Origin: a virus
DNA length: 64,000 bases
Strand: one strand, 5' to 3'
IMG/VR virus record: IMGVR_UViG_3300042465_002544
Span: 1-64,000 of that record
A program made the translations under genes and the position numbers. The notes beneath the pieces are model-generated. The model was not told the DNA's origin. It was given only the letters and a program-made list of their open reading frames with translations, and did no database searches. Shown here piece by piece: positions 1 to 64,000 of this stretch (the stretch's first letter is position 1; each line of letters starts with the position of its first letter).

Positions 1-54
1 GATGAAGTAAGGGAGGCTACCAGGAAAGAAGTAGAATCTTTCTATGGTATTTAA
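1..54 (+). CDS. C-terminal end of an upstream head gene (partial)
   Basis: The first 17 codons and a TAA stop of a gene that begins before the window. The visible residues are charged and helical, ending in ESFYGI. The next start codon follows the stop directly, so the two genes are probably translationally coupled. Its place before the connector gene suggests a head protein (capsid, scaffold or similar), but the fragment is too short to identify. Confidence 0.6.
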   Translation, partial: DEVREATRKEVESFYGI

Positions 55-1239
55 ATGGAAGTTTTAGTAAATGATTTAGGAACTGCTAGTTTTACCTATA
101 CCGCCCCACAAAACACAGTTAGCCTAGTTTATAGTGTATACGACAACACAAATGATGAATATATTCAATATGAAGAATTAACCTTTACAGATGTTGCTGA
201 CATATGCACAATTACTATTGCAACTCCTGCAGTAATTACACAGACAGCTCACGGATATGTTCTTGGAGATGCCATTAATTTTTCTACAACTGGAGCATTG
301 CCAACTGGACTAACTGCAAATACTATTTATTATGTAACAAATCCACTTACAAATACTTTTAATGTTTCAACTACTTATGAAAATGCGGTTGCTGGAACAA
401 AAATTAATACTACTGGAACTCAATCAGGAGTACATAAAGCTTTAAAGCAAGGAAAAACCAGTTACACTATTGATTTAAATAGTGATACTTGCAAATATGA
501 TAGAGCATTAGTAGTTGAAATACAATCAATACAAATAAACGCATATTCAACAGATAATGTAGATATTATAATTAAAAGACCATATGCAACATATAGTGAG
601 ATATCTGCTTACTTTCAAAATGTTTTAACTGGTGGAACTAATGTATTATCTGGACAGCCACAAATTCTTGTTGAAAAACTTGAAAGAAAAGCAAGGTATT
701 TAATTAATGCCTATACTTCAAATGAGTTTAAGTTTGAATATAAGACAGTTGGTGCTTATGGACAAAATACCGACCTTTTGCATTTAGGTCAAAGAATTGA
801 ATCATTTGATAAGATTACCTCTGATGACCTTGTAATTTATGATTCCACAGAAGAACCAGCTATTGATTTGCTTGGGGCAACGGTAGGAATAGCACCAAGC
901 AAGTTTGGCATTAAAGTAGTTTCAGAAGGTGTAAATATTACTGAATGGGTAGATCAAAATCCTTTAGTAAACCCCTCATATTTTGGAAAAGACTCTTCAT
1001 ATTTAGTTCGTGGTGAATATGGATGGAAGGCAGTTCCAGAAGATATTAAGATTGCGGTGTATGAATTAATTAATGACTTCCTATGTAACGATTCTATTTA
1101 TAGAAATAAGGGCTTGAAGTCAATTCAAAACGATTCCTTTAATATTCAGTTTGCAGATGGAATGTTAAATGGTACTGGAAACCTATATGTAGACTCATTA
1201 CTTTCTCAATATAAGGTTTGGAATCTAAAGGCGATTTAA
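55..1239 (+). CDS. Head-to-tail connector protein with an inserted N-terminal module
   Basis: 394 residues. The C-terminal half (about 180-394) reads like a gp6/QLRG-type head-tail connector: a helical stretch around ILVEKLERKARYLINAYTSN, a beta segment, then GEYGWKAVPEDIKIAVYEL, which is the usual end of these proteins before the last helix. Residues about 50-128 are extra: a beta-rich module with the pattern T-A-H-G-Y-x-x-G-D followed by N-x-x-Y-Y-V and T-F-x-V, of a type also seen in the fibre protein at 22965-26528. Position between head genes and the head-closure gene supports the role. Family assignment is by fold pattern and order, not by a database hit. Confidence 0.65.
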   Translation: MEVLVNDLGTASFTYTAPQNTVSLVYSVYDNTNDEYIQYEELTFTDVADICTITIATPAVITQTAHGYVLGDAINFSTTGALPTGLTANTIYYVTNPLTNTFNVSTTYENAVAGTKINTTGTQSGVHKALKQGKTSYTIDLNSDTCKYDRALVVEIQSIQINAYSTDNVDIIIKRPYATYSEISAYFQNVLTGGTNVLSGQPQILVEKLERKARYLINAYTSNEFKFEYKTVGAYGQNTDLLHLGQRIESFDKITSDDLVIYDSTEEPAIDLLGATVGIAPSKFGIKVVSEGVNITEWVDQNPLVNPSYFGKDSSYLVRGEYGWKAVPEDIKIAVYELINDFLCNDSIYRNKGLKSIQNDSFNIQFADGMLNGTGNLYVDSLLSQYKVWNLKAI

Positions 1240-1683
1240 ATGTCTTGTTTAGCCCATTCTACATATACAATGACTGCAGATATTTATGAGCCAACCACCA
1301 CCCGTAATGCAACAAATGGAATGATTACAAAGTCTTGGGCTCTTCAAAAAACAGTATCTTGCTATGCTCGTGGTATTCTTGGATCACAGCTTGGTGGAAA
1401 CTCAGCACAGGTAGACCTAAAAGACTACATCACAATAACAAAAGATTTTATTAAGATTAGAACCGTAGATCCAATATCTACTGAGTATCGTGTTGTTGCA
1501 ATAAGAAACTCTGAGGGAAATATTTGGAAAGAAGATTATATCCAAAATACCGCAGGTGGATTAGATGGAGCAACAATATTTGAACCATCTGGAACTACAC
1601 CACTTCTTGACTACTTAGGAAAAGTTCTAGAATATGAAACGGTATTAAAGCGTCAAGAAATACAGTCACTAGAAGTAGCTTAA
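1240..1683 (+). CDS. Putative head closure (stopper) protein
   Basis: 147 residues, starting immediately after the preceding stop. The N-terminal region (TMTADIYEPTTTRNATNGM, then a W and a C-Y-A-R strand) looks like SPP1 gp16-type head closure proteins, which sit on the connector ring and stop DNA leaking from the filled head. Order connector, closure, neck, terminator, tube matches siphovirus neck modules. The role is inferred mostly from synteny and the beta-rich composition. Confidence 0.5.
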   Translation: MSCLAHSTYTMTADIYEPTTTRNATNGMITKSWALQKTVSCYARGILGSQLGGNSAQVDLKDYITITKDFIKIRTVDPISTEYRVVAIRNSEGNIWKEDYIQNTAGGLDGATIFEPSGTTPLLDYLGKVLEYETVLKRQEIQSLEVA

Positions 1684-1684
1684 T

Positions 1685-2359
1685 ATGGCAGTAGATACTG
1701 GTAAGATGGCTCAAAAGATTATAGCCACAGCAAGATACCATACTGAAACACTTACAGAGCTTCACAATAATCCACAAAATAAAAGTCAAATAATCAAAAA
1801 TGGATTAAACATTGTTGGTCAATACTTTGGGTTTTATATGGATAACCTTGCAAGAAGAGATAGTGCATCTTTTCACCACATTTATGAAAACGATAAAATA
1901 GGCAATGCAAATGCTAGATTGTTTTATTATACAATTACAGCAACTTCTGGTAATCCAAGTATACAATATACTTTTAAAGACGCTACAGTGCCTGAGAGAA
2001 GCGGTCAGGTGTTTAGAAAAAGAGCTTTTGTAATGGAAGATGGTAATCCAATAACTATTAGACCAAGAAATGGAAAGTACCTTGTTTTTGATGTAGATGG
2101 GGAAAAAGTATTTACAAAAAAATCCTATGTTCCAAATCCTGGAGGTACTGCAGTTTCAGGAGCATTTGAAAGAACATTCAATTCCTATATGAATAGACAA
2201 GCAGCAATGATGTTAGAAGATGTTGGTTTTTATGATAAAATTGACCAAGAGATGTTTAAAGAATCAGAAGTTACTCTATCTAGGATTTCTTCTGGAAATC
2301 TTAATAGCTCTGGAATGGCTAAAGAGTCAGCAAATAGAATCGCTAGGAGATCAAAGTAA
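1685..2359 (+). CDS. HK97 gp10-like neck or minor tail protein
   Basis: 224 residues, two bases after the head closure gene. An N-terminal helical part (about 1-65) is followed by a beta-rich region and a charged C-terminal tail ending in RIARRSK. This size and position, just before the tail terminator, is where siphoviruses encode a gp10-like tail-completion protein. No catalytic motif is visible. The stop overlaps the next start (TAATG). Confidence 0.4.
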   Translation: MAVDTGKMAQKIIATARYHTETLTELHNNPQNKSQIIKNGLNIVGQYFGFYMDNLARRDSASFHHIYENDKIGNANARLFYYTITATSGNPSIQYTFKDATVPERSGQVFRKRAFVMEDGNPITIRPRNGKYLVFDVDGEKVFTKKSYVPNPGGTAVSGAFERTFNSYMNRQAAMMLEDVGFYDKIDQEMFKESEVTLSRISSGNLNSSGMAKESANRIARRSK

Positions 2360-2850
2360 TGCCAGATTATACAAAATTACCAGTTATGTTAATTGGCAAT
2401 TATCTTTGGGCTTTGGCTAAAGGTCAGGTTACTGGAAGTACAAAGCTTTCTAGTACAGTATGGGATACAGACGCCTATACAATTCAACCTATTTTTGCTA
2501 TCAATGACTCAAATGCTATAACCAACCCAAACCCCTATATCTTATATGATTTCCTTTATACTGGGGTGGAAGCCAAAACATTCCCACTAATTAGGGAAGA
2601 GGCAACTCTTACTATAGTAGGACCTTGGGATAAATTATATCCCCTAAAGAACTTTATTTATGATGCTTTGAGCAAGTTTGATATCTCAGCATTTGAGATA
2701 AATAACCATATTAAAGATACTGGAATTAACTTTAAATACATCAAGGTTCGTCAAGAGCAGTATGCCTTAGATGAGAAAAAGCCTGTTGGCTTAGAGTCTG
2801 GGCTTAATCTTTCAACCCTATATGTAACCTATGAGTATTCACGCTCGTAA
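2359..2850 (+). CDS. Putative tail terminator protein
   Basis: 163 residues, overlapping the previous stop by one base. The mixed alpha/beta pattern with a hydrophobic helix LKNFIYDALSKFDISAF and a C-terminal strand LSTLYVTYEYS fits tail terminator (gpU/gp17-like) proteins that cap the tube and join it to the neck. It lies directly before the tail tube gene, as expected. No direct homology evidence available. Confidence 0.5.
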   Translation: MPDYTKLPVMLIGNYLWALAKGQVTGSTKLSSTVWDTDAYTIQPIFAINDSNAITNPNPYILYDFLYTGVEAKTFPLIREEATLTIVGPWDKLYPLKNFIYDALSKFDISAFEINNHIKDTGINFKYIKVRQEQYALDEKKPVGLESGLNLSTLYVTYEYSRS

Positions 2851-2861
2851 GAAATATGTGG

Positions 2862-2867
2862 TAAAAT
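2862..2867 (+). promoter_or_regulatory. Possible -10 box upstream of the tail tube gene
   Basis: TAAAAT 61 nt before the tube gene, with only a weak -35 (TTCACG, 18-nt spacing). It lies in the 77-nt gap that also carries the strong ribosome binding site AGGAGG (2909-2914 region). Confidence 0.35.
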
Positions 2868-2927
2868 AGATATTGAGGAAGCCCCCGAAAGCTAAATCAA
2901 GAAAAAGCAGGAGGTGCAAATAAAAAA

Positions 2928-3632
2928 ATGGCTAATAATTCAAAAAATATTATCGTTGGTGCTGGTGTTCTTTACATCGGTAACGACACTACTGAAAAAA
3001 CATTAGATGATATTCCAAACGTCTCTGGAGGAAACTCAGGAAAGACTTGGAGTGCTAACACTCAGGGTACCTATCAGACCCCAGGTAACGTCAGCTCGGC
3101 TGAATGGGACCACGTTGGTTACACATCAGAAGGTGTAGATTTTTCATTCGAACCAGATTACGGTGAAGTACAGGTTGATCAGCTTCTTGACGTTGCTAAG
3201 ATTTACAAGCAAGGTCAGAAAGTTATGGTTAAGACTACTCTAACAGAAGCAACATTGGAAAACTTCCTTGTTGTTCTTGGTGGAAAGTCCACAGACCAGG
3301 AAGCTGCTTCTCTAGCAACATCCTCAAAGGGTACAACCAGAGCGTTGGATCTTAATGGTGGTGCTCTAGGATACGCTCCAGTTGAGCGTTCTATTCTTAT
3401 CGTTGGTCCTGGTCCAGAATCACTTCTGGCAACAGCGACTAATGGTGGAACACTAGTAGAACGTCTTTACATCGGTTATCGTGCTCTATCTATGGAAACA
3501 GTTTCTGTAGGTATTAAGCGTAACGAAGCTACTGTATTCCCAGTAACATTCAGACTACTTCCGTCAAACACCGAAACAGCTGCAGATGGCAACGCTATCT
3601 ACGGTAAGGTTATCGACAGAGTTTACCTCTAG
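2928..3632 (+). CDS. Major tail tube protein
   Basis: 234 residues with its own gap, a good Shine-Dalgarno (GCAGGAGGTGC) and a strong terminator behind it, as expected for a highly expressed virion subunit. The N-terminus (VGAGVLYIGNDTTEK) and the segment HVGYTSEGVDFSFEPDYGEV resemble major tail proteins of actinobacteriophages, which polymerise as rings around the tape measure. Its codons look richer in C-ending choices than its neighbours, consistent with high expression. The next genes are the tail assembly chaperones and tape measure, the standard order. Confidence 0.8.
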   Translation: MANNSKNIIVGAGVLYIGNDTTEKTLDDIPNVSGGNSGKTWSANTQGTYQTPGNVSSAEWDHVGYTSEGVDFSFEPDYGEVQVDQLLDVAKIYKQGQKVMVKTTLTEATLENFLVVLGGKSTDQEAASLATSSKGTTRALDLNGGALGYAPVERSILIVGPGPESLLATATNGGTLVERLYIGYRALSMETVSVGIKRNEATVFPVTFRLLPSNTETAADGNAIYGKVIDRVYL

Positions 3633-3658
3633 TAGTAAATATAACTAAATATCGTGTA

Positions 3659-3695
3659 ATATGGTGGGTAGAAATACCCACCATATTGCTTTTAC
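3659..3695 (+). terminator. Strong intrinsic terminator after the tail tube gene
   Basis: A perfect 12-bp inverted repeat, ATATGGTGGGTA and TACCCACCATAT, closes on a GAAA tetraloop and is followed by TGCTTTTA. It sits 27 nt after the tube stop codon and would isolate tube expression from the chaperone/tape measure operon. The T tract is short, so it may also act as a 3' stabilising hairpin. Confidence 0.8.
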
Positions 3696-3717
3696 ATAAT
3701 AAATAGTAGGCTATAAT
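3691..3717 (+). promoter_or_regulatory. Promoter for the tail assembly/tape measure operon
   Basis: TATAAT at 3712-3717 with a possible -35 TTTACA at 3691-3696 (short 15-nt spacing). It follows the terminator directly and precedes the chaperone start at 3744, which has an AGGAG site. The 12-mer GTAGGCTATAAT here recurs in the polymerase promoter near 34857-34868. Confidence 0.55.
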
Positions 3718-3743
3718 GGACAAAGGAACAACATAGGAGAAAA

Positions 3744-4076
3744 ATGGCTACCAAGATTTACGAATCAATTGAAATGGAACTACAAGATGGAACAATCATT
3801 ACTGTAAAACCATTAAACTTAAAGAACCTACGTCAGGTTATGACGAAATGGAGAGAAGTAGAAACAAAGACTACAGAAGACGAGTTTCTAGACCTCCTAC
3901 TTGATTGCACATCTATTGCAATGAAACAATTCGCACCAGAGATTTCTGAAAAGGAAAAGCTAGAAGAGGCTTTAGATCTTCAGTCTATGTATAAAATATT
4001 GGAGGTTGCTGCAGATATCAAGCTTAACGACCCAAACCTGCTAACGGCAGCTCAGGAACTAGCTGGAATGAACTAG
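3744..4076 (+). CDS. Tail assembly chaperone, short form (G-like)
   Basis: 110 residues. Siphoviruses make a short chaperone and a longer frameshifted form that coat the tape measure during tail assembly. This is the short form: acidic and helical, with the typical start (a short beta strand, then VKPLNLKNLRQV) and end in LAGMN. It is preceded by AGGAG and its own promoter. The slippery site lies 37 nt before the stop. Identification rests on position, size and the frameshift. Confidence 0.8.
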   Translation: MATKIYESIEMELQDGTIITVKPLNLKNLRQVMTKWREVETKTTEDEFLDLLLDCTSIAMKQFAPEISEKEKLEEALDLQSMYKILEVAADIKLNDPNLLTAAQELAGMN

Positions 4077-4423
4077 ACCTAGCTGCCCTAGAATCGGAAG
4101 TATTCCTTCTGGGTCACTGGAAAGACTATGATGAACTTGAATCAAGTCTTTCTATGCAAGAATTGATAGCTACATTAGGTGCGATGCATGAAAAAGAAAA
4201 TCGTCAAAATAAGTTTTTAGCTGCCATACAGGGAATTGACCTGTCTGAAAACAGCCCTGCTCAGTCATCTGCAGATGCTCCATCAAGCCTTTCAGAAGTT
4301 ACTGCAAGAGCAGAAAGAAGATTGGGTGGAAGTCAAGATTCTGCATATGCTTTAGAATTTGGCATAAGTGCAAGTGATGGTCTTGGATATCAAGTGCTTG
4401 GATTGGCAGATGTAAATGGCTAA
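3744..4423 (+). CDS. Tail assembly chaperone, -1 frameshifted long form (GT-like)
   Basis: Joined product: 98 codons in frame 0 to about 4037, then 128 residues in the -1 frame up to 4423, 226 residues in all. The -1 frame has no stop after 4027 and encodes, just past the short-form stop, LDLAALESEVFLLGHWKDYD, a very typical chaperone T segment. The downstream part contains helices and ends in a Ser/Ala-rich tail. There is no good independent start for the second frame, so frameshifting is the likely way it is made. Its stop overlaps the tape measure start by 8 nt. Confidence 0.8.
4031..4037 (+). promoter_or_regulatory. -1 ribosomal frameshift slippery heptamer
   Basis: C CCA AAC, an X XXY YYZ heptamer in the correct zero-frame phase (codons Pro-Asn at 4032-4037). 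After slippage the ribosome reads CCC AAA and continues in the -1 frame that carries the second half of the chaperone. The preceding -1 frame is closed by TAA at 4025-4027, which bounds the slip site from the left; the zero-frame TAG at 4074 bounds it on the right. Confidence 0.8.
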
Positions 4424-7400
4424 TATTAATGCCCAATTTAATTATTCAGCTAACTTTGGTCCAGTTATTGGACAAATGCAAAAGCTTACTGCTGAAGCAA
4501 ACCTATTAAATAATACATTACAAAATCTTGATAAACAGTCTGTAGGATTAAAGTCAAACCTTGCAGGTGCATTTGCATCTGATCTTGGAAAGATCGGTGG
4601 CTACAATGCTAAAATGGTTGAACTTACTGATTCTGTTGATCAGTTTGGACAATCCCTTTTAAAACAAAAACTTACCCTAAAGGAATATGCCAAAGAAGCT
4701 ATTGGGGCATTTACTAAATCTTCTAATGCACATAAACTTGCTGTTCGTGAAGTAGCAAGAGAAATGTCTCAACTTGTCACTCTTGGCAAGGGTATGGATG
4801 GAAAACAAATGGGTATGATGATTACCCCTGCAACCATTAACCTTAAAGACTTTAATACTCAACTTGCTGTATCTCAAAAACAATGGTCTATCTTTAATGC
4901 TCTTGTTCAAGATGGGACTACCCATTTAATTAACTTTGGTAAAAATACTCAATGGGCTGGTCGTCAGATTACTGTTGGTCTTACCGTTCCTTTAACTATT
5001 TATGGAAATGCAGTGTCTAAGATTTTCCGTGAAGTAGATGCAGAACTTACACGTTTCCAGAAAGTTTATGGAAGTGATTTAATGAATACCACATCTAATG
5101 CTACCGAGAAAATGGTTGATGATGTTCGTAATCTTGCTATAGAATTTTCAAAATCATTTGGAATTGCAGCAAAAGAAACAGCATCCCTAGCTGCTGACCT
5201 TGCAGCAACAGGCTTAGAAGGACAAAAGCTTCTTGCTTCCCTAAGAGAAACAACTCGCCTTGCAGTTCTTGGCGATGTTTCAAATCAAGACGCAATGAAA
5301 ACAACTTTATCTTTACAAAACGCATTTAAAATAAGCACCGATGAACTTGCTAGTTCCGTAAACTTCCTTAACGCAGTAGAAAACCAAACATCTCTTTCTC
5401 TACAAGACTTAACAACAGCAATTCCAAAAGCTGGACCAGTTGTTAAAGCCCTTGGTGGAGATGTTAAAGATCTAGCCTTATTGATGGTAGCACTTAAAGA
5501 AGGTGGTATCTCTGCAGCAGAAGGTGCAAATGCTTTAAAGTCTGGTATGGCATCTTTGATTAATCCAACAAAGCAAGCATCTATAACTGCAAAACAATAT
5601 GGCATTGATATTAATGGAATTGTTCAAGCAAACCGTGGACAACTTATGCCAACAATTATTGCTTTTCAACAGCAACTGCAACTACTTGATGATTTTGGTA
5701 AAGCACAAGTTATTGAAAATGTTTTTGGTAAATATCAGTTTGCTCGTATCTCAGCACTCTTTGATAACTTAAATGCTAGTGCTTCTCAGACAAATGCGGT
5801 ACTTGGCTTGATGGGTAAATCAAATAAAGAACTTGCAGCAACAGCATATCAGGAAATGGACACTTTGATGAATAGTTCCTCAAAGCGTTTCCAAAGAGCT
5901 ATTGAAGGAATTAAAGCAGAGTTTATTTCTATTGGTTCTTCTATTACATCTTCAATTACACCAATTCTTGAAAATGTTACTAGTAAAATTGCAAAAGCTA
6001 TTGAGTTTTTTCAAAATCTTCCAAAACCAGTTAAATCATTTATTAAGGTTGCAACAGGCTTAACTGCTATTGCTGGTCCAATTATTATGATGGTTGGTAT
6101 TTTCTCTAACTTCCTTGGATATATTGGTAAGGGTGCTATGGGTATGGTTAATCTTGGTAGACGTATGGCAGGTATTCCAACTCAAAAGTTTGAGATGCTT
6201 ACTGATACCCAAATTATGGCTCAAAAGGCAACGAACGAACTCTCCCTATCTTTTGATAGAGAAAGATCAAGCGTTGAAAGACTTAATCAAGCACTTGGAA
6301 TTTATAAGCAAAATCTTGCAGATGCTATATCTTTAAATCCAGCTTTTGTAAATAGACAGATGCCTTTGGCAGCTCCAACTACCCCACAATTAAGAATGGG
6401 TGGAAGAATGCCAGGATATTCAAACAATTCTTCTGCTTGGGTTCCAGGTTCTGGAGATGGAGATAAAGTTCCTGCAATGCTTGAGCCAGGAGAATATGTT
6501 GTAAATAAAAAAGCAGCAGCTAAATATTCTGGAACATTAGATCAGATTAATTATCAGTCTGCACCACGCTTTCAAAAAGGTGGAAGAATGCCAGGATATG
6601 CAGATACATCTACAACATTTAATTATGATGCAACCTATCCATACGATGGATTTAAGCTTGACCAGTCAAAACATTTAGTTCTTGCTAATGGAAAAGTTAT
6701 GCTTAAGGCTGACTATGATAGAATTTCCTCTCAAGGTGGAAGATTACCTGTATTAATGAGAGACGATATGAATCCATATCTTAACGAAAAATATGAACCT
6801 AGTTTGAGATATAATCTTGGTGGTGAAAATCCATTTGTTGGTCCACTTCCTCAAGTTTCTTATCAAGCAATGGGCAGAGCAGGAGTAGGTGGATCTCGTA
6901 ATGTTTATGGGTATCCTTTTAAAACAGAACAAGAAGCAGGTGTATTTTCTACACTAAATAGTACAACTTTTGGTGCTAATCAAGGTGGATCAAAAACTTC
7001 TAATATTGCAAGAAGTATTAATGATCCACAGCAACAGGCATATGCAGACTGGATAGCTGGACATAATACAAATCAGTTTAGAGCTGGAACAGGTGTTATG
7101 AAAAGACTGCAAATGGAAGGTCATCGTGAGCAAATGCTTAATAGTATGTCTCCGATATCTCAAAGTATTCCTTTATTTAGAGGAACTGTTCTTAAAGAAA
7201 AGGGTGCTAATGAATTTTCAGGTGTAGGTGCTAGAGAACTTCTAATGTACATTAAGAACGGAATGTTTGAAAAGGCTATGGGTAAGAAAATCCAGTGGTC
7301 AGATATGCAATCATTTTCTACTATTCCAGATATCTCAAACTATAATAAGTTTATTGAATCTTGGACAAACCCTTCAAATACTAATTCAAAGAAGGCAGTA

Positions 7401-10400
7401 GATAGACAATTAGAGTCTATGGCAATGCTTCCAGTTATATTTAGATTAGCAAGTGCTCAAGGACAAACTGGCTTTAACATATCTTCAAAGGCTATGGTTC
7501 AAGAAGTTATGGGAAGCCCTGTTGATGAAAAAGAATGGGTATTAAATAATCCATCTGGAACTATTACTGGTATCCGCCAAGATATGGGTACAAAGCACCA
7601 CATTATTGATCTTATGCAAAAGGGTGGTAGAGTACAAAGCCATGCTGAGGAGTCAAAAGATTTAAGTGAAGCCTTTGAAACCTACAAAATAGGATATAGT
7701 GGTTATGAACCAGAAGGACATGACTATTTTGAATTAATACGAGACTATGGAAAGGGTGCTGGAGCATCAGTAACTCTTAGACCAAGTGATGTTGTTAAAA
7801 ATGGATGGTTGATAGATAAGGCATTCTCTAGTGGTGCTCCTCAAACAGCAATAGTTGAATTAATGGTACAAGCAAGAAAAATGGTTCAAGAACAAGGTGG
7901 AGACTTATCTATAAGGGCAATTAAGAATGAAGGAAGCTATTCTACTTTTAGTGCACCTATGCTTTTAGCAGCAGAAAGAATGGGTCTAATCTCATTTTCA
8001 GAAGAAGAAAAATTACAATTATCTGGTGCTAATCAATATACTATGCAAGACTTTCTGGATGGTAAAGATCCAGAAGAAGGTATTCAACAAAATATTTCAA
8101 CTAAACAAACTGCGGAAGCGGCTATAACAGCATCTCTTAAGTTTGTTAAAGGCTTTAAGCCAAATAAAAGAGGGCAAGATGAAACAGTAGAAAAAATAGA
8201 TCCTTTGCCAAACTGGAAAAAAGAATTTTTAAGACAAAAGAGTATACCTTTAAAGAAGCAAATGGGAGGTAGAATACAAAGCCATCAAGATGAATCATTT
8301 AGAGCACCGTTCCAAAAGACAGACAAAGAATATGAAACTGTTTACAAGTGGATTTCTGGAGAACTTGATTACTTTAGACAAAGAAAGAATGTAAAGGGTC
8401 GCTGGACTGATTCTGAAAAGTTTGACGCAGAAAGATACCAGCAACTTCTTGGCGTAATGCGTTCTGTTCCAGAGGGAACACGAATGATGAGAGGCTCTGT
8501 TCTTAATCCAGGAATGTCTGGAGAAATGTCTAAAGAAACCCAACTTGCAATGCTTACTGCTATTCAAACTGGTGATTATGGAAGTCTTTATGGAATGGAA
8601 GTTTCATTTAGTGATTTTGCATCTTTTGCTTCAAACTTTATGGGTGAACAGTATGGTCCTAGAGGAGCAAAGGGAATAAGTAAGTTTTCACAGGTCGCAT
8701 ACAACAAGTTATACAGAGGTGTGCATAGTAGAGATACTGAAAGCGGTAGGTTCTTTGATGACATTGAACGTCAAAGGGCTATTGGAAAGGAATCAAAATA
8801 TGGTTCTTCTCCAGTTATGTATGATTTTACTGCTGGACCAAATACTCAAGGTAGAGATATTTCTATGGGAGACCCATCAACAGGAGCACCATATCCAAAA
8901 TATAATGAAGGATGGGTATCTGATGTACCAGATGGTATTAATGAAATCCTTACATATGGAGCACAAGGATCAATTACTGGGGTATCTTCAGACATCCAAT
9001 CACGTCAACCAATTATTCACATGCAGGGTAAACAAATGGGTGGAAGAATTAATGGATATGGTGATGACTCAAAGGAGTTAGCTGAGTGGACTTCTGGGGG
9101 AATGAAGGGTGTTAGAGGTAATCTTTACAAGTATCAAGCATTAACCAATCAGGCATCATCTATTCCTGCAGGAATTAGACTTGGAAGAGGAACAGTTTTA
9201 AATCCAGGACTTTCAAAAGAACTTTCTGCAGAACAACAAACAATGCTTTTAGCTGCTATTCAATCTGGTGACTACTCAAGCGTTATTGGAAAAGAATTAA
9301 ACTTCAGAGGTCTTAATTCATTCTCTGAAAGTTCTATTGGTGCAAAGTATTCTACTGAGAACAATTATCCTATTAGCAGATTTATGGATAATGCTCTTGC
9401 TCCATACAGTGCTGTTGGTCAATCTGGATCGTTAGCAAAAGCAGTGGCAAGTGAATTGAAGGTAGGACCAGCAGGGTACTCTGGAGCATTCTTTGATTTT
9501 ACTACTGGTAAAAACACCAAAGGTATTAATGCTGGACTAAGGTCATTAAATCAGCTGCAAGAAACAATTCTTAGCTCCCCATCTGGAAGAATTACTGGTG
9601 TCTCATCTGATACTCAAAAAAAGAAACCGATATTCCATATTCAAGGATACCAATCAGGTGGAAGAATTAATGGATATGCAGATAAGTCATTAAGTAAAAA
9701 AGATTTAGCTTTCCAAACAGCACTTGAAGCTGGAGTTCCGATTAACTATCTTAATAATGCTGTATTAAGATTTCCAACTTCTATAAATCAAGCTTGGAGA
9801 AATAGTGGAGTTGTTCCAGGAAAAGACATTATAGGTGCTTTAAAAAATAAAAAACTTAATCCATTAATGCTATTTAAGCACTATCTTGGAAAAAATATTA
9901 ATCCATCATTTGAAAATCAAGTTGTTTCAAAAGTTAATCCAAAAAATAATTATTCCGAAGACGCTTTTGCAAAAATATTTAGACAGCAGCTTTTTGCTTC
10001 TCATCCAAAAGATGAGCAAAGAAAAATTATTGATCAAATCTATGCTGCATCGGCATGGCGTATAGACAAAAAAGACTTAATTGGAACAGAGTTTGAAGAA
10101 AATATTAAAGGAAGAAAGCTAATCGTAGATGGCGTAGAAATTCCTATTAGAGGAACAAGAACTTTGCCAGCACAATATGGAAGCTTAGAGCCTTTTGAAA
10201 ATTTAAGAAAGAAAAAAGATTTTGGTTTTGCTGCACCAGGAGTCCAAGCAACACATGTTAATCAGAGCGGTTCTGTTAAACCTTTCAGACTTAAATCACA
10301 TGCAACTGAAACAACTTCTTGGGATAAGAAAGCAGCAGCACCTAAAGCATATGCAGGTGTATTGCAAGGTATTCCTAATTGGGCTACAAAGGCTAATGAA

Positions 10401-13400
10401 TATAATGCTATTGTTTCTGCACTACAAAATGCAGGTGTTCCTCAATCAGATAGACTTGCATCATTCTATATTCAAGATGTATTAGCACATATTAATCCAT
10501 CCACCACAAATGCTAATGGAATATATGAAAAGGTATGGTCAGCAGCTAACTTGATGAAAGACTCTCAAGTTTACAATGTATTCCTTGAGACTTTAAACAG
10601 CAGAAAAGATATTGGTGGATTATTAAATCCTTCCACCGTCTCAAGAGTTGCAGGTGCATCTGGATTACCAATGCCAGTAGTTCAAGCAGAACTAACAAAG
10701 ATTGCAGATGGTGTTCATCCAAATACCGCAAACGGTGCAAAGGTTATGATGACACTTGCAAGAATGTTCCCATCTAGAACTTCTCCAGGAATGCCAATCG
10801 CTGTTGCAGCAGGTATGGGTGCAAGATTACAAGGTAATTTCTATGACACTCTTGGACAAAGAGCATTACCTTCAAGCCTTCCAAATACAACTGTAAGGGC
10901 ATATGATCCAAAGGGTACTGGAGCACCAACATCTACTACACAAGGCTCTAGAACAGCCTCTAGTGGCATTGTAATGCCATCTGGAGCTATTAGACCAGGA
11001 ATGGTAATGCCAAACATTCAAAGTATTCCATCAGCAGCAGGTGGATTTGAGTTTTTGCCTACTTTTGGAGGAGATCCAATAGCTGCAGCAGCACTTGCTG
11101 TTGGTCTTGGTGGATTGCTTGCAGGAAAAGTTTATAGAGCATTAAAAGATGAAGTTTCTTACGAAAAGAATTACAGAAAACATCAAAAAGAAATAAAAGA
11201 ATATCAAGGTTCTAGACGTGCTACCTGTGGTGATTCTGGTGGAATAATTGCTTCTGGAAGACCTTGTAGTAACCCAGTTGATAATCTTGGTGAAAGATGC
11301 TACCTTCATAAAAAACAACCGATGACTGACGAGCAAGCTATTAAATTGACTTTGATGAAGGTAAATAGTATGGGAAGAGTTGTTAATCCAACTCAACCTA
11401 AAAAACCTTTTATGTCTTTTGATAGAAACACTCCTAATACTGGACCATTTATATCAAGAGTTAAGGGTCAATCTGGTGGAACAGGAACATCTGCAACCGT
11501 TAAGGTTGATGGAATGGGTAATGTATTGTCAAATGGCATTGATGATATGGTTGCAAATACTATTATGGGTCAACCTATTGCGGTATCTAGTAAGGAACTT
11601 CTTGCAATCGGACCAAACGGTGGTATTGCAGGTGTAACATCTCCAGGAGATGAAGCTAGAGGAAAGATTGTTCATCCTATGGGAACAGCATTAATGCGTG
11701 GAGGAAAGTTTAAACAACAAAGGCTTAAGGGTTTTGCTGACGAATCAATGACAGAACCTGTATATCAAGATCAAATATCTGGTGGAAGAATGGATAATTT
11801 TGGTAGATCTATGTCGCTAATGATTGGTGGATTTAACTCAGTAAGGTATGCCCTTGAGCAGTACACATCTGAAACTAATTATGCAACTGATCGTGTTGGA
11901 AAATTCACAGCAAAAATGAATCTTGCTGTACAAGCAGTTTCTATGGCTTCACAACTCGCTCAAGATGGTGGTGCTCAAAGACTTCAAAGTTTTGGTAGAG
12001 CTATGGACTTTAGCCAGATAGATGCACAAAATAGAGATCCAGCAATGATAGCAAGAATAGAACAAGTTAAAAAAGCAACAGCAAGATTACAAAGTATTTA
12101 TGAAGCCCAAGGCGTTGAGGATGCTGAAACTAGAGCAAAAACTAAGGGAGCTGGAGCAGTCTTTGGAGCACGAATGAACGATCTTGTAGACAATAAAGGA
12201 TATTCTCCAGATGAAGCACAAAAATTAATGCAAAATAGGATTAATTTTGATAGTGGTAAGATTACTTCAAAACTACCAACAAAAGTAGGAACTGGTTTGG
12301 GTAAATTATCAGGAATGCTTGGTGGTGGATTAGCTAAATTGGGCGGTCCAGGACCAATGATGGCTTTACAAGTTGGAGTTATGGCTGTTACAAAAGCCGT
12401 TGAAATATATCAGGCAGAAATGGTAAAGGCAAGGGAAGCAGGATCTGGTGCGTTTAAAGAGCCACTAGAGACAGCAAAGTTACTTGGTGTTGAATTAAAG
12501 TCTTTAACAGCAGATACAGAAAGATATGCAAAGTTTGCAGAAACACTTTTTGGTTCTCAAGGGCGTGGTGCTTACGATAAAGTTTTTGCAGAAACAGTTA
12601 GAAAAGACTATGGAGATTTCTTAGATATTCTTGGTAAGTCTGTAACCAAGCAAGAGCAAATGAATCAACTTACAAATGTTTATAGTAATCTAATTCAAAG
12701 AGGAATGGATCCAAAAAATGCTAGAGACCTAACTGCTGAAATAGCTAGGCAAGGTCTAGCAATGACTGCATTTAATGAAATTCAAAATTCTTTTAGTTTA
12801 AAAGACACCCCTGCTGACGCAATGAAGATGCAAACACAATCACTTGAAAGTCAAATTGGAGTACTTCAAGACAGATCAAACCAGTTTGGTGTAAAGGGAC
12901 AGTGGAATGGACAAAACCTTGGTGAGTTACAACAGTCACGAGCAATGAATGAAGACGTAATGTTTGAAGCTTTGGGTGCCACTGGAGACGGTCTTATGGA
13001 TAAAGCAATCAGAGGTTATTTTGGAACTAAGGGTCCTGGCGGATATATTGGTGGTGGAGGTGCAATAACTTCCTTAATTGCACCATTCCTACTTGATGCA
13101 AAAACAAAAGAACAGATAGCAGCACAAATTGGTGCAACATTAAAGGGAGCTTTTGCAATAGCTGCACAAGATCCAGTTGCTTCAAATGAGGCAGTAAATG
13201 CTATTGTTGCAAACTTTAAAAATGCAGATACTACAAAAATACAAGAAGAAGTAGGAAAACTTGCGGAAGAATTTGGTTTTGGTGATCTTACAAATACTGG
13301 AATGTTCATAGACTCTGGTGCTTTTACAAGTCTTGGAACAGAAAGCCAGAGCCTTTTCTTAAATGCATTAAAGGCTGGTCTTGGTCCAGAATTAGATAAG

Positions 13401-14999
13401 ATGCTTGCTGACGGTGACTTAAGCCCTGAAGAAGAATCAGCACTAAAACAAAAAACCTTAGAGGCTATGGCTATCATGAAGATAGATGTAGAAATTGATT
13501 TACAGATTGATGAAACAACAAAGCAACTACAATCAGTTCAGGATGAATTAAATAAACTTTTTGATGTCGCATTAAAAGGAAAGCAAGAAGAAATAGTTGC
13601 TGAAGACAAACGTCATGAAAATGCAATGAAAAATCTTGATAATGAGTCTCAAAGATTAAATGATAAAAAACAACTACTACAAAGAAATACTGACTATTAC
13701 ATTAAAGAACTTCAAAGAGAAAAACAAGCAGAAGATTATTATGCTGGTCAAAGAGATACCGCCCTTCAAGGATTAAGTGCAATATCTCAAGGAGATGTTT
13801 TTGGATTTATTGGTGCACAGATGAAAGCTGCATCAACTGCAGATCAGTTTGGTCGTGATAGGTCTATAGAGTCTATTCAAGAAACTGCAGATATTGCACA
13901 ACAAAAACTTGATGATGAACTAAAGGCTGTTGACCTAAGAAAACAAGCAGAAAGTGAAAGACATGCTTTAGAAATAGCTAACATTAACCTTGAGATTGAG
14001 GCACTTAATAAAAAGAAAGCTACTGCAAGTGGAGACATTCAAAAAGCAATAAAGCTACTTGAAGAAGCAAAGGCTTTACAGGGATCAAAAGATCCAGAAG
14101 TTATTAAGGTTTATAATGAAAAAATTGCACAAGCATATCAGGCTGCTGGCACTGCAATAGATCAAGCTAAGGAAGCAGCAGGATTTGTTGACAAGACTGG
14201 TCTTTCTCCAGACCTTCAAAAAGAAATGGATACTGCTCAAAAAGACACAACAAAAGCCCTAGATACCTTCTACAAAGATACTGATACAGCAATGCAGTAT
14301 ATTGCAAATGGTGGTGAAGGGGGATGGGATATTCTTCTTACTGGAATGTCAGAGGCTACTAAAAAGATATTTGATGATACCGCAAAGAGTCTTAATATTG
14401 ATGCCAATTCTAAAGAGTTTAATTCAGCTGCAAATTTCTTAGCTGCTGCAATTAATTCTGGAACTACTATGACTTTAAATGGATACAGAATAGTAACTAA
14501 TTCTTCAAATCTAAGAGAAGACAATGTAAAAGTTAAACAGGCTTCTGGAGGATATATTTCTGGTCCAGGAACTGGAACATCAGATTCAATACCAGCAATG
14601 CTTTCAAATGGAGAATATGTAGTTAATGCTTCTGCAGTAAAAGCATACGGACCACAACTTATGAATAGTATTAATGCCAAAAAATTTGCTGTTGGTGGAA
14701 TGGTTGGATCAATGCCATCAGCATCTTCTGCTCCAGGTTTTGCTGGTGGGGGAAGCGTTCCTATGCCAACTATATCTGCACCATCTAGTCCAAAATATAA
14801 TATTCCTTCTGCAGGTGGAGGAATGGCACCATCTCCTATTGCTCAAATGGCTCGTGGTGGAATGATGAATGCATCTTCCAGTGATAATAGTTCTTCTTAT
14901 AACTTTAACTTTAATGGTGCAGGAATGGATATGGTTATGAGCCACGTTAATAAAGCTGTTGGTGGTAGAATTAGTAGTAATTCTAGGAGAATTGGTTAA
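4416..14999 (+). CDS. Giant tape measure protein with inserted domains
   Basis: 3527 residues, one uninterrupted frame. It sets tail length and is threaded through the tube. Residues about 170-500 match the TP901-type tape measure core (helices such as LAADLAATGLEGQKLLASLRE and TAIPKAGPVVKALGGD); a hydrophobic segment follows at about 542-571. From about 660 to 2460 it is unlike ordinary tape measures: globular regions are separated by linkers of the type GGRMPGY / GGRINGYADKS, with three ADP-ribosyltransferase-like repeats (about 915-1060, 1350-1535, 1580-1740) and a C3H zinc-knuckle-like region (C2271, C2284, C2295, H2298). Residues about 3020-3290 are long coiled coil. The segment with PAMLxxGEYVVN occurs near 685 and again near 3395. 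Start overlaps the chaperone stop. Confidence 0.9.
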   Translation: MANINAQFNYSANFGPVIGQMQKLTAEANLLNNTLQNLDKQSVGLKSNLAGAFASDLGKIGGYNAKMVELTDSVDQFGQSLLKQKLTLKEYAKEAIGAFTKSSNAHKLAVREVAREMSQLVTLGKGMDGKQMGMMITPATINLKDFNTQLAVSQKQWSIFNALVQDGTTHLINFGKNTQWAGRQITVGLTVPLTIYGNAVSKIFREVDAELTRFQKVYGSDLMNTTSNATEKMVDDVRNLAIEFSKSFGIAAKETASLAADLAATGLEGQKLLASLRETTRLAVLGDVSNQDAMKTTLSLQNAFKISTDELASSVNFLNAVENQTSLSLQDLTTAIPKAGPVVKALGGDVKDLALLMVALKEGGISAAEGANALKSGMASLINPTKQASITAKQYGIDINGIVQANRGQLMPTIIAFQQQLQLLDDFGKAQVIENVFGKYQFARISALFDNLNASASQTNAVLGLMGKSNKELAATAYQEMDTLMNSSSKRFQRAIEGIKAEFISIGSSITSSITPILENVTSKIAKAIEFFQNLPKPVKSFIKVATGLTAIAGPIIMMVGIFSNFLGYIGKGAMGMVNLGRRMAGIPTQKFEMLTDTQIMAQKATNELSLSFDRERSSVERLNQALGIYKQNLADAISLNPAFVNRQMPLAAPTTPQLRMGGRMPGYSNNSSAWVPGSGDGDKVPAMLEPGEYVVNKKAAAKYSGTLDQINYQSAPRFQKGGRMPGYADTSTTFNYDATYPYDGFKLDQSKHLVLANGKVMLKADYDRISSQGGRLPVLMRDDMNPYLNEKYEPSLRYNLGGENPFVGPLPQVSYQAMGRAGVGGSRNVYGYPFKTEQEAGVFSTLNSTTFGANQGGSKTSNIARSINDPQQQAYADWIAGHNTNQFRAGTGVMKRLQMEGHREQMLNSMSPISQSIPLFRGTVLKEKGANEFSGVGARELLMYIKNGMFEKAMGKKIQWSDMQSFSTIPDISNYNKFIESWTNPSNTNSKKAVDRQLESMAMLPVIFRLASAQGQTGFNISSKAMVQEVMGSPVDEKEWVLNNPSGTITGIRQDMGTKHHIIDLMQKGGRVQSHAEESKDLSEAFETYKIGYSGYEPEGHDYFELIRDYGKGAGASVTLRPSDVVKNGWLIDKAFSSGAPQTAIVELMVQARKMVQEQGGDLSIRAIKNEGSYSTFSAPMLLAAERMGLISFSEEEKLQLSGANQYTMQDFLDGKDPEEGIQQNISTKQTAEAAITASLKFVKGFKPNKRGQDETVEKIDPLPNWKKEFLRQKSIPLKKQMGGRIQSHQDESFRAPFQKTDKEYETVYKWISGELDYFRQRKNVKGRWTDSEKFDAERYQQLLGVMRSVPEGTRMMRGSVLNPGMSGEMSKETQLAMLTAIQTGDYGSLYGMEVSFSDFASFASNFMGEQYGPRGAKGISKFSQVAYNKLYRGVHSRDTESGRFFDDIERQRAIGKESKYGSSPVMYDFTAGPNTQGRDISMGDPSTGAPYPKYNEGWVSDVPDGINEILTYGAQGSITGVSSDIQSRQPIIHMQGKQMGGRINGYGDDSKELAEWTSGGMKGVRGNLYKYQALTNQASSIPAGIRLGRGTVLNPGLSKELSAEQQTMLLAAIQSGDYSSVIGKELNFRGLNSFSESSIGAKYSTENNYPISRFMDNALAPYSAVGQSGSLAKAVASELKVGPAGYSGAFFDFTTGKNTKGINAGLRSLNQLQETILSSPSGRITGVSSDTQKKKPIFHIQGYQSGGRINGYADKSLSKKDLAFQTALEAGVPINYLNNAVLRFPTSINQAWRNSGVVPGKDIIGALKNKKLNPLMLFKHYLGKNINPSFENQVVSKVNPKNNYSEDAFAKIFRQQLFASHPKDEQRKIIDQIYAASAWRIDKKDLIGTEFEENIKGRKLIVDGVEIPIRGTRTLPAQYGSLEPFENLRKKKDFGFAAPGVQATHVNQSGSVKPFRLKSHATETTSWDKKAAAPKAYAGVLQGIPNWATKANEYNAIVSALQNAGVPQSDRLASFYIQDVLAHINPSTTNANGIYEKVWSAANLMKDSQVYNVFLETLNSRKDIGGLLNPSTVSRVAGASGLPMPVVQAELTKIADGVHPNTANGAKVMMTLARMFPSRTSPGMPIAVAAGMGARLQGNFYDTLGQRALPSSLPNTTVRAYDPKGTGAPTSTTQGSRTASSGIVMPSGAIRPGMVMPNIQSIPSAAGGFEFLPTFGGDPIAAAALAVGLGGLLAGKVYRALKDEVSYEKNYRKHQKEIKEYQGSRRATCGDSGGIIASGRPCSNPVDNLGERCYLHKKQPMTDEQAIKLTLMKVNSMGRVVNPTQPKKPFMSFDRNTPNTGPFISRVKGQSGGTGTSATVKVDGMGNVLSNGIDDMVANTIMGQPIAVSSKELLAIGPNGGIAGVTSPGDEARGKIVHPMGTALMRGGKFKQQRLKGFADESMTEPVYQDQISGGRMDNFGRSMSLMIGGFNSVRYALEQYTSETNYATDRVGKFTAKMNLAVQAVSMASQLAQDGGAQRLQSFGRAMDFSQIDAQNRDPAMIARIEQVKKATARLQSIYEAQGVEDAETRAKTKGAGAVFGARMNDLVDNKGYSPDEAQKLMQNRINFDSGKITSKLPTKVGTGLGKLSGMLGGGLAKLGGPGPMMALQVGVMAVTKAVEIYQAEMVKAREAGSGAFKEPLETAKLLGVELKSLTADTERYAKFAETLFGSQGRGAYDKVFAETVRKDYGDFLDILGKSVTKQEQMNQLTNVYSNLIQRGMDPKNARDLTAEIARQGLAMTAFNEIQNSFSLKDTPADAMKMQTQSLESQIGVLQDRSNQFGVKGQWNGQNLGELQQSRAMNEDVMFEALGATGDGLMDKAIRGYFGTKGPGGYIGGGGAITSLIAPFLLDAKTKEQIAAQIGATLKGAFAIAAQDPVASNEAVNAIVANFKNADTTKIQEEVGKLAEEFGFGDLTNTGMFIDSGAFTSLGTESQSLFLNALKAGLGPELDKMLADGDLSPEEESALKQKTLEAMAIMKIDVEIDLQIDETTKQLQSVQDELNKLFDVALKGKQEEIVAEDKRHENAMKNLDNESQRLNDKKQLLQRNTDYYIKELQREKQAEDYYAGQRDTALQGLSAISQGDVFGFIGAQMKAASTADQFGRDRSIESIQETADIAQQKLDDELKAVDLRKQAESERHALEIANINLEIEALNKKKATASGDIQKAIKLLEEAKALQGSKDPEVIKVYNEKIAQAYQAAGTAIDQAKEAAGFVDKTGLSPDLQKEMDTAQKDTTKALDTFYKDTDTAMQYIANGGEGGWDILLTGMSEATKKIFDDTAKSLNIDANSKEFNSAANFLAAAINSGTTMTLNGYRIVTNSSNLREDNVKVKQASGGYISGPGTGTSDSIPAMLSNGEYVVNASAVKAYGPQLMNSINAKKFAVGGMVGSMPSASSAPGFAGGGSVPMPTISAPSSPKYNIPSAGGGMAPSPIAQMARGGMMNASSSDNSSSYNFNFNGAGMDMVMSHVNKAVGGRISSNSRRIG
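6398..9690 (+). repeat. GGRxxGYxDxS-type linker repeats inside the tape measure gene
   Basis: Six in-frame copies of a short motif at about 6398, 6580, 7623, 8265, 9038 and 9655, reading GGRMPGY, GGRMPGYADTS, GGRVQSHAEES, GGRIQSHQDES, GGRINGYGDDS and GGRINGYADKS. A weaker version (RLKGFADES) lies near 11728 and GGRMDNF near 11780. Each is preceded by a turn-rich QxGGR and separates folded segments of about 60-350 residues. Confidence 0.75.
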
Positions 15000-15001
15000 T
15001 A

Positions 15002-15520
15002 ATGGCTTTTGAGACACTTGCACAAAAATATTTACGTCCATCTTTAATTGTTTGGTCAGACTCAGAGCCACTAAACGGTGCAGATCCAAGTAAGTGGGAT
15101 TTAGGAGAAAACTACCTATATATATCAGATAACAATAGAGCAGAACTTTCGGTATCTTTTGAGCGTATTGAGTACAAGCAAAGAATGATTAATGGAACAA
15201 TGAGATCCTATCACGTTGCAGATAAAAAGAATTTTTCTACATCTTGGGAAAAGCTTCCTTCTAGAAAAACAGAAGTAACTGAATATTCTGCATCTTCAAA
15301 TTTTGCAGGTGGACAAGAAATGCTTAAATGGTATGAAGAACATACTGGAGATTTTTGGATGCTATTAGTATATGACGTAGATAGCACTGTTGCAACAACA
15401 GACATAAAGAAGAATGTTGAAAAAGTAAATGTATTTTTTGGTGATTTTTCATATAACGTAACTGATAGAGGTCAAACAACAGATTTATGGAATATTAATC
15501 TTTCATTGGTGGAAGTGTAA
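15002..15520 (+). CDS. Putative distal tail protein
   Basis: 172 residues, start chosen by the AGGAGAATT site upstream; the stop is followed directly by the next ATG. Beta-rich with many aromatic residues (W and Y), a conserved-looking segment KKNFSTSWEKLPSRK and an end DLWNINLSLVEV. Located between the tape measure and the hub gene, the usual place for the distal tail (Dit-like) protein that forms the ring connecting tube and tip. Function by position. Confidence 0.5.
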   Translation: MAFETLAQKYLRPSLIVWSDSEPLNGADPSKWDLGENYLYISDNNRAELSVSFERIEYKQRMINGTMRSYHVADKKNFSTSWEKLPSRKTEVTEYSASSNFAGGQEMLKWYEEHTGDFWMLLVYDVDSTVATTDIKKNVEKVNVFFGDFSYNVTDRGQTTDLWNINLSLVEV

Positions 15521-18500
15521 ATGTTAAGCACTGGAAATAGTAATTTAGATAAGTTAATTAAAAATGAGATCGCTTCCAAAAGCAGCCTTGACTCAGTACA
15601 TCAAGTTATTGCAGAGTGGAACTATAATGCATATACAGAAATGGATAGCATTGGATGCTTTAAAACAAATGCAGTTGACTCAGCATCTTTTGACGATGGG
15701 GTACAGACAGAAACATATACTTCAGATAATAATACTGTAGTAGCAGAACCAGATATTAAAAGAATTAAGTATACCCCACTGAAAGATATTTTTGGAATTA
15801 ACCGTCCTAATCCAGGAATCATTCATTCTGTTTATAATAATCTTGCAAGTAATAATAAAAAACCATTAAATGGAGATGCTGATCCATTAACTATTTCTAG
15901 AATATTTAATATGATTTCTGAAGATACCAGACTTTACCCTATGTCAAGAAATTCTCAATATCGTTATTGGAACTCTGCAAGAAAAGTAAATAAGACTTTG
16001 GTTGGTGTATCTGCATTAGATAAAAATATAAATCATGCAGCACCATTTATTAAATACAAAACAGAGATAAGTGCTAATAAGATTGTTGTAAAAACACAGA
16101 AACATTTAGGATATCCTTTAGCATACCGAATAGATACTTTTGATGGAGCAAACTGGTCAACTGCATATGAAGCAACAGGTACCTCAAAGCAAATACAGTC
16201 ATTAAGCCATACAAACGGATATTACACTTTTGTAATGCCAAGTGATCATGGAATCAAATACCTAGATGATGTATTATTGTCAAGAAATGGTCTTTACTAT
16301 ACAGTTTCTGCTGTTTCTGAAAACAATGTTACATTTTATTCACCTTTAGATATTGCTGGAATTACAGCAGGAGACACTTTGACGGTAACTAATATGTATG
16401 ATGGCAAAATAGACATATATTATGATCCTGAAAACGGTGGTTCTTGGGGAAGGTATACGCCATACCTATATAATGCAGACGAAAAAACTGTTACCGATTT
16501 TAGTACTACAAATAATCAAACTAAGAAGATTAAAGGTCTTAGGTTTGTTGCAACTAAAATGTCTGAATCATATATCCCATTAGAGGTTATTGAGCTAAGT
16601 CCAAGACTAGTAGCAGATATAACTAATACCGTCATAAGCTTTGATGTAAATTCATCAATCGGTCAGTCTCAATATGGTCTACCAGTTGGAACAATTATTT
16701 CATCTTCTGGTTCTTTGAAGCTCTCAAACACTGAAAGATTTTTTAATAAAAACAATGAAAACTCCATCCTTAAAGATATTTTAAGACCAAATGTTCAGGT
16801 AAAGCTATATCAAAAAATGACAATAACTGGTATTAATTATAGATTTCCCTTAAAGGTTATGTACACAGGAATGTGGAATGAGTCTCAGGATATGACAGTT
16901 GACACTCAACTAGAAGACTATTTTAAATTTTTTAGAGAAATGTCTGCTCCAGATTTAATGTCTGCTAATGCAAGTGGAATACCAACATCTGTAGCAATCT
17001 TATTACTGCTAGACAATATTGGATTCAATGCTTATAAGTTTCAAAAGACTTCAAATGATGCAGATCATGAAGATGTTATTTTAGATTATTTTTATTGTAA
17101 AAAAGAACAAACCGTCCTTGAAGTTCTTGAAGCTATTGCGGTTTCAACTCAGACATCTATTTATATAGACTATGATAGCTATGCAGATAATGAAATAATT
17201 GCTATGACAAAAGAAAGAATGCTTGCTTCAAAAGAAAATAAAGACTTCTGGTTAATAGGTAATGATGGAACAACAACAAAGAATTTAGACTTTTTTGGAG
17301 GAGCAGTAACAGAGGTTGACTTTATTTCAAATATTTCTTCTTTTCAAGAAAATATTGAAGCACCAGTAACAGACATTAATGTTCAATATGCAGGTATTGG
17401 TTTAGAAAAAGCTAGTGTATTGCTTCGTGGGCTGGATATGGATAAGAAAAAAGATATTTTGGAGGGTCCAACTTTTGGAGCAAGTGCTGATGGAAGAGAC
17501 TTAAGGTATGCTCGTGATAAGGTCTGGACCCCATCAACAAATAAAGATAATCCAGAAAATTATTTAGCTGCATCTGGATTAATTTCTAATATGTCTAATG
17601 TTGCACCAAAAACTTTATTTTCTAATACCGTAAAGAATGCTCAAAATAAATACGATGCCATTAGAGAGTTTTACAAGGTAGCTGGTGCCCCAGAATCAAT
17701 GTGTATATATTTAGACAAAGAACTTATTAACACCTTTACTAATTCTTATTCTGGATACATATTAGTTGAAACAGAGCTTATTAGATACGAAGGAATTAGA
17801 TTTTTAATATTTAATCCAGTAACAAAAAAAGCAAGTAGAAAGATTTTGTTTTCTAAAGAAGAATACTCTTTTGAAAGATCAAGGCTTGGTCAGGGCGGTA
17901 GCATAGAGCCAGAGGCATTGATTGTTTACCTTGAAATGAAGTCAAAAAACTTAACGCTTCCCCAAAAAGAATTTACAGTTGTTTCTGACGGTAGAGGTCA
18001 AAAAAACACAAAGGTTGAATCTCATAAAGGAATAAACACTGCAAAAGAGTTTTTATCAACGAATCCTGAATGGACAAAATTTGGTGGTCAGCTATATGGG
18101 GATAACGCTATATCCACAGGCATTGTAGATGCAGTAAAAGCAAGCAATGTAGTAGATACTCAAATTGGTAACGCTAGTATTGGTGAATCTGGAACAGTAA
18201 AAAGTGCAGTTGGTTACTTAAAGCTAACGGCTCCACCATCAAGTATTTCTGGCAGAGAGAAAAGCTCAATAAAAGAAAGTACTAGTATTAAAAGAAATTT
18301 GCCAATGAATAGCGTATCTGAGCAAATAATTACTGGAATTGTAAGAGATGTAAACACTCCTATTAGAAAAATTGGAACAAGAATGAGACTTGTTTCAAGT
18401 GTTCCAAAAAATGTTAATGCAGGAGAAAAATTAATAAAAGATGGAATTATTGCTGGTATTGGCTGGAACATAAATAAATCATCTGGAGATTTTTCTGGAT

Positions 18501-19669
18501 ATGTTGTAGAAATAGAAGAGGTTGGCACTATTGATGCTGCTTCTTTATTAGATGCAAAATATAGAAACTTAAGATTTTATAGAGTAAACTCAAATAACAC
18601 TATTAAGTTTTTTGGAAATGCTTGGGTAAATGTTTCTGGAACGCCAAGCGAATATATGGACTTTGGTTCAGCCGTTGCAGATGCTACTCAAAAAGGAAAG
18701 TCTTACGCAACCATTTTTGACTTAGAGGTAACTATTAGAAAAAGTCCAAATAAGCAAAGAACCTACTATGAGGTGTCTTGGGAAAATCAAGTAGTTCTAG
18801 AGGCTAATGAACTCACTTCTGACATTCTTTCAGAAAGGCAAAACATTGCCTTGCTTACAAGAGGTCCTTCCGCAGCAATATATGAATATGTTTATGCTTT
18901 TTCATCTCCAGATGATGTTACTATTCCAAATTCAAGTTCTTTTGTTACAAAAAGTTCTAACGTAACTGCCTCACAACTAGCTGCTAGAGGGTTACTACCA
19001 GATGTTATTAAGATAAATACAGACTCCGATAAAGCTATTGAACTAAAGGGAATATTCGAAGATTTTGGAAAGATGGTTAGAGAGGTTAAAAAGTTTGATG
19101 TTAGGTATCAGTATCCTTCTTTAAGCCCAGCACTAGTAAGCCTAGCCGAATATAATCCAAACTATTATATATCAGACTTTACAACATCTTCTTTTGGATC
19201 ATCCTTCTGGGTATATAATACTGCAAACGGTGCTATTCAAATTGATGAGTCAGCATTTACCCCTCTTTATGTTTCTGCTTTTACCCTTAAAGAAATTATG
19301 CCAGGAACTTTACAGTCTAGCAAATATGTTGAGGTAGCACAAGAAGATAAAACCCTAACGGACGGTTTTGATTTAAATAGACAGACTTACGGAAAGCAAG
19401 AAATAACTTTATCTGGAGCATATATTAACAACTTGGATCAAGCAAGAAGCCTTGCTGACTGGGTAGTATCAAATGTTTCAAAAGAAAGAAAAACTATAAA
19501 TATAGGAATTTTTCCAATACCTATTCTAGAACTTGGAGATAAAGTTGGTATTTTGTATAGCGACAAGTTATATATGGATAGCAATAAATCTTATACTGTT
19601 ACATCAGTATCTCATTCAATTACCCAATCTGGTCCACAGATGAATATTGAAGTTAAGGAGTGTATCTAA
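15521..19669 (+). CDS. Large minor tail protein, probable tail hub
   Basis: 1382 residues. In actinobacteriophages a protein of this size after the distal tail gene forms the tail hub to which fibres attach. The C-terminal 130 residues are typical of hub proteins: a strand/helix segment LDQARSLADWVVSNVSKERK, then IPILELGDKVGILYS and SYTVTSVSHSITQSGPQM. A middle region (about 1010-1150) has a beta-sandwich look (laminin-G or concanavalin-like, with FYRVNSNNTIKFFGNAW and TYYEVSWENQVVLE). The stop overlaps the next ATG (TAATG). Confidence 0.7.
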   Translation: MLSTGNSNLDKLIKNEIASKSSLDSVHQVIAEWNYNAYTEMDSIGCFKTNAVDSASFDDGVQTETYTSDNNTVVAEPDIKRIKYTPLKDIFGINRPNPGIIHSVYNNLASNNKKPLNGDADPLTISRIFNMISEDTRLYPMSRNSQYRYWNSARKVNKTLVGVSALDKNINHAAPFIKYKTEISANKIVVKTQKHLGYPLAYRIDTFDGANWSTAYEATGTSKQIQSLSHTNGYYTFVMPSDHGIKYLDDVLLSRNGLYYTVSAVSENNVTFYSPLDIAGITAGDTLTVTNMYDGKIDIYYDPENGGSWGRYTPYLYNADEKTVTDFSTTNNQTKKIKGLRFVATKMSESYIPLEVIELSPRLVADITNTVISFDVNSSIGQSQYGLPVGTIISSSGSLKLSNTERFFNKNNENSILKDILRPNVQVKLYQKMTITGINYRFPLKVMYTGMWNESQDMTVDTQLEDYFKFFREMSAPDLMSANASGIPTSVAILLLLDNIGFNAYKFQKTSNDADHEDVILDYFYCKKEQTVLEVLEAIAVSTQTSIYIDYDSYADNEIIAMTKERMLASKENKDFWLIGNDGTTTKNLDFFGGAVTEVDFISNISSFQENIEAPVTDINVQYAGIGLEKASVLLRGLDMDKKKDILEGPTFGASADGRDLRYARDKVWTPSTNKDNPENYLAASGLISNMSNVAPKTLFSNTVKNAQNKYDAIREFYKVAGAPESMCIYLDKELINTFTNSYSGYILVETELIRYEGIRFLIFNPVTKKASRKILFSKEEYSFERSRLGQGGSIEPEALIVYLEMKSKNLTLPQKEFTVVSDGRGQKNTKVESHKGINTAKEFLSTNPEWTKFGGQLYGDNAISTGIVDAVKASNVVDTQIGNASIGESGTVKSAVGYLKLTAPPSSISGREKSSIKESTSIKRNLPMNSVSEQIITGIVRDVNTPIRKIGTRMRLVSSVPKNVNAGEKLIKDGIIAGIGWNINKSSGDFSGYVVEIEEVGTIDAASLLDAKYRNLRFYRVNSNNTIKFFGNAWVNVSGTPSEYMDFGSAVADATQKGKSYATIFDLEVTIRKSPNKQRTYYEVSWENQVVLEANELTSDILSERQNIALLTRGPSAAIYEYVYAFSSPDDVTIPNSSSFVTKSSNVTASQLAARGLLPDVIKINTDSDKAIELKGIFEDFGKMVREVKKFDVRYQYPSLSPALVSLAEYNPNYYISDFTTSSFGSSFWVYNTANGAIQIDESAFTPLYVSAFTLKEIMPGTLQSSKYVEVAQEDKTLTDGFDLNRQTYGKQEITLSGAYINNLDQARSLADWVVSNVSKERKTINIGIFPIPILELGDKVGILYSDKLYMDSNKSYTVTSVSHSITQSGPQMNIEVKECI

Positions 19670-20778
19670 TGGCTGGAACAGGAGCAGGAGGAAAACAGTC
19701 TAATAATTCTGGAACAGAAACAGGAGGAAGACAAGGAAGTGAAAATTCAGGTAAAGATATAGGTAATACTGCTGGTGCAACATCAGAATATTCTTTTTAC
19801 CAAAATGTAACTTATGGTGCAACACCATATGGACTTCTTAATCCAAGCCAGCAAACTCTATATGGTGTTCTTAAGCAAAAAGTTGCATATGGCGGTCTTA
19901 AAGCATTAAATACAAAATCTATGCAGTCAATAGGTCAAGTGTTTGACCAGAATAACTCTAACACCTATCAATCAGCTGGAGAAAGAATAAATCCAGTAAT
20001 TGTTAGCTCTATACAAGATATTAAAGATAGGGTCGGTAGTGCAAGCCTAGCAACTACTGATCACGGAAGAGAGGGTAATGCAAAGCTTCCTACTGGTATG
20101 TATCGTGATACTGGACAAAATAGATATTATTTAGTATTAGATAATAAACAAAAAACAAGTAAAAATCCACCATTAATTGGTGCTACGCCAACAACTTCAT
20201 ATCAGTTGCCTGTTGTCAAGCCAGAGATAAATCCAAATCCTAGTCCTCAAATAGATTTTCCTAAAGCTAGGAAACAGAAAAAACCAGATGAAGATTTAAT
20301 CTTTAATTCTCCAGACTATAAGGCAACTTATGAAGAAGTAATTAGAGAGATGTCTCTTTCTTTAATTATGGCAGGAGACGATATTATATCTAACTATAAT
20401 TATGAAAGCATTGACTCTTTGCCAGATATTGATGTTGAAATTAAAATTTCAGGTGGAGAATATCTAAACGCAAAAGAAGTAATTGATAAAGGATTGGGAG
20501 GTGAAATACTACAATCACTAATAGATGGAAGCATATCAAGTGAAGAGGCTGAAGCAGCTAATAGAATATTACTTTACTTAGAGGGTCTTATTGGAGAAGA
20601 AGCTACCTATTCTCAAAAAATGAAGTACTTTGGAAAGCTTTCTCCAAATAACTCTTCATTTACTCCTGGAGTTGCTAGAGATGGAGACTCACTACTTATT
20701 GACTTTAATGTTGATTTGCCAGATAGTTTTCAGATTCCTGGGGCAAATGAAATAAGGGTTAGATTTGATCCAGTTTAG
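19669..20778 (+). CDS. Virion-associated protein of unknown function
   Basis: 369 residues. The start ATG overlaps the previous stop and has AAGGAG eight bases upstream; a GTG nine bases earlier is less likely. Residues 1-45 are Gly/Ser/Asn-rich and disordered-looking, followed by a Tyr-rich stretch, a Pro-rich linker (about 175-205) and a helical C-terminal domain with acidic turns. No recognisable catalytic motif. Position between hub and fibre genes suggests a tail-tip component. Confidence 0.5.
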   Translation: MAGTGAGGKQSNNSGTETGGRQGSENSGKDIGNTAGATSEYSFYQNVTYGATPYGLLNPSQQTLYGVLKQKVAYGGLKALNTKSMQSIGQVFDQNNSNTYQSAGERINPVIVSSIQDIKDRVGSASLATTDHGREGNAKLPTGMYRDTGQNRYYLVLDNKQKTSKNPPLIGATPTTSYQLPVVKPEINPNPSPQIDFPKARKQKKPDEDLIFNSPDYKATYEEVIREMSLSLIMAGDDIISNYNYESIDSLPDIDVEIKISGGEYLNAKEVIDKGLGGEILQSLIDGSISSEEAEAANRILLYLEGLIGEEATYSQKMKYFGKLSPNNSSFTPGVARDGDSLLIDFNVDLPDSFQIPGANEIRVRFDPV

Positions 20779-20781
20779 TGC

Positions 20782-20795
20782 TAAAATATAGATTA
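20782..20795 (+). promoter_or_regulatory. -10 box positioned for leaderless transcription
   Basis: TAAAAT at 20782-20787, seven bases before the ATG at 20795. No ribosome binding site lies between. The -35 region is poor. Confidence 0.5.
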
Positions 20796-21793
20796 TGAAT
20801 GGTATTTATAGAATTTACGAAGATGGAAAATTAATTAGAGAAGTTAAAAATAAGCTTACCTTGCTTGGCAGGTCTAATGCACTTAGTACAATGCTTGGAC
20901 TTACACAATCTTTTGCAGGATCTCTTGGAGTTGGCATATCTTCTTTATCTAATTCAGATACTAAAGTTTTGCCAACAGGTGCTGTGTTTTTAAATATGAC
21001 AGACTTAGACTATGGAGTAGGAAAATATCCAGTTACATCCACAAGTCTTGGTCAGGATTCAAGCCAAACAAAGGATGCACTTGTTTACACCGCAAGAATA
21101 ACAGATCCAAGTAGATATACGATTTATGAGCTTGGTCTATTTAGTAATCAGATAGCAGGTTCTGTTGATGTTGATGCACTTTCATTGCTTGGGTTTGAGG
21201 GTGGTGACTCACTAAAGGAAACTGTATCTTCTGTAGATTATTATTTAGACGACACAAACTCTACCTATATCGCAGGAAGAAAGGCAACGTATGAAACTAA
21301 TAATACCAACTATAGAATTGGATCAAATGCCGTAAAACTTTTGTCTGGATATTCTGTATTTATTAGTGATTCTGTTTTTAACTTAACAAACTTTTATTCT
21401 CCAGATAAACTTAAACTTGCTTTTTATGCAACAGGAACAAGCGTAGTTGTAAAGGTAAGATTTTATAATGGGGCAAATAACAACGCAGAATTTACATTTA
21501 ACTCTGGGGCTGGTGTTGTCAACAATGCATATAATGTTGTGTCTTTATTAAAATCACAAGCAGTTATTACTGGAACTATGGATTGGTCGGTAGTTGACAA
21601 AATAGAAATATTGGTTTCTGGTGGAACAAATGCAATTCTAGATGGATTAAGAATTGAAAAAACAAAGCCTATTGATTCTATTGATGGTTTGGTATCAAGA
21701 GCGGTGCTAGATTCAAATACTAAGATTGACAAACAGGCAGGAAGCATCATTGACATTGAATACCTACTTACATTTGATTTGGATGCTGGATAA
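20795..21793 (+). CDS. Tail-tip or fibre protein
   Basis: 332 residues with a leaderless-type start. The N-terminus (IYRIYEDGKLIREVKNKLTL, a stretch NALSTMLG, then LGVGIS) and YTARITDPSRYTIYELGLFS resemble baseplate/fibre base domains found in other phages. Residues about 150-290 form a beta-rich segment with SNAVKLLSGYSVFISDS and VKVRFYNGANNNAEF, which looks like a carbohydrate-binding jelly roll. Likely virion, possibly glycan-binding; inference from composition and place. Confidence 0.5.
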   Translation: MNGIYRIYEDGKLIREVKNKLTLLGRSNALSTMLGLTQSFAGSLGVGISSLSNSDTKVLPTGAVFLNMTDLDYGVGKYPVTSTSLGQDSSQTKDALVYTARITDPSRYTIYELGLFSNQIAGSVDVDALSLLGFEGGDSLKETVSSVDYYLDDTNSTYIAGRKATYETNNTNYRIGSNAVKLLSGYSVFISDSVFNLTNFYSPDKLKLAFYATGTSVVVKVRFYNGANNNAEFTFNSGAGVVNNAYNVVSLLKSQAVITGTMDWSVVDKIEILVSGGTNAILDGLRIEKTKPIDSIDGLVSRAVLDSNTKIDKQAGSIIDIEYLLTFDLDAG

Positions 21794-22965
21794 TGCCTAT
21801 AAATCTTAATGCTTTGGGATTAATTCCTTCCACTCCATATAATGTTTCTATTACTATGACAATTGGAGATAGAGAGATTGACAGTTTAAGGTCATTTTCT
21901 TCTACCACTCCTCCTATTTTTAATAAAAATCTTGTAGACTATGCTCCACAAAGTGCTATTATAACTAGAAATTTTGTAACCACAAGAGCAGCTCGTGCTG
22001 CACAAAATGATGTTGCTATAACAGGTACTTTTAAAATTCTTTCTATGGCAGCAAATTTTACAGGAAAAACTGTTGAGGGTACTAAGGTTCCAAAAAAATG
22101 GAGTGGTGGAGGACCATTAAATCAACAAGCACCAGTAATTCAATTAAAGTATAAGCTAGACAAAGATCTTACTAATGCAATTGTAGTTTCATCAAATCCT
22201 TCAGATATTGCTAAAAAATATTTATTAACCCCATTGACAGGTGCTCGAACAACTAAGAAAAAAGTTGTTTCAGTAGAGGTATCGGCAGCTGAACTTGGGT
22301 GTAAATGGAGTTCTATTCATAAAGAGTGGACTGGTGGAGTAAGAGGTGAAACATTTTGGAACAAGGGAAATAGGGATAAAAAAGGATTTGGTAAATATTT
22401 AACAGCCTATAAAGGAACTGGAGCATTCGGTGGGTCAAAAGATATTCCAGCGGTTACTGGAGTTAAAAGCCTTACAAGCAAACTGAGAACTTCTGTAGAT
22501 CCAGCTGTTACACAGCTATTAGTTAATGGAGAAGAAATAAAAGATGTTATTTATTTTCTTTATTCTGACTCAACAAGTAATCCTCCAGCAGAAAGTAGCT
22601 ATATCTATTTAGACTCATCTTTTGTAGCAGCAAGCGGAGTAAACACAACTACACAAGGCTGGACAAAAGCTTCAGGTAGAAACTTTAAGACTGGTTCAAC
22701 TTATAATTTTCCAACATATTCAAACGCTGAGATATCTGCAAGAAGAGTAATCTCTCAGTCCCTAGTTGATGCAATAGTTTTTTCTAATACGTCTCAACAA
22801 GTAGATAGCGTAGAGGGAGAAGTTGATGGTTCTTTATCTTATCCTCAAAATGTTAATATAGCCTTTACAATTATAAGATATACTCTTACTGGAGACTCTT
22901 GGGCTCCTTCGTGGATTGGAGGGGAAACTAAGATGTCTTCACCAACATCGGCGGTTATTACATAA
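21793..22965 (+). CDS. Tail protein of unknown function
   Basis: 390 residues, overlapping both neighbours by one base (TAATG). Starts with a fibronectin-like strand set (LIPSTPYNVSITMTIGDREI), followed by a lysine/glycine-rich central part and Ser/Thr-rich beta segments. No motif gives a function. Being locked between two fibre genes in one operon suggests a structural role. Confidence 0.5.
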   Translation: MPINLNALGLIPSTPYNVSITMTIGDREIDSLRSFSSTTPPIFNKNLVDYAPQSAIITRNFVTTRAARAAQNDVAITGTFKILSMAANFTGKTVEGTKVPKKWSGGGPLNQQAPVIQLKYKLDKDLTNAIVVSSNPSDIAKKYLLTPLTGARTTKKKVVSVEVSAAELGCKWSSIHKEWTGGVRGETFWNKGNRDKKGFGKYLTAYKGTGAFGGSKDIPAVTGVKSLTSKLRTSVDPAVTQLLVNGEEIKDVIYFLYSDSTSNPPAESSYIYLDSSFVAASGVNTTTQGWTKASGRNFKTGSTYNFPTYSNAEISARRVISQSLVDAIVFSNTSQQVDSVEGEVDGSLSYPQNVNIAFTIIRYTLTGDSWAPSWIGGETKMSSPTSAVIT

Positions 22966-25900
22966 TGGCAACAAATATAGAATTTTTAAGTGGAGTTTCA
23001 GATAATGCTAGAAACTTTTCTGTTATGCATGAGCAATTATCATCTATAAATTTTAGTGGATCTTTTGGAAAAACAATAACAACTAAAAAAGTAAAAAACC
23101 TTGAGCCTGGAGAAGTAATAATCAGTTCAGATCCAGGGATAGCAAACTCAAATGAAATATATTTAGTTTCTTTTTTAGACGAAGATACTATAGAAGATGG
23201 TTCAACCATATACTATATTTATTATTTAGACCAGGGAACCGCAGATCAAAAAAAGTATACTGTTGGATCCTCTGAGTCAGATTTTAGATATACTGGAGAA
23301 GAAGACATAACTGTTGAGGTTGAAGATCCTTTAAAAGTAGATCCAGGTTCAGCTGGTTGGGCTATTAGTAAATATGGAAACGCCGTATTTTCCAATGTTT
23401 ATGTTCGTGGAGAAATTGAAGCTACCTCTGGAGAAATATCTGGCTCTCTTTCAATAGGACAACAGGGTCAGAGTAACATTATTTTAGGCAGTGGAGATTT
23501 CTTAGATAGTGATAATTTAACATACTATGGGTTGCTAATAAATCAAAACAACTACTTGCTTTCTTATAAAAAAGAAACTGTTCCATTTTCAATATCACAA
23601 ATTCAAGTTATAGATACGGACACTATAGATTCTTCAACAAGCCTAGTTACTTTAAATTTAGATAATTCTTCTGGAATATTTACAGGAGTTGGATCAGAAT
23701 TTTTAGAGCTTTATGGATTTCAAGGATCTTTAAGTTTTTTAAATAATTCTTGGGGAATTGCTGAGGTTACATCTTCATCTGTAAAAATTAATGTTCCAAG
23801 AGTTTTAGCAGGAAGCCATACTTCTTTTACGGTTCAACCACAGGCAAAACCACTTGTTTTAAATAATAGATTAAACATAACGAGTGTTTCTATTGCAAAT
23901 TCTCCAGTAGTAAGTGTTTATTCTGCAATTTTTACAGCAGTGGGTCATAACTATGAAGAAGGAACCAACATTGTTGTTTCTGGAATTACAAATGCAGCTA
24001 TATTAGGTTTAAATAGTGTTTTTTCTGTAGCATCAGTTAGTGGAAATACCTTTAAAGCAATAAATGTATCTGGAAATGTTGGTACATATACGACTGGTAT
24101 AAGTTCCGCCTTAGTTGATAACGTCCTTGCCTTTGAAGATGAAACAAAATTTAGAGCTGGAAGTGCTGATAACTTTATGTCATATAGCAGTGAGCTAGAT
24201 AAATTAATTGTAACTGGTGAAATCGTTGCTGATTCTGGTAATTTTGCTGGAGCTTTAACTGTAAATAATGGAACTATGAAATTTGGTAAAGGCGTTACAA
24301 CAGGAAAAGATGGATTAAGGATTGATGCAAATAATTTCTGGTATTCAACTGGAGAGTTTAATGTTGGTGGGTCAGGTGGTATATCTTATTCTGGAACAGG
24401 AAATGTAAATATTGGAGGTGGTGTAACTGTAGGTGGAGATATTTCTACAGCAACAGGAACTATTACTGGTCAAACCTTTAGGACTTCATCAACCGCCACA
24501 ACAAATGGTGTCATCTTTGACTCTGCTGGTGTTCGTGGATATAATTCAAGTGTTAAAAAGTTTGATTTAACATCATCTGGTATTCTTACAGTAACTGGTG
24601 CAAATGTTACTGGAGCAATTAATGCAACATCTGGATATATTGGTGGAGAAAGTTCTGGTTGGCAAATTACAACAGATACAATTTCATCTGTTGGCGGTAC
24701 AAATAAAGTCTATCTTATTAATGGAAGTAACCCCAAGATATCAATTTCATCTAACAGTGCATCAAAAGGTTCATTTATTGCAGGAGATACCCCATTCTAT
24801 GTTGATGGCGATGGAAGACTTTCTCTTGGAACCCAAATGTATTTTGATCCAAATGATACACAGTCTTTTGGCAAGTTAACCGTAATTGGAAGAATTTCTG
24901 GTGCTATTGATAACGTAACAACTGTTCCAACAGATAGCAATACCTTTAGTGTAAGTCAGGCTGTAATTTCAGGAACAAATCAAGCAGTGCTAACAACCAC
25001 AGCCACCCATTCTTTTACTGCAGGAGATACTGTAGTTATTGCTAGTTTAACTGGTAATGCAGCTGTTGCAAATGGGGCTTTTGTAGTTTTATCTTCTCCA
25101 GCACCAACCTCAACAACTTTTGCAGTAACTGTTTCTAGCGGTACTAATGGAACAGTAAGTGGTCAAACTGGTACGGCAAAAATAAGAGAAATGACACTAG
25201 GTTTACATGCAGCACTAAGTGGCTCTCCTGCTGGATATGGCATTAGATTGGATGAAAATAATTATTGGTTTGTTAATAATCAGTTTAAGGTTGGAACTAG
25301 CGGATCATATTTTTCGTGGGACGGTGCAACTCTTGAAGTAAAGGGTAAGGTAACTTCAACTGATGGTGATATTGGTGCTTGGACACTATCTAACGAGGAA
25401 CTATATTCAGACATTAGTGATACTGGAAATACATATAGAACTGGAATTAAGGCTGCAACTGGTATTGGTGGTGGCACATATACCCCATCTGTTTTTTATA
25501 TGGTACATGATCATAATAATGCAAATACAGAGCCAGAATGGTCTGAATCACATACCCCATTCTATGCAGATAGCAATGGAAGATTTTCACTAGCAGATAG
25601 ATTCTTCTTTGATCAAGATGTTAATGGTGCATTATCACAAACAAACCTAACAATTTATTCAGATGGTGGAAGAATCGGTGGAACTGCTGCAGATGATAGA
25701 GGATGGAGTTTTGGAAATGGTCTTTTGTATAGTGGAAATGGAACAAGTTTTGTTTCATTGGCAACTCCAGGAGCACTTCCAGACACAAGCCTAGCAAAAA
25801 ATATGACTGTAACTAAAATGACGGTTGACTCAGAGGGCGATGGATATTCTAGTATTTATATTGAACTATACCTAGCCGATATGATAACCCTATTGACATC

Positions 25901-26528
25901 AAAAACTAGTTATACTTCAACACAGTTGTTAGATCAAGCTACATACTCTCAGGCTTTAGCCGAAGTATTTTCTAATGCACAAATAAAATTTTCAAATGGT
26001 GAAGGTGCAACTACTACCCCACTAAAAAATATATTTGATACTGCCTTAAACACAAGTTTAACGGATTTAGCAAATAGATTTCTTATTGTAAGAAATGTTT
26101 ATTCAAATGCTACAAGCTTAAGTGGATCCTTTAATAATCGTGCAAATATTTTAGATGGATCAAGTTATATTTCTTCAGATAAAAAAATAAATCTTGTTAT
26201 TTATGGTGAAGATTATGGTCTAGGAGCTACAGTTATTGATGAACAAGTTGTTGCAGGTAGCAATGGTTATCCATCAGATTCAATTGCACAAGTTTATTTA
26301 TCTTCAGATAACTTGCAAAACAACGAATATGTTTTTTGGGCAGGAAATCCATTGGCAACAGAAGCACCAACATATATTAAAAACACAGGAGACATAAAGG
26401 CAAGAGACATCATAGCTGATCATACAATATCTACTAGCATGTCCTTAGCAGGACACCAAGTATTTATTTCTGCTACCAATCCAGCTGCAGAGGCTGTAGC
26501 TGGCGATATATGGATTGATATTTCTTAG
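22965..26528 (+). CDS. Large tail fibre protein
   Basis: 1187 residues. Residues about 120-165 (AGWAISKYGNAVFSNVYVRG, then EIEATSG) match the central fibre region seen at the end of lambda-J-like proteins. The rest is a beta-structured fibre with internal repeats: TPFYVDGDGRLSL near residue 607 recurs as TPFYADSNGRFSL near 865. Two small H-x-x-x-x-G-D modules (about 308-378 and 661-738) resemble the insert in the connector protein. The C-terminal domain (about 943-1120) is homologous to a domain of the next gene. Likely receptor-binding or fibre shaft. Confidence 0.75.
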   Translation: MATNIEFLSGVSDNARNFSVMHEQLSSINFSGSFGKTITTKKVKNLEPGEVIISSDPGIANSNEIYLVSFLDEDTIEDGSTIYYIYYLDQGTADQKKYTVGSSESDFRYTGEEDITVEVEDPLKVDPGSAGWAISKYGNAVFSNVYVRGEIEATSGEISGSLSIGQQGQSNIILGSGDFLDSDNLTYYGLLINQNNYLLSYKKETVPFSISQIQVIDTDTIDSSTSLVTLNLDNSSGIFTGVGSEFLELYGFQGSLSFLNNSWGIAEVTSSSVKINVPRVLAGSHTSFTVQPQAKPLVLNNRLNITSVSIANSPVVSVYSAIFTAVGHNYEEGTNIVVSGITNAAILGLNSVFSVASVSGNTFKAINVSGNVGTYTTGISSALVDNVLAFEDETKFRAGSADNFMSYSSELDKLIVTGEIVADSGNFAGALTVNNGTMKFGKGVTTGKDGLRIDANNFWYSTGEFNVGGSGGISYSGTGNVNIGGGVTVGGDISTATGTITGQTFRTSSTATTNGVIFDSAGVRGYNSSVKKFDLTSSGILTVTGANVTGAINATSGYIGGESSGWQITTDTISSVGGTNKVYLINGSNPKISISSNSASKGSFIAGDTPFYVDGDGRLSLGTQMYFDPNDTQSFGKLTVIGRISGAIDNVTTVPTDSNTFSVSQAVISGTNQAVLTTTATHSFTAGDTVVIASLTGNAAVANGAFVVLSSPAPTSTTFAVTVSSGTNGTVSGQTGTAKIREMTLGLHAALSGSPAGYGIRLDENNYWFVNNQFKVGTSGSYFSWDGATLEVKGKVTSTDGDIGAWTLSNEELYSDISDTGNTYRTGIKAATGIGGGTYTPSVFYMVHDHNNANTEPEWSESHTPFYADSNGRFSLADRFFFDQDVNGALSQTNLTIYSDGGRIGGTAADDRGWSFGNGLLYSGNGTSFVSLATPGALPDTSLAKNMTVTKMTVDSEGDGYSSIYIELYLADMITLLTSKTSYTSTQLLDQATYSQALAEVFSNAQIKFSNGEGATTTPLKNIFDTALNTSLTDLANRFLIVRNVYSNATSLSGSFNNRANILDGSSYISSDKKINLVIYGEDYGLGATVIDEQVVAGSNGYPSDSIAQVYLSSDNLQNNEYVFWAGNPLATEAPTYIKNTGDIKARDIIADHTISTSMSLAGHQVFISATNPAAEAVAGDIWIDIS

Positions 26529-26537
26529 GAGGTTTAA

Positions 26538-28667
26538 ATGGCAACTCAAAATTTTGGCGTAGCAGGTGGTGGATATTCTAATTTAAGAGGAATTAATCAA
26601 ACACCATATAGCGTTGGATCATCTGTAGCTTTTGCAACAAACAGAGTTGTTCAGCAAGTTTCTATTCAAATTGCTGGTGCAGGTGCAACATATAAAGCTA
26701 GAGGTGTATTATGGAACTCAACTGGATCAGCAGTTCTTGCACAATCAGCAAATACAAATATAGCATCAGATAACACTCCACCTTTTAGTCTAAAAGATTT
26801 TAATATTCCAAATACATACGTTCCAGCAGGAACATATTATGTTGGTTTTTGGAGAGACTCAACAGAGAGAGTTGAGTGGGATGTTCAAAATGGAAGCAAC
26901 ACAAGTAAAACTTCTGGAGGGTCTGGTGCAGGTAGCAGTGCTGATGCACTAGATTCATCTGGAACTGGAACTGTATATAGAAGGCTTATTGGTAGAATAA
27001 CTTATATAGATGTTGTTGCTCCGCCCGAATCACCAACCTTTAATGCAGCAGCAGGAACTAACTCTATTGCAATGTCTTCTATAAATATTGTTAATGATGG
27101 ATCTAATGGCTCAAACCCAGCATCATGGGCAATTTCATGGGAGTACGCTACAAAAACTTCATCAGCAACAACTTGGTCAACTTGGACAGCATTTACTCCA
27201 ACTGCTTCAAGCACTCATAGCGTTACAGGGCTTGCATCTGGAACAACTTATGATATAAAAATTAGATCAAGAAATCCTGTAGGATACAGCCCTGAGTCTG
27301 TAATAAAAACAGTAACTCCATATGGTGTTGCTACTGTTACTGCAGCAACGCTAACATATGACTCTGGAACAAATTCTAATACAATCGCTTACTCTGCAAA
27401 TAGAAACTATGGAACTATTAGCACAGTAAGAATTGATCGTTCTGTAAATGGTGCAGCTTATACGACTCTTTCGTCTAGCATAACAGCACCAGCACCAGAT
27501 CCTTCTACAAATCAAACAATATCTGGTTCATATGTAGATTCTGCAAGCATTATTCCTGGAGGCACATATACTTATAGAGTTTATGTAACTAGCCAAGCAG
27601 GTTTGAGTGCATTTAAAGTAACAAATACTGTAACAACAATTACAAAACCTTCTGCACCAATAAACTTTACTGCAACATCGATTAATCCAACATCCATCGG
27701 GGTCTCATGGGCAGCCCCATCAGATACTGGTGGAAGTGCAATACAAAAGTATACGCTGTATATTGATTCTACCCAACTTGTTCCTCCAGTAAATCCACAA
27801 GATCAAGTAATTGGATTTACTGTAAGTAAAATTGTTGTGGAAGATAATGGCGGAGATCCAGTAGATGGATATTATTCTACGATATATATACATGCAAGCT
27901 ATTCAGATTTAGATAATTTAATTTTAAATACTCTTACTAACTATACAGCACAAGACCTTTTAGATCCAGTTGTATATGATCAAGCAGTTACAGAGTTATT
28001 TTATGCCTCAGATGAGTTTGGAGATCCAATAAGATATATAAAATTTATAAATAGTCCAACTCAAAATTTATTTAATACTACATCCAATCCAAATTTAACA
28101 CAATTAGCAGGTTTAATGTTGCCCGTTCAAGGTGCAGATAGAATTGAAGCTACAGGATTTGATGTAGACGGATTGGTAGAATTTGCTCTTGATCCATATG
28201 ACGTATCAGAAAAAACTGTAGTATTTGAAATTTGGGGAGAAAGCGTTATTTACTATTTGCCTGTTGCAAATGAATTTATTACAACTGGTAGCAATATTGG
28301 TAAAACAGTAACATCCTATCTTCCACCATCACAAGTAGCAGTGCAGTCAAGAGCAATTGTTAGTAACAATATATCACCATCAACATTTTCTTATAACATA
28401 ACAACTGCATATGACTCTGTAAATAATCTTACTATTAATATAGAGCCAAATACTAGCTATAGTCTTGGAGTGTATGCAACAAATACTGTTTTAGATGGAA
28501 CCCCAGCTACACTTGCAGTTACTACAATTGGTGGTCTTCCAAAAATTTATATAAATGATGAGTGGGTATATGCTAAAATTAAGAAGAGAAATGCTACCAA
28601 TGATGGATGGGATAATGCATATATTAAAGTTAGAAATCCAACGGATACTGACTGGACATATATCTAA
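26538..28667 (+). CDS. Tail protein with fibronectin III domains, one split by an inserted domain
   Basis: 709 residues, with AGGAGG before the ATG. Residues 1-150 form a jelly-roll-like domain. Fibronectin type III units follow: about 160-260 (THSVTGLASGTTYDIKIRSR), about 262-365, and one starting at about 370 (INPTSIGVSWAAPSDTGG). That third unit breaks off after YTLYIDS; about 180 residues homologous to the C-terminal domain of the previous protein follow, then the remaining strands (NTSYSLGVYATNTV) complete the fold. FN3 domains are common in phage tail proteins and may aid surface adhesion. Ends in a short W-rich tail. Confidence 0.75.
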   Translation: MATQNFGVAGGGYSNLRGINQTPYSVGSSVAFATNRVVQQVSIQIAGAGATYKARGVLWNSTGSAVLAQSANTNIASDNTPPFSLKDFNIPNTYVPAGTYYVGFWRDSTERVEWDVQNGSNTSKTSGGSGAGSSADALDSSGTGTVYRRLIGRITYIDVVAPPESPTFNAAAGTNSIAMSSINIVNDGSNGSNPASWAISWEYATKTSSATTWSTWTAFTPTASSTHSVTGLASGTTYDIKIRSRNPVGYSPESVIKTVTPYGVATVTAATLTYDSGTNSNTIAYSANRNYGTISTVRIDRSVNGAAYTTLSSSITAPAPDPSTNQTISGSYVDSASIIPGGTYTYRVYVTSQAGLSAFKVTNTVTTITKPSAPINFTATSINPTSIGVSWAAPSDTGGSAIQKYTLYIDSTQLVPPVNPQDQVIGFTVSKIVVEDNGGDPVDGYYSTIYIHASYSDLDNLILNTLTNYTAQDLLDPVVYDQAVTELFYASDEFGDPIRYIKFINSPTQNLFNTTSNPNLTQLAGLMLPVQGADRIEATGFDVDGLVEFALDPYDVSEKTVVFEIWGESVIYYLPVANEFITTGSNIGKTVTSYLPPSQVAVQSRAIVSNNISPSTFSYNITTAYDSVNNLTINIEPNTSYSLGVYATNTVLDGTPATLAVTTIGGLPKIYINDEWVYAKIKKRNATNDGWDNAYIKVRNPTDTDWTYI

Positions 28668-28681
28668 TCTTAAGGTATAAT
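28653..28681 (+). promoter_or_regulatory. Promoter TGGACA-N17-TATAAT
   Basis: TGGACA (28653-28658), 17-nt spacer, TATAAT (28676-28681), overlapping the end of the FN3 gene and preceding a good Shine-Dalgarno (AAGGAG) for the gene at 28709. Confidence 0.65.
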
Positions 28682-28708
28682 AATAAAGAGTAATTATAAG
28701 GAGAAAAA

Positions 28709-28891
28709 ATGTCACAAGATAAGACACTTGAACTAGTTGTTCAAGAATTACAAAACCGTATTGGTCAAATTACTAGCCAGTATGAAACACAACTTGCTGT
28801 ACTTAAAGCACAGGCACAACAGGCTATTGAAGCAAAAGATGCAGAAATTGTATCACTTAAAACTCCAGCCAAAGAGGAAAAGTCTAAGTAA
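28709..28891 (+). CDS. Small coiled-coil protein
   Basis: 60 residues, AAGGAG upstream. A single amphipathic helix (LELVVQELQNRIGQI, then repeated Gln/Ala heptads) with a Lys-rich end suggests an oligomeric coiled coil. It has its own promoter and overlaps the next start. Could be a virion or fibre-assembly helper; function unknown. Confidence 0.6.
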   Translation: MSQDKTLELVVQELQNRIGQITSQYETQLAVLKAQAQQAIEAKDAEIVSLKTPAKEEKSK

Positions 28892-29343
28892 TGGCAGCAC
28901 CACTAAGTGATGGAAATCCATTAACATATGATTGGCTTAACCTTTTAGTAGGAGAAGTTAATACATTGTCTACAACATCTGCATTGTCAAAAAATAATGT
29001 TAAAATTAAAATGTCTCCTAGACATTACACCACCTCTACAGTAACTAATACCGTTCAGATTGTTACTGGTAAGGCAACCGTAACTCTTGGTAAAGGTAAG
29101 ACAAGAGGAAAAACTGCACCTATAAAATTTCAACCAACATTTTCCGCATCAGATGTTTTAGTTGTTGCAAATGTTAACTACAATGGAACTGATCCTGGCG
29201 TAGACGCTGTATGTTGGGTAACAAACATTGATGAGTCAGGATGCATGTTTTGGGTAAGACGATTTGATTCCCCAAATAAGAATCAGACAACGCCAGTAAC
29301 AATTAATTATATTGCTATTGGTAAAGCAAGCTCTTCAACATAA
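28891..29343 (+). CDS. Putative virion protein, H-type-lectin-like end
   Basis: 150 residues, beginning at the last base of the previous stop. The C-terminal half (VLVVANVNYNG, then CMFWVRRFDS and VTINYIAIGKA) has the strand order of H-type lectin-like domains seen at the end of phage fibre proteins. The N-terminus (TYDWLNLLVGEVNTL) looks like a fibre attachment helix. Tail association is inferred from this and from its position at the end of the structural block. Confidence 0.5.
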   Translation: MAAPLSDGNPLTYDWLNLLVGEVNTLSTTSALSKNNVKIKMSPRHYTTSTVTNTVQIVTGKATVTLGKGKTRGKTAPIKFQPTFSASDVLVVANVNYNGTDPGVDAVCWVTNIDESGCMFWVRRFDSPNKNQTTPVTINYIAIGKASSST

Positions 29344-29352
29344 TAAAAACTA

Positions 29353-29387
29353 TTGACATACCCCAGTTACTTTGATAAACTGGGGTA
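29353..29387 (+). promoter_or_regulatory. Promoter overlaid by a 10-bp perfect inverted repeat
   Basis: TTGACA (29353-29358), 17-nt spacer, TAAACT (29376-29381). The inverted repeat TACCCCAGTT (29359-29368) and AACTGGGGTA (29378-29387) fills the spacer and covers the -10, as an operator would. Alternatively the RNA hairpin ends transcription of the structural operon. Confidence 0.6.
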
Positions 29388-29388
29388 C

Positions 29389-29403
29389 TGCCATTTTTTG
29401 GCA
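29389..29403 (+). promoter_or_regulatory. 5' hairpin TGCCA-T5-TGGCA
   Basis: A 5-bp perfect stem with a T5 loop, beginning about where the preceding promoter should start transcription. It may stabilise the 5' end of the metallophosphatase mRNA. Confidence 0.4.
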
Positions 29404-29420
29404 TAAACAAAAGGATTAAA

Positions 29421-30230
29421 ATGACAAACGATTTAAAGTGGATGCTATCCTCTGACCAGCAATTCCCATATCAAGATGATAAAATGATTGAACTTTGGTT
29501 TAAGGTTATGAGATGGTTCAAGCCAGATGTTGTGGATTATTTAGGTGATACTGATGATCAGGCTTGCTATAGCAAGTACACAGAAGGACGTTCAGCAGAG
29601 TTTTTAAAGATGCATAAAGACAATGAGGGTAATGCTATTGTTCCCCTTATGAAGCATGAAGCAAAATTAGCAAGAGACTTTTATACTAAGACTCGCAAAG
29701 TAGCAAAGAAGGCACAACTATTTTCAGCACTTGGAAATCACGATATTCGTGTATTTGATTATGTAGATGCAAAGCTTCCAGACTATATTGAAGCAACTAC
29801 ACCAGAGTCGTTATGGAACTTAGATAGTCTTGGCTATGATTATATTTATTACAATCAACCTCCTGCACACCGCTTTGGTGATATTCACGTTCATCACGGT
29901 AATGCTATTTCACAAAACGCAGGTGAGTCAGTTCGTAAAGATGTAGATAACTTTGGCGTATCTTTAATTCGTGGACACTCACATCGTGCAGGTGTATACT
30001 TTAACACCTATGAACTTAGAAATAGAGGTATGGGTGAAACATTGCGTGGGTATGAAATCGGTCATATGTGTGATGAAAAGTCTAAGGGTATGATGTATAC
30101 AAATAACCATAATTGGCAGAAAGCATTTGCTATTGCACATATTGAAAATGGAGTATATCCACACATTCAACTTGTTCATGTATCTCCTGACTATGCCTGT
30201 GTAGTAGATGGCAAGTACTTTAAGGTTTAA
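29421..30230 (+). CDS. Metallophosphoesterase
   Basis: 269 residues with AAAAGGA upstream. Calcineurin-like metal-binding motifs are present in order: SSDQQFP near the N-terminus, VVDYLGDTDD, ALGNHDIR, IHVHHGN and LIRGHSHRAG. These residues would hold two metal ions for phosphoester hydrolysis. Many actinobacteriophages carry such an enzyme near the replication genes; substrate (DNA ends, nucleotides, RNA) cannot be told. It is the first gene of the early/replication block behind a strong promoter. Confidence 0.85.
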   Translation: MTNDLKWMLSSDQQFPYQDDKMIELWFKVMRWFKPDVVDYLGDTDDQACYSKYTEGRSAEFLKMHKDNEGNAIVPLMKHEAKLARDFYTKTRKVAKKAQLFSALGNHDIRVFDYVDAKLPDYIEATTPESLWNLDSLGYDYIYYNQPPAHRFGDIHVHHGNAISQNAGESVRKDVDNFGVSLIRGHSHRAGVYFNTYELRNRGMGETLRGYEIGHMCDEKSKGMMYTNNHNWQKAFAIAHIENGVYPHIQLVHVSPDYACVVDGKYFKV

Positions 30231-30250
30231 TACTATGCTATCATTTAACA

Positions 30251-30439
30251 ATGAAATGCAAACTATGCAAAGGCAAGGTGATGGTAGATAGGGTATTTTC
30301 CAGTCACACCCATATAGAATTATTCTGTATGACGTGTGGGAAAAGATGGTCTTTCCACCACCCAAGCAACCATTCACCGTTTGTAAAATGGCTATATCAA
30401 AAAGAAAACGAACTGTCGAAGAAGACCTCGAACAGTTAA
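30251..30439 (+). CDS. Small zinc-ribbon protein
   Basis: 62 residues with two CxxC knuckles (MKCKLCKGK and FCMTCGKRW), a typical zinc ribbon that could bind nucleic acid or a protein partner. The ATG is 6 nt after TATCAT (30239-30244), so this may be another leaderless start. It overlaps the next gene by about 50 nt. Confidence 0.6.
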   Translation: MKCKLCKGKVMVDRVFSSHTHIELFCMTCGKRWSFHHPSNHSPFVKWLYQKENELSKKTSNS

Positions 30440-30921
30440 AGTCACCACAAAGAAGGCTATGCTTTCTTAATGATGAACTTCATAAAATTATACATATTGA
30501 TCGTGTAAATAATATTGTAAGAACTTATAACTATTTACAAGATAGGCAAATGGCTTATCTTTATACAGATTATAAAAAACTTAGATCACCTGCCTATTCT
30601 ATTAGGCTTGTTGGAAAGCTACTAAGTCGTAGTCCAGACTCAATAAGAAAAGCAATTAGGCGTGGTGATGTTAAAAAGCCATACCTTATGGATCAATATG
30701 TTCACGGTGTATATTATTTCTGTGAAACAGATATCTATAATCTAAGAGACTTCTATGCAAGTTGGCATACAGGAAGACCTAGAAAAGATGGTTATATTAC
30801 ACCAAGATATGATGTGCCAACAAAGAAAGAATTAGATGCACTTCTAGGCAAGTCTGAAATGCTATATATTAAAAATAAGAATGGGGACTTTATTCCCGTT
30901 TGGAAAGCAGAGGATTTCTAA
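30388..30921 (+). CDS. Helix-turn-helix DNA-binding protein
   Basis: 177 residues from the ATG at 30388 (in-frame upstream starts at 30334 and 30346 lie deep in the previous gene). The middle segment IRLVGKLLSRSPDSIRKAIR followed by a G-D-V-K-K-P wing looks like a MerR/excisionase-type helix-turn-helix. The N-terminus is basic (MAISKRKR). It may be an early regulator or a partner of replication genes downstream. The start is uncertain because no Shine-Dalgarno is clear. Confidence 0.6.
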   Translation: MAISKRKRTVEEDLEQLKSPQRRLCFLNDELHKIIHIDRVNNIVRTYNYLQDRQMAYLYTDYKKLRSPAYSIRLVGKLLSRSPDSIRKAIRRGDVKKPYLMDQYVHGVYYFCETDIYNLRDFYASWHTGRPRKDGYITPRYDVPTKKELDALLGKSEMLYIKNKNGDFIPVWKAEDF

Positions 30922-31169
30922 TGGCAAAGGGTAGACATTCTTACAAGAATAAACCACAAGAAGAAAAGGGCTTTACAAACCTGCAAGAAGATGCTATCCT
31001 TTACTCTATGATATGTTTAGAGGAAGCATTTATGATAGCCAGAAAACGCAAAGATGTTCAATCATTGATTTCCCTTGCTGACAAATGGTATGGTATCTCA
31101 CAGGCTTTTGAATTAGTAGATGATAGAAAGCCAATGATTGGTTTTGGAGCAGGAGCAGAAAATGAGTAA
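30921..31169 (+). CDS. Small helical protein of unknown function
   Basis: 82 residues. Start ATG overlaps the previous stop (TAATGG), preferred over an upstream in-frame ATG. A helical segment (AILYSMICLEEAFMIARKRK) dominates and the end is glycine/acid-rich. No family recognised. Sits in the pre-helicase operon. Confidence 0.6.
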   Translation: MAKGRHSYKNKPQEEKGFTNLQEDAILYSMICLEEAFMIARKRKDVQSLISLADKWYGISQAFELVDDRKPMIGFGAGAENE

Positions 31170-31365
31170 TACCGTTGTTAAGGTTAACCTTAAGTTTGTA
31201 AGAAACTTGGGTAACTATGAAAGTATGCACGTTGAACTTGGTGTAGAAGATTGGGTAAGAGATACCGATGCTAATACCGATGCTGCAATGAATAGAGTTT
31301 TTGAGTTTGTGGAAAGCAAACTTATTGAAAAAGTTAATGCGTTAGAAAAGGATCTAAAGCAGTGA
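31162..31365 (+). CDS. Small protein of unknown function
   Basis: 67 residues; ATG overlaps the end of the previous gene by 8 nt. Beta strands (VVKVNLKFVRNLGNYESMHV) followed by a C-terminal helix. The pattern KVNLKF...NYESMHVELG is reminiscent of small phage proteins encoded near helicases, but no function can be given. Confidence 0.55.
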   Translation: MSNTVVKVNLKFVRNLGNYESMHVELGVEDWVRDTDANTDAAMNRVFEFVESKLIEKVNALEKDLKQ

Positions 31366-31697
31366 CAAAAAGTGAGGCAAACCTAGCTTTTGCATTACTC
31401 ACATATTATTCAAAGAAGTTTGAAGATAGATATGGCAAGAAGCCAAACATAAATAAGTATAAAGAAAAATGGGCTGCCTCATCTATCCTAGAAGACTTTG
31501 AGTTTGACAATGCTAAGTTAATTATTGATTACTACTTTACCTTATCTAAAGAAGGACACCCACTTTCGTGGCTATTTAATAACTTTGATAAGTTAAAAGA
31601 TTCAGTAGAATCAAACGAGCAAGATAAAATATTAAGAGCAGAGCGTAGAGCACAGACAATAAAGTTGAGAGAAGAGTGGTTAAATGGGAATGCGTGA
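31362..31697 (+). CDS. Helical protein before the helicase, possible helicase loader
   Basis: 111 residues, GTG start overlapping the previous stop (GTGA). All-helical, with LAFALLTYYSKKFEDRYGKK, an aromatic segment YYFTLSKEGHPLSWLFNN and a basic C-terminal helix (AERRAQTIKLREEW). Phage helicase loaders are small helical proteins encoded next to DnaB-type helicases, so loading is a reasonable guess, but it is only inference from position. Overlaps the helicase start by 14 nt. Confidence 0.5.
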   Translation: MTKSEANLAFALLTYYSKKFEDRYGKKPNINKYKEKWAASSILEDFEFDNAKLIIDYYFTLSKEGHPLSWLFNNFDKLKDSVESNEQDKILRAERRAQTIKLREEWLNGNA

Positions 31698-32916
31698 AGA
31701 AGTAGAAGTAATCTCTTCTGTATGCGAGAATAAAGACATCCACGTTCTTTTTGAAAACAATGTGGACTATATGATGCAGTCCTGCGGTGATGTATGGGAC
31801 TTTGTAAAAGAGTATTATAATGAAACTCGTCAAGTACCGCCATCAGATCTTTTGCAAACACGCTTTCGTGATTTTGACACAGTGCAAGATCCAGCACCAA
31901 CTATCTATGCAGTTAATAGATTAAAAGAAACATTTCTAGATGAGTCACTAAGGACAACAGTTCGTAAGGCTGCACAGTTTCTTCAAGACAATCAATCTGG
32001 CAAAGCACTAAATACTATGTCAAGTGACATATCCTCACTTGCTAGAATTACTGCAAGGGTGAGAGACCTTGATGTAACAGATGTTGATGATGCATTACAA
32101 TACTTTGAGAAGACTCGTCAATCAGCAATGAATGGTGATATTGGTATTCGATCTGGGATTGCTGCATTTGATTTGTGCTTGCCTATGGGTATTGCTAAAG
32201 GTCAGTTAGGTGTGTTGCTTGCGTATCCTGCTATTGGTAAGTCTTGGATGGCTTTGTTCTTAGCTGTAAAGGCTTGGCAGAATGGTCGTGTGCCAATGAT
32301 CTTGTCTTTAGAAATGACAGAGCAAGAAGTTCGTAATCGTATCTTTACAATTATTGGTAATGGCAAGTGGTCACATCGTGCTATTAGTTCAGGTCGTGTA
32401 AACAATGATGAGTTTAAGGAATGGGCTGAGGGCAACTTAGTTGACAAGCCACCATTTAAGATTGTGTCAAATGACGGTGGTAGTGAAGTCACTCCAAATG
32501 TTGTTAGAGCAAAGATTGATCAGTATAAGCCTGACATTGTATTCATTGATTACTTGCAACTTATGCAAGACAATGCAGGAACTAGTTCTAATGAAACAGT
32601 TAAGATTAAGAACCTGTCAAGAGAGTTAAAACTATTAGCAATCTCTGAGCAAGTTCCAATCATTGCTATTGCTTCTGCTACTCCAGATGATGCAAGTGAC
32701 TTAGAGAGCGTTCCACAACTTGGACAAGTGGCTTGGTCACGTCAGATAGCCTACGATGCAGACTGGGTATTAGCATTTGGTCGTAAGCAAAATACAGGTG
32801 TTCTAGAGGTGGCGTTTAGAAAGAATCGTCACGGTTTCTTAGGAGACTTCTATATAGATGCAGACTTTGATAGTGGTAAGTTTGAGGAAATGATGGACCC
32901 TGCAGACCTATTGTAA
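31684..32916 (+). CDS. dnaB: DnaB-type replicative helicase
   Basis: 410 residues. A RecA-fold SF4 helicase: Walker A AYPAIGKSW (K186, S187), Walker B VFIDYLQL (D289), and downstream FRKNRHG, the arginine-containing strand typical of DnaB C-terminal domains. The N-terminal 130 residues are helical and shorter than in bacterial DnaB. Acts as the hexameric fork helicase together with the primase and PolIII alpha encoded downstream. Two ATGs (31684, 31690) are possible starts. Confidence 0.85.
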   Translation: MGMREEVEVISSVCENKDIHVLFENNVDYMMQSCGDVWDFVKEYYNETRQVPPSDLLQTRFRDFDTVQDPAPTIYAVNRLKETFLDESLRTTVRKAAQFLQDNQSGKALNTMSSDISSLARITARVRDLDVTDVDDALQYFEKTRQSAMNGDIGIRSGIAAFDLCLPMGIAKGQLGVLLAYPAIGKSWMALFLAVKAWQNGRVPMILSLEMTEQEVRNRIFTIIGNGKWSHRAISSGRVNNDEFKEWAEGNLVDKPPFKIVSNDGGSEVTPNVVRAKIDQYKPDIVFIDYLQLMQDNAGTSSNETVKIKNLSRELKLLAISEQVPIIAIASATPDDASDLESVPQLGQVAWSRQIAYDADWVLAFGRKQNTGVLEVAFRKNRHGFLGDFYIDADFDSGKFEEMMDPADLL

Positions 32917-32918
32917 TC

Positions 32919-32931
32919 TATAATGGTTATA
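32919..32931 (+). promoter_or_regulatory. -10 box for a leaderless transcript
   Basis: TATAAT (32919-32924) ends six bases before the ATG at 32931, overlapping the helicase stop region. No Shine-Dalgarno between. The -35 (TGGACC, 19-nt spacing) is weak. Confidence 0.55.
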
Positions 32932-33266
32932 TGGAGTTCGCAGGACACAAGAAAATTAAAGAGTTTACCATAGATGGTCAGATCTATGATGAAGCTGATG
33001 TAATGCGTTTGAAAGAAAAGTATAACTCCATAATGGATCATTATCTTAGAAGTCAGGGATATGTTCCACATTTAGACCTTGACATAGTTTTTACTATAGA
33101 TTATAATGGTAACTGGTTCGACTTTAAAATAACAATGTACGGTATTTATTTAGGAAAGGCAAAAGCAAAATGCTATATGGGAATAACAGGAAGCAAGCTA
33201 ATTCCAATGACTCCTACGACCCAGAGCAAGTCAGAGAAATCATCACATCGTGTGGAGTCTCAATAG
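32931..33266 (+). CDS. Protein of unknown function between helicase and primase
   Basis: 111 residues, leaderless-type start. Residues 1-82 look folded (IDGQIYDEADVMRLKEKYNS and beta strands DIVFTIDYNGNWFDFKITMY); the rest is Ser/Lys/Thr-rich and overlaps the primase N-terminus by 97 nt in another frame, so the C-terminal tail is probably a by-product of the overlap. Function not recognised. Confidence 0.55.
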   Translation: MEFAGHKKIKEFTIDGQIYDEADVMRLKEKYNSIMDHYLRSQGYVPHLDLDIVFTIDYNGNWFDFKITMYGIYLGKAKAKCYMGITGSKLIPMTPTTQSKSEKSSHRVESQ

Positions 33267-34123
33267 GCACTGAGTTAGATACTCACTTTTTAGTTTTCTG
33301 CCCGTTCCACAATAATCGTAATACTCCAGCGTGTGAAGTAGACAAAGAAAAAGGTTTGTTCCTTTGTTTTTCTTGCGGAGAAAATGGAACTATCCTAGAC
33401 TTTGTAATGCGTACAACCAATAGAACCTACTTTGAGTCTGCTAGAATTATTTCTAATGCAGCAAAAGCAGGAGACTTTGTTCAAAAGATTGACAAGTCAA
33501 TTATTCCAAAAGAAGAGTTTAATAAGTTTGATGATGCCACAATAGAACGCTTGCACACTTCCCTGATGCAAGACAATAAGGCTATCTCATATTTTACTGG
33601 TCGTGGCATTACAAAGAAAGCATCAGAGTTTTTTAAACTTGGATATTCAGATAAGCAAGATATGGTTACAGTTCCAGTATATTCTCATACTGGGATATGT
33701 GTAGGCTTTGTTGCAAGATCGGTAGAGGGAAAAGCATTTAAAAACTCTACAGGTTTGCCAAGAAGTAAAGTATTGTTTAATCTTAATAACTGCAAGTTCC
33801 AGGACATTGTAGTTGTAGAGTCATCTTTTGATGCCATCCGTTTGTGGCAATTAGATATACCTGCCGTAGCAACGCTAGGAGCAAATGTAGGCACAGTTCA
33901 GTTAGCCCTGCTAAATAAGTATGCCAATACAGTTATCGTTGCTCCTGATGGAGATGAGGCTGGTAATGAGATGGTCTCAAAGCTTATTAGAGGTCTTACT
34001 GGTAAAGATATTAGAGTAATGCAAATACCAGAAGGTAAAAAAGACATTGGTGATATGACAGATGAAGAAATTAATGGTGCATATTCACAAATAAAAGCAC
34101 TTGACTTAGCACTCAATATCTGA
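33170..34123 (+). CDS. dnaG: DnaG-type DNA primase
   Basis: 317 residues. Zinc-binding CHC2 domain with C44, H47, C66 and C69 (CPFH ... CFSCG), a short linker domain (about 115-165, ISYFTGRGITKKASEFFKLG) and a TOPRIM fold: VVVESSFDAI (E217) and VAPDGDEAG (D260, D262). It makes RNA primers at the fork. It is shorter than bacterial DnaG and lacks the C-terminal helicase-interaction domain, as phage primases often do. Overlaps the previous gene by 97 nt. Confidence 0.85.
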   Translation: MLYGNNRKQANSNDSYDPEQVREIITSCGVSIGTELDTHFLVFCPFHNNRNTPACEVDKEKGLFLCFSCGENGTILDFVMRTTNRTYFESARIISNAAKAGDFVQKIDKSIIPKEEFNKFDDATIERLHTSLMQDNKAISYFTGRGITKKASEFFKLGYSDKQDMVTVPVYSHTGICVGFVARSVEGKAFKNSTGLPRSKVLFNLNNCKFQDIVVVESSFDAIRLWQLDIPAVATLGANVGTVQLALLNKYANTVIVAPDGDEAGNEMVSKLIRGLTGKDIRVMQIPEGKKDIGDMTDEEINGAYSQIKALDLALNI

Positions 34124-34129
34124 TAAAAT
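34101..34129 (+). promoter_or_regulatory. Promoter TTGACT-N17-TAAAAT
   Basis: TTGACT (34101-34106), 17 nt, TAAAAT (34124-34129), inside the end of the primase gene. The transcript would begin just before a small hairpin GACCC-ACATATG-GGGTC (34139-34155), then the AGGAG site of the ssDNA-binding gene. Confidence 0.65.
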
Positions 34130-34138
34130 GTTGTAACA

Positions 34139-34155
34139 GACCCACATATGGGGTC
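34139..34155 (+). promoter_or_regulatory. 5' leader hairpin of the ssDNA-binding protein gene
   Basis: GACCC and GGGTC pair around a 7-nt loop, close to the expected transcription start and ahead of the ribosome binding site. A role in mRNA stability or autoregulation by the ssDNA-binding protein is possible but only inferred. Confidence 0.4.
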
Positions 34156-34174
34156 AAATATTAGGAGAAATATT

Positions 34175-34831
34175 ATGGCAAGTATTACGGGATTAGCAAA
34201 TATCCAAAAATTAATAGAACGTCCATCTCATTCAGATGGTCCAAAGGCTCGCTGGCTAAAGTTAGAAGATGGTCAGTCAGTTAAGATTCGTTTTCTAAAC
34301 GAAGTAGATCCAGATTCAAAGAGTTACAGTAAAGAAATGGGTCTAGCGATTGTTATCGCAGAACATACAAATCCAAAGGATTATCGCCGTAAGGCTCTTT
34401 GCTCTATGGAAGAAGAGGGCAAGTGCTATGGCTGCGAAATGCATAGGCGTGATCCAAAGGCTGGTTGGAAGGCTCGTCTTCGCTACTACACAAACGTACT
34501 AGTAGATGAAGGTAATGGCGAACAGTACACAGCCATTTGGTCTCAAGGTGTTGGTCCAAAGTCACCGACTACAACAACGATCATTGAGTATGCTTCTGAC
34601 ACTGGAGGAATTTCCAATGTTATCTGGAGACTAAAGCGTAACGGCACAGGTACCCTTACAAGCTATTCATTGTTCCCTGTTGCAACAGACGAGAAGCCTT
34701 TTGACTTCACAGGTATCGAAACCTATGAACTTGAAAAGACAGCAACTCGTCAAGTTAAGTATGCAGAGCAAGAGTCATTCTTTATGGGTCTTGAAACTGA
34801 GGAAACAGCTAGTGCGTCTGTAGATTGGTAA
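34175..34831 (+). CDS. Single-stranded DNA-binding protein
   Basis: 218 residues from the ATG at 34175, which has AGGAGAAAT upstream; an upstream in-frame start lies in the leader hairpin. The pattern resembles phage gp32/gp2.5-like OB-fold proteins: a zinc-knuckle-like set of cysteines (ALCSMEEEGKCYGCEMH), strands RLRYYTNVLVDEGNGEQYTA and an acidic, low-complexity C-terminus ending in SASVDW, which in this family binds replisome partners. It has its own promoter and lies between primase and polymerase, as expected for a replication ssDNA-binding protein. Confidence 0.75.
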   Translation: MASITGLANIQKLIERPSHSDGPKARWLKLEDGQSVKIRFLNEVDPDSKSYSKEMGLAIVIAEHTNPKDYRRKALCSMEEEGKCYGCEMHRRDPKAGWKARLRYYTNVLVDEGNGEQYTAIWSQGVGPKSPTTTTIIEYASDTGGISNVIWRLKRNGTGTLTSYSLFPVATDEKPFDFTGIETYELEKTATRQVKYAEQESFFMGLETEETASASVDW

Positions 34832-34838
34832 AAGCCAC

Positions 34839-34868
34839 TTGACAGACTTGGGGGCGGTAGGCTATAAT
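34839..34868 (+). promoter_or_regulatory. Polymerase promoter TTGACA-N18-TATAAT within an inverted repeat
   Basis: TTGACA (34839-34844), 18-nt spacer, TATAAT (34863-34868). GGGGGCGGTAGGC upstream of the -10 and GCTTATCGCCCTC downstream can pair (allowing G-U) over about 13 bp, so the -10 lies in the loop of a near-palindrome. Likely regulated. Confidence 0.65.
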
Positions 34869-34902
34869 TGCTTATCGCCCTCACTAATTTTATTGGAGAA
34901 AA

Positions 34903-37900
34903 ATGTATCATAATCATCATTCGCATTCTTACTATAGTTTGCTTGATGGCTTCTCCTCACCAGAAGAACTTCTGAAACGTGCAGAAGAGGTGGGTATGAC
35001 TGCTTTATCCTTAACGGATCACGGAACTTTAAGTGGTCACAGAGACTTTCTTATTGCTGCAAAAGACACAAAGGTTAAGCCAATTCTTGGTCTTGAAGCG
35101 TATTTTACTACAGACAGATTAGATAAGCGTTCTAAGAAAGAGCGTGGCGAAGATGAGCAAGTTTACAATCACCTTATTGTTTTAGCAAAGAATGAAAATG
35201 GTGTGCAGAACTTATCTAAACTATCTGAGATTGCTTGGAATGAAGGCTTCTTTAATAAGCCCAGAATAGACTTTGAGATACTAGAAAATTATTCATCAGA
35301 CCTTATCATCGCATCAGGCTGTATGAACGGTATTATTGCCAAAGCTATTCAAAATGATAATATGGAACTTGCTAGAAAGCACACAGACTGGTTTAAGCAA
35401 GTATTCAAAGATGACTTCTATATGGAACTACAACCACATAACCCATATGAACTTAATGCACAAATGCTTAAACTGGCAGATGAAATGGGTGTTAAGTCAA
35501 CAGTAACACTTGACTGTCATTATGCATCTCCAGAAGATCGGATTGCAGAAGAGATTATGCTTATCCTTGGTACACATCCTAATATTCGTAAAGAAGCTAA
35601 GTTTGATGATAGTCGTAAAATCAAAGATCTTATTGAACGCCTAGATTATTTATATGGTGATCGCTTTATGTCATTTAAAGACTTAGAGATCTACTTAATG
35701 GGATACAAAGATATTCGTCAGATGATGATTGACCAAGGTATTGATCGTGATGATTTGTATGAAAACTCTTTAGAGATATCTGATAAGGTTGAGTCTTATG
35801 AAATCAAAAAGGGATTAGATTTATTACCTGCAGACTATACCGATCCAGATCACCAACTTGAAAAGATAACTATGGTTGGACTGGCAAAGCGTGGACTAGC
35901 AGATAATCCAGATTATGTTGCTCGTATAACTGAGGAACTTGAAATCATTAAGTCTAAAAACTTTTCTTCATACTTTATTGTAGTTGCAGATATGATTAAC
36001 TGGTCAAAGAATAACAACATTCTTGTTGGTCCAGGAAGAGGTTCTGCTGCAGGTTCTTTAGTTTGTTATGCGTTAGGTATTACAGAAGTTGATCCAATTA
36101 AATATGGATTGTTGTTCTTCCGATTTATTAATCCAGAGCGTGATGATTTTCCTGACATTGATACAGACTATGAAGATCGTTATCGTGGAAAGGTAAAAGA
36201 ATATCTTTCAGAACAATACCAACACGTTGCTTCTATTGCTACCTTCCTTACATTTAAAGACAAGGGTGTAGTTAGAGATGTTGCAAGAGCTTTTCACGTT
36301 CCTCTTCCAGAAGTAAATAAAGCATTAAAGGGTATTGAAACTTGGGATGAGTTTATGTCTAGCACAATCTCAAAAGACTTCCGTGATAAATATCCAGAGG
36401 TCGTAAAGTATGCAGGTAAGTTGCGTGGACGTATTCGTGGTACTGGAATGCATGCTGCTGGTATTGTTGCTTCTAAGGATGCTATTTGGAAACACGCACC
36501 TATGGAAACTCGTAAAGATACACAGTCAGATGATCGTGTACAAGTTGTTGGTATGGATATGGATCAGGTAGCAGATGTTGGTCTTATTAAGATTGACGCT
36601 CTTGGTCTTAAAACATTAGCAGTTATTCACGATACCTTAGATATGGTTAAAGAGCGTAAGGGTAAAGACATAGACCTTTCTAGTCTTACTCTAGATGATA
36701 GAGAAGTTTATGCAGACCTTACTGCAGGATTTACAAAGGGTGTGTTTCAAGCAGAAGCAACTCCCTATACAAACCTATTAGTAAAAATGGGGGTATATAC
36801 CTTTGACGAACTTGCTGCTTCCAATGCTTTAGTTCGTCCAGGAGCTATGAACACTATCGGTGCTGAATATATTAAACGCAAAAAGGGTAAAACTCCAGTG
36901 AAATATATTCACGACATCGTAAAGGACTTTACTCAAGATACTTATGGGTGTATTCTTTATCAGGAACAGGTTATGCTTGCTTGTGTTCATCTTGGCGGAA
37001 TGACTATGGCAGAAGCAGACAAGGTTCGTAAAATTATTGGTAAGAAAAAAGATGTAAAGGAGTTTGACAAGTATCGTGAACAGTTTGTTAAGGGTGCTTC
37101 AAAGCACATTACAGAAAAGCAAGCACAGGGTTTATGGCACGACTTTGAGGCACACGCAGGTTATTCCTTTAATAAGTCCCACGCTGTTGCTTATTCTATG
37201 CTTAGTTATTGGTCTGCTTGGCTAAAGCGGTACTACCCACACGAGTTTATGTATTCACTTCTTCGTAATGAAAAGGATAAGGATACTAGAACAGACTACC
37301 TAATTGAAGCAAAGCGAATGGGAATTACAATTAAGCTCCCACACGTTAATGAATCGGATATTGACTTTACTCTAGAGGGTGATGCAATTAGGTTTGGTTT
37401 AGGAAACATTAAGTTTATTTCAGAAAACATTGGAAGTAAACTTATTGCAAGTAGACCATTTGATTCCTTTGATCATTTAAAAACGCTTGCAGGTACAAAG
37501 GGATCTGGAATAAACAACAGAGCAATAGAGGCATTAAATAAGATTGGTGCTGCTGCATTTAACGACAACTTAAGGATTGGAAATGAAAAAGAAAATTACT
37601 ACGAGTACCTTAACATACCTGAGTTTACTAGTGATATCCCTCGTTGGATTGAAGCATATGCAAAACCGCTTGAAGATTACTCAGAAGAGGGATCGTTTCT
37701 TGTCCAAGCAATGGTCAAGTCCATCAAAAGAGGAGACGGATGGAGCCGTATCGAAATCGTTGACAAGACTGGCTCTGTTGGGATATTTGACAGATCGGAC
37801 ACGGTAATTGAACCAGGAAAGATTTACATCTTCCTAGTAGCAGATAATCGTATTGGTGCTTATGCAACGGCAGAAGACCTTAAGAATACAGATGATCCTT

Positions 37901-38166
37901 TTATTAAATACTTACAAGCAAAAACAATGACATTGGGTGATGGAGAATTTTTTACTATTAGCTTCACACCAAGAAAGACAAAGGCTGGTCAGAAAATGGC
38001 AAATGCTGTCCTTGCAGATAAGGATAAAGAACTACACTCTGTAGTTATTTTTCCAACAATGTATGGTCAGGCTTTATCTAATATGAAACCAGGCGGTAGA
38101 TGTAAGCCAATATTACAAGAAACAACATCAGGAAGTACCACAGTAAAGGAGTTTGAGAGAGTATGA
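34903..38166 (+). CDS. dnaE: DNA polymerase III alpha subunit (family C)
   Basis: 1087 residues, TTGGAG before the ATG. N-terminal PHP domain (HSHSYYSLLDG, LTDHGTLSGH), then the family C palm with GPGRGSAAGSLVCYALG and catalytic FPDIDTDYED (D418, D420, D422 region), the fingers-thumb segment LYQEQVM and a C-terminal OB-like part near 930-1080. Slightly shorter than bacterial DnaE. A phage replicating with its own PolIII alpha is uncommon but known in several large actinobacteriophage groups. No beta clamp or exonuclease is seen next to it. Stop overlaps the next ATG. Confidence 0.93.
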   Translation: MYHNHHSHSYYSLLDGFSSPEELLKRAEEVGMTALSLTDHGTLSGHRDFLIAAKDTKVKPILGLEAYFTTDRLDKRSKKERGEDEQVYNHLIVLAKNENGVQNLSKLSEIAWNEGFFNKPRIDFEILENYSSDLIIASGCMNGIIAKAIQNDNMELARKHTDWFKQVFKDDFYMELQPHNPYELNAQMLKLADEMGVKSTVTLDCHYASPEDRIAEEIMLILGTHPNIRKEAKFDDSRKIKDLIERLDYLYGDRFMSFKDLEIYLMGYKDIRQMMIDQGIDRDDLYENSLEISDKVESYEIKKGLDLLPADYTDPDHQLEKITMVGLAKRGLADNPDYVARITEELEIIKSKNFSSYFIVVADMINWSKNNNILVGPGRGSAAGSLVCYALGITEVDPIKYGLLFFRFINPERDDFPDIDTDYEDRYRGKVKEYLSEQYQHVASIATFLTFKDKGVVRDVARAFHVPLPEVNKALKGIETWDEFMSSTISKDFRDKYPEVVKYAGKLRGRIRGTGMHAAGIVASKDAIWKHAPMETRKDTQSDDRVQVVGMDMDQVADVGLIKIDALGLKTLAVIHDTLDMVKERKGKDIDLSSLTLDDREVYADLTAGFTKGVFQAEATPYTNLLVKMGVYTFDELAASNALVRPGAMNTIGAEYIKRKKGKTPVKYIHDIVKDFTQDTYGCILYQEQVMLACVHLGGMTMAEADKVRKIIGKKKDVKEFDKYREQFVKGASKHITEKQAQGLWHDFEAHAGYSFNKSHAVAYSMLSYWSAWLKRYYPHEFMYSLLRNEKDKDTRTDYLIEAKRMGITIKLPHVNESDIDFTLEGDAIRFGLGNIKFISENIGSKLIASRPFDSFDHLKTLAGTKGSGINNRAIEALNKIGAAAFNDNLRIGNEKENYYEYLNIPEFTSDIPRWIEAYAKPLEDYSEEGSFLVQAMVKSIKRGDGWSRIEIVDKTGSVGIFDRSDTVIEPGKIYIFLVADNRIGAYATAEDLKNTDDPFIKYLQAKTMTLGDGEFFTISFTPRKTKAGQKMANAVLADKDKELHSVVIFPTMYGQALSNMKPGGRCKPILQETTSGSTTVKEFERV

Positions 38167-38507
38167 ACCTAGATAATTTAGCAAGAAGCGTACACTATAA
38201 TGCAACAGAAAAAGGTTTTTGGGATTATATGTATTCCAATGTAGAGCCAGTTGGAGATACCTTTGTTTTCTTTGCAAAACAAATAGCAATGATCCACTCT
38301 GAGGCAACAGAAGTATTAGAAGCACTAAGAAAGCAAAAGGGTGCAGGAGAAGTTACAGAAGAACTAGCAGACATTATCATTCGTGTAGTTGATCTATATG
38401 AAGGATTACTAATGGCTGGTGAAGCAGCAGGTTCTCTAGAAGACATTGTAACAAAGAAGACAATCACCAATAGCCAACGCCCAAAAATGCATGGCGTACT
38501 GGGATGA
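38163..38507 (+). CDS. MazG-like nucleotide pyrophosphohydrolase
   Basis: 114 residues, ATG overlapping the polymerase stop by four bases. All-alpha NTP-PPase features: HSEATEVLEALRK followed by EELADIIIRVVD, the EExxE/ExxD metal-binding pattern. MazG-like proteins hydrolyse NTPs or dNTPs (or ppGpp-related nucleotides) and are common in phages, where they may adjust nucleotide pools. Coupled to the polymerase in one operon. Confidence 0.75.
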   Translation: MNLDNLARSVHYNATEKGFWDYMYSNVEPVGDTFVFFAKQIAMIHSEATEVLEALRKQKGAGEVTEELADIIIRVVDLYEGLLMAGEAAGSLEDIVTKKTITNSQRPKMHGVLG

Positions 38508-38513
38508 TATAAT
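38508..38513 (+). promoter_or_regulatory. -10 box before recA
   Basis: TATAAT right after the MazG-like stop and 31 nt before the recA start. No clear -35. Confidence 0.4.
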
Positions 38514-38543
38514 AGATGCTTAGAAAAGATAATGGAGATATAA

Positions 38544-39548
38544 ATGACAACAACTATTGAGGATATCCTATCAAGGTTAGATCCAAAAACAAGAAAGCGT
38601 GTACAGCAAGCAACTGAAGTTGAGATTGAAAGACAACCAACACCAAGCCTAAGTCTTAATGTTGGATTAAAAGGAGGTCTTGCTTATGGTCGTCAAGTTC
38701 TTATTTGGGGGAACAAGTCTGCAGGAAAATCATCTTTCTGTTTGCAAATGATTGCAGATGCTCAAAAAGATGGTAAGACTTGTGCTTGGATTGACTCAGA
38801 GCAGTCATACTCACCTGAATGGGCTACAAAGCTAGGTGTTGATTCTGAAAAACTTATTTACTCACCTGCAAAAACTATTAACGATATGGTTGATGTTGCA
38901 GTAGACCTAATGAATGCAGGAGTTGATTTAATTGTAGTTGATTCTATCTCTGCACTACTTCCTGCTATCTACTTTGAAAAAGATGGTAATGAATTAAAAG
39001 AACTACAAGACACCAAGCAGATTGGTGCAGAAGCGAAGGATATGACACACGCAGTTAAGATGCTTAACTATGCAAACAAAAATACTTTGCTTGTTCTTAT
39101 TTCACAACAGCGTAATAGTTTTGGTGGAATGCATGCAACTCATATCCCTACTGGTGGTATGGCTGTTAAGTTCTTTTCAAGCACCATCGTAAAGTTATGG
39201 TCAAGTGAGTCAGAGGCTAGTTCTATTAAAGATAAGGTAACTGTTGGTGATCGTTTGATTGAACAAAAGGTTGGTCGCCCAGTTAACTGGACTATTGACT
39301 ATAACAAGACTGGACCACAGTTTATTGGTGGATCATATGACTTCTACTTCCAAGGAGATCACGTTGGTGTAGACACCATCGCTGACCTTGTTGATACAGC
39401 AGAGCTTATGGGAATCATTGAGCGTGGCGGTGCTTGGTATACAGTTCTAGAACAGCGTTTACAAGGACGAGCAAAAGTGGTAGAATATGTTAGAGAAAAT
39501 AAAGAAGTGTTTGACACTTTAGAAAGTATGGTATATTCAAAACTATGA
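38544..39548 (+). CDS. recA: RecA-like recombinase
   Basis: 334 residues with GGAG upstream. Walker A GNKSAGKSS (about 56-64), the conserved WIDSEQSYSPEWA segment, Walker B LIVVDSISAL and the L2-region TGGMAVKFFSS following QQRNS. It would promote strand exchange for recombination-dependent replication and repair, with the Cas4-like nuclease and resolvases encoded next. The end overlaps the next start (ATGA). Confidence 0.88.
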   Translation: MTTTIEDILSRLDPKTRKRVQQATEVEIERQPTPSLSLNVGLKGGLAYGRQVLIWGNKSAGKSSFCLQMIADAQKDGKTCAWIDSEQSYSPEWATKLGVDSEKLIYSPAKTINDMVDVAVDLMNAGVDLIVVDSISALLPAIYFEKDGNELKELQDTKQIGAEAKDMTHAVKMLNYANKNTLLVLISQQRNSFGGMHATHIPTGGMAVKFFSSTIVKLWSSESEASSIKDKVTVGDRLIEQKVGRPVNWTIDYNKTGPQFIGGSYDFYFQGDHVGVDTIADLVDTAELMGIIERGGAWYTVLEQRLQGRAKVVEYVRENKEVFDTLESMVYSKL

Positions 39549-39736
39549 TAAATCCAAATGATTTTATAAATACTACTCCAAAGCAGGAAGAACCAGAAGA
39601 AGAGTTAAATACTGTTGGTGGTACATTTATTTGTCAAGAGTGTCTTGTGCCAGTTAAAGAGGCTCTCTTAAATGAAGATACAATGACCCTGACATATACC
39701 TGCAATGATGGACATAATAATGAGGCGACAATTTGA
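39545..39736 (+). CDS. Small zinc-finger protein
   Basis: 63 residues, overlapping recA by four bases. Residues 28-57 carry FICQECLVPVKEALL and a second C with a late H (YTCNDGHNNEAT), a probable CxxC/CxxxH zinc site. The N-terminus is acidic and Pro-rich. Its placement between recA and a nuclease suggests a DNA transaction role, otherwise unknown. Confidence 0.6.
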   Translation: MINPNDFINTTPKQEEPEEELNTVGGTFICQECLVPVKEALLNEDTMTLTYTCNDGHNNEATI

Positions 39737-40038
39737 GTGAAGCAGCAGAGTTAAAACGTATTGGTGCAAAGGCACATAAAAACTCTGGTCGTGGTCAATA
39801 TTATAAGGGTGACGGTAATACAGATGAGTTTATTGTAGATGTAAAAGAAGCAGGTAAAAGCTTTACTCTTAACCAAGATGTATGGGCTAAGATCGTCACA
39901 GACACCCTCAGAACGGATAAAACAAAATATCCTGCCTTACTACTGGCTATTGGGGAAACACAAAAGATAAGATTAGCAGTCATTGAATGGGCTGCCCTAG
40001 AAGATTTAATGGAGAGAGCAAATGGAATCAACACTTGA
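39733..40038 (+). CDS. Putative PD-(D/E)XK Holliday-junction-resolvase-like nuclease
   Basis: 101 residues, TTG start overlapping the previous stop. The pattern IGAKAHKNSGRGQYYKGDG, then EFIVDVKEAGKSF and VWAKIV, looks like small archaeal-type Hjc or phage resolvase-fold nucleases (a basic first helix, G-D, D-x-K, then a hydrophobic strand). Such an enzyme would cut branched DNA made by the RecA pathway. The assignment is by motif pattern only. Confidence 0.45.
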   Translation: MSEAAELKRIGAKAHKNSGRGQYYKGDGNTDEFIVDVKEAGKSFTLNQDVWAKIVTDTLRTDKTKYPALLLAIGETQKIRLAVIEWAALEDLMERANGINT

Positions 40039-40357
40039 GTTTATTAGTCAAGTAACAGAGTTTAATGATCTGCATGAATATATGAAAGACCCAGAGCTAG
40101 ATGAAGCGATGGCATTGATTGTAAAGATTATGATGAAGCCAGATATTCCATCTGTTCAAGCGGTAGCCCTAATTGGAAAACTACAAGCAATGTCTGCTAA
40201 GTTTGCTATTCTTGCAACTTATTATACAACGATTGCAAAAGGTCCATCAGGAAGTGTAAACAACACAAAAAAGAATGTATACTATACAATGAAAGAATCA
40301 ATAGACAAAATCGTAGATGCCTTAAAGTATCTTGCACGATACAACTTAGGAGCATAG
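40022..40357 (+). CDS. Helical protein of unknown function
   Basis: 111 residues, overlapping the previous gene by 17 nt, and one base before the nuclease gene. All-helical with hydrophobic segments (ALIVKIMMKPDI, AVALIGKLQAM) and a late DKIVDALKYLARY helix. Similar helical proteins often accompany phage Cas4-like nucleases, suggesting a partner role; not recognised otherwise. Confidence 0.55.
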   Translation: MESTLEFISQVTEFNDLHEYMKDPELDEAMALIVKIMMKPDIPSVQAVALIGKLQAMSAKFAILATYYTTIAKGPSGSVNNTKKNVYYTMKESIDKIVDALKYLARYNLGA

Positions 40358-40358
40358 A

Positions 40359-41141
40359 ATGGCTAAAAATTTAATAGGAAGTCTAGTAACAAAACCAAGA
40401 GATACAAAGCTAGATGCAAAGAAATACCGTCTTGCATTGGGTAAGGCATATCTAGCAGGTAAGAATGGCATTCAGTTTACAACAAAGAAAACATTTTCAC
40501 CATCTACCGTTGGTTATGGTTATGGCAAGTGCCCAAGATATTGGAATCTTGCATTTAGCGGTGTAGATTTTAAAAATAGTTTTAATGCTCAAGGTATGGC
40601 TGCAATGAATGCAGGTACACAGGCACACGATCGTATTCAATCTGCTATGGGCAAAATGGAATATGGAAAGCTTGTACAACTTGAGCGTGAAGTAAAAGTA
40701 TCAGACCCACCTATTCGTGGTTTTGCAGATGCAATTATTGAGATTGACGGTGAAGAGATTGTCGGTGAAATCAAAACAGTTAAGTCAGAAGGTTTTGATA
40801 TTCGTAAAGATACTTCTACTGGTGCAGATAGTCACGTTGTTCAGTTATTGATTTATATGAAGGCTATGGATATGAAGGAAGGTTTCTTCCTTTATGAAAA
40901 TAAAAATAGCCACGAGCTTGCCTGTATCCCTATCGTAATGTCTGAAGAAAATGAAAAGTATGCAAACTATATCTTTGACTGGATGCGTGAAGTATATAAG
41001 GCTTGGGAAGAAAAGAAAAACATTAAAAGACCATTTACTGAAAAAAGTAGTAACTGTAACTACTGCCCTATTAAAATAGCGTGTTGGGATAAAGCAGATG
41101 GTCGTACAAAGATTGAGCCATTAGAGGTTAGGTCTTTGTGA
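40359..41141 (+). CDS. Cas4/RecB-like PD-(D/E)XK exonuclease
   Basis: 260 residues. Nuclease core: H in TQAHDRIQSA, then GFADAIIEIDGEEIVGEIKT (D, E-x-K) and Q in HVVQLLIYM. One early cysteine (GKCPRYW) and a late cluster (CNYCPIKIACW) would hold a 4Fe-4S centre, the Cas4 hallmark. Probably a 5'-3' or 3'-5' exonuclease making single strands for the RecA-like protein. There is no CRISPR array in the window, so a recombination role is more likely than spacer acquisition. Confidence 0.8.
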   Translation: MAKNLIGSLVTKPRDTKLDAKKYRLALGKAYLAGKNGIQFTTKKTFSPSTVGYGYGKCPRYWNLAFSGVDFKNSFNAQGMAAMNAGTQAHDRIQSAMGKMEYGKLVQLEREVKVSDPPIRGFADAIIEIDGEEIVGEIKTVKSEGFDIRKDTSTGADSHVVQLLIYMKAMDMKEGFFLYENKNSHELACIPIVMSEENEKYANYIFDWMREVYKAWEEKKNIKRPFTEKSSNCNYCPIKIACWDKADGRTKIEPLEVRSL

Positions 41142-41440
41142 AAGATTGCGTACAATGCAAGCAACCCTTTAACTTTAAAACACATAACCAAAAGTATTGT
41201 TCTAAAGAATGTTGTAGGCTTGCCACTAATAAAAAGATTATGCAGAAGTATTATATTAAGAAGCAGCGTTTGGCAGGTGCAGAAAGACTATGTGCTAATT
41301 GCAAAAACCAATTAAGCAGATATAATTCAGATACTAAGTGTACAATGTGTCAAGAACTTGAAAGAAAAAATAAGGCAAACATAGCGAAAGGAAACATACA
41401 AGATGTCATTAGCAAGCTTGGCAAAGCCAAAAGCAGGTAA
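41138..41440 (+). CDS. Double zinc-finger protein
   Basis: 100 residues, GTG start overlapping the nuclease stop (GTGA). Two zinc sites: CVQCKQPF ... KYCSKECCR and CANCKNQL ... KCTMCQE, linked by a basic helix with KKIMQKYYIKKQR. The first half resembles knuckles found in HNH nucleases, but no HNH catalytic residues follow. Likely nucleic-acid-binding. Confidence 0.6.
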   Translation: MKDCVQCKQPFNFKTHNQKYCSKECCRLATNKKIMQKYYIKKQRLAGAERLCANCKNQLSRYNSDTKCTMCQELERKNKANIAKGNIQDVISKLGKAKSR

Positions 41441-41969
41441 AGTGTTAGGCATTGATGCATCTACTGGATCTATTGCCTTTTGCTTATTTGAAAATGGTGT
41501 TCCTGTTAGATACGGAAAGTTCCCCTTAGAAGGAATGGACATTTATGAAAAGGTTGCAGATGCAGGAAAGAAAACAAGGATTGCATCGGAGTTTCTAAAG
41601 CCAGACTATGTTGCTATTGAGTCAGCAATTATGGTTAAGTCTGCTGATGCAGGTTTAAAGATTGCAATGATTGTTGGTGCAGCACTTTCTGTGTTGCTAA
41701 AACCAGGCGTTAAAACAGTTTCTATTGCACCTATCCAATGGCAAGCATTTATTGGAAATAAAAATCCAACTAAGGCAGATAAGTTAGCATTAGAAAATGA
41801 GATTCCAGGAAAGTCTGTAACTTGGTATAAAGGTGAAATGAGAAATAGGAGAAAGCAAAAGACTATGGACTTCTTTAATACTACTTTTGGTACAGAGATT
41901 GAAGACAATGATGTTGGCGATGCTTGTGGTATTGCCTATTATGCATATAAGAATATGACGGAGAGATAA
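41403..41969 (+). CDS. RuvC-like Holliday junction resolvase
   Basis: 188 residues. RNase-H-fold motifs: VLGIDASTGSIAFCLF (first Asp), YVAIESAI (Glu) and EDNDVGDACGIAYYA (late Asp pair). Would resolve four-way junctions before packaging. The region IAPIQWQAFIGNKNPTKADK matches the K/Q substrate segment in RuvC relatives. It overlaps the previous gene by 38 nt and the next by one base. Confidence 0.78.
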   Translation: MSLASLAKPKAGKVLGIDASTGSIAFCLFENGVPVRYGKFPLEGMDIYEKVADAGKKTRIASEFLKPDYVAIESAIMVKSADAGLKIAMIVGAALSVLLKPGVKTVSIAPIQWQAFIGNKNPTKADKLALENEIPGKSVTWYKGEMRNRRKQKTMDFFNTTFGTEIEDNDVGDACGIAYYAYKNMTER

Positions 41970-42136
41970 TGAGTAAACTATATCAATCAAAAACTTGGTT
42001 AACAAAGAGATATCTTATTGATAGAAAGACTATTGAAGATATTTCAAAAGAATGTGCAACAAGCCATCAAACCATATATAGATATCTTGTTGAGTTTGAT
42101 TTAATTAGGAGCCAGAGAACGTGGAAGAAAAGATAA
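41969..42136 (+). CDS. Small helix-turn-helix protein
   Basis: 55 residues, starting on the last base of the RuvC-like stop. A clear helix-turn-helix: RKTIEDISKECATSHQTIYR, followed by YLVEFDLI. Such mini-HTH proteins or domains are often found alone or at the end of phage nucleases. Likely DNA-binding. The gene overlaps the next start by 16 nt. Confidence 0.65.
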   Translation: MSKLYQSKTWLTKRYLIDRKTIEDISKECATSHQTIYRYLVEFDLIRSQRTWKKR

Positions 42137-43176
42137 AGATTAATTTTTCTGGTGTAACTTTAAATGCAGATTTTTCAAAACAAGATATGGGATATCCAAC
42201 TGCTGCAAAAAACATTTGGACAAACCTAGAAAAGTATAATTTTGAGATTACAACATTTGATGTAGGTTCTAGAAATATAAACCTATCCTACGCTGCTCCA
42301 CCAAACAATATTATGTTTAGTGGAAAATATAACATTATGTATGGTTGTCACGAAACCACAGAGATACCTGACTACTGGGCAGAGTGTTTAAATAAAGCAG
42401 ATGAGATCTGGACACCATCAAGTTGGGTAGCAGATGTTTTTAGAAAAAAGGTAAACAAAGAAGTTTATGTTGCACCACACGGTGTATCTGGATCTTTTGT
42501 TCCTGCAAAAAGAAGACTAAAGGATAACAAGTTTATCTTCTTACACTTGGGAGAACCATATATTAGAAAAGGTGGACAGGCTACCGTAGATGCTTTCCTT
42601 AAAGAGTTTGAGGGCAATGATGATGTCTTGCTTTTAATAAAGTGTTATGATGAGGGGCATACAATTCTTGTTCCAGACGGTGAAGGAAATATGGTAGAGC
42701 CACAAAAAATTCATAAAAATATTAAAACTTTAAGCAGATCTACAACTGCCAATGAATATTTAAAGATACTTCACAATACTCACTGCTTAGTATTTCCATC
42801 TTGGGGAGAAGGATTTGGAATGATGCCACTTGAAGCTATGGCTAGTGGTATGCCAGTTATTTCAACTTGGGAGTGGGCGGAATACAAAGATGATATTAGA
42901 TATAAGATTGATAGTGACCTAATGCCAGTACCAGATATTTTACCAAAGTACCTAAAAGAAACATATTTAGGTGAAATATATGTTGCTAGAATTGATTCTA
43001 TACGATATAATATGAGACAGGTATATGATAATTATGAACAGGCTTTTGAGGATGCTTGGCTAGATTCTTTTAAGGTTCATAGAAAATGGAACTGGGAAGA
43101 AGTTATTGAAAAATATGCCGTACCTAGACTTAGAAAGATAAATGGAGAATTAAATGCACGAATACACGGAGTATGA
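42121..43176 (+). CDS. GT-B glycosyltransferase (GT4-like)
   Basis: 351 residues, GTG start with TTAGGAG upstream. A classic GT4 donor-site motif is present: PSWGEGFGMMPLEAMASGMPVI. Also FIFLHLGEPYIRKGG (first Rossmann strand of the second half) and ADEIWTPSSWVADVFRK before it. It would transfer a sugar from a nucleotide sugar to a target such as modified DNA bases, virion proteins or host glycan. The target cannot be told. A second glycosyltransferase begins at 63117. Confidence 0.82.
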   Translation: MEEKIKINFSGVTLNADFSKQDMGYPTAAKNIWTNLEKYNFEITTFDVGSRNINLSYAAPPNNIMFSGKYNIMYGCHETTEIPDYWAECLNKADEIWTPSSWVADVFRKKVNKEVYVAPHGVSGSFVPAKRRLKDNKFIFLHLGEPYIRKGGQATVDAFLKEFEGNDDVLLLIKCYDEGHTILVPDGEGNMVEPQKIHKNIKTLSRSTTANEYLKILHNTHCLVFPSWGEGFGMMPLEAMASGMPVISTWEWAEYKDDIRYKIDSDLMPVPDILPKYLKETYLGEIYVARIDSIRYNMRQVYDNYEQAFEDAWLDSFKVHRKWNWEEVIEKYAVPRLRKINGELNARIHGV

Positions 43177-43417
43177 AAAGTTTCATATTGAGGTGGATCA
43201 GGTAAACCACCCACGACACTACACCTCTGATCCATCTGGCGTTGAATGTATTCAGATTACTCGTCATAGAAACTTTAATATTGGCAATGCCTTTAAGTAT
43301 CTCTGGAGAGCAGGTATTAAGGATGACCAAAGGCAGATTGAAGATTTGCAAAAAGCTATCTTTTATATTAATGATGAGATTAACAGACTAGAGGGTAAAT
43401 ACGATGCCAACTTATGA
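43154..43417 (+). CDS. DUF3310 family phage protein
   Basis: 87 residues, overlapping the glycosyltransferase by 23 nt in another frame. VNHPRHYTSDPSGVECIQIT followed by NIGNAFKYLWRAGIKD is the signature of the DUF3310 family (sometimes labelled nucleotide kinase-like), widespread in phages. The fold is a small helical bundle; the activity is unproved in this family. Confidence 0.85.
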   Translation: MHEYTEYEKFHIEVDQVNHPRHYTSDPSGVECIQITRHRNFNIGNAFKYLWRAGIKDDQRQIEDLQKAIFYINDEINRLEGKYDANL

Positions 43418-43577
43418 GTATACTTGCTTAGAATGCGATAAGACTATTGATAGAAGTAATGTAAAGGTTGATGATAGAGACCACCAAACTTGTGAAGATT
43501 GTGGAAATATTATAACTAGAAGTTGGACTATTGGCAATGTTGCTGTATGGGCTCCAACATCTGGTGGATACCGCTAA
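43404..43577 (+). CDS. FmdB-like zinc-ribbon protein
   Basis: 57 residues, overlapping the previous gene by 14 nt. MPTYEYTCLECDKTI is the FmdB/CxxC regulatory start; a second CxxC (TCEDCG) completes the ribbon. In FmdB proteins the ribbon is thought to bind nucleic acid. The next ATG follows the stop immediately. Confidence 0.72.
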   Translation: MPTYEYTCLECDKTIDRSNVKVDDRDHQTCEDCGNIITRSWTIGNVAVWAPTSGGYR

Positions 43578-43850
43578 ATGGCTAAAAAAACCACACAGAT
43601 CAAATATAACCCACTTTGGGACGTTAAGCATGAATATATACACGGCAAAGATTTAATCACGCCTGGGACATTAGTTAAGATTAAGAATGTTCGTGGTCAG
43701 TTTAAGTTCCAAAAGTATGTTAAAAATATAGACTCAGGTATGGAATGGGTTGATGTTCTTGGTCCAACAGGCTATAGATCCTTTTATGTATACGATTTAA
43801 AGGGTATAATTAAGCCTAAGAAGAAAAGAGCAAAGAAAGAAAATGTCTGA
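43578..43850 (+). CDS. Small basic protein of unknown function
   Basis: 90 residues. A small beta-barrel-like middle (DLITPGTLVKIKNVRGQFKF, WVDVLGPTGYRSFYVYDL) and a Lys-rich end (KPKKKRAKKENV) suggest RNA or DNA binding. It overlaps the terminase small subunit start by 8 nt and is probably co-expressed with packaging genes. No family recognised with certainty. Confidence 0.6.
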   Translation: MAKKTTQIKYNPLWDVKHEYIHGKDLITPGTLVKIKNVRGQFKFQKYVKNIDSGMEWVDVLGPTGYRSFYVYDLKGIIKPKKKRAKKENV

Positions 43851-44358
43851 AATAGAATTAGTAGACCGTTGGGAAAACATCAACAAGGTTGCAGAAGAGT
43901 TTCTCAAGGGTAATACTAACCCCACAATCATCGCTAAAGCCCTAGAGATGAGGCGTGTAGATGTCATTGACTACCTAGAAGAATGGCGTATGGTTGTAAG
44001 AAGCGATAAGCAGGTACAACTTCGTGCTCGTGAGGCTCTAGTTGGGGCAGACCAACACTACTCAATGCTAATTAAAGAAGCTTGGGATGTTGTAAATGAG
44101 GCTGGAAATACCAATCAACTTTCACAAAAAACTGCAGCACTAAAACTTATTTCAGATGTTCAACAAAAACAGATTGATATGCTGCAAAAAGCAGGTATGC
44201 TAGATAACCACGAGATGGCTGAAAAGATTATAGAAACAGAACAAAGGCAAGAAGTTATTGTTGGTGTTATTAGAGATGTGGTATCTAGTTGCGATAGCTG
44301 TCGTATTGAGGTAGCAGAAAGACTTTCAAAGATAAGCGACAAAGCAGAGGAAATCTAA
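43843..44358 (+). CDS. terS: Putative terminase small subunit
   Basis: 171 residues, just upstream of the large subunit with a one-base overlap. An N-terminal helix-turn-helix (INKVAEEFLKGNTNPTIIAK, then MRRVDVIDYLEEW) is followed by long helices (LSQKTAALKLISDVQQKQID), the small terminase architecture: DNA recognition then ring-forming oligomerisation. The assignment rests on this and on position. Confidence 0.7.
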   Translation: MSEIELVDRWENINKVAEEFLKGNTNPTIIAKALEMRRVDVIDYLEEWRMVVRSDKQVQLRAREALVGADQHYSMLIKEAWDVVNEAGNTNQLSQKTAALKLISDVQQKQIDMLQKAGMLDNHEMAEKIIETEQRQEVIVGVIRDVVSSCDSCRIEVAERLSKISDKAEEI

Positions 44359-46139
44359 TGTTTGAAGATATGTTAGATCTTCTTGGTGGTGACGAGTTTG
44401 ATGAAAGACCAGTAGCACTTGAAGAGTTTGTTACAAGTGAGGACTTTCTTGGTCTACCACCACTATCTGATTATCAATACACATCTATTCGTGCAATGAG
44501 TCAGATATATAAGAAAGCAACTTTAATTAATCTCTTTGGCGAAGAAGAGGGTGAGAAAAGATGGAAGCAAACTTGTAATGAAGTAATCCTTCAACTTGGT
44601 AAAGGTTCTGGCAAGGATTATATGTCAACTATTTCTGTGGCATATATTGTTTATCTTTTGCTTTGTCTTAAAGATCCTGCTAAATATTTTGGTAAACCTC
44701 CAGGAGACTCTATTGATATTCTTAATATTGCTATCAATGCTGAACAGGCTAAGAATGTTTTCTTCAAGGGATTTAAAACCCGTATTGAAAAGTCACCTTG
44801 GTTTGTTGGAAAGTATACGCCAACCGCAGGTGCAATGACATTTGATAAAGGTATTACTTGTCACTCAGGACACTCTGAAAGAGAGTCTTGGGAAGGCTAC
44901 AACGTAATTATGGTTATCCTAGATGAGATATCAGGCTTTGCCACAGACTCTACATCAGGACACGATCAAGCTAAAACCGCTTCGGCACTGTATGATATGT
45001 ATCGTGCATCGGTAGACTCTCGCTTCCCAGACTTTGGTAAAGTTGTTTTGCTTTCATTCCCACGCTATCGTAATGACTACATTCAAGAGCGTTACAATGC
45101 GGTGATTGCTTCTAAAGAAGTTATAATGAGACAACATACATTTAAACTTGATGAAGAACTTGAAGGCAATGATGACACAGCAGAAAATTACTTTACGGTT
45201 GAATGGGAAGAAGATATTATTGAAGCATACAAGTTTCCAAAAGTGTTTGCTTTGAGACGACCAACTTGGGAAATTAATCCAACTAGATCTATTAATGATT
45301 TTAAGATTTCATTCTACACAAAACCAACAGATGCCTTATCTCGTTTTGCTTGTATGCCACCAGATGCCATAGATGCTTTGTTCCGTTCAAAGGAAAAGAT
45401 AGATGCTTGCTTTAATCAGGTAAATATTGCGGTGGATCAAGATGGCAGGTTTGCTGCGTCATTCCAACCAGACAAGGATAAGCAATACTATATACACGTT
45501 GACCTTGCACAAAAGCATGACCACTGTGCTGTATCTTTATCACACGTTGAAAAGTGGGTAAAGGTAAATAGCTTTAATGATAAAGATGTTGTAAGTCCTA
45601 TTGTGGTTGTAGATGCTGTTAGGTGGTGGACACCAACTGCAGAAAAAACGGTAGACTTTAAGGAAGTAAAAGCATATATCCTTAGCCTTAGAGAGCGTGG
45701 ATTTAATGTTAAACTTGTAACCTTTGACCGTTGGAATAGCCTTGATATTATGAATGAACTAATTGCGGTGGGTATGAAATCAGAAACACTTTCAGTTGCC
45801 AAGAGACATTATGACGATATGGTTTTATTAGTAGCAGAAGAAAGAATTGTTGGTCCTGCTATTTCACTTTTAACAGAAGAACTATTGCAATTACGCATCA
45901 TTCGTGATAAAGTAGATCATCCAAGAAAAGGCTCAAAGGATTTAGCAGATGCAGTTTGTGGTTCAATATATAATGCTATTGCTCGCACACCAAAAAATAT
46001 TGGAGAAGTAGAAATACAGATACATTCATATGAACAATTTGTTGATGATCCTGATTTTGATCCAGAAGAGTTAAGACCAGGAAATAAAAAGATTTCTGTG
46101 GATATTCTAGACTTTTTGGGAGGAATGAATGCCATTTAA
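44358..46139 (+). CDS. terL: Terminase large subunit
   Basis: 593 residues. ATPase part: Walker A LGKGSGKDYMS (K86; Asp replaces the usual Ser/Thr, as in many actinophage terminases), Walker B VIMVILDEISGF. Nuclease part, RNase-H fold: QYYIHVDLAQKHDHCAVSLS, LVTFDRWNSLDIMNEL and KGSKDLADAVCGSIYNA. It pumps DNA into the head and cuts it. Here it is far from the head-tail genes at the left end, separated by the replication block. Confidence 0.9.
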   Translation: MFEDMLDLLGGDEFDERPVALEEFVTSEDFLGLPPLSDYQYTSIRAMSQIYKKATLINLFGEEEGEKRWKQTCNEVILQLGKGSGKDYMSTISVAYIVYLLLCLKDPAKYFGKPPGDSIDILNIAINAEQAKNVFFKGFKTRIEKSPWFVGKYTPTAGAMTFDKGITCHSGHSERESWEGYNVIMVILDEISGFATDSTSGHDQAKTASALYDMYRASVDSRFPDFGKVVLLSFPRYRNDYIQERYNAVIASKEVIMRQHTFKLDEELEGNDDTAENYFTVEWEEDIIEAYKFPKVFALRRPTWEINPTRSINDFKISFYTKPTDALSRFACMPPDAIDALFRSKEKIDACFNQVNIAVDQDGRFAASFQPDKDKQYYIHVDLAQKHDHCAVSLSHVEKWVKVNSFNDKDVVSPIVVVDAVRWWTPTAEKTVDFKEVKAYILSLRERGFNVKLVTFDRWNSLDIMNELIAVGMKSETLSVAKRHYDDMVLLVAEERIVGPAISLLTEELLQLRIIRDKVDHPRKGSKDLADAVCGSIYNAIARTPKNIGEVEIQIHSYEQFVDDPDFDPEELRPGNKKISVDILDFLGGMNAI

Positions 46140-46515
46140 TAACGAAGACTTTTATGAAGAAGATTTTGATCAAGAGAAGTTAGATGATCTTATGAGGTAT
46201 CTGATAGAAGATGGCTATTTGCTAGAAACTGGTTTGGATGAAAATGGAGAAGCACTATATCAGACTACATCAAAGTTTAGCGAAGATTTTCCAGATATGT
46301 TTGAAGAACAGATATCTGAAACTAATATAACCATTTATGAATTATGGATGATGGGACTATTAGATGTGACGGTAAAGGAAGAAATTAATGACTGGGTGGT
46401 AATAGTCACTGATAAAACAATGAATTGTGATTTAAGTACCTTAAGCCAAGACCAGAAGAATGTAATTTTGCAATTAAGATATAAGACTTTGTATCCAAAA
46501 GATGATACAATTTAG
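46129..46515 (+). CDS. Acidic protein of unknown function
   Basis: 128 residues, overlapping terminase by 11 nt. Very acidic first half (NNEDFYEEDFDQEKLDDLMR) and a winged-helix-like pattern later. The C-terminus has QKNVILQLRYKTLYP. It may be a packaging accessory or an inhibitor mimicking DNA charge; both are guesses from composition. Confidence 0.55.
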   Translation: MPFNNEDFYEEDFDQEKLDDLMRYLIEDGYLLETGLDENGEALYQTTSKFSEDFPDMFEEQISETNITIYELWMMGLLDVTVKEEINDWVVIVTDKTMNCDLSTLSQDQKNVILQLRYKTLYPKDDTI

Positions 46516-46527
46516 TGTCAAAAAGTA

Positions 46528-46556
46528 TTGACATTTTAGCTAAAAGAAGGTAATAT
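46528..46556 (+). promoter_or_regulatory. Promoter with a palindrome in its spacer
   Basis: TTGACA (46528-46533), 17-nt spacer, TAATAT (46551-46556). The perfect 12-bp palindrome TTTTAGCTAAAA fills 46534-46545 between the boxes. The -10 ends six bases before the ATG at 46563, giving a leaderless transcript that probably continues into the tRNA cluster. Confidence 0.75.
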
Positions 46557-46562
46557 ATAACT

Positions 46563-46904
46563 ATGGAAACAACATTTGAAGATAAGGTTGCATATGTAGC
46601 AACATCGTTCTATCGCCGTTTTGACGATAGTGAAGAAGGCTTTGATGCCACCAACGAATACCCTTCGGTACTTCGTACAATTTTTACTCGTAATGATATG
46701 GCAGGTCCTCTTGCTTTAGCATTGTTTAATGGTGACATTGAACTAAAGGGTGACAGTGCAAAGAAATGGATTGAAGAGTCCTTTGATATTCTTACTTCAG
46801 TATTTGGAGACCCAAATATTAAAGAGGAAGAAGTTCCAGAAACTCCCAAGCTAGAAGCAAAGCCTAAGAAAGCTCCTGCAAAAAAGGTAGCAGCAAAGTC
46901 TTAA
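46563..46904 (+). CDS. Protein with a histone-H1-like basic tail
   Basis: 113 residues, leaderless-type start. Residues 1-80 are helical and acidic (YVATSFYRRFDDSEEGFD, LALALFNGDIELKGD, KKWIEESFDILTSVFGD). The end is Lys/Pro/Ala-rich (PKLEAKPKKAPAKKVAAKS), like the tails of histone H1 and some actinobacterial nucleoid proteins. Probably binds nucleic acid or a partner through the tail. Function unknown; it directly precedes tRNA-Glu. Confidence 0.6.
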   Translation: METTFEDKVAYVATSFYRRFDDSEEGFDATNEYPSVLRTIFTRNDMAGPLALALFNGDIELKGDSAKKWIEESFDILTSVFGDPNIKEEEVPETPKLEAKPKKAPAKKVAAKS

Positions 46905-46912
46905 GTAGGTTA

Positions 46913-46985
46913 GCCTCGTTGGTCTAGGGGTTAGGACGCTTCCCTTTCACGGAAGAGATCAGGGGTTCGATCCCCCTACGAGGTA
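46913..46985 (+). tRNA. tRNA-Glu (anticodon TTC)
   Basis: 73 nt cloverleaf. Acceptor GCCTCGT pairs with ACGAGGT, anticodon loop CTTTCAC, T-arm with GGTTCGATCCC. CCA is not encoded. First of a six-tRNA cluster. Confidence 0.92.
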
Positions 46986-46998
46986 CAGCAATATATGT

Positions 46999-47048
46999 TT
47001 GTCAGTTGCATATATTCCCACATGTAAAGTGGCATGGCAAACTGACAA
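46999..47048 (+). other. tRNA-like hairpin between tRNA-Glu and tRNA-Gly
   Basis: A 9-bp perfect stem (TTGTCAGTT and AACTGACAA) encloses a smaller stem CCAC-ATGTAAA-GTGG whose 7-nt loop reads like an anticodon loop with GTA. At 50 nt it lacks room for D and T arms. It may be a tRNA remnant or a processing hairpin. Confidence 0.45.
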
Positions 47049-47049
47049 T

Positions 47050-47120
47050 GCGAATGTTGCATAATGGTAGTGCTCCTTCCTTCCAAGTAGGTGGCGAGAG
47101 TTCGATTCTCTCCATTCGCT
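47050..47120 (+). tRNA. tRNA-Gly (anticodon TCC)
   Basis: 71 nt. Acceptor GCGAATG with CATTCGC, anticodon loop with TCC, T-arm GAGAGTTCGATTCTCTC. No CCA encoded. Confidence 0.92.
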
Positions 47121-47169
47121 CAAAGGAAAGAGATTGACATAATATAACTTGTTGGTCTCTTTCCTTCTA

Positions 47170-47242
47170 TCCCCAATAGCTCAATCGGCAGAGCGTCAAA
47201 CTGTTAATTTGAATGTTCCTAGTTCAAGTCTAGGTTGGGGAG
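47170..47242 (+). tRNA. tRNA-Asn (anticodon GTT)
   Basis: 73 nt. Acceptor TCCCCAA with TTGGGGA, D-arm AGCTCAATCGGCAGAGC, anticodon loop CTGTTAA, T-loop GTTCAAGT. Confidence 0.92.
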
Positions 47243-47260
47243 CTCGGAGGCAGACGTTCT

Positions 47261-47339
47261 GCTGGATATGTCTCAAGGTGGGGCAGCTGACTGTAAATCA
47301 GTGGCGGATGCATGGTAGGTTCGATTCCTACATCCAGCA
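47261..47339 (+). tRNA. tRNA-Tyr (anticodon GTA)
   Basis: 79 nt. Acceptor GCTGGAT with ATCCAGC, anticodon loop CTGTAAA, a longer variable region, T-arm GTAGGTTCGATTCCTAC. The anticodon assigns Tyr. Confidence 0.9.
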
Positions 47340-47363
47340 CTAACAAAACACTATAAAAGAGAG

Positions 47364-47376
47364 TATACTGGTAATA
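47364..47376 (+). promoter_or_regulatory. -10 box for a leaderless transcript
   Basis: TATACT (47364-47369) ends six bases before the ATG at 47376, in the gap after tRNA-Tyr. The -35 is weak. Confidence 0.5.
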
Positions 47377-47597
47377 TGATTGAAACACAAGAAGTAGTAG
47401 ATCGTCAATTAAAGGTTGCAGATAGATGTGACAAGTGTGGATCCCAAGCCTTTGTGCTTGTTAAGGGTATTTCTGGAGAACTAATGTTTTGTGGACACCA
47501 CTATACAAAAAACCAAGATGCATTAGAAAAATATGCATATGAGATTGTTGATGAAAGAGAACATATAAACGCAACATCAGCATCTAGTCCTATTTAA
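47376..47597 (+). CDS. DUF7455-like zinc protein
   Basis: 73 residues encoded between tRNAs, leaderless-type start. RCDKCGSQAFVLVKGISGEL followed by FCGHHYTKN and a late VDERE fits a small family widespread in Actinobacteria and their phages (DUF7455-like), with a C/C/C/H-type zinc site. Role unknown. Its presence is one of the host clues. Confidence 0.7.
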   Translation: MIETQEVVDRQLKVADRCDKCGSQAFVLVKGISGELMFCGHHYTKNQDALEKYAYEIVDEREHINATSASSPI

Positions 47598-47602
47598 TTT
47601 TA

Positions 47603-47676
47603 GGGGTGGTAGCTCAGTTGGTCAGAGCCCTGAACTCATAATTCAGTATGCGTCAGTTCAAGTCTGACTCACCCCA
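47603..47676 (+). tRNA. tRNA-Met or tRNA-Ile2 (anticodon CAT)
   Basis: 74 nt. Acceptor GGGGTGG with TCACCCC, anticodon stem CTGAA/TTCAG and loop CTCATAA. The sequence alone does not separate elongator Met from Ile with a lysidine-modified C34. It is not initiator-like. Confidence 0.88.
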
Positions 47677-47677
47677 C

Positions 47678-47750
47678 GCCCTCGTAGCTAAGTGGATATA
47701 GCGAATGGTTTCTACCCATTAGGACGGGAGTTCGAATCTCTCCGAGGGTA
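47678..47750 (+). tRNA. tRNA-Arg (anticodon TCT)
   Basis: 73 nt, one base after the previous tRNA. Acceptor GCCCTCG with CGAGGGT, anticodon loop TTTCTAC, T-arm GGGAGTTCGAATCTCTCC. Reads AGA/AGG, codons frequent in this AT-rich genome. Confidence 0.92.
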
Positions 47751-47759
47751 CTTTGCTGA

Positions 47760-47783
47760 TATAATTAACTTGGGATATATCCC
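47760..47783 (+). promoter_or_regulatory. -10 box followed by a 12-bp palindrome at the expected start site
   Basis: TATAAT (47760-47765) is followed six bases later by GGGATATATCCC (47772-47783), a perfect palindrome at about +1. It could be an operator or a 5' stabiliser for the peptidase mRNA. Confidence 0.5.
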
Positions 47784-47809
47784 TAATTTATTAGAAAAGA
47801 GTGATTCAA

Positions 47810-48199
47810 ATGGGTTCACCTATTAAAGGTGGTAAGGTTACAACACCTTACAAGAAACTTGGTAAGATGTGGAGCAAGGGCTATCACACAGGAGTAGACT
47901 ATGCTTGCAAAGTTGGAACAGACATTGTTGCTGTTGCAGATGGTAAGATTGAAAATGCTACTTGGGGTGCCAGCTATGGGACACAGTTAGTTCAAAAAGT
48001 TGAAGGTGGCTGGGTAATCTATGCACACCTTTCAAAGTCTCTAGTTAAGGCTGGAGATAAGGTAAAGAAGGGACAGCACATTGCTGAATCTGGTAATACA
48101 GGTAACTCCTCTGGTCCACATTTACATTTTGAAATGAGAGATAACATTAGATGGAGTGCAGGTAAAGATATTGATCCTGCTAAGATTCTAGCATCTTAA
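47810..48199 (+). CDS. M23-family peptidoglycan peptidase (endolysin component)
   Basis: 129 residues from ATG 47810 (AAAAGAG upstream; the in-frame GTG at 47801 is less likely). LytM/M23 zinc site: H26 and D30 in GYHTGVDYA, plus H73 and the HxH pair H104/H106 in GPHLHFE. It should cut peptide bridges in the cell wall at lysis. There is no signal peptide or binding domain, so a holin or pore must deliver it; the membrane protein at 48924 is a candidate. Confidence 0.88.
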   Translation: MGSPIKGGKVTTPYKKLGKMWSKGYHTGVDYACKVGTDIVAVADGKIENATWGASYGTQLVQKVEGGWVIYAHLSKSLVKAGDKVKKGQHIAESGNTGNSSGPHLHFEMRDNIRWSAGKDIDPAKILAS

Positions 48200-48212
48200 T
48201 TAAGTAAATAAT

Positions 48213-48242
48213 AAAAACCCTTGACTTTTGTTAGGGGTTTTT
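48213..48242 (+). terminator. Terminator overlapping a promoter
   Basis: AAAAACCC (48213-48220) can pair with GGGGTTTTT (48234-48242), followed by TG and the next -10. The loop contains the -35 box of the following promoter. It follows the peptidase stop by 14 nt. Confidence 0.6.
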
Positions 48243-48250
48243 GTTATAAT
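48221..48250 (+). promoter_or_regulatory. Promoter TTGACT-N18-TATAAT for a leaderless gene
   Basis: TTGACT (48221-48226), 18-nt spacer, TATAAT (48245-48250). The -10 ends six bases before the ATG at 48257. Confidence 0.7.
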
Positions 48251-48256
48251 TGGGGT

Positions 48257-48643
48257 ATGAGCGAATATGTATCTTGGAAAGCTGGAGATCCAAAAATAAA
48301 ACCAGCACCATTAAAAGTTAAACCAAAAACTTGGACTTTATTAACTTTTGATGAAGGAAATGTAATTACACCAAAAGCAAATGGTACAGCTATCTGGGGA
48401 TTCTATGTAAATGTAGATGAAACAGGTGGAGCAAAAACGATGAAGCTAAGATGGCTTCGTGAACCAAATGGTATTAAAGATTTCACTGGACAAAGAGTGC
48501 TTGATTTAGAAACTTCAACTATTCATAGCGATCTTTGGATGTTCAATGCAAAGAAAGGTCAGCCTGTTGGCATTGAGGTCTATCATGCAGGAGCAAGTGA
48601 CATGATAATTGTTACTCGTGAATGCAAAATGTGGATACCTTAA
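48257..48643 (+). CDS. Beta-rich protein of unknown function
   Basis: 128 residues; leaderless start at ATG 48257. An in-frame TTG at 48221 lies inside the promoter and is rejected. Residues about 28-125 look like a jelly-roll or lectin-like beta sandwich (GTAIWGFYVNVDETG, KTMKLRWLREP, QPVGIEVYHAG). Related small proteins occur among actinophage genes near lysins, but no function is clear. Confidence 0.6.
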   Translation: MSEYVSWKAGDPKIKPAPLKVKPKTWTLLTFDEGNVITPKANGTAIWGFYVNVDETGGAKTMKLRWLREPNGIKDFTGQRVLDLETSTIHSDLWMFNAKKGQPVGIEVYHAGASDMIIVTRECKMWIP

Positions 48644-48646
48644 TAG

Positions 48647-48658
48647 TATAATATAGTA
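48647..48658 (+). promoter_or_regulatory. -10 box of the tmRNA
   Basis: TATAAT (48647-48652), then six bases, then the first G of the tmRNA acceptor stem at 48659, so transcription likely begins at the mature 5' end. The -35 is not clear. Confidence 0.55.
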
Positions 48659-48911
48659 GGGGATGATCAGTTTCGACTTTATGTGAAAACTTATACACCA
48701 GCACAAGAGAGTTACTTGTAAAACTAAATAAATATAAATGGCAAAACACAAACTGCCTTCGCTTTAGCTGCATAGTTAAAAGCCGTCTGACGACTAGATA
48801 GGAACAGAAAGTCGTGTATGTAAGAAAATGTAAGAAATATCTTGACAATATTGCTGTGTAAGTGTATAATTGAAAACATAAAGGACGGCGGTGCAATTCC
48901 GCCCATCTCCA
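48659..48911 (+). ncRNA. ssrA: Compact tmRNA (transfer-messenger RNA)
   Basis: About 253 nt. The acceptor stem GGGGATG (48659-48665) pairs with CATCTCC (48904-48910) and includes a G3-U70 wobble, the alanine identity mark. The T-arm GGCGG/CCGCC is at 48887-48903; helix H2 is CTTTATGT (48677) with ACATAAAG (48876). Pseudoknot 1: ACAAG/CTTGT crossing AGTT/AACT (48703-48725). The tag frame is probably GGC AAA ACA ... at 48740, ending TAG at 48773-48775: GKTQTAFALAA (an AAT or ATA resume codon is possible). A second pseudoknot is TCTG/CAGA crossing ACGAC/GTCGT (48786-48815). CCA is not encoded. It should rescue stalled ribosomes with an Ala-charged tag of actinobacterial type. Confidence 0.92.
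48842..48870 (+). promoter_or_regulatory. Consensus promoter inside the tmRNA gene
   Basis: TTGACA (48842-48847), exactly 17 nt, TATAAT (48865-48870): twelve of twelve consensus bases. It lies between pseudoknot 2 and helix H2. Expected start is near 48877; the message would carry the T-arm hairpin as its leader, then the membrane protein gene. Confidence 0.75.
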
Positions 48912-48923
48912 CAAAGGATTAAA

Positions 48924-49205
48924 ATGGATTACAGTGAATGGAAGTTCCAGCAACTTCAAGGAAACATTCAGCCATCATATGAAAAATTAAGTACAGCATC
49001 AAAGTTTGCCTTTCTTGCTGTTGCTATATTTTTTTGGGCTGCAATATTGTTTGTAGAAAACTGGATAATAATGATTTTTCTTGGAACATTGCATTCGGTA
49101 TTTAATTTTATTCCAGCACTTGGATTTTGGACGGTGTTTTGGTTTAACCTTTTAATTGGAATTATTATTAATATTGTTAAGAAAAGTAGCAAGGTATCTA
49201 AGTGA
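48924..49205 (+). CDS. Small membrane protein, possible holin
   Basis: 93 residues from ATG 48924 (AAAGGATT upstream; an in-frame GTG inside the tmRNA T-arm is rejected). Two or three membrane spans: about 27-45 (FAFLAVAIFFWAAILFV), 46-62 (WIIMIFLGTLHSVFNFI) and 65-85 (ALGFWTVFWFNLLIGIIINI), then a Lys-rich tail. Size and topology suit a holin, and an M23 peptidase is encoded just upstream. The holin role is an inference; other membrane functions are possible. Confidence 0.55.
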   Translation: MDYSEWKFQQLQGNIQPSYEKLSTASKFAFLAVAIFFWAAILFVENWIIMIFLGTLHSVFNFIPALGFWTVFWFNLLIGIIINIVKKSSKVSK

Positions 49206-49612
49206 ATAAACTAGTCTTAGTTGACATTGATGGAACAGTAGCACATAGAACTAATCGTGATCCATTTGAATATGATAAGGTCTTAGAAGACCGCCCAGAT
49301 AATGAAACGATTGAGGTCATTACTGCTTTATGGAGAGCAGGATATAAAATTATATTTATCTCTGCTCGTGATGATTCCTGCTTTGATGATTCATATGAAT
49401 GGTTAAGGCTACATTGTCCTCCATTCATTAAATTGTATATGCGTAAAACTGGTGACTTTCGTAAAGATTCAATTATTAAAGAAGAGATATATCGTGAACA
49501 TATCGAACCGTTCTATGATGTATTTTGTGTCTTTGATGATCGCAATCAAGTTGTAGAAATGTGGAGAGAGATTGGTCTTAAATGTTTTCAGCCTGAGTAC
49601 GGTGACTTTTAA
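49202..49612 (+). CDS. HAD phosphatase, polynucleotide 3'-phosphatase-like
   Basis: 136 residues, GTG start overlapping the previous stop (GTGA). HAD motifs: LVDIDGTVAHR (nucleophile and acid/base Asp), IIFISARDD, the K of RKDSIIKEEIY, and VFCVFDDRNQVV followed by MWREIGLKCFQ, matching the phosphatase half of T4 polynucleotide kinase. It likely removes 3' phosphates (or 2',3'-cyclic ends) from nucleic acids. The kinase half and an RNA ligase are not seen in this window. Confidence 0.75.
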   Translation: MNKLVLVDIDGTVAHRTNRDPFEYDKVLEDRPDNETIEVITALWRAGYKIIFISARDDSCFDDSYEWLRLHCPPFIKLYMRKTGDFRKDSIIKEEIYREHIEPFYDVFCVFDDRNQVVEMWREIGLKCFQPEYGDF

Positions 49613-49764
49613 TGAGCAGAGGATTTCAGTTTGACTTCTTTGCAGAAGAATGGTCACATACCTGCGGTGCTTGTAAAACAGAGCTATATGCACCAACTAA
49701 AAAACATATGGAAGGTAACTTTTGGTTACATACCCATTCAAATGACTGTCTTGGAGGATGGTAA
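49612..49764 (+). CDS. Small zinc-binding protein
   Basis: 50 residues, ATG on the last base of the previous stop. HTCGACKTELYAP and a late HTHSNDC provide a possible CxxC/HxH...C metal site. The stop overlaps the next start. Function unknown. Confidence 0.5.
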   Translation: MSRGFQFDFFAEEWSHTCGACKTELYAPTKKHMEGNFWLHTHSNDCLGGW

Positions 49765-50042
49765 TGAATAAAAAAGAATTAGAAGACTTAATCTATTATG
49801 AAATAGATGAAGAGATTATGCTTATGGATGGATTTGAAGAAGCCTTTATTGGTTTTTCCAGGCGATGTGGTCAGCCAACACTAGCAACATACTCTTTTGA
49901 AAAGATGTTGCAGGTACTTGTTGAGCGTGATAATATGGATGTAATGGAAGCTGAAGAATATATTTCTTATAACTGTGCAGGTGCTTGGATGGGCGATCTA
50001 ACACCAGTTATCTTATATGAATATGGAGATCACAATGTCTAA
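49764..50042 (+). CDS. Protein of unknown function
   Basis: 92 residues; the ATG at 49764 (TAATG overlap, GGAGG before it) is preferred over an ATG six bases upstream in the same frame. Helical and acidic with a segment VLVERDNMDVMEAEEYISYN and a late GAWMGDLTPVILY. This type occurs near other small phage genes; no role known. Overlaps the next gene by 8 nt. Confidence 0.55.
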   Translation: MNKKELEDLIYYEIDEEIMLMDGFEEAFIGFSRRCGQPTLATYSFEKMLQVLVERDNMDVMEAEEYISYNCAGAWMGDLTPVILYEYGDHNV

Positions 50043-50226
50043 AGAAACCAAGAGTTACTTTATTAAATCAACAGATGAGCTAACAGAAATTTTTGTAACA
50101 GGATTAAGAACATATGTTAAAAACCGTTTAGGTGAAACTGAAATGCATATGGAAGATTTTGCGGTAGAAGCAGCAAACTTTGCCGAATGTTTTTATGCTA
50201 CAATGACTGCATTACCAAAGGATTAA
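50035..50226 (+). CDS. Small helical protein of unknown function
   Basis: 63 residues from ATG 50035 (GGAG upstream). Helical, with LTEIFVTGLRTYVKNRL and a cysteine in FAECFYATM. Not recognised. Confidence 0.5.
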   Translation: MSKETKSYFIKSTDELTEIFVTGLRTYVKNRLGETEMHMEDFAVEAANFAECFYATMTALPKD

Positions 50227-50227
50227 A

Positions 50228-50467
50228 ATGGAATTTAAATTAGAACATGAAGTAGATAAGGGTCCAATAGTTCGCTGGATTGCAAATAAGGCTATAAGTA
50301 TTTCTGGAAAGATATCAAGAGTGGCACACCCCTATGCAGATATATATACAGCAGTATGGGATGATTATGAAGATGATGAGTTATCTGTACCACACAATCA
50401 AATGGGATTGTTTGAGGACTTAGAAGTACTACCGCAGTTTGAAAAACTAACAGAGGATTTAATTTAA
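50228..50467 (+). CDS. Small protein of unknown function
   Basis: 79 residues, one base after the previous stop; AAGGATT before ATG. Acidic, with a beta pattern ([20 protein letters not shown]) and a WDDYEDDE patch. Overlaps the methylglyoxal synthase start by one base. Function unknown. Confidence 0.5.
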
Positions 50468-50862
50468 TGAAAACTAGGCACATAGCCTTAGTTGCCCACG
50501 ATAATAAAAAGCAAGATCTTCTTGAATGGTGTAAGATTAATCATTCTACTCTTAGCAAACATCATCTATATGCTACTGGTAACACTGGCATCTTATTGCA
50601 AAATGAACTGCACTTGCCAATTACAAAGTTTCTTAGTGGACCTTTGGGTGGGGATCAGCAAATAGGTGCTTCGATATCTGAGGGTATTATAGATGTGTTA
50701 ATATTCTTCTGGGATCCTCTAGAGGCTCAACCGCACGACCCAGACGTTAAAGCGTTGCTAAGACTAGCAACTCTTTGGAACGCAGGGGTGGCGGTAAACA
50801 AATCAACAGCAGATATGATGATATCCTCACCACTATTTGAAAAGAGAAAGGGAGAAAAGTAA
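50467..50862 (+). CDS. mgsA: Methylglyoxal synthase
   Basis: 131 residues against 152 in E. coli. All catalytic and phosphate-site residues are in place, with a constant offset of eight from the E. coli numbering: H11 and D12 (AHD), K15, the TGNTG loop (37-41), D63 in [10 protein letters not shown]83, H90 and D93 in [11 protein letters not shown]. The enzyme turns dihydroxyacetone phosphate into methylglyoxal and phosphate, bypassing lower glycolysis. It overlaps neighbours by one base on each side, so it is part of the phage operon and not a stray insertion. In a phage this is an unusual auxiliary metabolic gene. Confidence 0.9.
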
Positions 50863-51032
50863 TGACAGATAATGAATATTACTATAGAGACCAAATGAAA
50901 GAGTTACAAAATGTAAATGCATTTGTTAGGGTAAACACTCTTAGAACTGTTTTAAATAAATTAGAATGGTTTCAAGAAAATGGTGCTACCTTAGAACATG
51001 CTATTGAGTTTATTAAATCGGAGTTAAGGTAA
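50862..51032 (+). CDS. Small helical protein of unknown function
   Basis: 56 residues, starting on the last base of the mgsA stop. Charged helices (RDQMKELQNVNAFVRVNTLR, ATLEHAIEFIKSEL). Overlaps the next ATG by one base. No function recognised. Confidence 0.5.
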   Translation: MTDNEYYYRDQMKELQNVNAFVRVNTLRTVLNKLEWFQENGATLEHAIEFIKSELR

Positions 51033-51715
51033 TGACAAAGCAAATTGATTTTTGGTATGCAGATGAAAGCTTTAAAGATTTATTAGACCTTCCTGTACCA
51101 GCAAAAAAAGAGATCTCAGAATGGTACAAACAGCATCCAAAATATACCTTTGGAGATAGGTTACAGTTTAATGAAAATGGAATTAATATTGGTATTAAAT
51201 CTTGTATTCCGTTCTTAGACTCTATGACAAGTGGATATATAATTAAGCTACACTGTGACATATTAGTTGAAGAAGATGGTGGTATTTTTTGGAAACATCA
51301 AATTCCACCAGCAACAGGAAGACCAAGTGAAGCTTTTCAACATATTCCAAATGTTCCAGGATTTGGCAAGTTCTCTCAGGTCTGGGAAATTCCTTTTGAC
51401 TTCAAGCTACCAAAAGGATATAGTGCCATAATCACTCAACCATTTAATAAGTTTGATTTAAATACTTATACTACTTCTGCGATAGTAGATGGAGACTATG
51501 GTGTTCCAGGAGGACAGATTCCATTTGCAGTTAAAGAAGGGTTTGTTGGTGTGATAGAAGCAGGAACACCAATTATTCAAATTATACCCTTTAAAAGAGA
51601 TAACTGGAAAATGAACTTTAATGAAACAGGTTCTACGTTTAAAGTATGGAATGATAAAAGAAAGTTGGTTGGTTGGTATAAACACAACATTTGGAAAAAG
51701 AAAAGTTTTGATTAA
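51032..51715 (+). CDS. DUF6065-like protein, copy 1
   Basis: 227 residues. Paralogue of the gene at 59425-60138: both have a start with LPVPAKKEISEWYK / PPVPSKKMIPDWYK, a middle KSCIPFLDSMTSGYIIK / KSCMPVFDMITAGYIIK, then LPKGYSAIITQPF / PPGYSCILMQPF and an end GTPIIQIIPFKRDNWK / GTPMAQVIPFKREGW. The pattern suggests a beta-rich cupin-like or DUF6065-type fold. Such proteins occur in several marine and other phages with unknown activity. Confidence 0.65.
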   Translation: MTKQIDFWYADESFKDLLDLPVPAKKEISEWYKQHPKYTFGDRLQFNENGINIGIKSCIPFLDSMTSGYIIKLHCDILVEEDGGIFWKHQIPPATGRPSEAFQHIPNVPGFGKFSQVWEIPFDFKLPKGYSAIITQPFNKFDLNTYTTSAIVDGDYGVPGGQIPFAVKEGFVGVIEAGTPIIQIIPFKRDNWKMNFNETGSTFKVWNDKRKLVGWYKHNIWKKKSFD

Positions 51716-51853
51716 ATGATACAGAAAATTTTAAGATATGCTGAACATTTAGGTTTAGATAAAGAACAACTATTAAATATGACAATGCTAGAAGCAATGT
51801 TGCTAATTGAACAAACAAAAGATATGTGGAAGGAAGTAAAACAAATTGGGTAA
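51716..51853 (+). CDS. Small helical protein of unknown function
   Basis: 45 residues, directly after the previous stop. Two helices (KILRYAEHLGLDKEQLL and EAMLLIEQTKDMWKEVKQ). Not recognised. Overlaps the next ORF. Confidence 0.4.
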   Translation: MIQKILRYAEHLGLDKEQLLNMTMLEAMLLIEQTKDMWKEVKQIG

Positions 51854-51968
51854 GCATCACGATAAAGTTTTAAGAGCATTAGAAGCCAGAAAAAATAATG
51901 TTCCACAAAAAGGTGGATACAATATGCCTGGATCAATGAATAAAAAGAAAACTGGATATAAAAAATAA
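51846..51968 (+). CDS. Very small basic protein, TTG start
   Basis: 40 residues if translated from the TTG overlapping the previous stop. Basic and Gly/Asn-rich (KNNVPQKGGYNMPGSMNKKK). It fills the gap before the lysin promoter; weak support, by packing and coding look only. Confidence 0.3.
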   Translation: MGKHHDKVLRALEARKNNVPQKGGYNMPGSMNKKKTGYKK

Positions 51969-51973
51969 GTAAC

Positions 51974-52002
51974 TTGACATCCTCTCGGTAATATGTTAAA
52001 CT
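51974..52002 (+). promoter_or_regulatory. Promoter TTGACA-N17-TAAACT for the secreted lysin
   Basis: TTGACA (51974-51979), 17 nt, TAAACT (51997-52002). The -10 ends six bases before ATG 52009, so the transcript should be leaderless. The same boxes (TTGACA, TAAACT, 17 nt) occur at 29353. Confidence 0.7.
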
Positions 52003-52008
52003 AGAATA

Positions 52009-52512
52009 ATGCAATTCAAAACCTTGGTTTTGATTCCTGCTATTGCGGTTCTTACAGCATCTGCTGTATCCCTACCAGTAGCCCAGAGTCAAACCAGTGC
52101 TAATGAAGCACCGCATAAAATAGTTAAAGTTAGTAACGAAGACTATTTAGATGATAGATCAGATGAATCAGCATCGAGATCTGCAACAAGATTTGCTTAT
52201 GCAAGTCCTAAGTATAATAAAAAATATGCAAAAAGTTATATGGGTTCCAAATACAAATGGAATACTAAGCAGTATAATTGTTTAGTGAAACTATGGAACC
52301 GAGAAAGCGGATGGCGTACTACTGCTGATAATCCTAATTCAAGTGCATATGGAATACCACAAGCATTGCCAGGAAAGAAAATGGCTAGTGCAGGACCAAA
52401 CTGGAAAACAAATCCACACACCCAAATTAAGTGGGGTCTAAAATACATTAAGTCTAGGTATAAGACACCTTGTGGGGCGTGGTCAGCGTTTAACAAAAAG
52501 GGTTGGTATTAG
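52009..52512 (+). CDS. Secreted lytic-transglycosylase-like lysin
   Basis: 167 residues. A signal peptide (1 to about 28, hydrophobic core LVLIPAIAVLTASAVSLPVA) is followed by a linker and a C-terminal domain of about 90 residues: LWNRESGWRTTADNPNSSAY, GIPQALPGKKMASAGPNW, GLKYIKSRY and WSAFNKKGWY. This is the compact transglycosylase-like domain common in secreted actinobacterial proteins; the Glu in RESGW is the likely acid. The signal peptide implies Sec export, so it could reach the wall without a holin. Confidence 0.82.
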   Translation: MQFKTLVLIPAIAVLTASAVSLPVAQSQTSANEAPHKIVKVSNEDYLDDRSDESASRSATRFAYASPKYNKKYAKSYMGSKYKWNTKQYNCLVKLWNRESGWRTTADNPNSSAYGIPQALPGKKMASAGPNWKTNPHTQIKWGLKYIKSRYKTPCGAWSAFNKKGWY

Positions 52513-52567
52513 CTAGAAAGATGTCCTGAGCAAAGACATTAAACTGCTCACCATAATAAAATGGATG

Positions 52568-52573
52568 TATAAT
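52568..52573 (+). promoter_or_regulatory. -10 box of tRNA-Thr
   Basis: TATAAT nine bases before the tRNA start at 52583. No good -35 is visible. The 70-nt gap from the lysin stop holds nothing else. Confidence 0.45.
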
Positions 52574-52582
52574 TAAATATTT

Positions 52583-52654
52583 GCCTCTTTAGCTCAGTGG
52601 TAGAGCAACGCTCTTGTAAAGCGTAGGTCATCCGTTCAAATCGGATAAGGGGCT
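52583..52654 (+). tRNA. tRNA-Thr (anticodon TGT)
   Basis: 72 nt. Acceptor GCCTCTT with AAGGGGC (one G-U pair), D-arm AGCTCAGTGGTAGAGC, anticodon loop CTTGTAA, T-loop GTTCAAAT. It is separated from the main cluster by 4.8 kb and precedes the thioredoxin gene. Confidence 0.93.
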
Positions 52655-52678
52655 CTCGAAAAACAATTAGGAGAAGAA

Positions 52679-52972
52679 ATGAACTTAGTAGAGTTTATTG
52701 AAGAAATTAAGTCTGGAACTACAATCGTAGATTTCTGGGCGGAGTGGTGCGGTCCTTGCAAAATGGTCACACCAGTTTTAGAAGAGATTGCAAAAGAAAA
52801 CAATGTAAGACTCTTAAAGATTAATGTTGATGAAAGCAAAGAACTTGCAAGTGCCTTTAACTTAACAAGCATTCCAGTTATTATGCTATATACTGATGGT
52901 GAAAAAACAAAGCATATCATTGGTGCAAAGCCAAAACCAGCATTAAATAAGGCGTTGTTTGGTGATGTTTAA
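52679..52972 (+). CDS. Thioredoxin
   Basis: 97 residues with AGGAG upstream. Active site WCGPCK (C24, C27), followed by P in SIPVIMLY (the cis-Pro), TDGEKTK and a final helix. A dithiol reductase; in phages it may reduce ribonucleotide reductase or act as a polymerase partner (as host thioredoxin does in T7), but no RNR is seen here. The end overlaps the next gene. Confidence 0.9.
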   Translation: MNLVEFIEEIKSGTTIVDFWAEWCGPCKMVTPVLEEIAKENNVRLLKINVDESKELASAFNLTSIPVIMLYTDGEKTKHIIGAKPKPALNKALFGDV

Positions 52973-53237
52973 TCGTAAATCAAAAAATGAAATGCTTGTA
53001 GAAGAATATCAATATCGTGCAGTTATTAGCTATCTACCCCAAAAGCAGGTATACAGAGCATCTGTGCAGCGTAGAATTGGTATTAATGAATGGGTAAAGG
53101 TACAATGTGGTCTTAAGGGTGTTAATTTTGCATCTAAAGAACAAGCCGAAGGTGCTGCAAGGTATAAGATTAGAGTGCAAAAAAGCCTAGATGATCAGGT
53201 AAGTAGCCCGATTTCTTATATCATCTATGACGATTAA
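52965..53237 (+). CDS. Protein of unknown function
   Basis: 90 residues from ATG 52965 (in-frame GTG and TTG lie just upstream). Beta-rich with YRAVISYLPQKQVYRASVQR, then AAGAARYKIRV-like helix. Coupled to thioredoxin by overlap. Not recognised. Confidence 0.5.
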   Translation: MFNRKSKNEMLVEEYQYRAVISYLPQKQVYRASVQRRIGINEWVKVQCGLKGVNFASKEQAEGAARYKIRVQKSLDDQVSSPISYIIYDD

Positions 53238-53242
53238 AATGG

Positions 53243-53256
53243 TAAAATAGGTATTA
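53243..53256 (+). promoter_or_regulatory. -10 box for a leaderless fibre gene
   Basis: TAAAAT (53243-53248) ends seven bases before ATG 53256. No Shine-Dalgarno in between. Confidence 0.5.
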
Positions 53257-55706
53257 TGGCTAATAAAAAGTTTGAGTCCAATGCGGTATTTAATGGTGAA
53301 GTTGAGGCAACAAAGCTAAAAGTAACCGCTGCAGGTGGCGATGAAGGTGGAGAAATATTCCTTGCAAAACCAGCCACAAATACAACCATTGCTGGTACAG
53401 GTGTTACCGTAGATGTGTGGCAAAATAAACTTAGATTTTTTGAACAAGGTGGAGATGCTCGTGGATACTATCTTGACATAACTGGTGGTAGTGCAGGTGT
53501 TGGAACCAATATTATTGGTGGTGGTTCTGCATCAGACTCATTTAAAACCATATCAGTAACTGGTCAATCTAGTGTTGTAGCAGACTCATCTACAGATACA
53601 TTAAGCCTTATAGCAGGTACAAATGTATCTATTACAACAGATGCTACCGCAGATTCTATTACAATTAATTCCACAGGTAACTTTACATCTGTCGATTCTA
53701 TTACATATCCAGACTATATTACTTTTGATACCACCCCAGAAACCGTTCCAACTGCAACAGGCTCTATTTTTTGGGACGATGGAGACGGTCTTCCAGCAAC
53801 AGTTTTGAATGCAAATGTAACTATTGGATTAGGACAAGAACAGGTAGCCTTAGTTAAAAATGCTACAGGTGCATCTATTGCTAAGGGTAAAGTTGTATAC
53901 ATAAATGGTGCTGCTGGTCAAAGACCAACGATTGCACTATCTGATGCTGATACAGAAGCAACATCTTCTAAAACATTTGGCTTAACAGCAGAAGCGATTG
54001 CAGACGGTGCAGAAGGATTTGTAGCAACCTTTGGGGTTTTGCGTGGAGTTAATACTCTTGGATTAACTGAAGGTGCTGCTTTGTGGCTATCTTCAACAGC
54101 AGGTTCATATACAACAACAGTACCAGCAGAACCAGCACATTCTGTATTTCTTGGATATGTAGTTAAAGCTCATGCAACCGCAGGTGAAATATTTGTAAAT
54201 ATTCAAAATGGTTATGAGTTAACAGAACTTCACGGTGTAATAATTGATGGCACTCCAGCGGATAATGAAGTTCTTGCCTATGACTCAACATCAGGGTTAT
54301 GGATTAATCAAACTGCGGTAGAGGCAGGTTTAATTGATACATCTGCAACTGCACAAACAAAAACTGGCAACCTTACATTAACTGGAACTAACTCAATATA
54401 TGATACAAGAGAATATCTTTATGCGGTAAATGATGAAGGTGAAACCGTAAGTGCTTTATCTGCTGTAGTTTTTAATGGTGTTTCATCTGGTGTCCCAAAG
54501 TTCAAACGTGCTGATACAGATCAGATTGGTCAATCTGGTGTTGTTGGATTAACAATAGCATCTATTGCTTCTGGGGCAACTGGAACAATTATTACTCGTG
54601 GAATAATTAATGGAGTTAATACAGCATCTTATGCAGATGGACAAATATTATATATCTCAACGGGTGGATTAATTACTGGAACTAGACCAACTGGAACAAC
54701 TTCAAGAATACATAAAATAGCAAAAGTAGTTATTGCAGATGAGACAAATGGAATAATTTATGTATTAGGTACAATCGAAGAAGACCTTCCAAACTTAGAA
54801 AACTTAAAAATCTGGGTTGGTAATTCAAGTGATGCCCCAACTGAAACAACTTTAAATACCACAGTAGTTCCAGAAGGAACTAATATTTACTTTACAGATG
54901 AAAGAGCACAAGATGCTATTGGAACTAATTTAGGATCTGGTCTTTCATATAATGATTCTACTGGAGCTATTTCAAACTCTGGTGTTCTTTCTATAATTGG
55001 AACAGCAAATGAGATTGATATTCTTGGAACAAATACAGAAATACAAATAGGCATTCCTAATTCCCCAGTTTTTGTTACACCAAACATTGGTGTGGCAACA
55101 GCAACATCTATTAATGGGACAACAATTCCATCATCAAAGACTCTAGTTATTACAGATGATATTGGATCAACTATTCAAGGATACAGTTCAACTCTTGCTG
55201 GAATTAACACTCTTGGATCAGGAACGGGATTTTTAAAAAATACCGCAGGTACTTGGTCATATGATAATTCAACATATTTAACTACTGGTGCTGCCTCTTC
55301 AACATATGCCCCTATTGCATCACCAACATTTACTGGAAATGTGACAATAGGTGAGGCAGTGGTAAAAACTACTAGCACAAACCTTGTATCTTCTTCTGCA
55401 ACTGTAATTGCTACAATACCAATCCCATCAGGAAAAGAAGTAGTATCCGCAGAGTGTTTGGTTTTGTTGTCAAGTACATATGATGGTACTTATTACACAT
55501 CAAAGTGTTTAATGTTTGGTGGAACTGTTGTAGGAGATCCAATAGCAGATATTACAGAGTATGCAATTATGGGAGATATGGATGCAACTCTAACTGCTGC
55601 TAAAGTTGGATCGAATGTTGAACTAAGTGTTCAGGTAACAGATTATACTAATATAACTGCTAAGGTTGTTTCAACAAGCATAGCAGCAGACAATGGGGCA
55701 ACCTAA
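53256..55706 (+). CDS. Tail fibre-like structural protein
   Basis: 816 residues, leaderless-type start. N-terminus (MANKKFESNAVFNGEVEATK) is shared in style with the next gene. Long Gly/Thr/Ala beta repeats (VVYINGAAGQRPTIALSDAD, near-repeat later around SAVVFNGVSSGVPKFKRAD) are followed by fibre segments with YLTTGAASSTYAPIASPTFT. The last 105 residues form a small domain that recurs at the end of the next protein. This begins the second structural block, likely side or adsorption fibres. Confidence 0.75.
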   Translation: MANKKFESNAVFNGEVEATKLKVTAAGGDEGGEIFLAKPATNTTIAGTGVTVDVWQNKLRFFEQGGDARGYYLDITGGSAGVGTNIIGGGSASDSFKTISVTGQSSVVADSSTDTLSLIAGTNVSITTDATADSITINSTGNFTSVDSITYPDYITFDTTPETVPTATGSIFWDDGDGLPATVLNANVTIGLGQEQVALVKNATGASIAKGKVVYINGAAGQRPTIALSDADTEATSSKTFGLTAEAIADGAEGFVATFGVLRGVNTLGLTEGAALWLSSTAGSYTTTVPAEPAHSVFLGYVVKAHATAGEIFVNIQNGYELTELHGVIIDGTPADNEVLAYDSTSGLWINQTAVEAGLIDTSATAQTKTGNLTLTGTNSIYDTREYLYAVNDEGETVSALSAVVFNGVSSGVPKFKRADTDQIGQSGVVGLTIASIASGATGTIITRGIINGVNTASYADGQILYISTGGLITGTRPTGTTSRIHKIAKVVIADETNGIIYVLGTIEEDLPNLENLKIWVGNSSDAPTETTLNTTVVPEGTNIYFTDERAQDAIGTNLGSGLSYNDSTGAISNSGVLSIIGTANEIDILGTNTEIQIGIPNSPVFVTPNIGVATATSINGTTIPSSKTLVITDDIGSTIQGYSSTLAGINTLGSGTGFLKNTAGTWSYDNSTYLTTGAASSTYAPIASPTFTGNVTIGEAVVKTTSTNLVSSSATVIATIPIPSGKEVVSAECLVLLSSTYDGTYYTSKCLMFGGTVVGDPIADITEYAIMGDMDATLTAAKVGSNVELSVQVTDYTNITAKVVSTSIAADNGAT

Positions 55707-55711
55707 TGTGT

Positions 55712-55717
55712 TATAAT
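55712..55717 (+). promoter_or_regulatory. -10 box before the second fibre gene
   Basis: TATAAT six bases after the previous stop, 26 nt before the TTG start. No clear -35. Confidence 0.35.
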
Positions 55718-55742
55718 ATTTTTGAAGGGACAGTGAACTTCA

Positions 55743-56972
55743 TTGGCTAATAAAAATTTTATCGTTAAAAACGATATTGAGTTAAAGGGAAACCTTATCT
55801 TTGAGGGTGCTACAAAAGATGCCTTTGAAACTACCCTTGCAATTACCGATCCAACAGCAGATAGAACTATAACTTTTCCTAACTCTACAGGAACTGTTGC
55901 TTTAACCAGTGACTTAACCTTAGAGAATGTAACAGATGGTGGTGCAACATCAACAAATGCTATTACTATAACAAATGCTACCGCATCCTCTTCTCCAATT
56001 ACTGGAGCATTAATAGTTACAGGTGGTGTTGGAATAGGAGAAGACCTGTATGTTGATAATGATGTATATATTGGTGGAAACATTAATATTACTGGATCAA
56101 TTACTGGAGACTTGACATCGGTAGATGTAACAAACTTGGTAGTAACAGATCCGCTTATCTATCTTGCAGAAGGAAACCCAAACGACTCTGTTGACATTGG
56201 TATCTTTGCTGCACTAAATCACGGTGGACCATCATATAAGCATACTGGATTAATTAGAGATGCCTCAGATTCTGGTAAGTGGAAGCTTGTGTCTAATCTA
56301 GATGATCCAATTAGTAATGTTATTAATTTTACAAGTGCCAACTTTGATACATTAAAGGTTGGTGCACTAGAAGTATCTGATGCAGGAACTACAAGAACAA
56401 ATCTTGGTCTTGCTATTGGAACAAATGTACAGGCTTATAGCTCTACACTTGCAGCAGTTGCTGGTGAAACCTATGCTGGTGATGATAGCATTACAACGGT
56501 TGGAACAATCGCTACTGGAACTTGGAATGCAACAACTATTGCAACATCAAAAGGTGGAACTGGTCTTACAACACTAGGAACTGCTGGTCAAGTTCTTACA
56601 GTTAATTCAGGAGCAACTGGATTAGAATGGGCAACTGCAAGTGGCGGTGGACCATCTACTACAACAACCTCTATTACAGTAAATACTGCTTTAGCTATTG
56701 AATCATTTGCAATAGCAACATCTAGAACTGCAGAAGCAATTATTCAAATTACTCAAGGTACAGATTATTATTCCTCAAAGGTACTTTTGATCCACGATGG
56801 AACAAGTGTAAAAATTACTGAATATGCAATTTTAGAATCTACGGCAGGAGCAATTCCAGTAACAATATCTGCAGCTATTAGTGGTTCAAATCTTGAACTT
56901 CGTGCTACAATTACAGATGCAGCAACAACAAATGCAACTGCAAAAGTAATTATGACAGAGGTGGCAGTTTAA
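55743..56972 (+). CDS. Tail fibre-like structural protein, second copy type
   Basis: 409 residues, TTG start (GCTAATAAAAATTTT follows; MANKNF is like the previous protein's MANKKF). Fibre beta segments (VVTGGVGIGEDLYVDNDVYI, YSSTLAAVAG) precede a C-terminal domain like the end of the previous protein (SSKVLLIHDGTSVKITEYAIL versus TSKCLMFGGT...ITEYAIMG). Probably two related fibre subunits. Overlaps the next ATG. Confidence 0.7.
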   Translation: MANKNFIVKNDIELKGNLIFEGATKDAFETTLAITDPTADRTITFPNSTGTVALTSDLTLENVTDGGATSTNAITITNATASSSPITGALIVTGGVGIGEDLYVDNDVYIGGNINITGSITGDLTSVDVTNLVVTDPLIYLAEGNPNDSVDIGIFAALNHGGPSYKHTGLIRDASDSGKWKLVSNLDDPISNVINFTSANFDTLKVGALEVSDAGTTRTNLGLAIGTNVQAYSSTLAAVAGETYAGDDSITTVGTIATGTWNATTIATSKGGTGLTTLGTAGQVLTVNSGATGLEWATASGGGPSTTTTSITVNTALAIESFAIATSRTAEAIIQITQGTDYYSSKVLLIHDGTSVKITEYAILESTAGAIPVTISAAISGSNLELRATITDAATTNATAKVIMTEVAV

Positions 56973-57694
56973 TGGCTAACTTAAAAGTATTAGATGATTT
57001 AGCAATTAAAAATTCATCTGGATTACCTACGCAAGGCATGAGTGTTTTGCCTCAAGTTGGATTCGTTATGCTATATGCTGGAACAACAGCACCATCTGGA
57101 TGGTTTATATGTAATGGAGGAACTTTTTCTTCTACTACATACCCACTTTTATATGCAGCACTGGGTAATACCACAACATTGCCAGACTTAAAAGGTAGAT
57201 ATTTAGTTGGAACAACAAATTCTAGTTTAATTAAAACTTCTATTGGGCAAGAATATCATGATCATGTAATAGATTATCAAAGCACTATTGATAATGCTAG
57301 TGCAGAAGCTCACGAAACAGCAGGTGCAGCAAGCAACTGGAGTAACCTTGGTTTATCTCATCAACATACTGGAAACTACTGGTTTGATGTTCCTGGATCA
57401 CCAAGAGATCATAGAGGTGCTGGTTATGCATCCAACAGCTATAGCAATGTCCCAGTAAACACAACTGCAGGTAATCAGGCTAATGTTTGGAATAGTACTC
57501 ACGGTCACGGGCAAGGTGGAGGAATTGGCTATAATGCTGCTACCGTTAATCATTCTCATGCTGGAAACTTTTCTACAACAACTATTAGCTCAAATCAGCA
57601 TAGTCATACTGCTTCAGCAACTAGTGGAACTACTAGTCCTACTTCCCACAAACCATCAACAGTATATTTAAACTATATAATTAAGGCAGGATAA
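56972..57694 (+). CDS. Tail collar domain fibre protein, copy 1
   Basis: 240 residues. Phage collar domain (VGFVMLYAGTTAPSGWFICN, then LPDLKGRYLVG) as in T4 gp12, followed by a His-rich region with HDH, HQH, HGHG and NHSHAG motifs that in collar fibres coordinate metal along a trimeric shaft. The end is KPSTVYLNYIIKAG. Likely a short fibre or receptor-binding tip. Confidence 0.85.
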   Translation: MANLKVLDDLAIKNSSGLPTQGMSVLPQVGFVMLYAGTTAPSGWFICNGGTFSSTTYPLLYAALGNTTTLPDLKGRYLVGTTNSSLIKTSIGQEYHDHVIDYQSTIDNASAEAHETAGAASNWSNLGLSHQHTGNYWFDVPGSPRDHRGAGYASNSYSNVPVNTTAGNQANVWNSTHGHGQGGGIGYNAATVNHSHAGNFSTTTISSNQHSHTASATSGTTSPTSHKPSTVYLNYIIKAG

Positions 57695-57697
57695 CTG

Positions 57698-58372
57698 ATG
57701 GCTGATTTTAAAATTGATAGTGAATACGCTTTGGACAAGAATGGATATACTATGTCTTATCCTGTTGGAACAATTCTTGGTATTTTTTCTTCTACAATTC
57801 CAAATGGTTGGCTACATTGCAATGGACAAACATTAAATTATTCAGATTATCCAACCTTGGGAACACTTTTTGGTGTATCATCTGGAACCTTTAGTTTACC
57901 AGATTTAAACAATAAAATGCTTTCAACACTTGCTGTATCAGAATCTGTAATAGACACAACCCATGTTCACGGAACCTTAACTAACCCAGTCCAATTTACT
58001 GGTGGCGGTGCAGTCAATGCACATACTCATAATAGCACAGTAAATCATGATGCTGGAGTTATGGCAGCTCACACACATGCGGTATCAAATGGTAGTGGTC
58101 ATTATCTTGGAAGTAACAACAATAACGCTTCAAATAGGGCTACTGGAAACACAACCTTTATTGCTGGAAGAACCCATAATCATAACTATATGGAATATTG
58201 GGCATTTTTAGACGGTGCAGGTGCAAATAATTCTCATCAACATACAGCAAAGTCTGTTCCAGTAAATGCAAGCTATAACCACTCACACGGAATTACTCAA
58301 TCTCAGCAATATTCTGAAGAAAGCGTGGCATTTCCGCCAAGTTTATATATCTATTATATAATTAAAAGTTAG
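57698..58372 (+). CDS. Tail collar domain fibre protein, copy 2
   Basis: 224 residues, three bases after copy 1. Same order: PVGTILGIFSSTIPNGWLHC, LPDLNNKM, then His pairs (HTHN, HTHA, HNHN, HQHT, YNHSHG) and the end LYIYYIIKS. Divergent from copy 1 in the His-rich half, which is where receptor specificity usually lies. Confidence 0.83.
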   Translation: MADFKIDSEYALDKNGYTMSYPVGTILGIFSSTIPNGWLHCNGQTLNYSDYPTLGTLFGVSSGTFSLPDLNNKMLSTLAVSESVIDTTHVHGTLTNPVQFTGGGAVNAHTHNSTVNHDAGVMAAHTHAVSNGSGHYLGSNNNNASNRATGNTTFIAGRTHNHNYMEYWAFLDGAGANNSHQHTAKSVPVNASYNHSHGITQSQQYSEESVAFPPSLYIYYIIKS

Positions 58373-58381
58373 GAGAATGAT

Positions 58382-59386
58382 ATGGTTAATTTTGAGTCGG
58401 ACTTAATAAGCACAGACATTCCAGATGCATTTATACCAACTGGTGCAATTATAAATATGTTTGGGGCATATTCTGCATATGCAAATACCTCTTGGGTTGA
58501 CATCGGTTTAATACCTTGTGATGGAAGAACCCTGAGCAGAACCACTTATGCAAACCTATGGAATACTTTTGGAACAACTTTTACATCTGCAAGTACAACC
58601 ATTAGCTCAACAACCGTTTCTGGCTTAACTGGAATGGATTCTGCTACTCATACTGGATGGGGAATTGCTGGAACAAATATCCCAACAGGTGCAACAATTT
58701 CTTCTGTGACAAACTCAACAACTGTTGTAATTAGTGCTGCAGCTACTGCAACTGGAACAGTAAGCGTTGCTATAAGTCCATATGGATTTACAGGAGCAGG
58801 AAACACTACAACCTTTAACGTGCCATTACTTGTTCCTGCAACTGCTAGTTTAAAAAGATTTATTGCTGGTGCTTACCCAGCAGCGAGTAATCCTCTTGGA
58901 AAATTAGTTGCACCAGCTTCTCATAGCCATGTTACGTTTGAAGATTCTGCAGCAACTCCAACCGTTAATCTTCTCAGTAACAACGACTCTTTTACTCATA
59001 CACACAGCACAGCATTTAATACTGGTGGTGCTTCAGTTGGTCATACGGATGGGCATAATTGGGCTGGTGGCGCAAACCTAACTATAGTTGGGGCAGCACC
59101 AACATCTGGATTAAGACTTAAAAACGATTCAGCAAACAACCAAGCAGCATCAGTTGGTCATACTCACAATGCTCAAAATGCTTCGGTATCTGGAACTGGA
59201 ACTGGAATAAGTGCAGGAGCAACCCATTCTCATAGTAACCCACCTGCAACTACAAACGCAAGCACGACTTTAGAAGGTCAGCACACTCATAACGTAATCA
59301 CACTAGCTACTGGAGCCACTACTGCAGTTTCTGCAGGTGCATGGGTTCCTCCATACTATAATGTACTTTACTTTATTAAAGCTTAA
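58382..59386 (+). CDS. Tail collar domain fibre protein, copy 3, with an inserted module
   Basis: 334 residues with AGGAG upstream. Starts like a collar protein (WVDIGLIPCDGRTLSRTTYA), but residues about 65-135 hold an extra beta module (GMDSATHTGWGIAGTNIPTG, then ATISSVTNSTTVVISA) before the FNVPLLVPATASLKRFIAG collar end. The His-rich shaft follows (HSHV, HTHS, HTHN, HSHS, QHTHN). The last strand is YYNVLYFIKA. Third of three tandem paralogues. Confidence 0.82.
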   Translation: MVNFESDLISTDIPDAFIPTGAIINMFGAYSAYANTSWVDIGLIPCDGRTLSRTTYANLWNTFGTTFTSASTTISSTTVSGLTGMDSATHTGWGIAGTNIPTGATISSVTNSTTVVISAAATATGTVSVAISPYGFTGAGNTTTFNVPLLVPATASLKRFIAGAYPAASNPLGKLVAPASHSHVTFEDSAATPTVNLLSNNDSFTHTHSTAFNTGGASVGHTDGHNWAGGANLTIVGAAPTSGLRLKNDSANNQAASVGHTHNAQNASVSGTGTGISAGATHSHSNPPATTNASTTLEGQHTHNVITLATGATTAVSAGAWVPPYYNVLYFIKA

Positions 59387-59389
59387 TGG

Positions 59390-59395
59390 TATAAT
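59390..59395 (+). promoter_or_regulatory. -10 box after the collar genes
   Basis: TATAAT 30 nt before the gene at 59425. The -35 is weak. Confidence 0.35.
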
Positions 59396-59424
59396 TTACT
59401 ATAACCCACTAGAAATGGAATAAA

Positions 59425-60138
59425 ATGTTTAAAAAGAAAAACAAGATATTGTTTAAAGCTACAATAGAAAGCCATATAGATATCTTTGATCCACCAGTAC
59501 CATCTAAAAAAATGATTCCAGATTGGTATAAAAAACAAGATAAATATATAGATGGAAAATTAAATCTTGGTGATAATGGAAATCCAAATCATACCGTAAA
59601 GTCATGTATGCCAGTATTTGATATGATTACTGCTGGATATATAATTAAAACTCCTGTAGATATCTTTGTAGAAAATATTGACGGACACGTTAATACAAGT
59701 TGGAGCAGCAATCATATATCAGCTATCGAATCTCATCCAATAACACAATATGATCAGTTCAAGATTCCAAGCGGATACAATCAAGTTGCTTTAAAGTTTA
59801 TTCAGCCTTGGGTTATAGAAACTCCTCCAGGATATTCTTGTATTTTAATGCAGCCATTCTTTCATGATAATTTACCATTTCTAGTAATTCCTGCCATTGT
59901 TGATACAGACAAGCATCCAATTAAAATAAACTTTCCATTCTTTATTCGTGATGATTTTTCTGGAATTATTCCTATGGGAACACCTATGGCACAAGTAATT
60001 CCATTTAAGCGTGAAGGTTGGAGTCATGAAGTTGTAGAAGACTTGTCCAATTCTGGAATAAATAAATGGTTCGCTGCTGAAAGAAAAATTGGAAACAGAT
60101 ATAAAACATTTTTTAGAGAAAAAAAAGATTGGAATTAG
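59425..60138 (+). CDS. DUF6065-like protein, copy 2
   Basis: 237 residues, GGAATAAA before ATG. Paralogue of 51032-51715 (shared segments described there), with a longer basic N-terminus (MFKKKNKILFKATIES) and VVDTDKHPIKINFPFF, IPMGTPMAQVIPFKREGW. The two copies are 7.7 kb apart in different operons, so the duplication is not recent tandem. This copy follows the collar genes. Confidence 0.65.
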   Translation: MFKKKNKILFKATIESHIDIFDPPVPSKKMIPDWYKKQDKYIDGKLNLGDNGNPNHTVKSCMPVFDMITAGYIIKTPVDIFVENIDGHVNTSWSSNHISAIESHPITQYDQFKIPSGYNQVALKFIQPWVIETPPGYSCILMQPFFHDNLPFLVIPAIVDTDKHPIKINFPFFIRDDFSGIIPMGTPMAQVIPFKREGWSHEVVEDLSNSGINKWFAAERKIGNRYKTFFREKKDWN

Positions 60139-60139
60139 C

Positions 60140-60580
60140 ATGGAAGAGCTATCTAAAAAGCAATTACAAAGAGAAATAATAATGACAACTATGTCTCATG
60201 ATATGGGTAGTGGTGAAGGTGCAGAAATATCAAGTATGGCAGAGCATATTCTAACAGAATTAGAAAAAGCAGGTCTAGACTTTGAGGTATCAAATACTTA
60301 CATCAACTCAATTTTTAACTTTAACAATGTTTATAGACCCCTGTATGACCTACTCGATTTAGCAACAAATGGAACATATGATGGAAATAATATGTCAGAT
60401 GAATATAGGTCTGGAGTAATTGACTCAATATTAGCATTGAAGAAGTATGCAAAATATCATGGTTATGGAGATCTTTCTTGGGAGATTCAATATAATACAG
60501 TTACCAATAGAGGTGATCAGTGGAACCCAAATGTTGTTGAACATATGCATGACCACCACCACGATGAGTTTAATAAATAA
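60140..60580 (+). CDS. Protein of unknown function with a His-rich end
   Basis: 146 residues from ATG 60140, just after the previous stop; upstream in-frame ATG (60089) is inside the previous gene. Helical (SKKQLQREIIMTTMSHDMG, SSMAEHILTELEKAGL) and ending in HMHDHHHDEFNK, a possible metal-binding tail. Not recognised. Confidence 0.55.
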   Translation: MEELSKKQLQREIIMTTMSHDMGSGEGAEISSMAEHILTELEKAGLDFEVSNTYINSIFNFNNVYRPLYDLLDLATNGTYDGNNMSDEYRSGVIDSILALKKYAKYHGYGDLSWEIQYNTVTNRGDQWNPNVVEHMHDHHHDEFNK

Positions 60581-60583
60581 GCA

Positions 60584-60612
60584 TTGACAACAATATCAGA
60601 AATTGATATAAT
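60584..60612 (+). promoter_or_regulatory. Perfect-consensus promoter for a leaderless gene
   Basis: TTGACA (60584-60589), 17 nt, TATAAT (60607-60612). The -10 ends five bases before ATG 60618. Confidence 0.82.
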
Positions 60613-60617
60613 ATAGT

Positions 60618-60983
60618 ATGAAAATATTAGTATATGGAACAGATAAGTTTGAGGACTACCCCACATTTATGCGTGGTATGGTAGTTGCTATTGAGGAAAA
60701 TATGAATAATAATGACGGTAGGCTTGATGTTTACACCGCAGGTCCACATAAAATCAACAACTTTGTAGCAGAATTTATTAACCGTAGCGAGACTATGTTT
60801 AAGCAAAATGGTATTAAAGCTAGATTTAACCGTGTTAGAAAAGCACAGGTAATTGAAGGCTTTGATACCTATGAGTTTGATCACGTTTTATCCTTTAATT
60901 CTAAAGAAGATCAAAGATTGTTTGACGTATTGTTGGATAAAGCAGAAAGTAATAAGATTAAATCATCTTATTACAAATATTAA
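60618..60983 (+). CDS. SLOG-like (YspA/YpsA-related) protein
   Basis: 121 residues, leaderless. KILVYGTDKFEDYPTFMRGM at the start looks like the first strand and loop of SLOG-superfamily (YspA/DprA-Rossmann) proteins, which may sense nucleotides; the rest alternates strands and helices (VYTAGPHKINNFVAEFINR). Several phages carry such genes. The assignment is tentative. Confidence 0.5.
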   Translation: MKILVYGTDKFEDYPTFMRGMVVAIEENMNNNDGRLDVYTAGPHKINNFVAEFINRSETMFKQNGIKARFNRVRKAQVIEGFDTYEFDHVLSFNSKEDQRLFDVLLDKAESNKIKSSYYKY

Positions 60984-60985
60984 GG

Positions 60986-60998
60986 TATAATTTACATA
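60986..60998 (+). promoter_or_regulatory. -10 box for a leaderless gene
   Basis: TATAAT (60986-60991) ends six bases before ATG 60998, right after the previous stop. Confidence 0.55.
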
Positions 60999-61369
60999 TG
61001 GCAACACTTGATTTATCACCAGCAATTCTGGATTTGGTCCTTTATCGTGGAGATTTTGCACCTTTTATTATTAATCTTAAAACAGCAACTGGTGCAACAA
61101 CAACATTTGATTCCGCCACTGAAAACTGGACAGCATCTGTTGGAATTAAAACTACAGCTGGTGTTTCTGCAACTGGATCACCGATCTCTGCAACAATAAC
61201 AAGTACAAGTGTTATTACCTTTACCCTTCCTGCAACAACAACATCTACCTTAGTTCCAGGAACAACATACCAGTACGATGTTCAGTTAAAAAAGACTGTA
61301 TCAGAAACGGTAACTAATGTTCTTACTATTTTACAGGGAACAATTACAGTAAAAGGAGATATAGTATAA
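60998..61369 (+). CDS. BppU-like baseplate/fibre attachment protein
   Basis: 123 residues. LVLYRGDFAPFIINLKTATG at the start and a late strand GTTYQYDVQLKKTVSETVTN resemble the N-terminal Ig-like domain of BppU-type baseplate upper proteins, which link receptor-binding proteins to the tail. The next gene is fibre-like and overlaps by one base. Tail association is likely; the exact role inferred. Confidence 0.55.
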   Translation: MATLDLSPAILDLVLYRGDFAPFIINLKTATGATTTFDSATENWTASVGIKTTAGVSATGSPISATITSTSVITFTLPATTTSTLVPGTTYQYDVQLKKTVSETVTNVLTILQGTITVKGDIV

Positions 61370-62145
61370 TGGCAACAATTAACCTAGTATTTGAGAATGG
61401 TTTATCTGCTTCGGCATCAGTTGTTTATGACACAGTTGCACCAATTGCAAGTCCAACCTTTACAGGAACAGCAACAATTCCAAATATTACAATGTCTGGA
61501 TCTATTAATAACATTTCTGCTGCAGAATTAGATTATTTAAATGGAGTAACTTCTGGTATTCAATCTCAGTTTACAGCCAAAGCACCACTTGCAGCCCCTA
61601 CTTTTACGGGAGCAGTTGTTCTACCTACCACAACAACTATTGGAAATGTTTCATACCAAGAGTTGTCAATTCTTGATGGAGCCTCAGTAACTACATCAGA
61701 GCTTAACATTCTTGATGGAGTAACTTCAACCGCCTCTGAGTTGAACATTCTTGATGGTGCAACGCTAAATGTAACTGAGCTTAACTATGTTGACGGCGTT
61801 ACATCTGCCATTCAAACACAATTAGATAGTAAGCAAGCCTTACCAGTATATAAAGCAGACTATGCCACAGATGCAGTGGCATTGGCTTTTAACACAAATG
61901 ATGTTGCAAAAGTAACTCCAACGGCAGATAGAACATATACAAATGCCGTTGCCCCAGCAGCAGGACAAAGAAAAACTTTAATTATTCTTACAAGTGGTTC
62001 AACGTCTCGCACAGTAACTTTTGGAAATGGATTCCTTGCCACTGCAACTCTTGCTACTGGAACTGTAAGTGGAAACCATTTTGTAGTTAGTTTTGTGTCT
62101 GATGGCACAAAATTAATTGAAACATCTCGCACTATAGCAATGTAG
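61369..62145 (+). CDS. Fibre protein with ELNxLDGVT repeats
   Basis: 258 residues, ATG overlapping the previous stop. Four near-repeats: LDYLNGVTS, LSILDGASV, LNILDGVTS, LNILDGATL, LNYVDGVTS, each preceded by a SELN/AAEL turn, typical of trimeric phage fibre shafts. A C-terminal beta domain (about 165-258) includes VAPAAGQRKTLIILTSGSTS and ends SDGTKLIETSRTIAM, as in other phage fibre ends. Confidence 0.78.
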   Translation: MATINLVFENGLSASASVVYDTVAPIASPTFTGTATIPNITMSGSINNISAAELDYLNGVTSGIQSQFTAKAPLAAPTFTGAVVLPTTTTIGNVSYQELSILDGASVTTSELNILDGVTSTASELNILDGATLNVTELNYVDGVTSAIQTQLDSKQALPVYKADYATDAVALAFNTNDVAKVTPTADRTYTNAVAPAAGQRKTLIILTSGSTSRTVTFGNGFLATATLATGTVSGNHFVVSFVSDGTKLIETSRTIAM

Positions 62146-62147
62146 TA

Positions 62148-62176
62148 TTGACATATTAATTCATATATAGTAAAAT
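62148..62176 (+). promoter_or_regulatory. Promoter TTGACA-N17-TAAAAT with an inverted repeat over the -10
   Basis: TTGACA (62148-62153), 17 nt, TAAAAT (62171-62176). The inverted repeat TATAGTA and TACTATA (62166-62184) flanks the -10 core. It drives the operon with the WhiB-like gene. Confidence 0.7.
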
Positions 62177-62204
62177 ATACTATACCCTAATAGAAAGTAA
62201 ACAA

Positions 62205-62417
62205 ATGTTAGTTACAAACTACGCTTATGCACATAAGATGGTAGATAATAATCATTCCTTATCTTGGGATGGTTGGAATATTATAGAGTTTAAGCCAAAT
62301 CCAGATGCATATTTTATGCCAAGTGGTGTGTTTAAAAATCTTAAATGGGGAACTACAAATGTTTTTCCAATTACCGATCAAGGATGGGATGTTCCAAAGC
62401 GTTATGCTAGAGGATGA
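62205..62417 (+). CDS. Protein of unknown function
   Basis: 70 residues, about 20-nt leader after the promoter. Aromatic-rich with HSLSWDGWNIIEFKPNPDAY and a GTTNVFPITDQGWD turn. The end overlaps the WhiB-like start by 14 nt. Similar small proteins often precede WhiB-like genes in actinophages, but no function is known here. Confidence 0.6.
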   Translation: MLVTNYAYAHKMVDNNHSLSWDGWNIIEFKPNPDAYFMPSGVFKNLKWGTTNVFPITDQGWDVPKRYARG

Positions 62418-62685
62418 GTGGGTCTTAAAAGCCCAATGCAGGGCTATGGATAAGGAAATGTTCTTTGACAAGTATGAGGAAGATGAAGATCTTGCCAAGG
62501 CTATTGATGAGAATGTATGCCTTCGTTGTCCTGTAATTAAAGAATGTTTTAACCAAGGCACAACCAATGAAGAATGGGGTGTTTGGGGTGGAATCTACCT
62601 TGTTGATGGTGAAATCAGTCAAGCAAGAAATGCACACAAATCAAAAGAGATCTGGCAAAGAATATTAGAGGCTGTAAATGACTAG
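62404..62685 (+). CDS. WhiB-family iron-sulphur regulator
   Basis: 93 residues from ATG 62404 (longer in-frame starts run through the previous gene and lack the family's usual N-terminus). Four cysteines in family spacing: C12 (KAQCRAMD), C39, C42 (CLRCP) and C48 (ECF), then the signature GVWGGIY and a basic KSKEIW end. WhiB-like proteins bind 4Fe-4S and the host primary sigma factor, and are confined to Actinobacteria and their phages. It may redirect host transcription or exclude other phages. Confidence 0.9.
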   Translation: MLEDEWVLKAQCRAMDKEMFFDKYEEDEDLAKAIDENVCLRCPVIKECFNQGTTNEEWGVWGGIYLVDGEISQARNAHKSKEIWQRILEAVND

Positions 62686-62935
62686 GTTTACTCCAGAAAT
62701 CTTAGCAGCATTAAAGTCTGTAAAGAAACCATATGGAAACTTTACAGTAGACTTTGTAGAGTTTCCTAGCTATCTTGCTGCAAGAACATATGAGAACGAA
62801 GTAATGGCAATGAGTGATGGTCAACAAGTAAGTGTGCTTGAATATCTTCACCAGCTTCGTGGCATTGTAGAAGCATTTGGAATACCCTTTCATTTTGATG
62901 GTGCTAAAGGCGATCCGCCAAGGAGTGTTGGGTAA
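62678..62935 (+). CDS. Protein of unknown function
   Basis: 85 residues, overlapping WhiB by 8 nt. FTPEILAALKSVKKPYGNFT followed by a helix (LAARTYENEVMAMSDGQQVS) and a terminal loop. No motif recognised. Confidence 0.55.
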   Translation: MTRFTPEILAALKSVKKPYGNFTVDFVEFPSYLAARTYENEVMAMSDGQQVSVLEYLHQLRGIVEAFGIPFHFDGAKGDPPRSVG

Positions 62936-63117
62936 TGTTTTATCGTTTAGTTTGGATGATTGAAGAGCAGACTACTGCTGAATTAGTTTCTTTTGGTGCT
63001 CACTCATCTCGTGTGCAATTTACACACGAGGGTATTCACTACGATGAAGTTGTTATGAATGAAGATTTTATCCCACTAGATGATTTAGGCATTGAGCATG
63101 AAATTATGGAAGACTAA
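62935..63117 (+). CDS. Small protein of unknown function
   Basis: 60 residues, ATG overlapping the previous stop. Beta-rich, acidic. Overlaps the next start by one base. Not recognised. Confidence 0.5.
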   Translation: MFYRLVWMIEEQTTAELVSFGAHSSRVQFTHEGIHYDEVVMNEDFIPLDDLGIEHEIMED

Positions 63118-64000
63118 TGAAAATTAATGAGTTAGATTTACCAGAAGATGCTTGTATTTTACACCTATCACCATTTCCTCCAGATGCAAAATGGGGTGGT
63201 CCTATTAGATCAGAGCAAATATTTAATGTAATTAAAGACTTATATCCAAAGTCAGAAGTCCTACACGTTGACCAACTAATAGCTGAACTTAATTCAGATA
63301 TTCCAGAATGGGCAAAGCACGATCACCCACAACTATCAGATATCCTAATGTTATTTAAAGACTTTCATACAGAGGACCATTTTGATAATGTTCCAGATGC
63401 TATAATTTTTGATCATCCTTGGCTATGGACAGAAGCAAAAAAACTAAAAGAAATTTTTCCAAAGACAAAACTAATACATTCAAGCCACAATATTGAGTTT
63501 TTAACAAAGTCTGAATTATTAAAAGGGCTTGACCAAAATGCTAAAATAGATGCAGTCAAATATGTTAGAAGCATTGAAGAAGAGATTGCTAAAGAATGTG
63601 ATTTAATATTATGTGTCACAGAATTAGATAAACTTTGGTTTCAAAATAATGGTGCAAAGAATGTTATTGATGCAAACAATGGAACACTAACAACTCCACA
63701 AAGAGTTTCCTCTACTAATAAATATGCTTTAGTTATTGGTTCTGGACACCCCCCAAATGTAGAAGGTTCTATTAAATACCTTTATGATGCAACAGAATGG
63801 ATGCCAGAGAACTCAAGACTAATCTATGTTGGCAGTATCTGTGAGGGTCTTCGTGGAAATGTTGGAAGAGAAATAGATTTAGCTAAAGATACAGAGGTTG
63901 TTTTCTTAGGATCAAGATCAGATGAAGAATTAAATAAACTTATTGCATCTGCAAATGTAATCCTTCTTCCTATTCCATATGGGGGCGGTAGTAATTTAAA
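63117..64000 (+). CDS. Second glycosyltransferase, GT-B type (partial)
   Basis: At least 294 codons, running off the right end. First half: ILHLSPFPPDAKWGGPIRSE, typical of the acceptor-binding N-domain; IIFDHPWLW, LIHSSHNIEFLT. Second half begins at KYALVIGSGHPPNVEGS and continues SRLIYVGSI, VVFLGSRSDEELNKLIASAN and LLPIPYGGGSN, the GT4-like donor region (the usual E-G-x-x-x-x-x-E part lies beyond the window). Different subfamily from 42121-43176. Sugar and acceptor unknown. Confidence 0.78.
   Translation, partial: MKINELDLPEDACILHLSPFPPDAKWGGPIRSEQIFNVIKDLYPKSEVLHVDQLIAELNSDIPEWAKHDHPQLSDILMLFKDFHTEDHFDNVPDAIIFDHPWLWTEAKKLKEIFPKTKLIHSSHNIEFLTKSELLKGLDQNAKIDAVKYVRSIEEEIAKECDLILCVTELDKLWFQNNGAKNVIDANNGTLTTPQRVSSTNKYALVIGSGHPPNVEGSIKYLYDATEWMPENSRLIYVGSICEGLRGNVGREIDLAKDTEVVFLGSRSDEELNKLIASANVILLPIPYGGGSNL

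What the first reader, a model, noticed from the sequence alone, without database searches (positions are those of the whole stretch)
48659..48911. Phage-encoded compact tmRNA with two pseudoknots and an actinobacterial tag
The acceptor stem with a G3-U wobble, T-arm, an 8-bp H2 and two H-type pseudoknots can be drawn by eye. Size is about 253 nt against over 350 nt in bacteria. The tag end AFALAA would feed host ClpXP/ClpAP-type proteases. Inference: keeps ribosomes running or changes tagging during infection.
Basis: partly seen in the sequence, partly recalled or inferred. Interest (0 to 1): 0.65.

Follow-up and report, generated by a model that had tools for sequence, protein, structure and literature searches.

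The report
Compact phage tmRNA with embedded promoter
This uncultured virus of (most likely) actinobacteria carries its own shortened copy of the ribosome-rescue RNA (tmRNA), a gene already annotated in related Streptomyces phages; less expectedly, a consensus bacterial promoter sits inside the RNA gene, at the same place in all relatives examined.

Summary
Window 48659-48914 (+) is a one-piece tmRNA gene: Rfam RF00023 scores 83.2 bits (cut-off 47), and ARAGORN reads tag GKTQTAFALAA. The acceptor stem with G3-U, T-arm, three-part helix H2, H5 with the stop codon, a strong second pseudoknot and a weak PK1 are all there. Thirteen distinct IMG/VR relatives (247-254 nt in ARAGORN form) keep the fold with compensatory changes. 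The phage is a distant cousin of Stanwilliamsviridae (Streptomyces cluster BE-type phages). All 11 of those tested carry a homologous 267-298-nt tmRNA. So this is a new member of a known kind. Best explanation: a working trans-translation RNA that borrows host SmpB, AlaRS and proteases. No SmpB is encoded; expression is untested; 4 of 30 polymerase-relatives' records have the gene.

The parts
48659..48911 (+). tmRNA gene body, 253 nt to the discriminator base
   Evidence: ARAGORN; Rfam RF00023 83.2 bits; own-record search
48912..48914 (+). CAA at the CCA position (CCA not encoded)
   Evidence: sequence; same in most relatives
48659..48665 (+). acceptor stem 5' strand GGGGATG, pairs with 48904-48910 CATCTCC, G3-U wobble
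   Evidence: invariant in 13 of 13; G3-U read by eye in the 11 Streptomyces-phage homologues (sequences)
48887..48903 (+). T-arm GGCGG-TGCAATT-CCGCC, T-loop with G at position 55
48678..48684 (+). helix H2a 5' strand (pairs with 48876-48882)
   Evidence: three pairs with compensatory change
48691..48703 (+). helix H2b (8 bp) and H2c (5 bp) 5' strands, pairing with 48862-48869 and 48852-48856
48703..48725 (+). PK1: stem 1 ACAAG/CTTGT, stem 2 AGTT/AACT (weak)
48740..48775 (+). tag reading frame GGC...TAG, GKTQTAFALAA*
   Evidence: tags in relatives GTTQTAFALAA, GTTQTALALAA, GTTQNALALAA, GATQNALALAA
48762..48782 (+). helix H5 carrying the stop codon; one mismatch and one G-U in the window, perfect in most relatives
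48783..48815 (+). second pseudoknot (PK2 position): stem 1 CCGTCT/AGAT(A)GG with bulged A, stem 2 ACGACT/AGTCGT, loop AACAGAA
   Evidence: covaries with the Streptomyces-phage tmRNAs; AACAGAA in 0 of 89 bacterial tmRNAs
48842..48870 (+). sigma-70-type promoter TTGACA-N17-TATAAT inside the tmRNA 3' half
   Evidence: conserved register in 24 of 24 phage tmRNAs against 89 bacterial controls
48647..48652 (+). TATAAT ending 7 nt before the tmRNA 5' end, possible -10 of the tmRNA's own promoter (no good -35)
   Evidence: sequence; kept in some relatives, absent from others
48924..49205 (+). downstream ORF, 93 aa with hydrophobic stretches; start codon about 10 nt after the tmRNA end, with AAAGGAT before it
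   Evidence: no Pfam match
62419..62595 (+). WhiB-domain gene, marker of an actinobacterial host
   Evidence: PF02467, 50.9 bits

Best explanation
It is a functional, reduced one-piece tmRNA gene carried by a tailed phage of actinobacteria. The RNA would be CCA-completed and charged with alanine by the host (G3-U, discriminator A), bind host SmpB and EF-Tu, enter ribosomes stalled on broken or nonstop mRNA, resume at codon GGC, add GKTQTAFALAA, and release the product to ClpXP/ClpAP-type proteases. During infection, when host RNAs and many mRNAs are cut, a phage-made supply would keep ribosomes recycling or replace host tmRNA lost to defence nucleases. Shown here: the gene, its fold, its conservation and the lack of a phage SmpB. 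Inferred: expression, charging, tagging and the benefit.
For: Rfam and ARAGORN detection. 98.7% of cells paired in 13 distinct relatives, with 5 pairs showing changes on both sides. PK2 covaries across two phage groups. The D-loop/T-loop contact switches in concert, A18 with G55 in the window group and G18 with U55 in the Streptomyces phages; the same A18/G55 combination is in 62 of 66 readable bacterial G55 tmRNAs. G3-U is invariant. The tag frame stays open and keeps the ALAA end while other residues change. The homologue is in 11 of 11 Stanwilliamsviridae-type phages tested. Loss of PK3 and PK4 is tolerated in known tmRNAs (PMC3968760).
Against: No expression or tagging data. No SmpB in the record or in 17 related records, so it depends wholly on the host. 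PK1 stem 2 is only 3-4 bp in most members. The gene is absent from 26 of 30 polymerase-relatives' records (some are fragments), so it is not essential to the group.
Confidence: 0.72

Rival explanations
1. The phage tmRNA is mainly a decoy: it titrates host SmpB, AlaRS or a tmRNA-cleaving defence nuclease, and so inhibits or spares host trans-translation rather than tagging proteins.
For: A nearly TLD-only tmRNA exists in mycobacteriophage DS6A, and a similar molecule strongly inhibits tmRNA, perhaps by titrating SmpB (PMC4131195). No phage SmpB is encoded.
Against: A decoy needs no tag frame, H5, PK2 or ALAA end, yet these are kept in the phage tmRNAs examined, except that three Streptomyces phages have a non-LAA end.
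Confidence: 0.13
2. The locus is kept as much for DNA or transcript reasons as for tmRNA function: its 3' half is a promoter and leader for the next gene, and the RNA may be a secondary or decaying function.
For: Perfect TTGACA-N17-TATAAT inside the gene, conserved in register in 24 of 24 phage tmRNAs. The AAAGGAT-plus-ATG junction stays while the downstream gene differs between relatives.
Against: Compensatory changes in H2a, H2b, the T-stem and PK2 and the concerted D/T-loop switch show selection on the RNA fold itself.
Confidence: 0.1
3. It is a recently captured host gene, on its way to loss, with no function.
For: Patchy distribution.
Against: Homologous tmRNAs sharing a PK2 loop motif absent from 89 bacterial tmRNAs are found in phages whose DNA polymerases are only about 55-56% identical, so the lineage is old in phages, and its fold is kept.
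Confidence: 0.05

Closest known systems
tmRNA genes of Stanwilliamsviridae (Streptomyces phages Tomas, Braelyn, Riptide, Karp, Moab, Wakanda, BillNye and others)
   Same: One-piece tmRNA in a tRNA-rich region, 267-298 nt in ARAGORN form, same two-pseudoknot layout, same AACAGAA loop in PK2, internal promoter-like site in the same register; several tags end in FALAA.
   Different: The window group is shorter (247-254 nt), AT-rich, has A18/G55 instead of G18/U55, a weaker PK1, and tags that begin with Gly.
Bacterial one-piece tmRNA (Rfam RF00023)
   Same: tRNA-like domain, H2, PK1, tag frame, H5 with stop codon, one downstream pseudoknot; passes the Rfam gathering score.
   Different: About 100-150 nt shorter than the 89 bacterial one-piece genes compared; PK3 and PK4 replaced by a short A-rich linker.
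Other phage tmRNAs: mycobacteriophages Bxz1, Wildcat and others, Bacillus phage G, DS6A (TLD only), two-piece tmRNAs of marine phages such as Melnitz
   Same: Phage-borne ssrA (PMC4131195; PMC9004378).
   Different: DS6A lacks the message part; the marine forms are permuted two-piece genes; the mycobacteriophage genes were not compared here because the accessions tried were not held.

Membership tests
tmRNA (RF00023) | Covariance-model score over the gathering threshold | tested here: met
   83.2 bits against 47
tmRNA (RF00023) | tRNA-like domain with G3-U wobble for alanine charging | tested here: met
   Invariant in 13 of 13 relatives
tmRNA (RF00023) | Tag reading frame between PK1 and H5, with the stop codon in H5 | tested here: met
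   48740-48775, open and conserved in relatives
tmRNA (RF00023) | PK1 upstream of the tag | tested here: inconclusive
   Stem 1 solid; stem 2 is 3-4 bp in most members and disturbed in one
tmRNA (RF00023) | Pseudoknots PK2-PK4 downstream of the tag (usual, not required) | tested here: inconclusive
   Only one pseudoknot found, at the PK2 position; tmRNAs with fewer pseudoknots are known to be active
tmRNA (RF00023) | Alanylation, SmpB binding and protein tagging | not testable with these tools
   Needs experiment
Stanwilliamsviridae-type phage tmRNA lineage | PK2 with bulged stem 1 and AACAGAA loop | tested here: met
   All 13 window-group and 11 Streptomyces-phage sequences; 0 of 89 bacterial. 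The motif was also a collection criterion, though the 11 Streptomyces-phage genes were fetched by Rfam without it
Stanwilliamsviridae (phage family) | Core genes (TerL, DNA polymerase) closest to this family | tested here: met
   TerL up to 67.5%, polymerase up to 56.5% identity; formal family assignment was not tested

The most novel reading that the evidence does not exclude
In this phage lineage the tmRNA gene is dual-purpose DNA: its 3' half encodes the H2 strand and tRNA-like end of the RNA and at the same time is a near-perfect sigma-70 promoter, with the tRNA-like end and the AAAGGAT site serving as the leader of whichever gene stands next.
Probability: 0.55. Interest if true: 0.45.

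Novelty: new member of a known kind. Interest (0 to 1): 0.32.

Why it matters
Phage tmRNAs are annotated but their role is unproven. This group provides natural minimal versions (about 250 nt, two pseudoknots, PK1 weak) for testing which parts of tmRNA matter, and relatives with and without the gene for testing what it gives the phage. The embedded promoter, if real, would be a clear case of two selection pressures on one stretch of DNA, and the coordinated 18/55 switch marks a tertiary contact under selection.

Tried and rejected
Megablast of 24 kb of the window against phage records gave nothing, so relatives were found through protein and pattern searches. The idea that the G55 T-loop is a special phage trait was rejected: many bacterial phyla have it, though no record named as actinobacterial was among the 119 loci of a capped scan. 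Mycobacteriophage cluster C records were not held under the accessions tried; phage Myrna has no tmRNA over the cut-off. The permuted tmRNAs with an identical T-arm (L082-L085, L089) are two-piece genes of another type. Many of the 26 contigs from the 16-mer pattern are chance matches in unrelated DNA. L152 gave no ARAGORN tmRNA because the locus is cut there; it is the same record as L098.

Full report
Observation. ARAGORN and Rfam both place a one-piece tmRNA at 48659-48912/48914 on the + strand of the window. Rfam gives 83.2 bits against a gathering score of 47 and covers the model end to end, with large central gaps. The last three bases are CAA, so CCA is not fully encoded. The window lies in a 71,051-base IMG/VR virus record.

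Anatomy. Acceptor stem GGGGATG/CATCTCC with G3-U; H2 in three parts (7, 8 and 5 bp); PK1 with stem 1 ACAAG/CTTGT and stem 2 AGTT/AACT; tag frame 48740-48775, GKTQTAFALAA*; H5 around the stop codon; a second H-type pseudoknot with stem 1 CCGTCT/AGAT-(A)-GG, stem 2 ACGACT/AGTCGT and loop AACAGAA; an A-rich linker; T-arm. Relative to the Rfam model the PK3 and PK4 regions are missing.

Relatives. The DNA polymerase of the window found 76 IMG/VR loci. Rfam searches of the records and a conserved 16-mer gave thirteen distinct tmRNAs of 247-254 nt with tags GKTQTAFALAA, GTTQTAFALAA, GTTQTALALAA, GTTQNALALAA and GATQNALALAA. On their alignment the drawn structure pairs in 98.7% of cells, with five pairs changed on both sides; sliding the partners by 1-3 columns gives 34-47%. 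PK2 does not vary inside this group, so its support comes from the Streptomyces phages: with the AACAGAA loop as anchor, both stems form in nearly every sequence with quite different bases, and fit their own partner better than swapped partners (stem 2: 6.0 against 4.3 of 6; stem 1: 5.8 against 4.7 of 6). For Byblos the best-scoring stem 1 starts five bases earlier than in its relatives, and Braelyn and Riptide reach 5 of 6. PK1 is the weak element: stem 2 has 3-4 bp in most members, 5 bp in another register in one.

What phage. The closest isolates are Stanwilliamsviridae, Streptomyces phages of about 130 kb (polymerase up to 56.5%, terminase up to 67.5% identity). The record holds a WhiB gene, so the host is most likely an actinobacterium. 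All eleven isolates tested carry a tmRNA, 267-298 nt in ARAGORN form, several annotated with a tag in GenBank, and BE1 phages are described as carrying 43-48 tRNAs and one tmRNA (PMC5764925). A survey of 18,146 phage genomes found 402 with tmRNA (PMC9004378). The kind is therefore known.

How it works. The conserved features are those needed for trans-translation. SmpB is not encoded in the record or in 17 related records, so host SmpB must serve. A published review says tagging needs PK1 or a hairpin in its place, while PK2-PK4 can be replaced (PMC3968760), so a two-pseudoknot form is expected to work. The gene is present in only 4 of 30 polymerase-relatives' records searched with a model built from the group, so it is an accessory. 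A decoy role remains possible, because a TLD-only tmRNA occurs in phage DS6A and a similar molecule inhibits tmRNA (PMC4131195), but the kept message part speaks against it as the main role.

Elbow switch. In the window group the T-loop reads TGCAANT and the D-loop has AG before NTTCGAC; in the Streptomyces phages they read TTCGANT and GG. Among 66 bacterial G55 tmRNAs with a readable D-loop, 62 have A before that G. The two positions change together, as expected for a tertiary contact between 18 and 55. I do not claim that this covariation is unreported.

Embedded promoter. TTGACA-N17-TATAAT stands at 48842-48870, one of four perfect matches in the window where 0.1 is expected; at least two of the others end shortly before a gene (34839-34868 before 34903, 60584-60612 before 60618). 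In all 24 phage tmRNAs the same register scores 9-12 of 12. In 89 bacterial tmRNAs searched in the same interval the best scores are 9 (three cases), and among 5000 shuffles of the window stretch 2 reach 11 and none 12. Caveats: the 24 sequences are related; the bacterial controls are not actinobacterial; GAC at this place is part of the Rfam tmRNA consensus, which raises the -35 score; the best spacer is 16 in two of the Streptomyces phages. The downstream gene differs in appearance between relatives (93, 50 or 73-74 aa; judged by eye, no search between them) while the AAAGGAT and ATG junction is kept. The simplest reading is that this promoter feeds the next gene. No paper describing it was found in one search, which is not proof of absence.

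Verdict. Confirmed observation; ordinary in kind, a new and rather reduced member; interest moderate to low, mostly for the embedded promoter and the minimal architecture.

Noticed in passing
window 48842-48870: Perfect sigma-70 consensus promoter inside the tmRNA 3' half, in the same register in all 24 phage tmRNAs examined.
   Followed up: partly
L135, L137, L138 from about 1590 (phages Byblos, BillNye, Ankus): Their tmRNA tag, as read by ARAGORN, is 20 residues ending in LVTV (for example ANNIDAEYEALCAEYALVTV) rather than LAA, conserved in three phages: possibly a tag that does not send proteins to ClpXP.
   Followed up: no
window 48221-48257 and 60584-60618: Strong promoters whose -10 ends about 6-7 nt before the ATG, suggesting leaderless mRNAs.
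   Followed up: no
window 49202-49612: PNKP-type polynucleotide kinase 3'-phosphatase domain gene two genes after the tmRNA, possibly for RNA end repair near the tRNA cluster.
   Followed up: no
window 48887-48903 and 48668-48671: T-loop G55 with D-loop A18, a coordinated change from the Streptomyces-phage U55/G18; no record named as actinobacterial was among 119 loci of a capped scan for the G55 T-arm.
   Followed up: partly
L082, L083, L084, L085, L089: Permuted two-piece tmRNAs with tag ANDNWYYEEYRLAA in other viral contigs share the exact 21-base T-arm of the window.
   Followed up: no
L088, L091: A 342-nt one-piece viral tmRNA with the short tag AEPLRKAA, ending RKAA.
   Followed up: no
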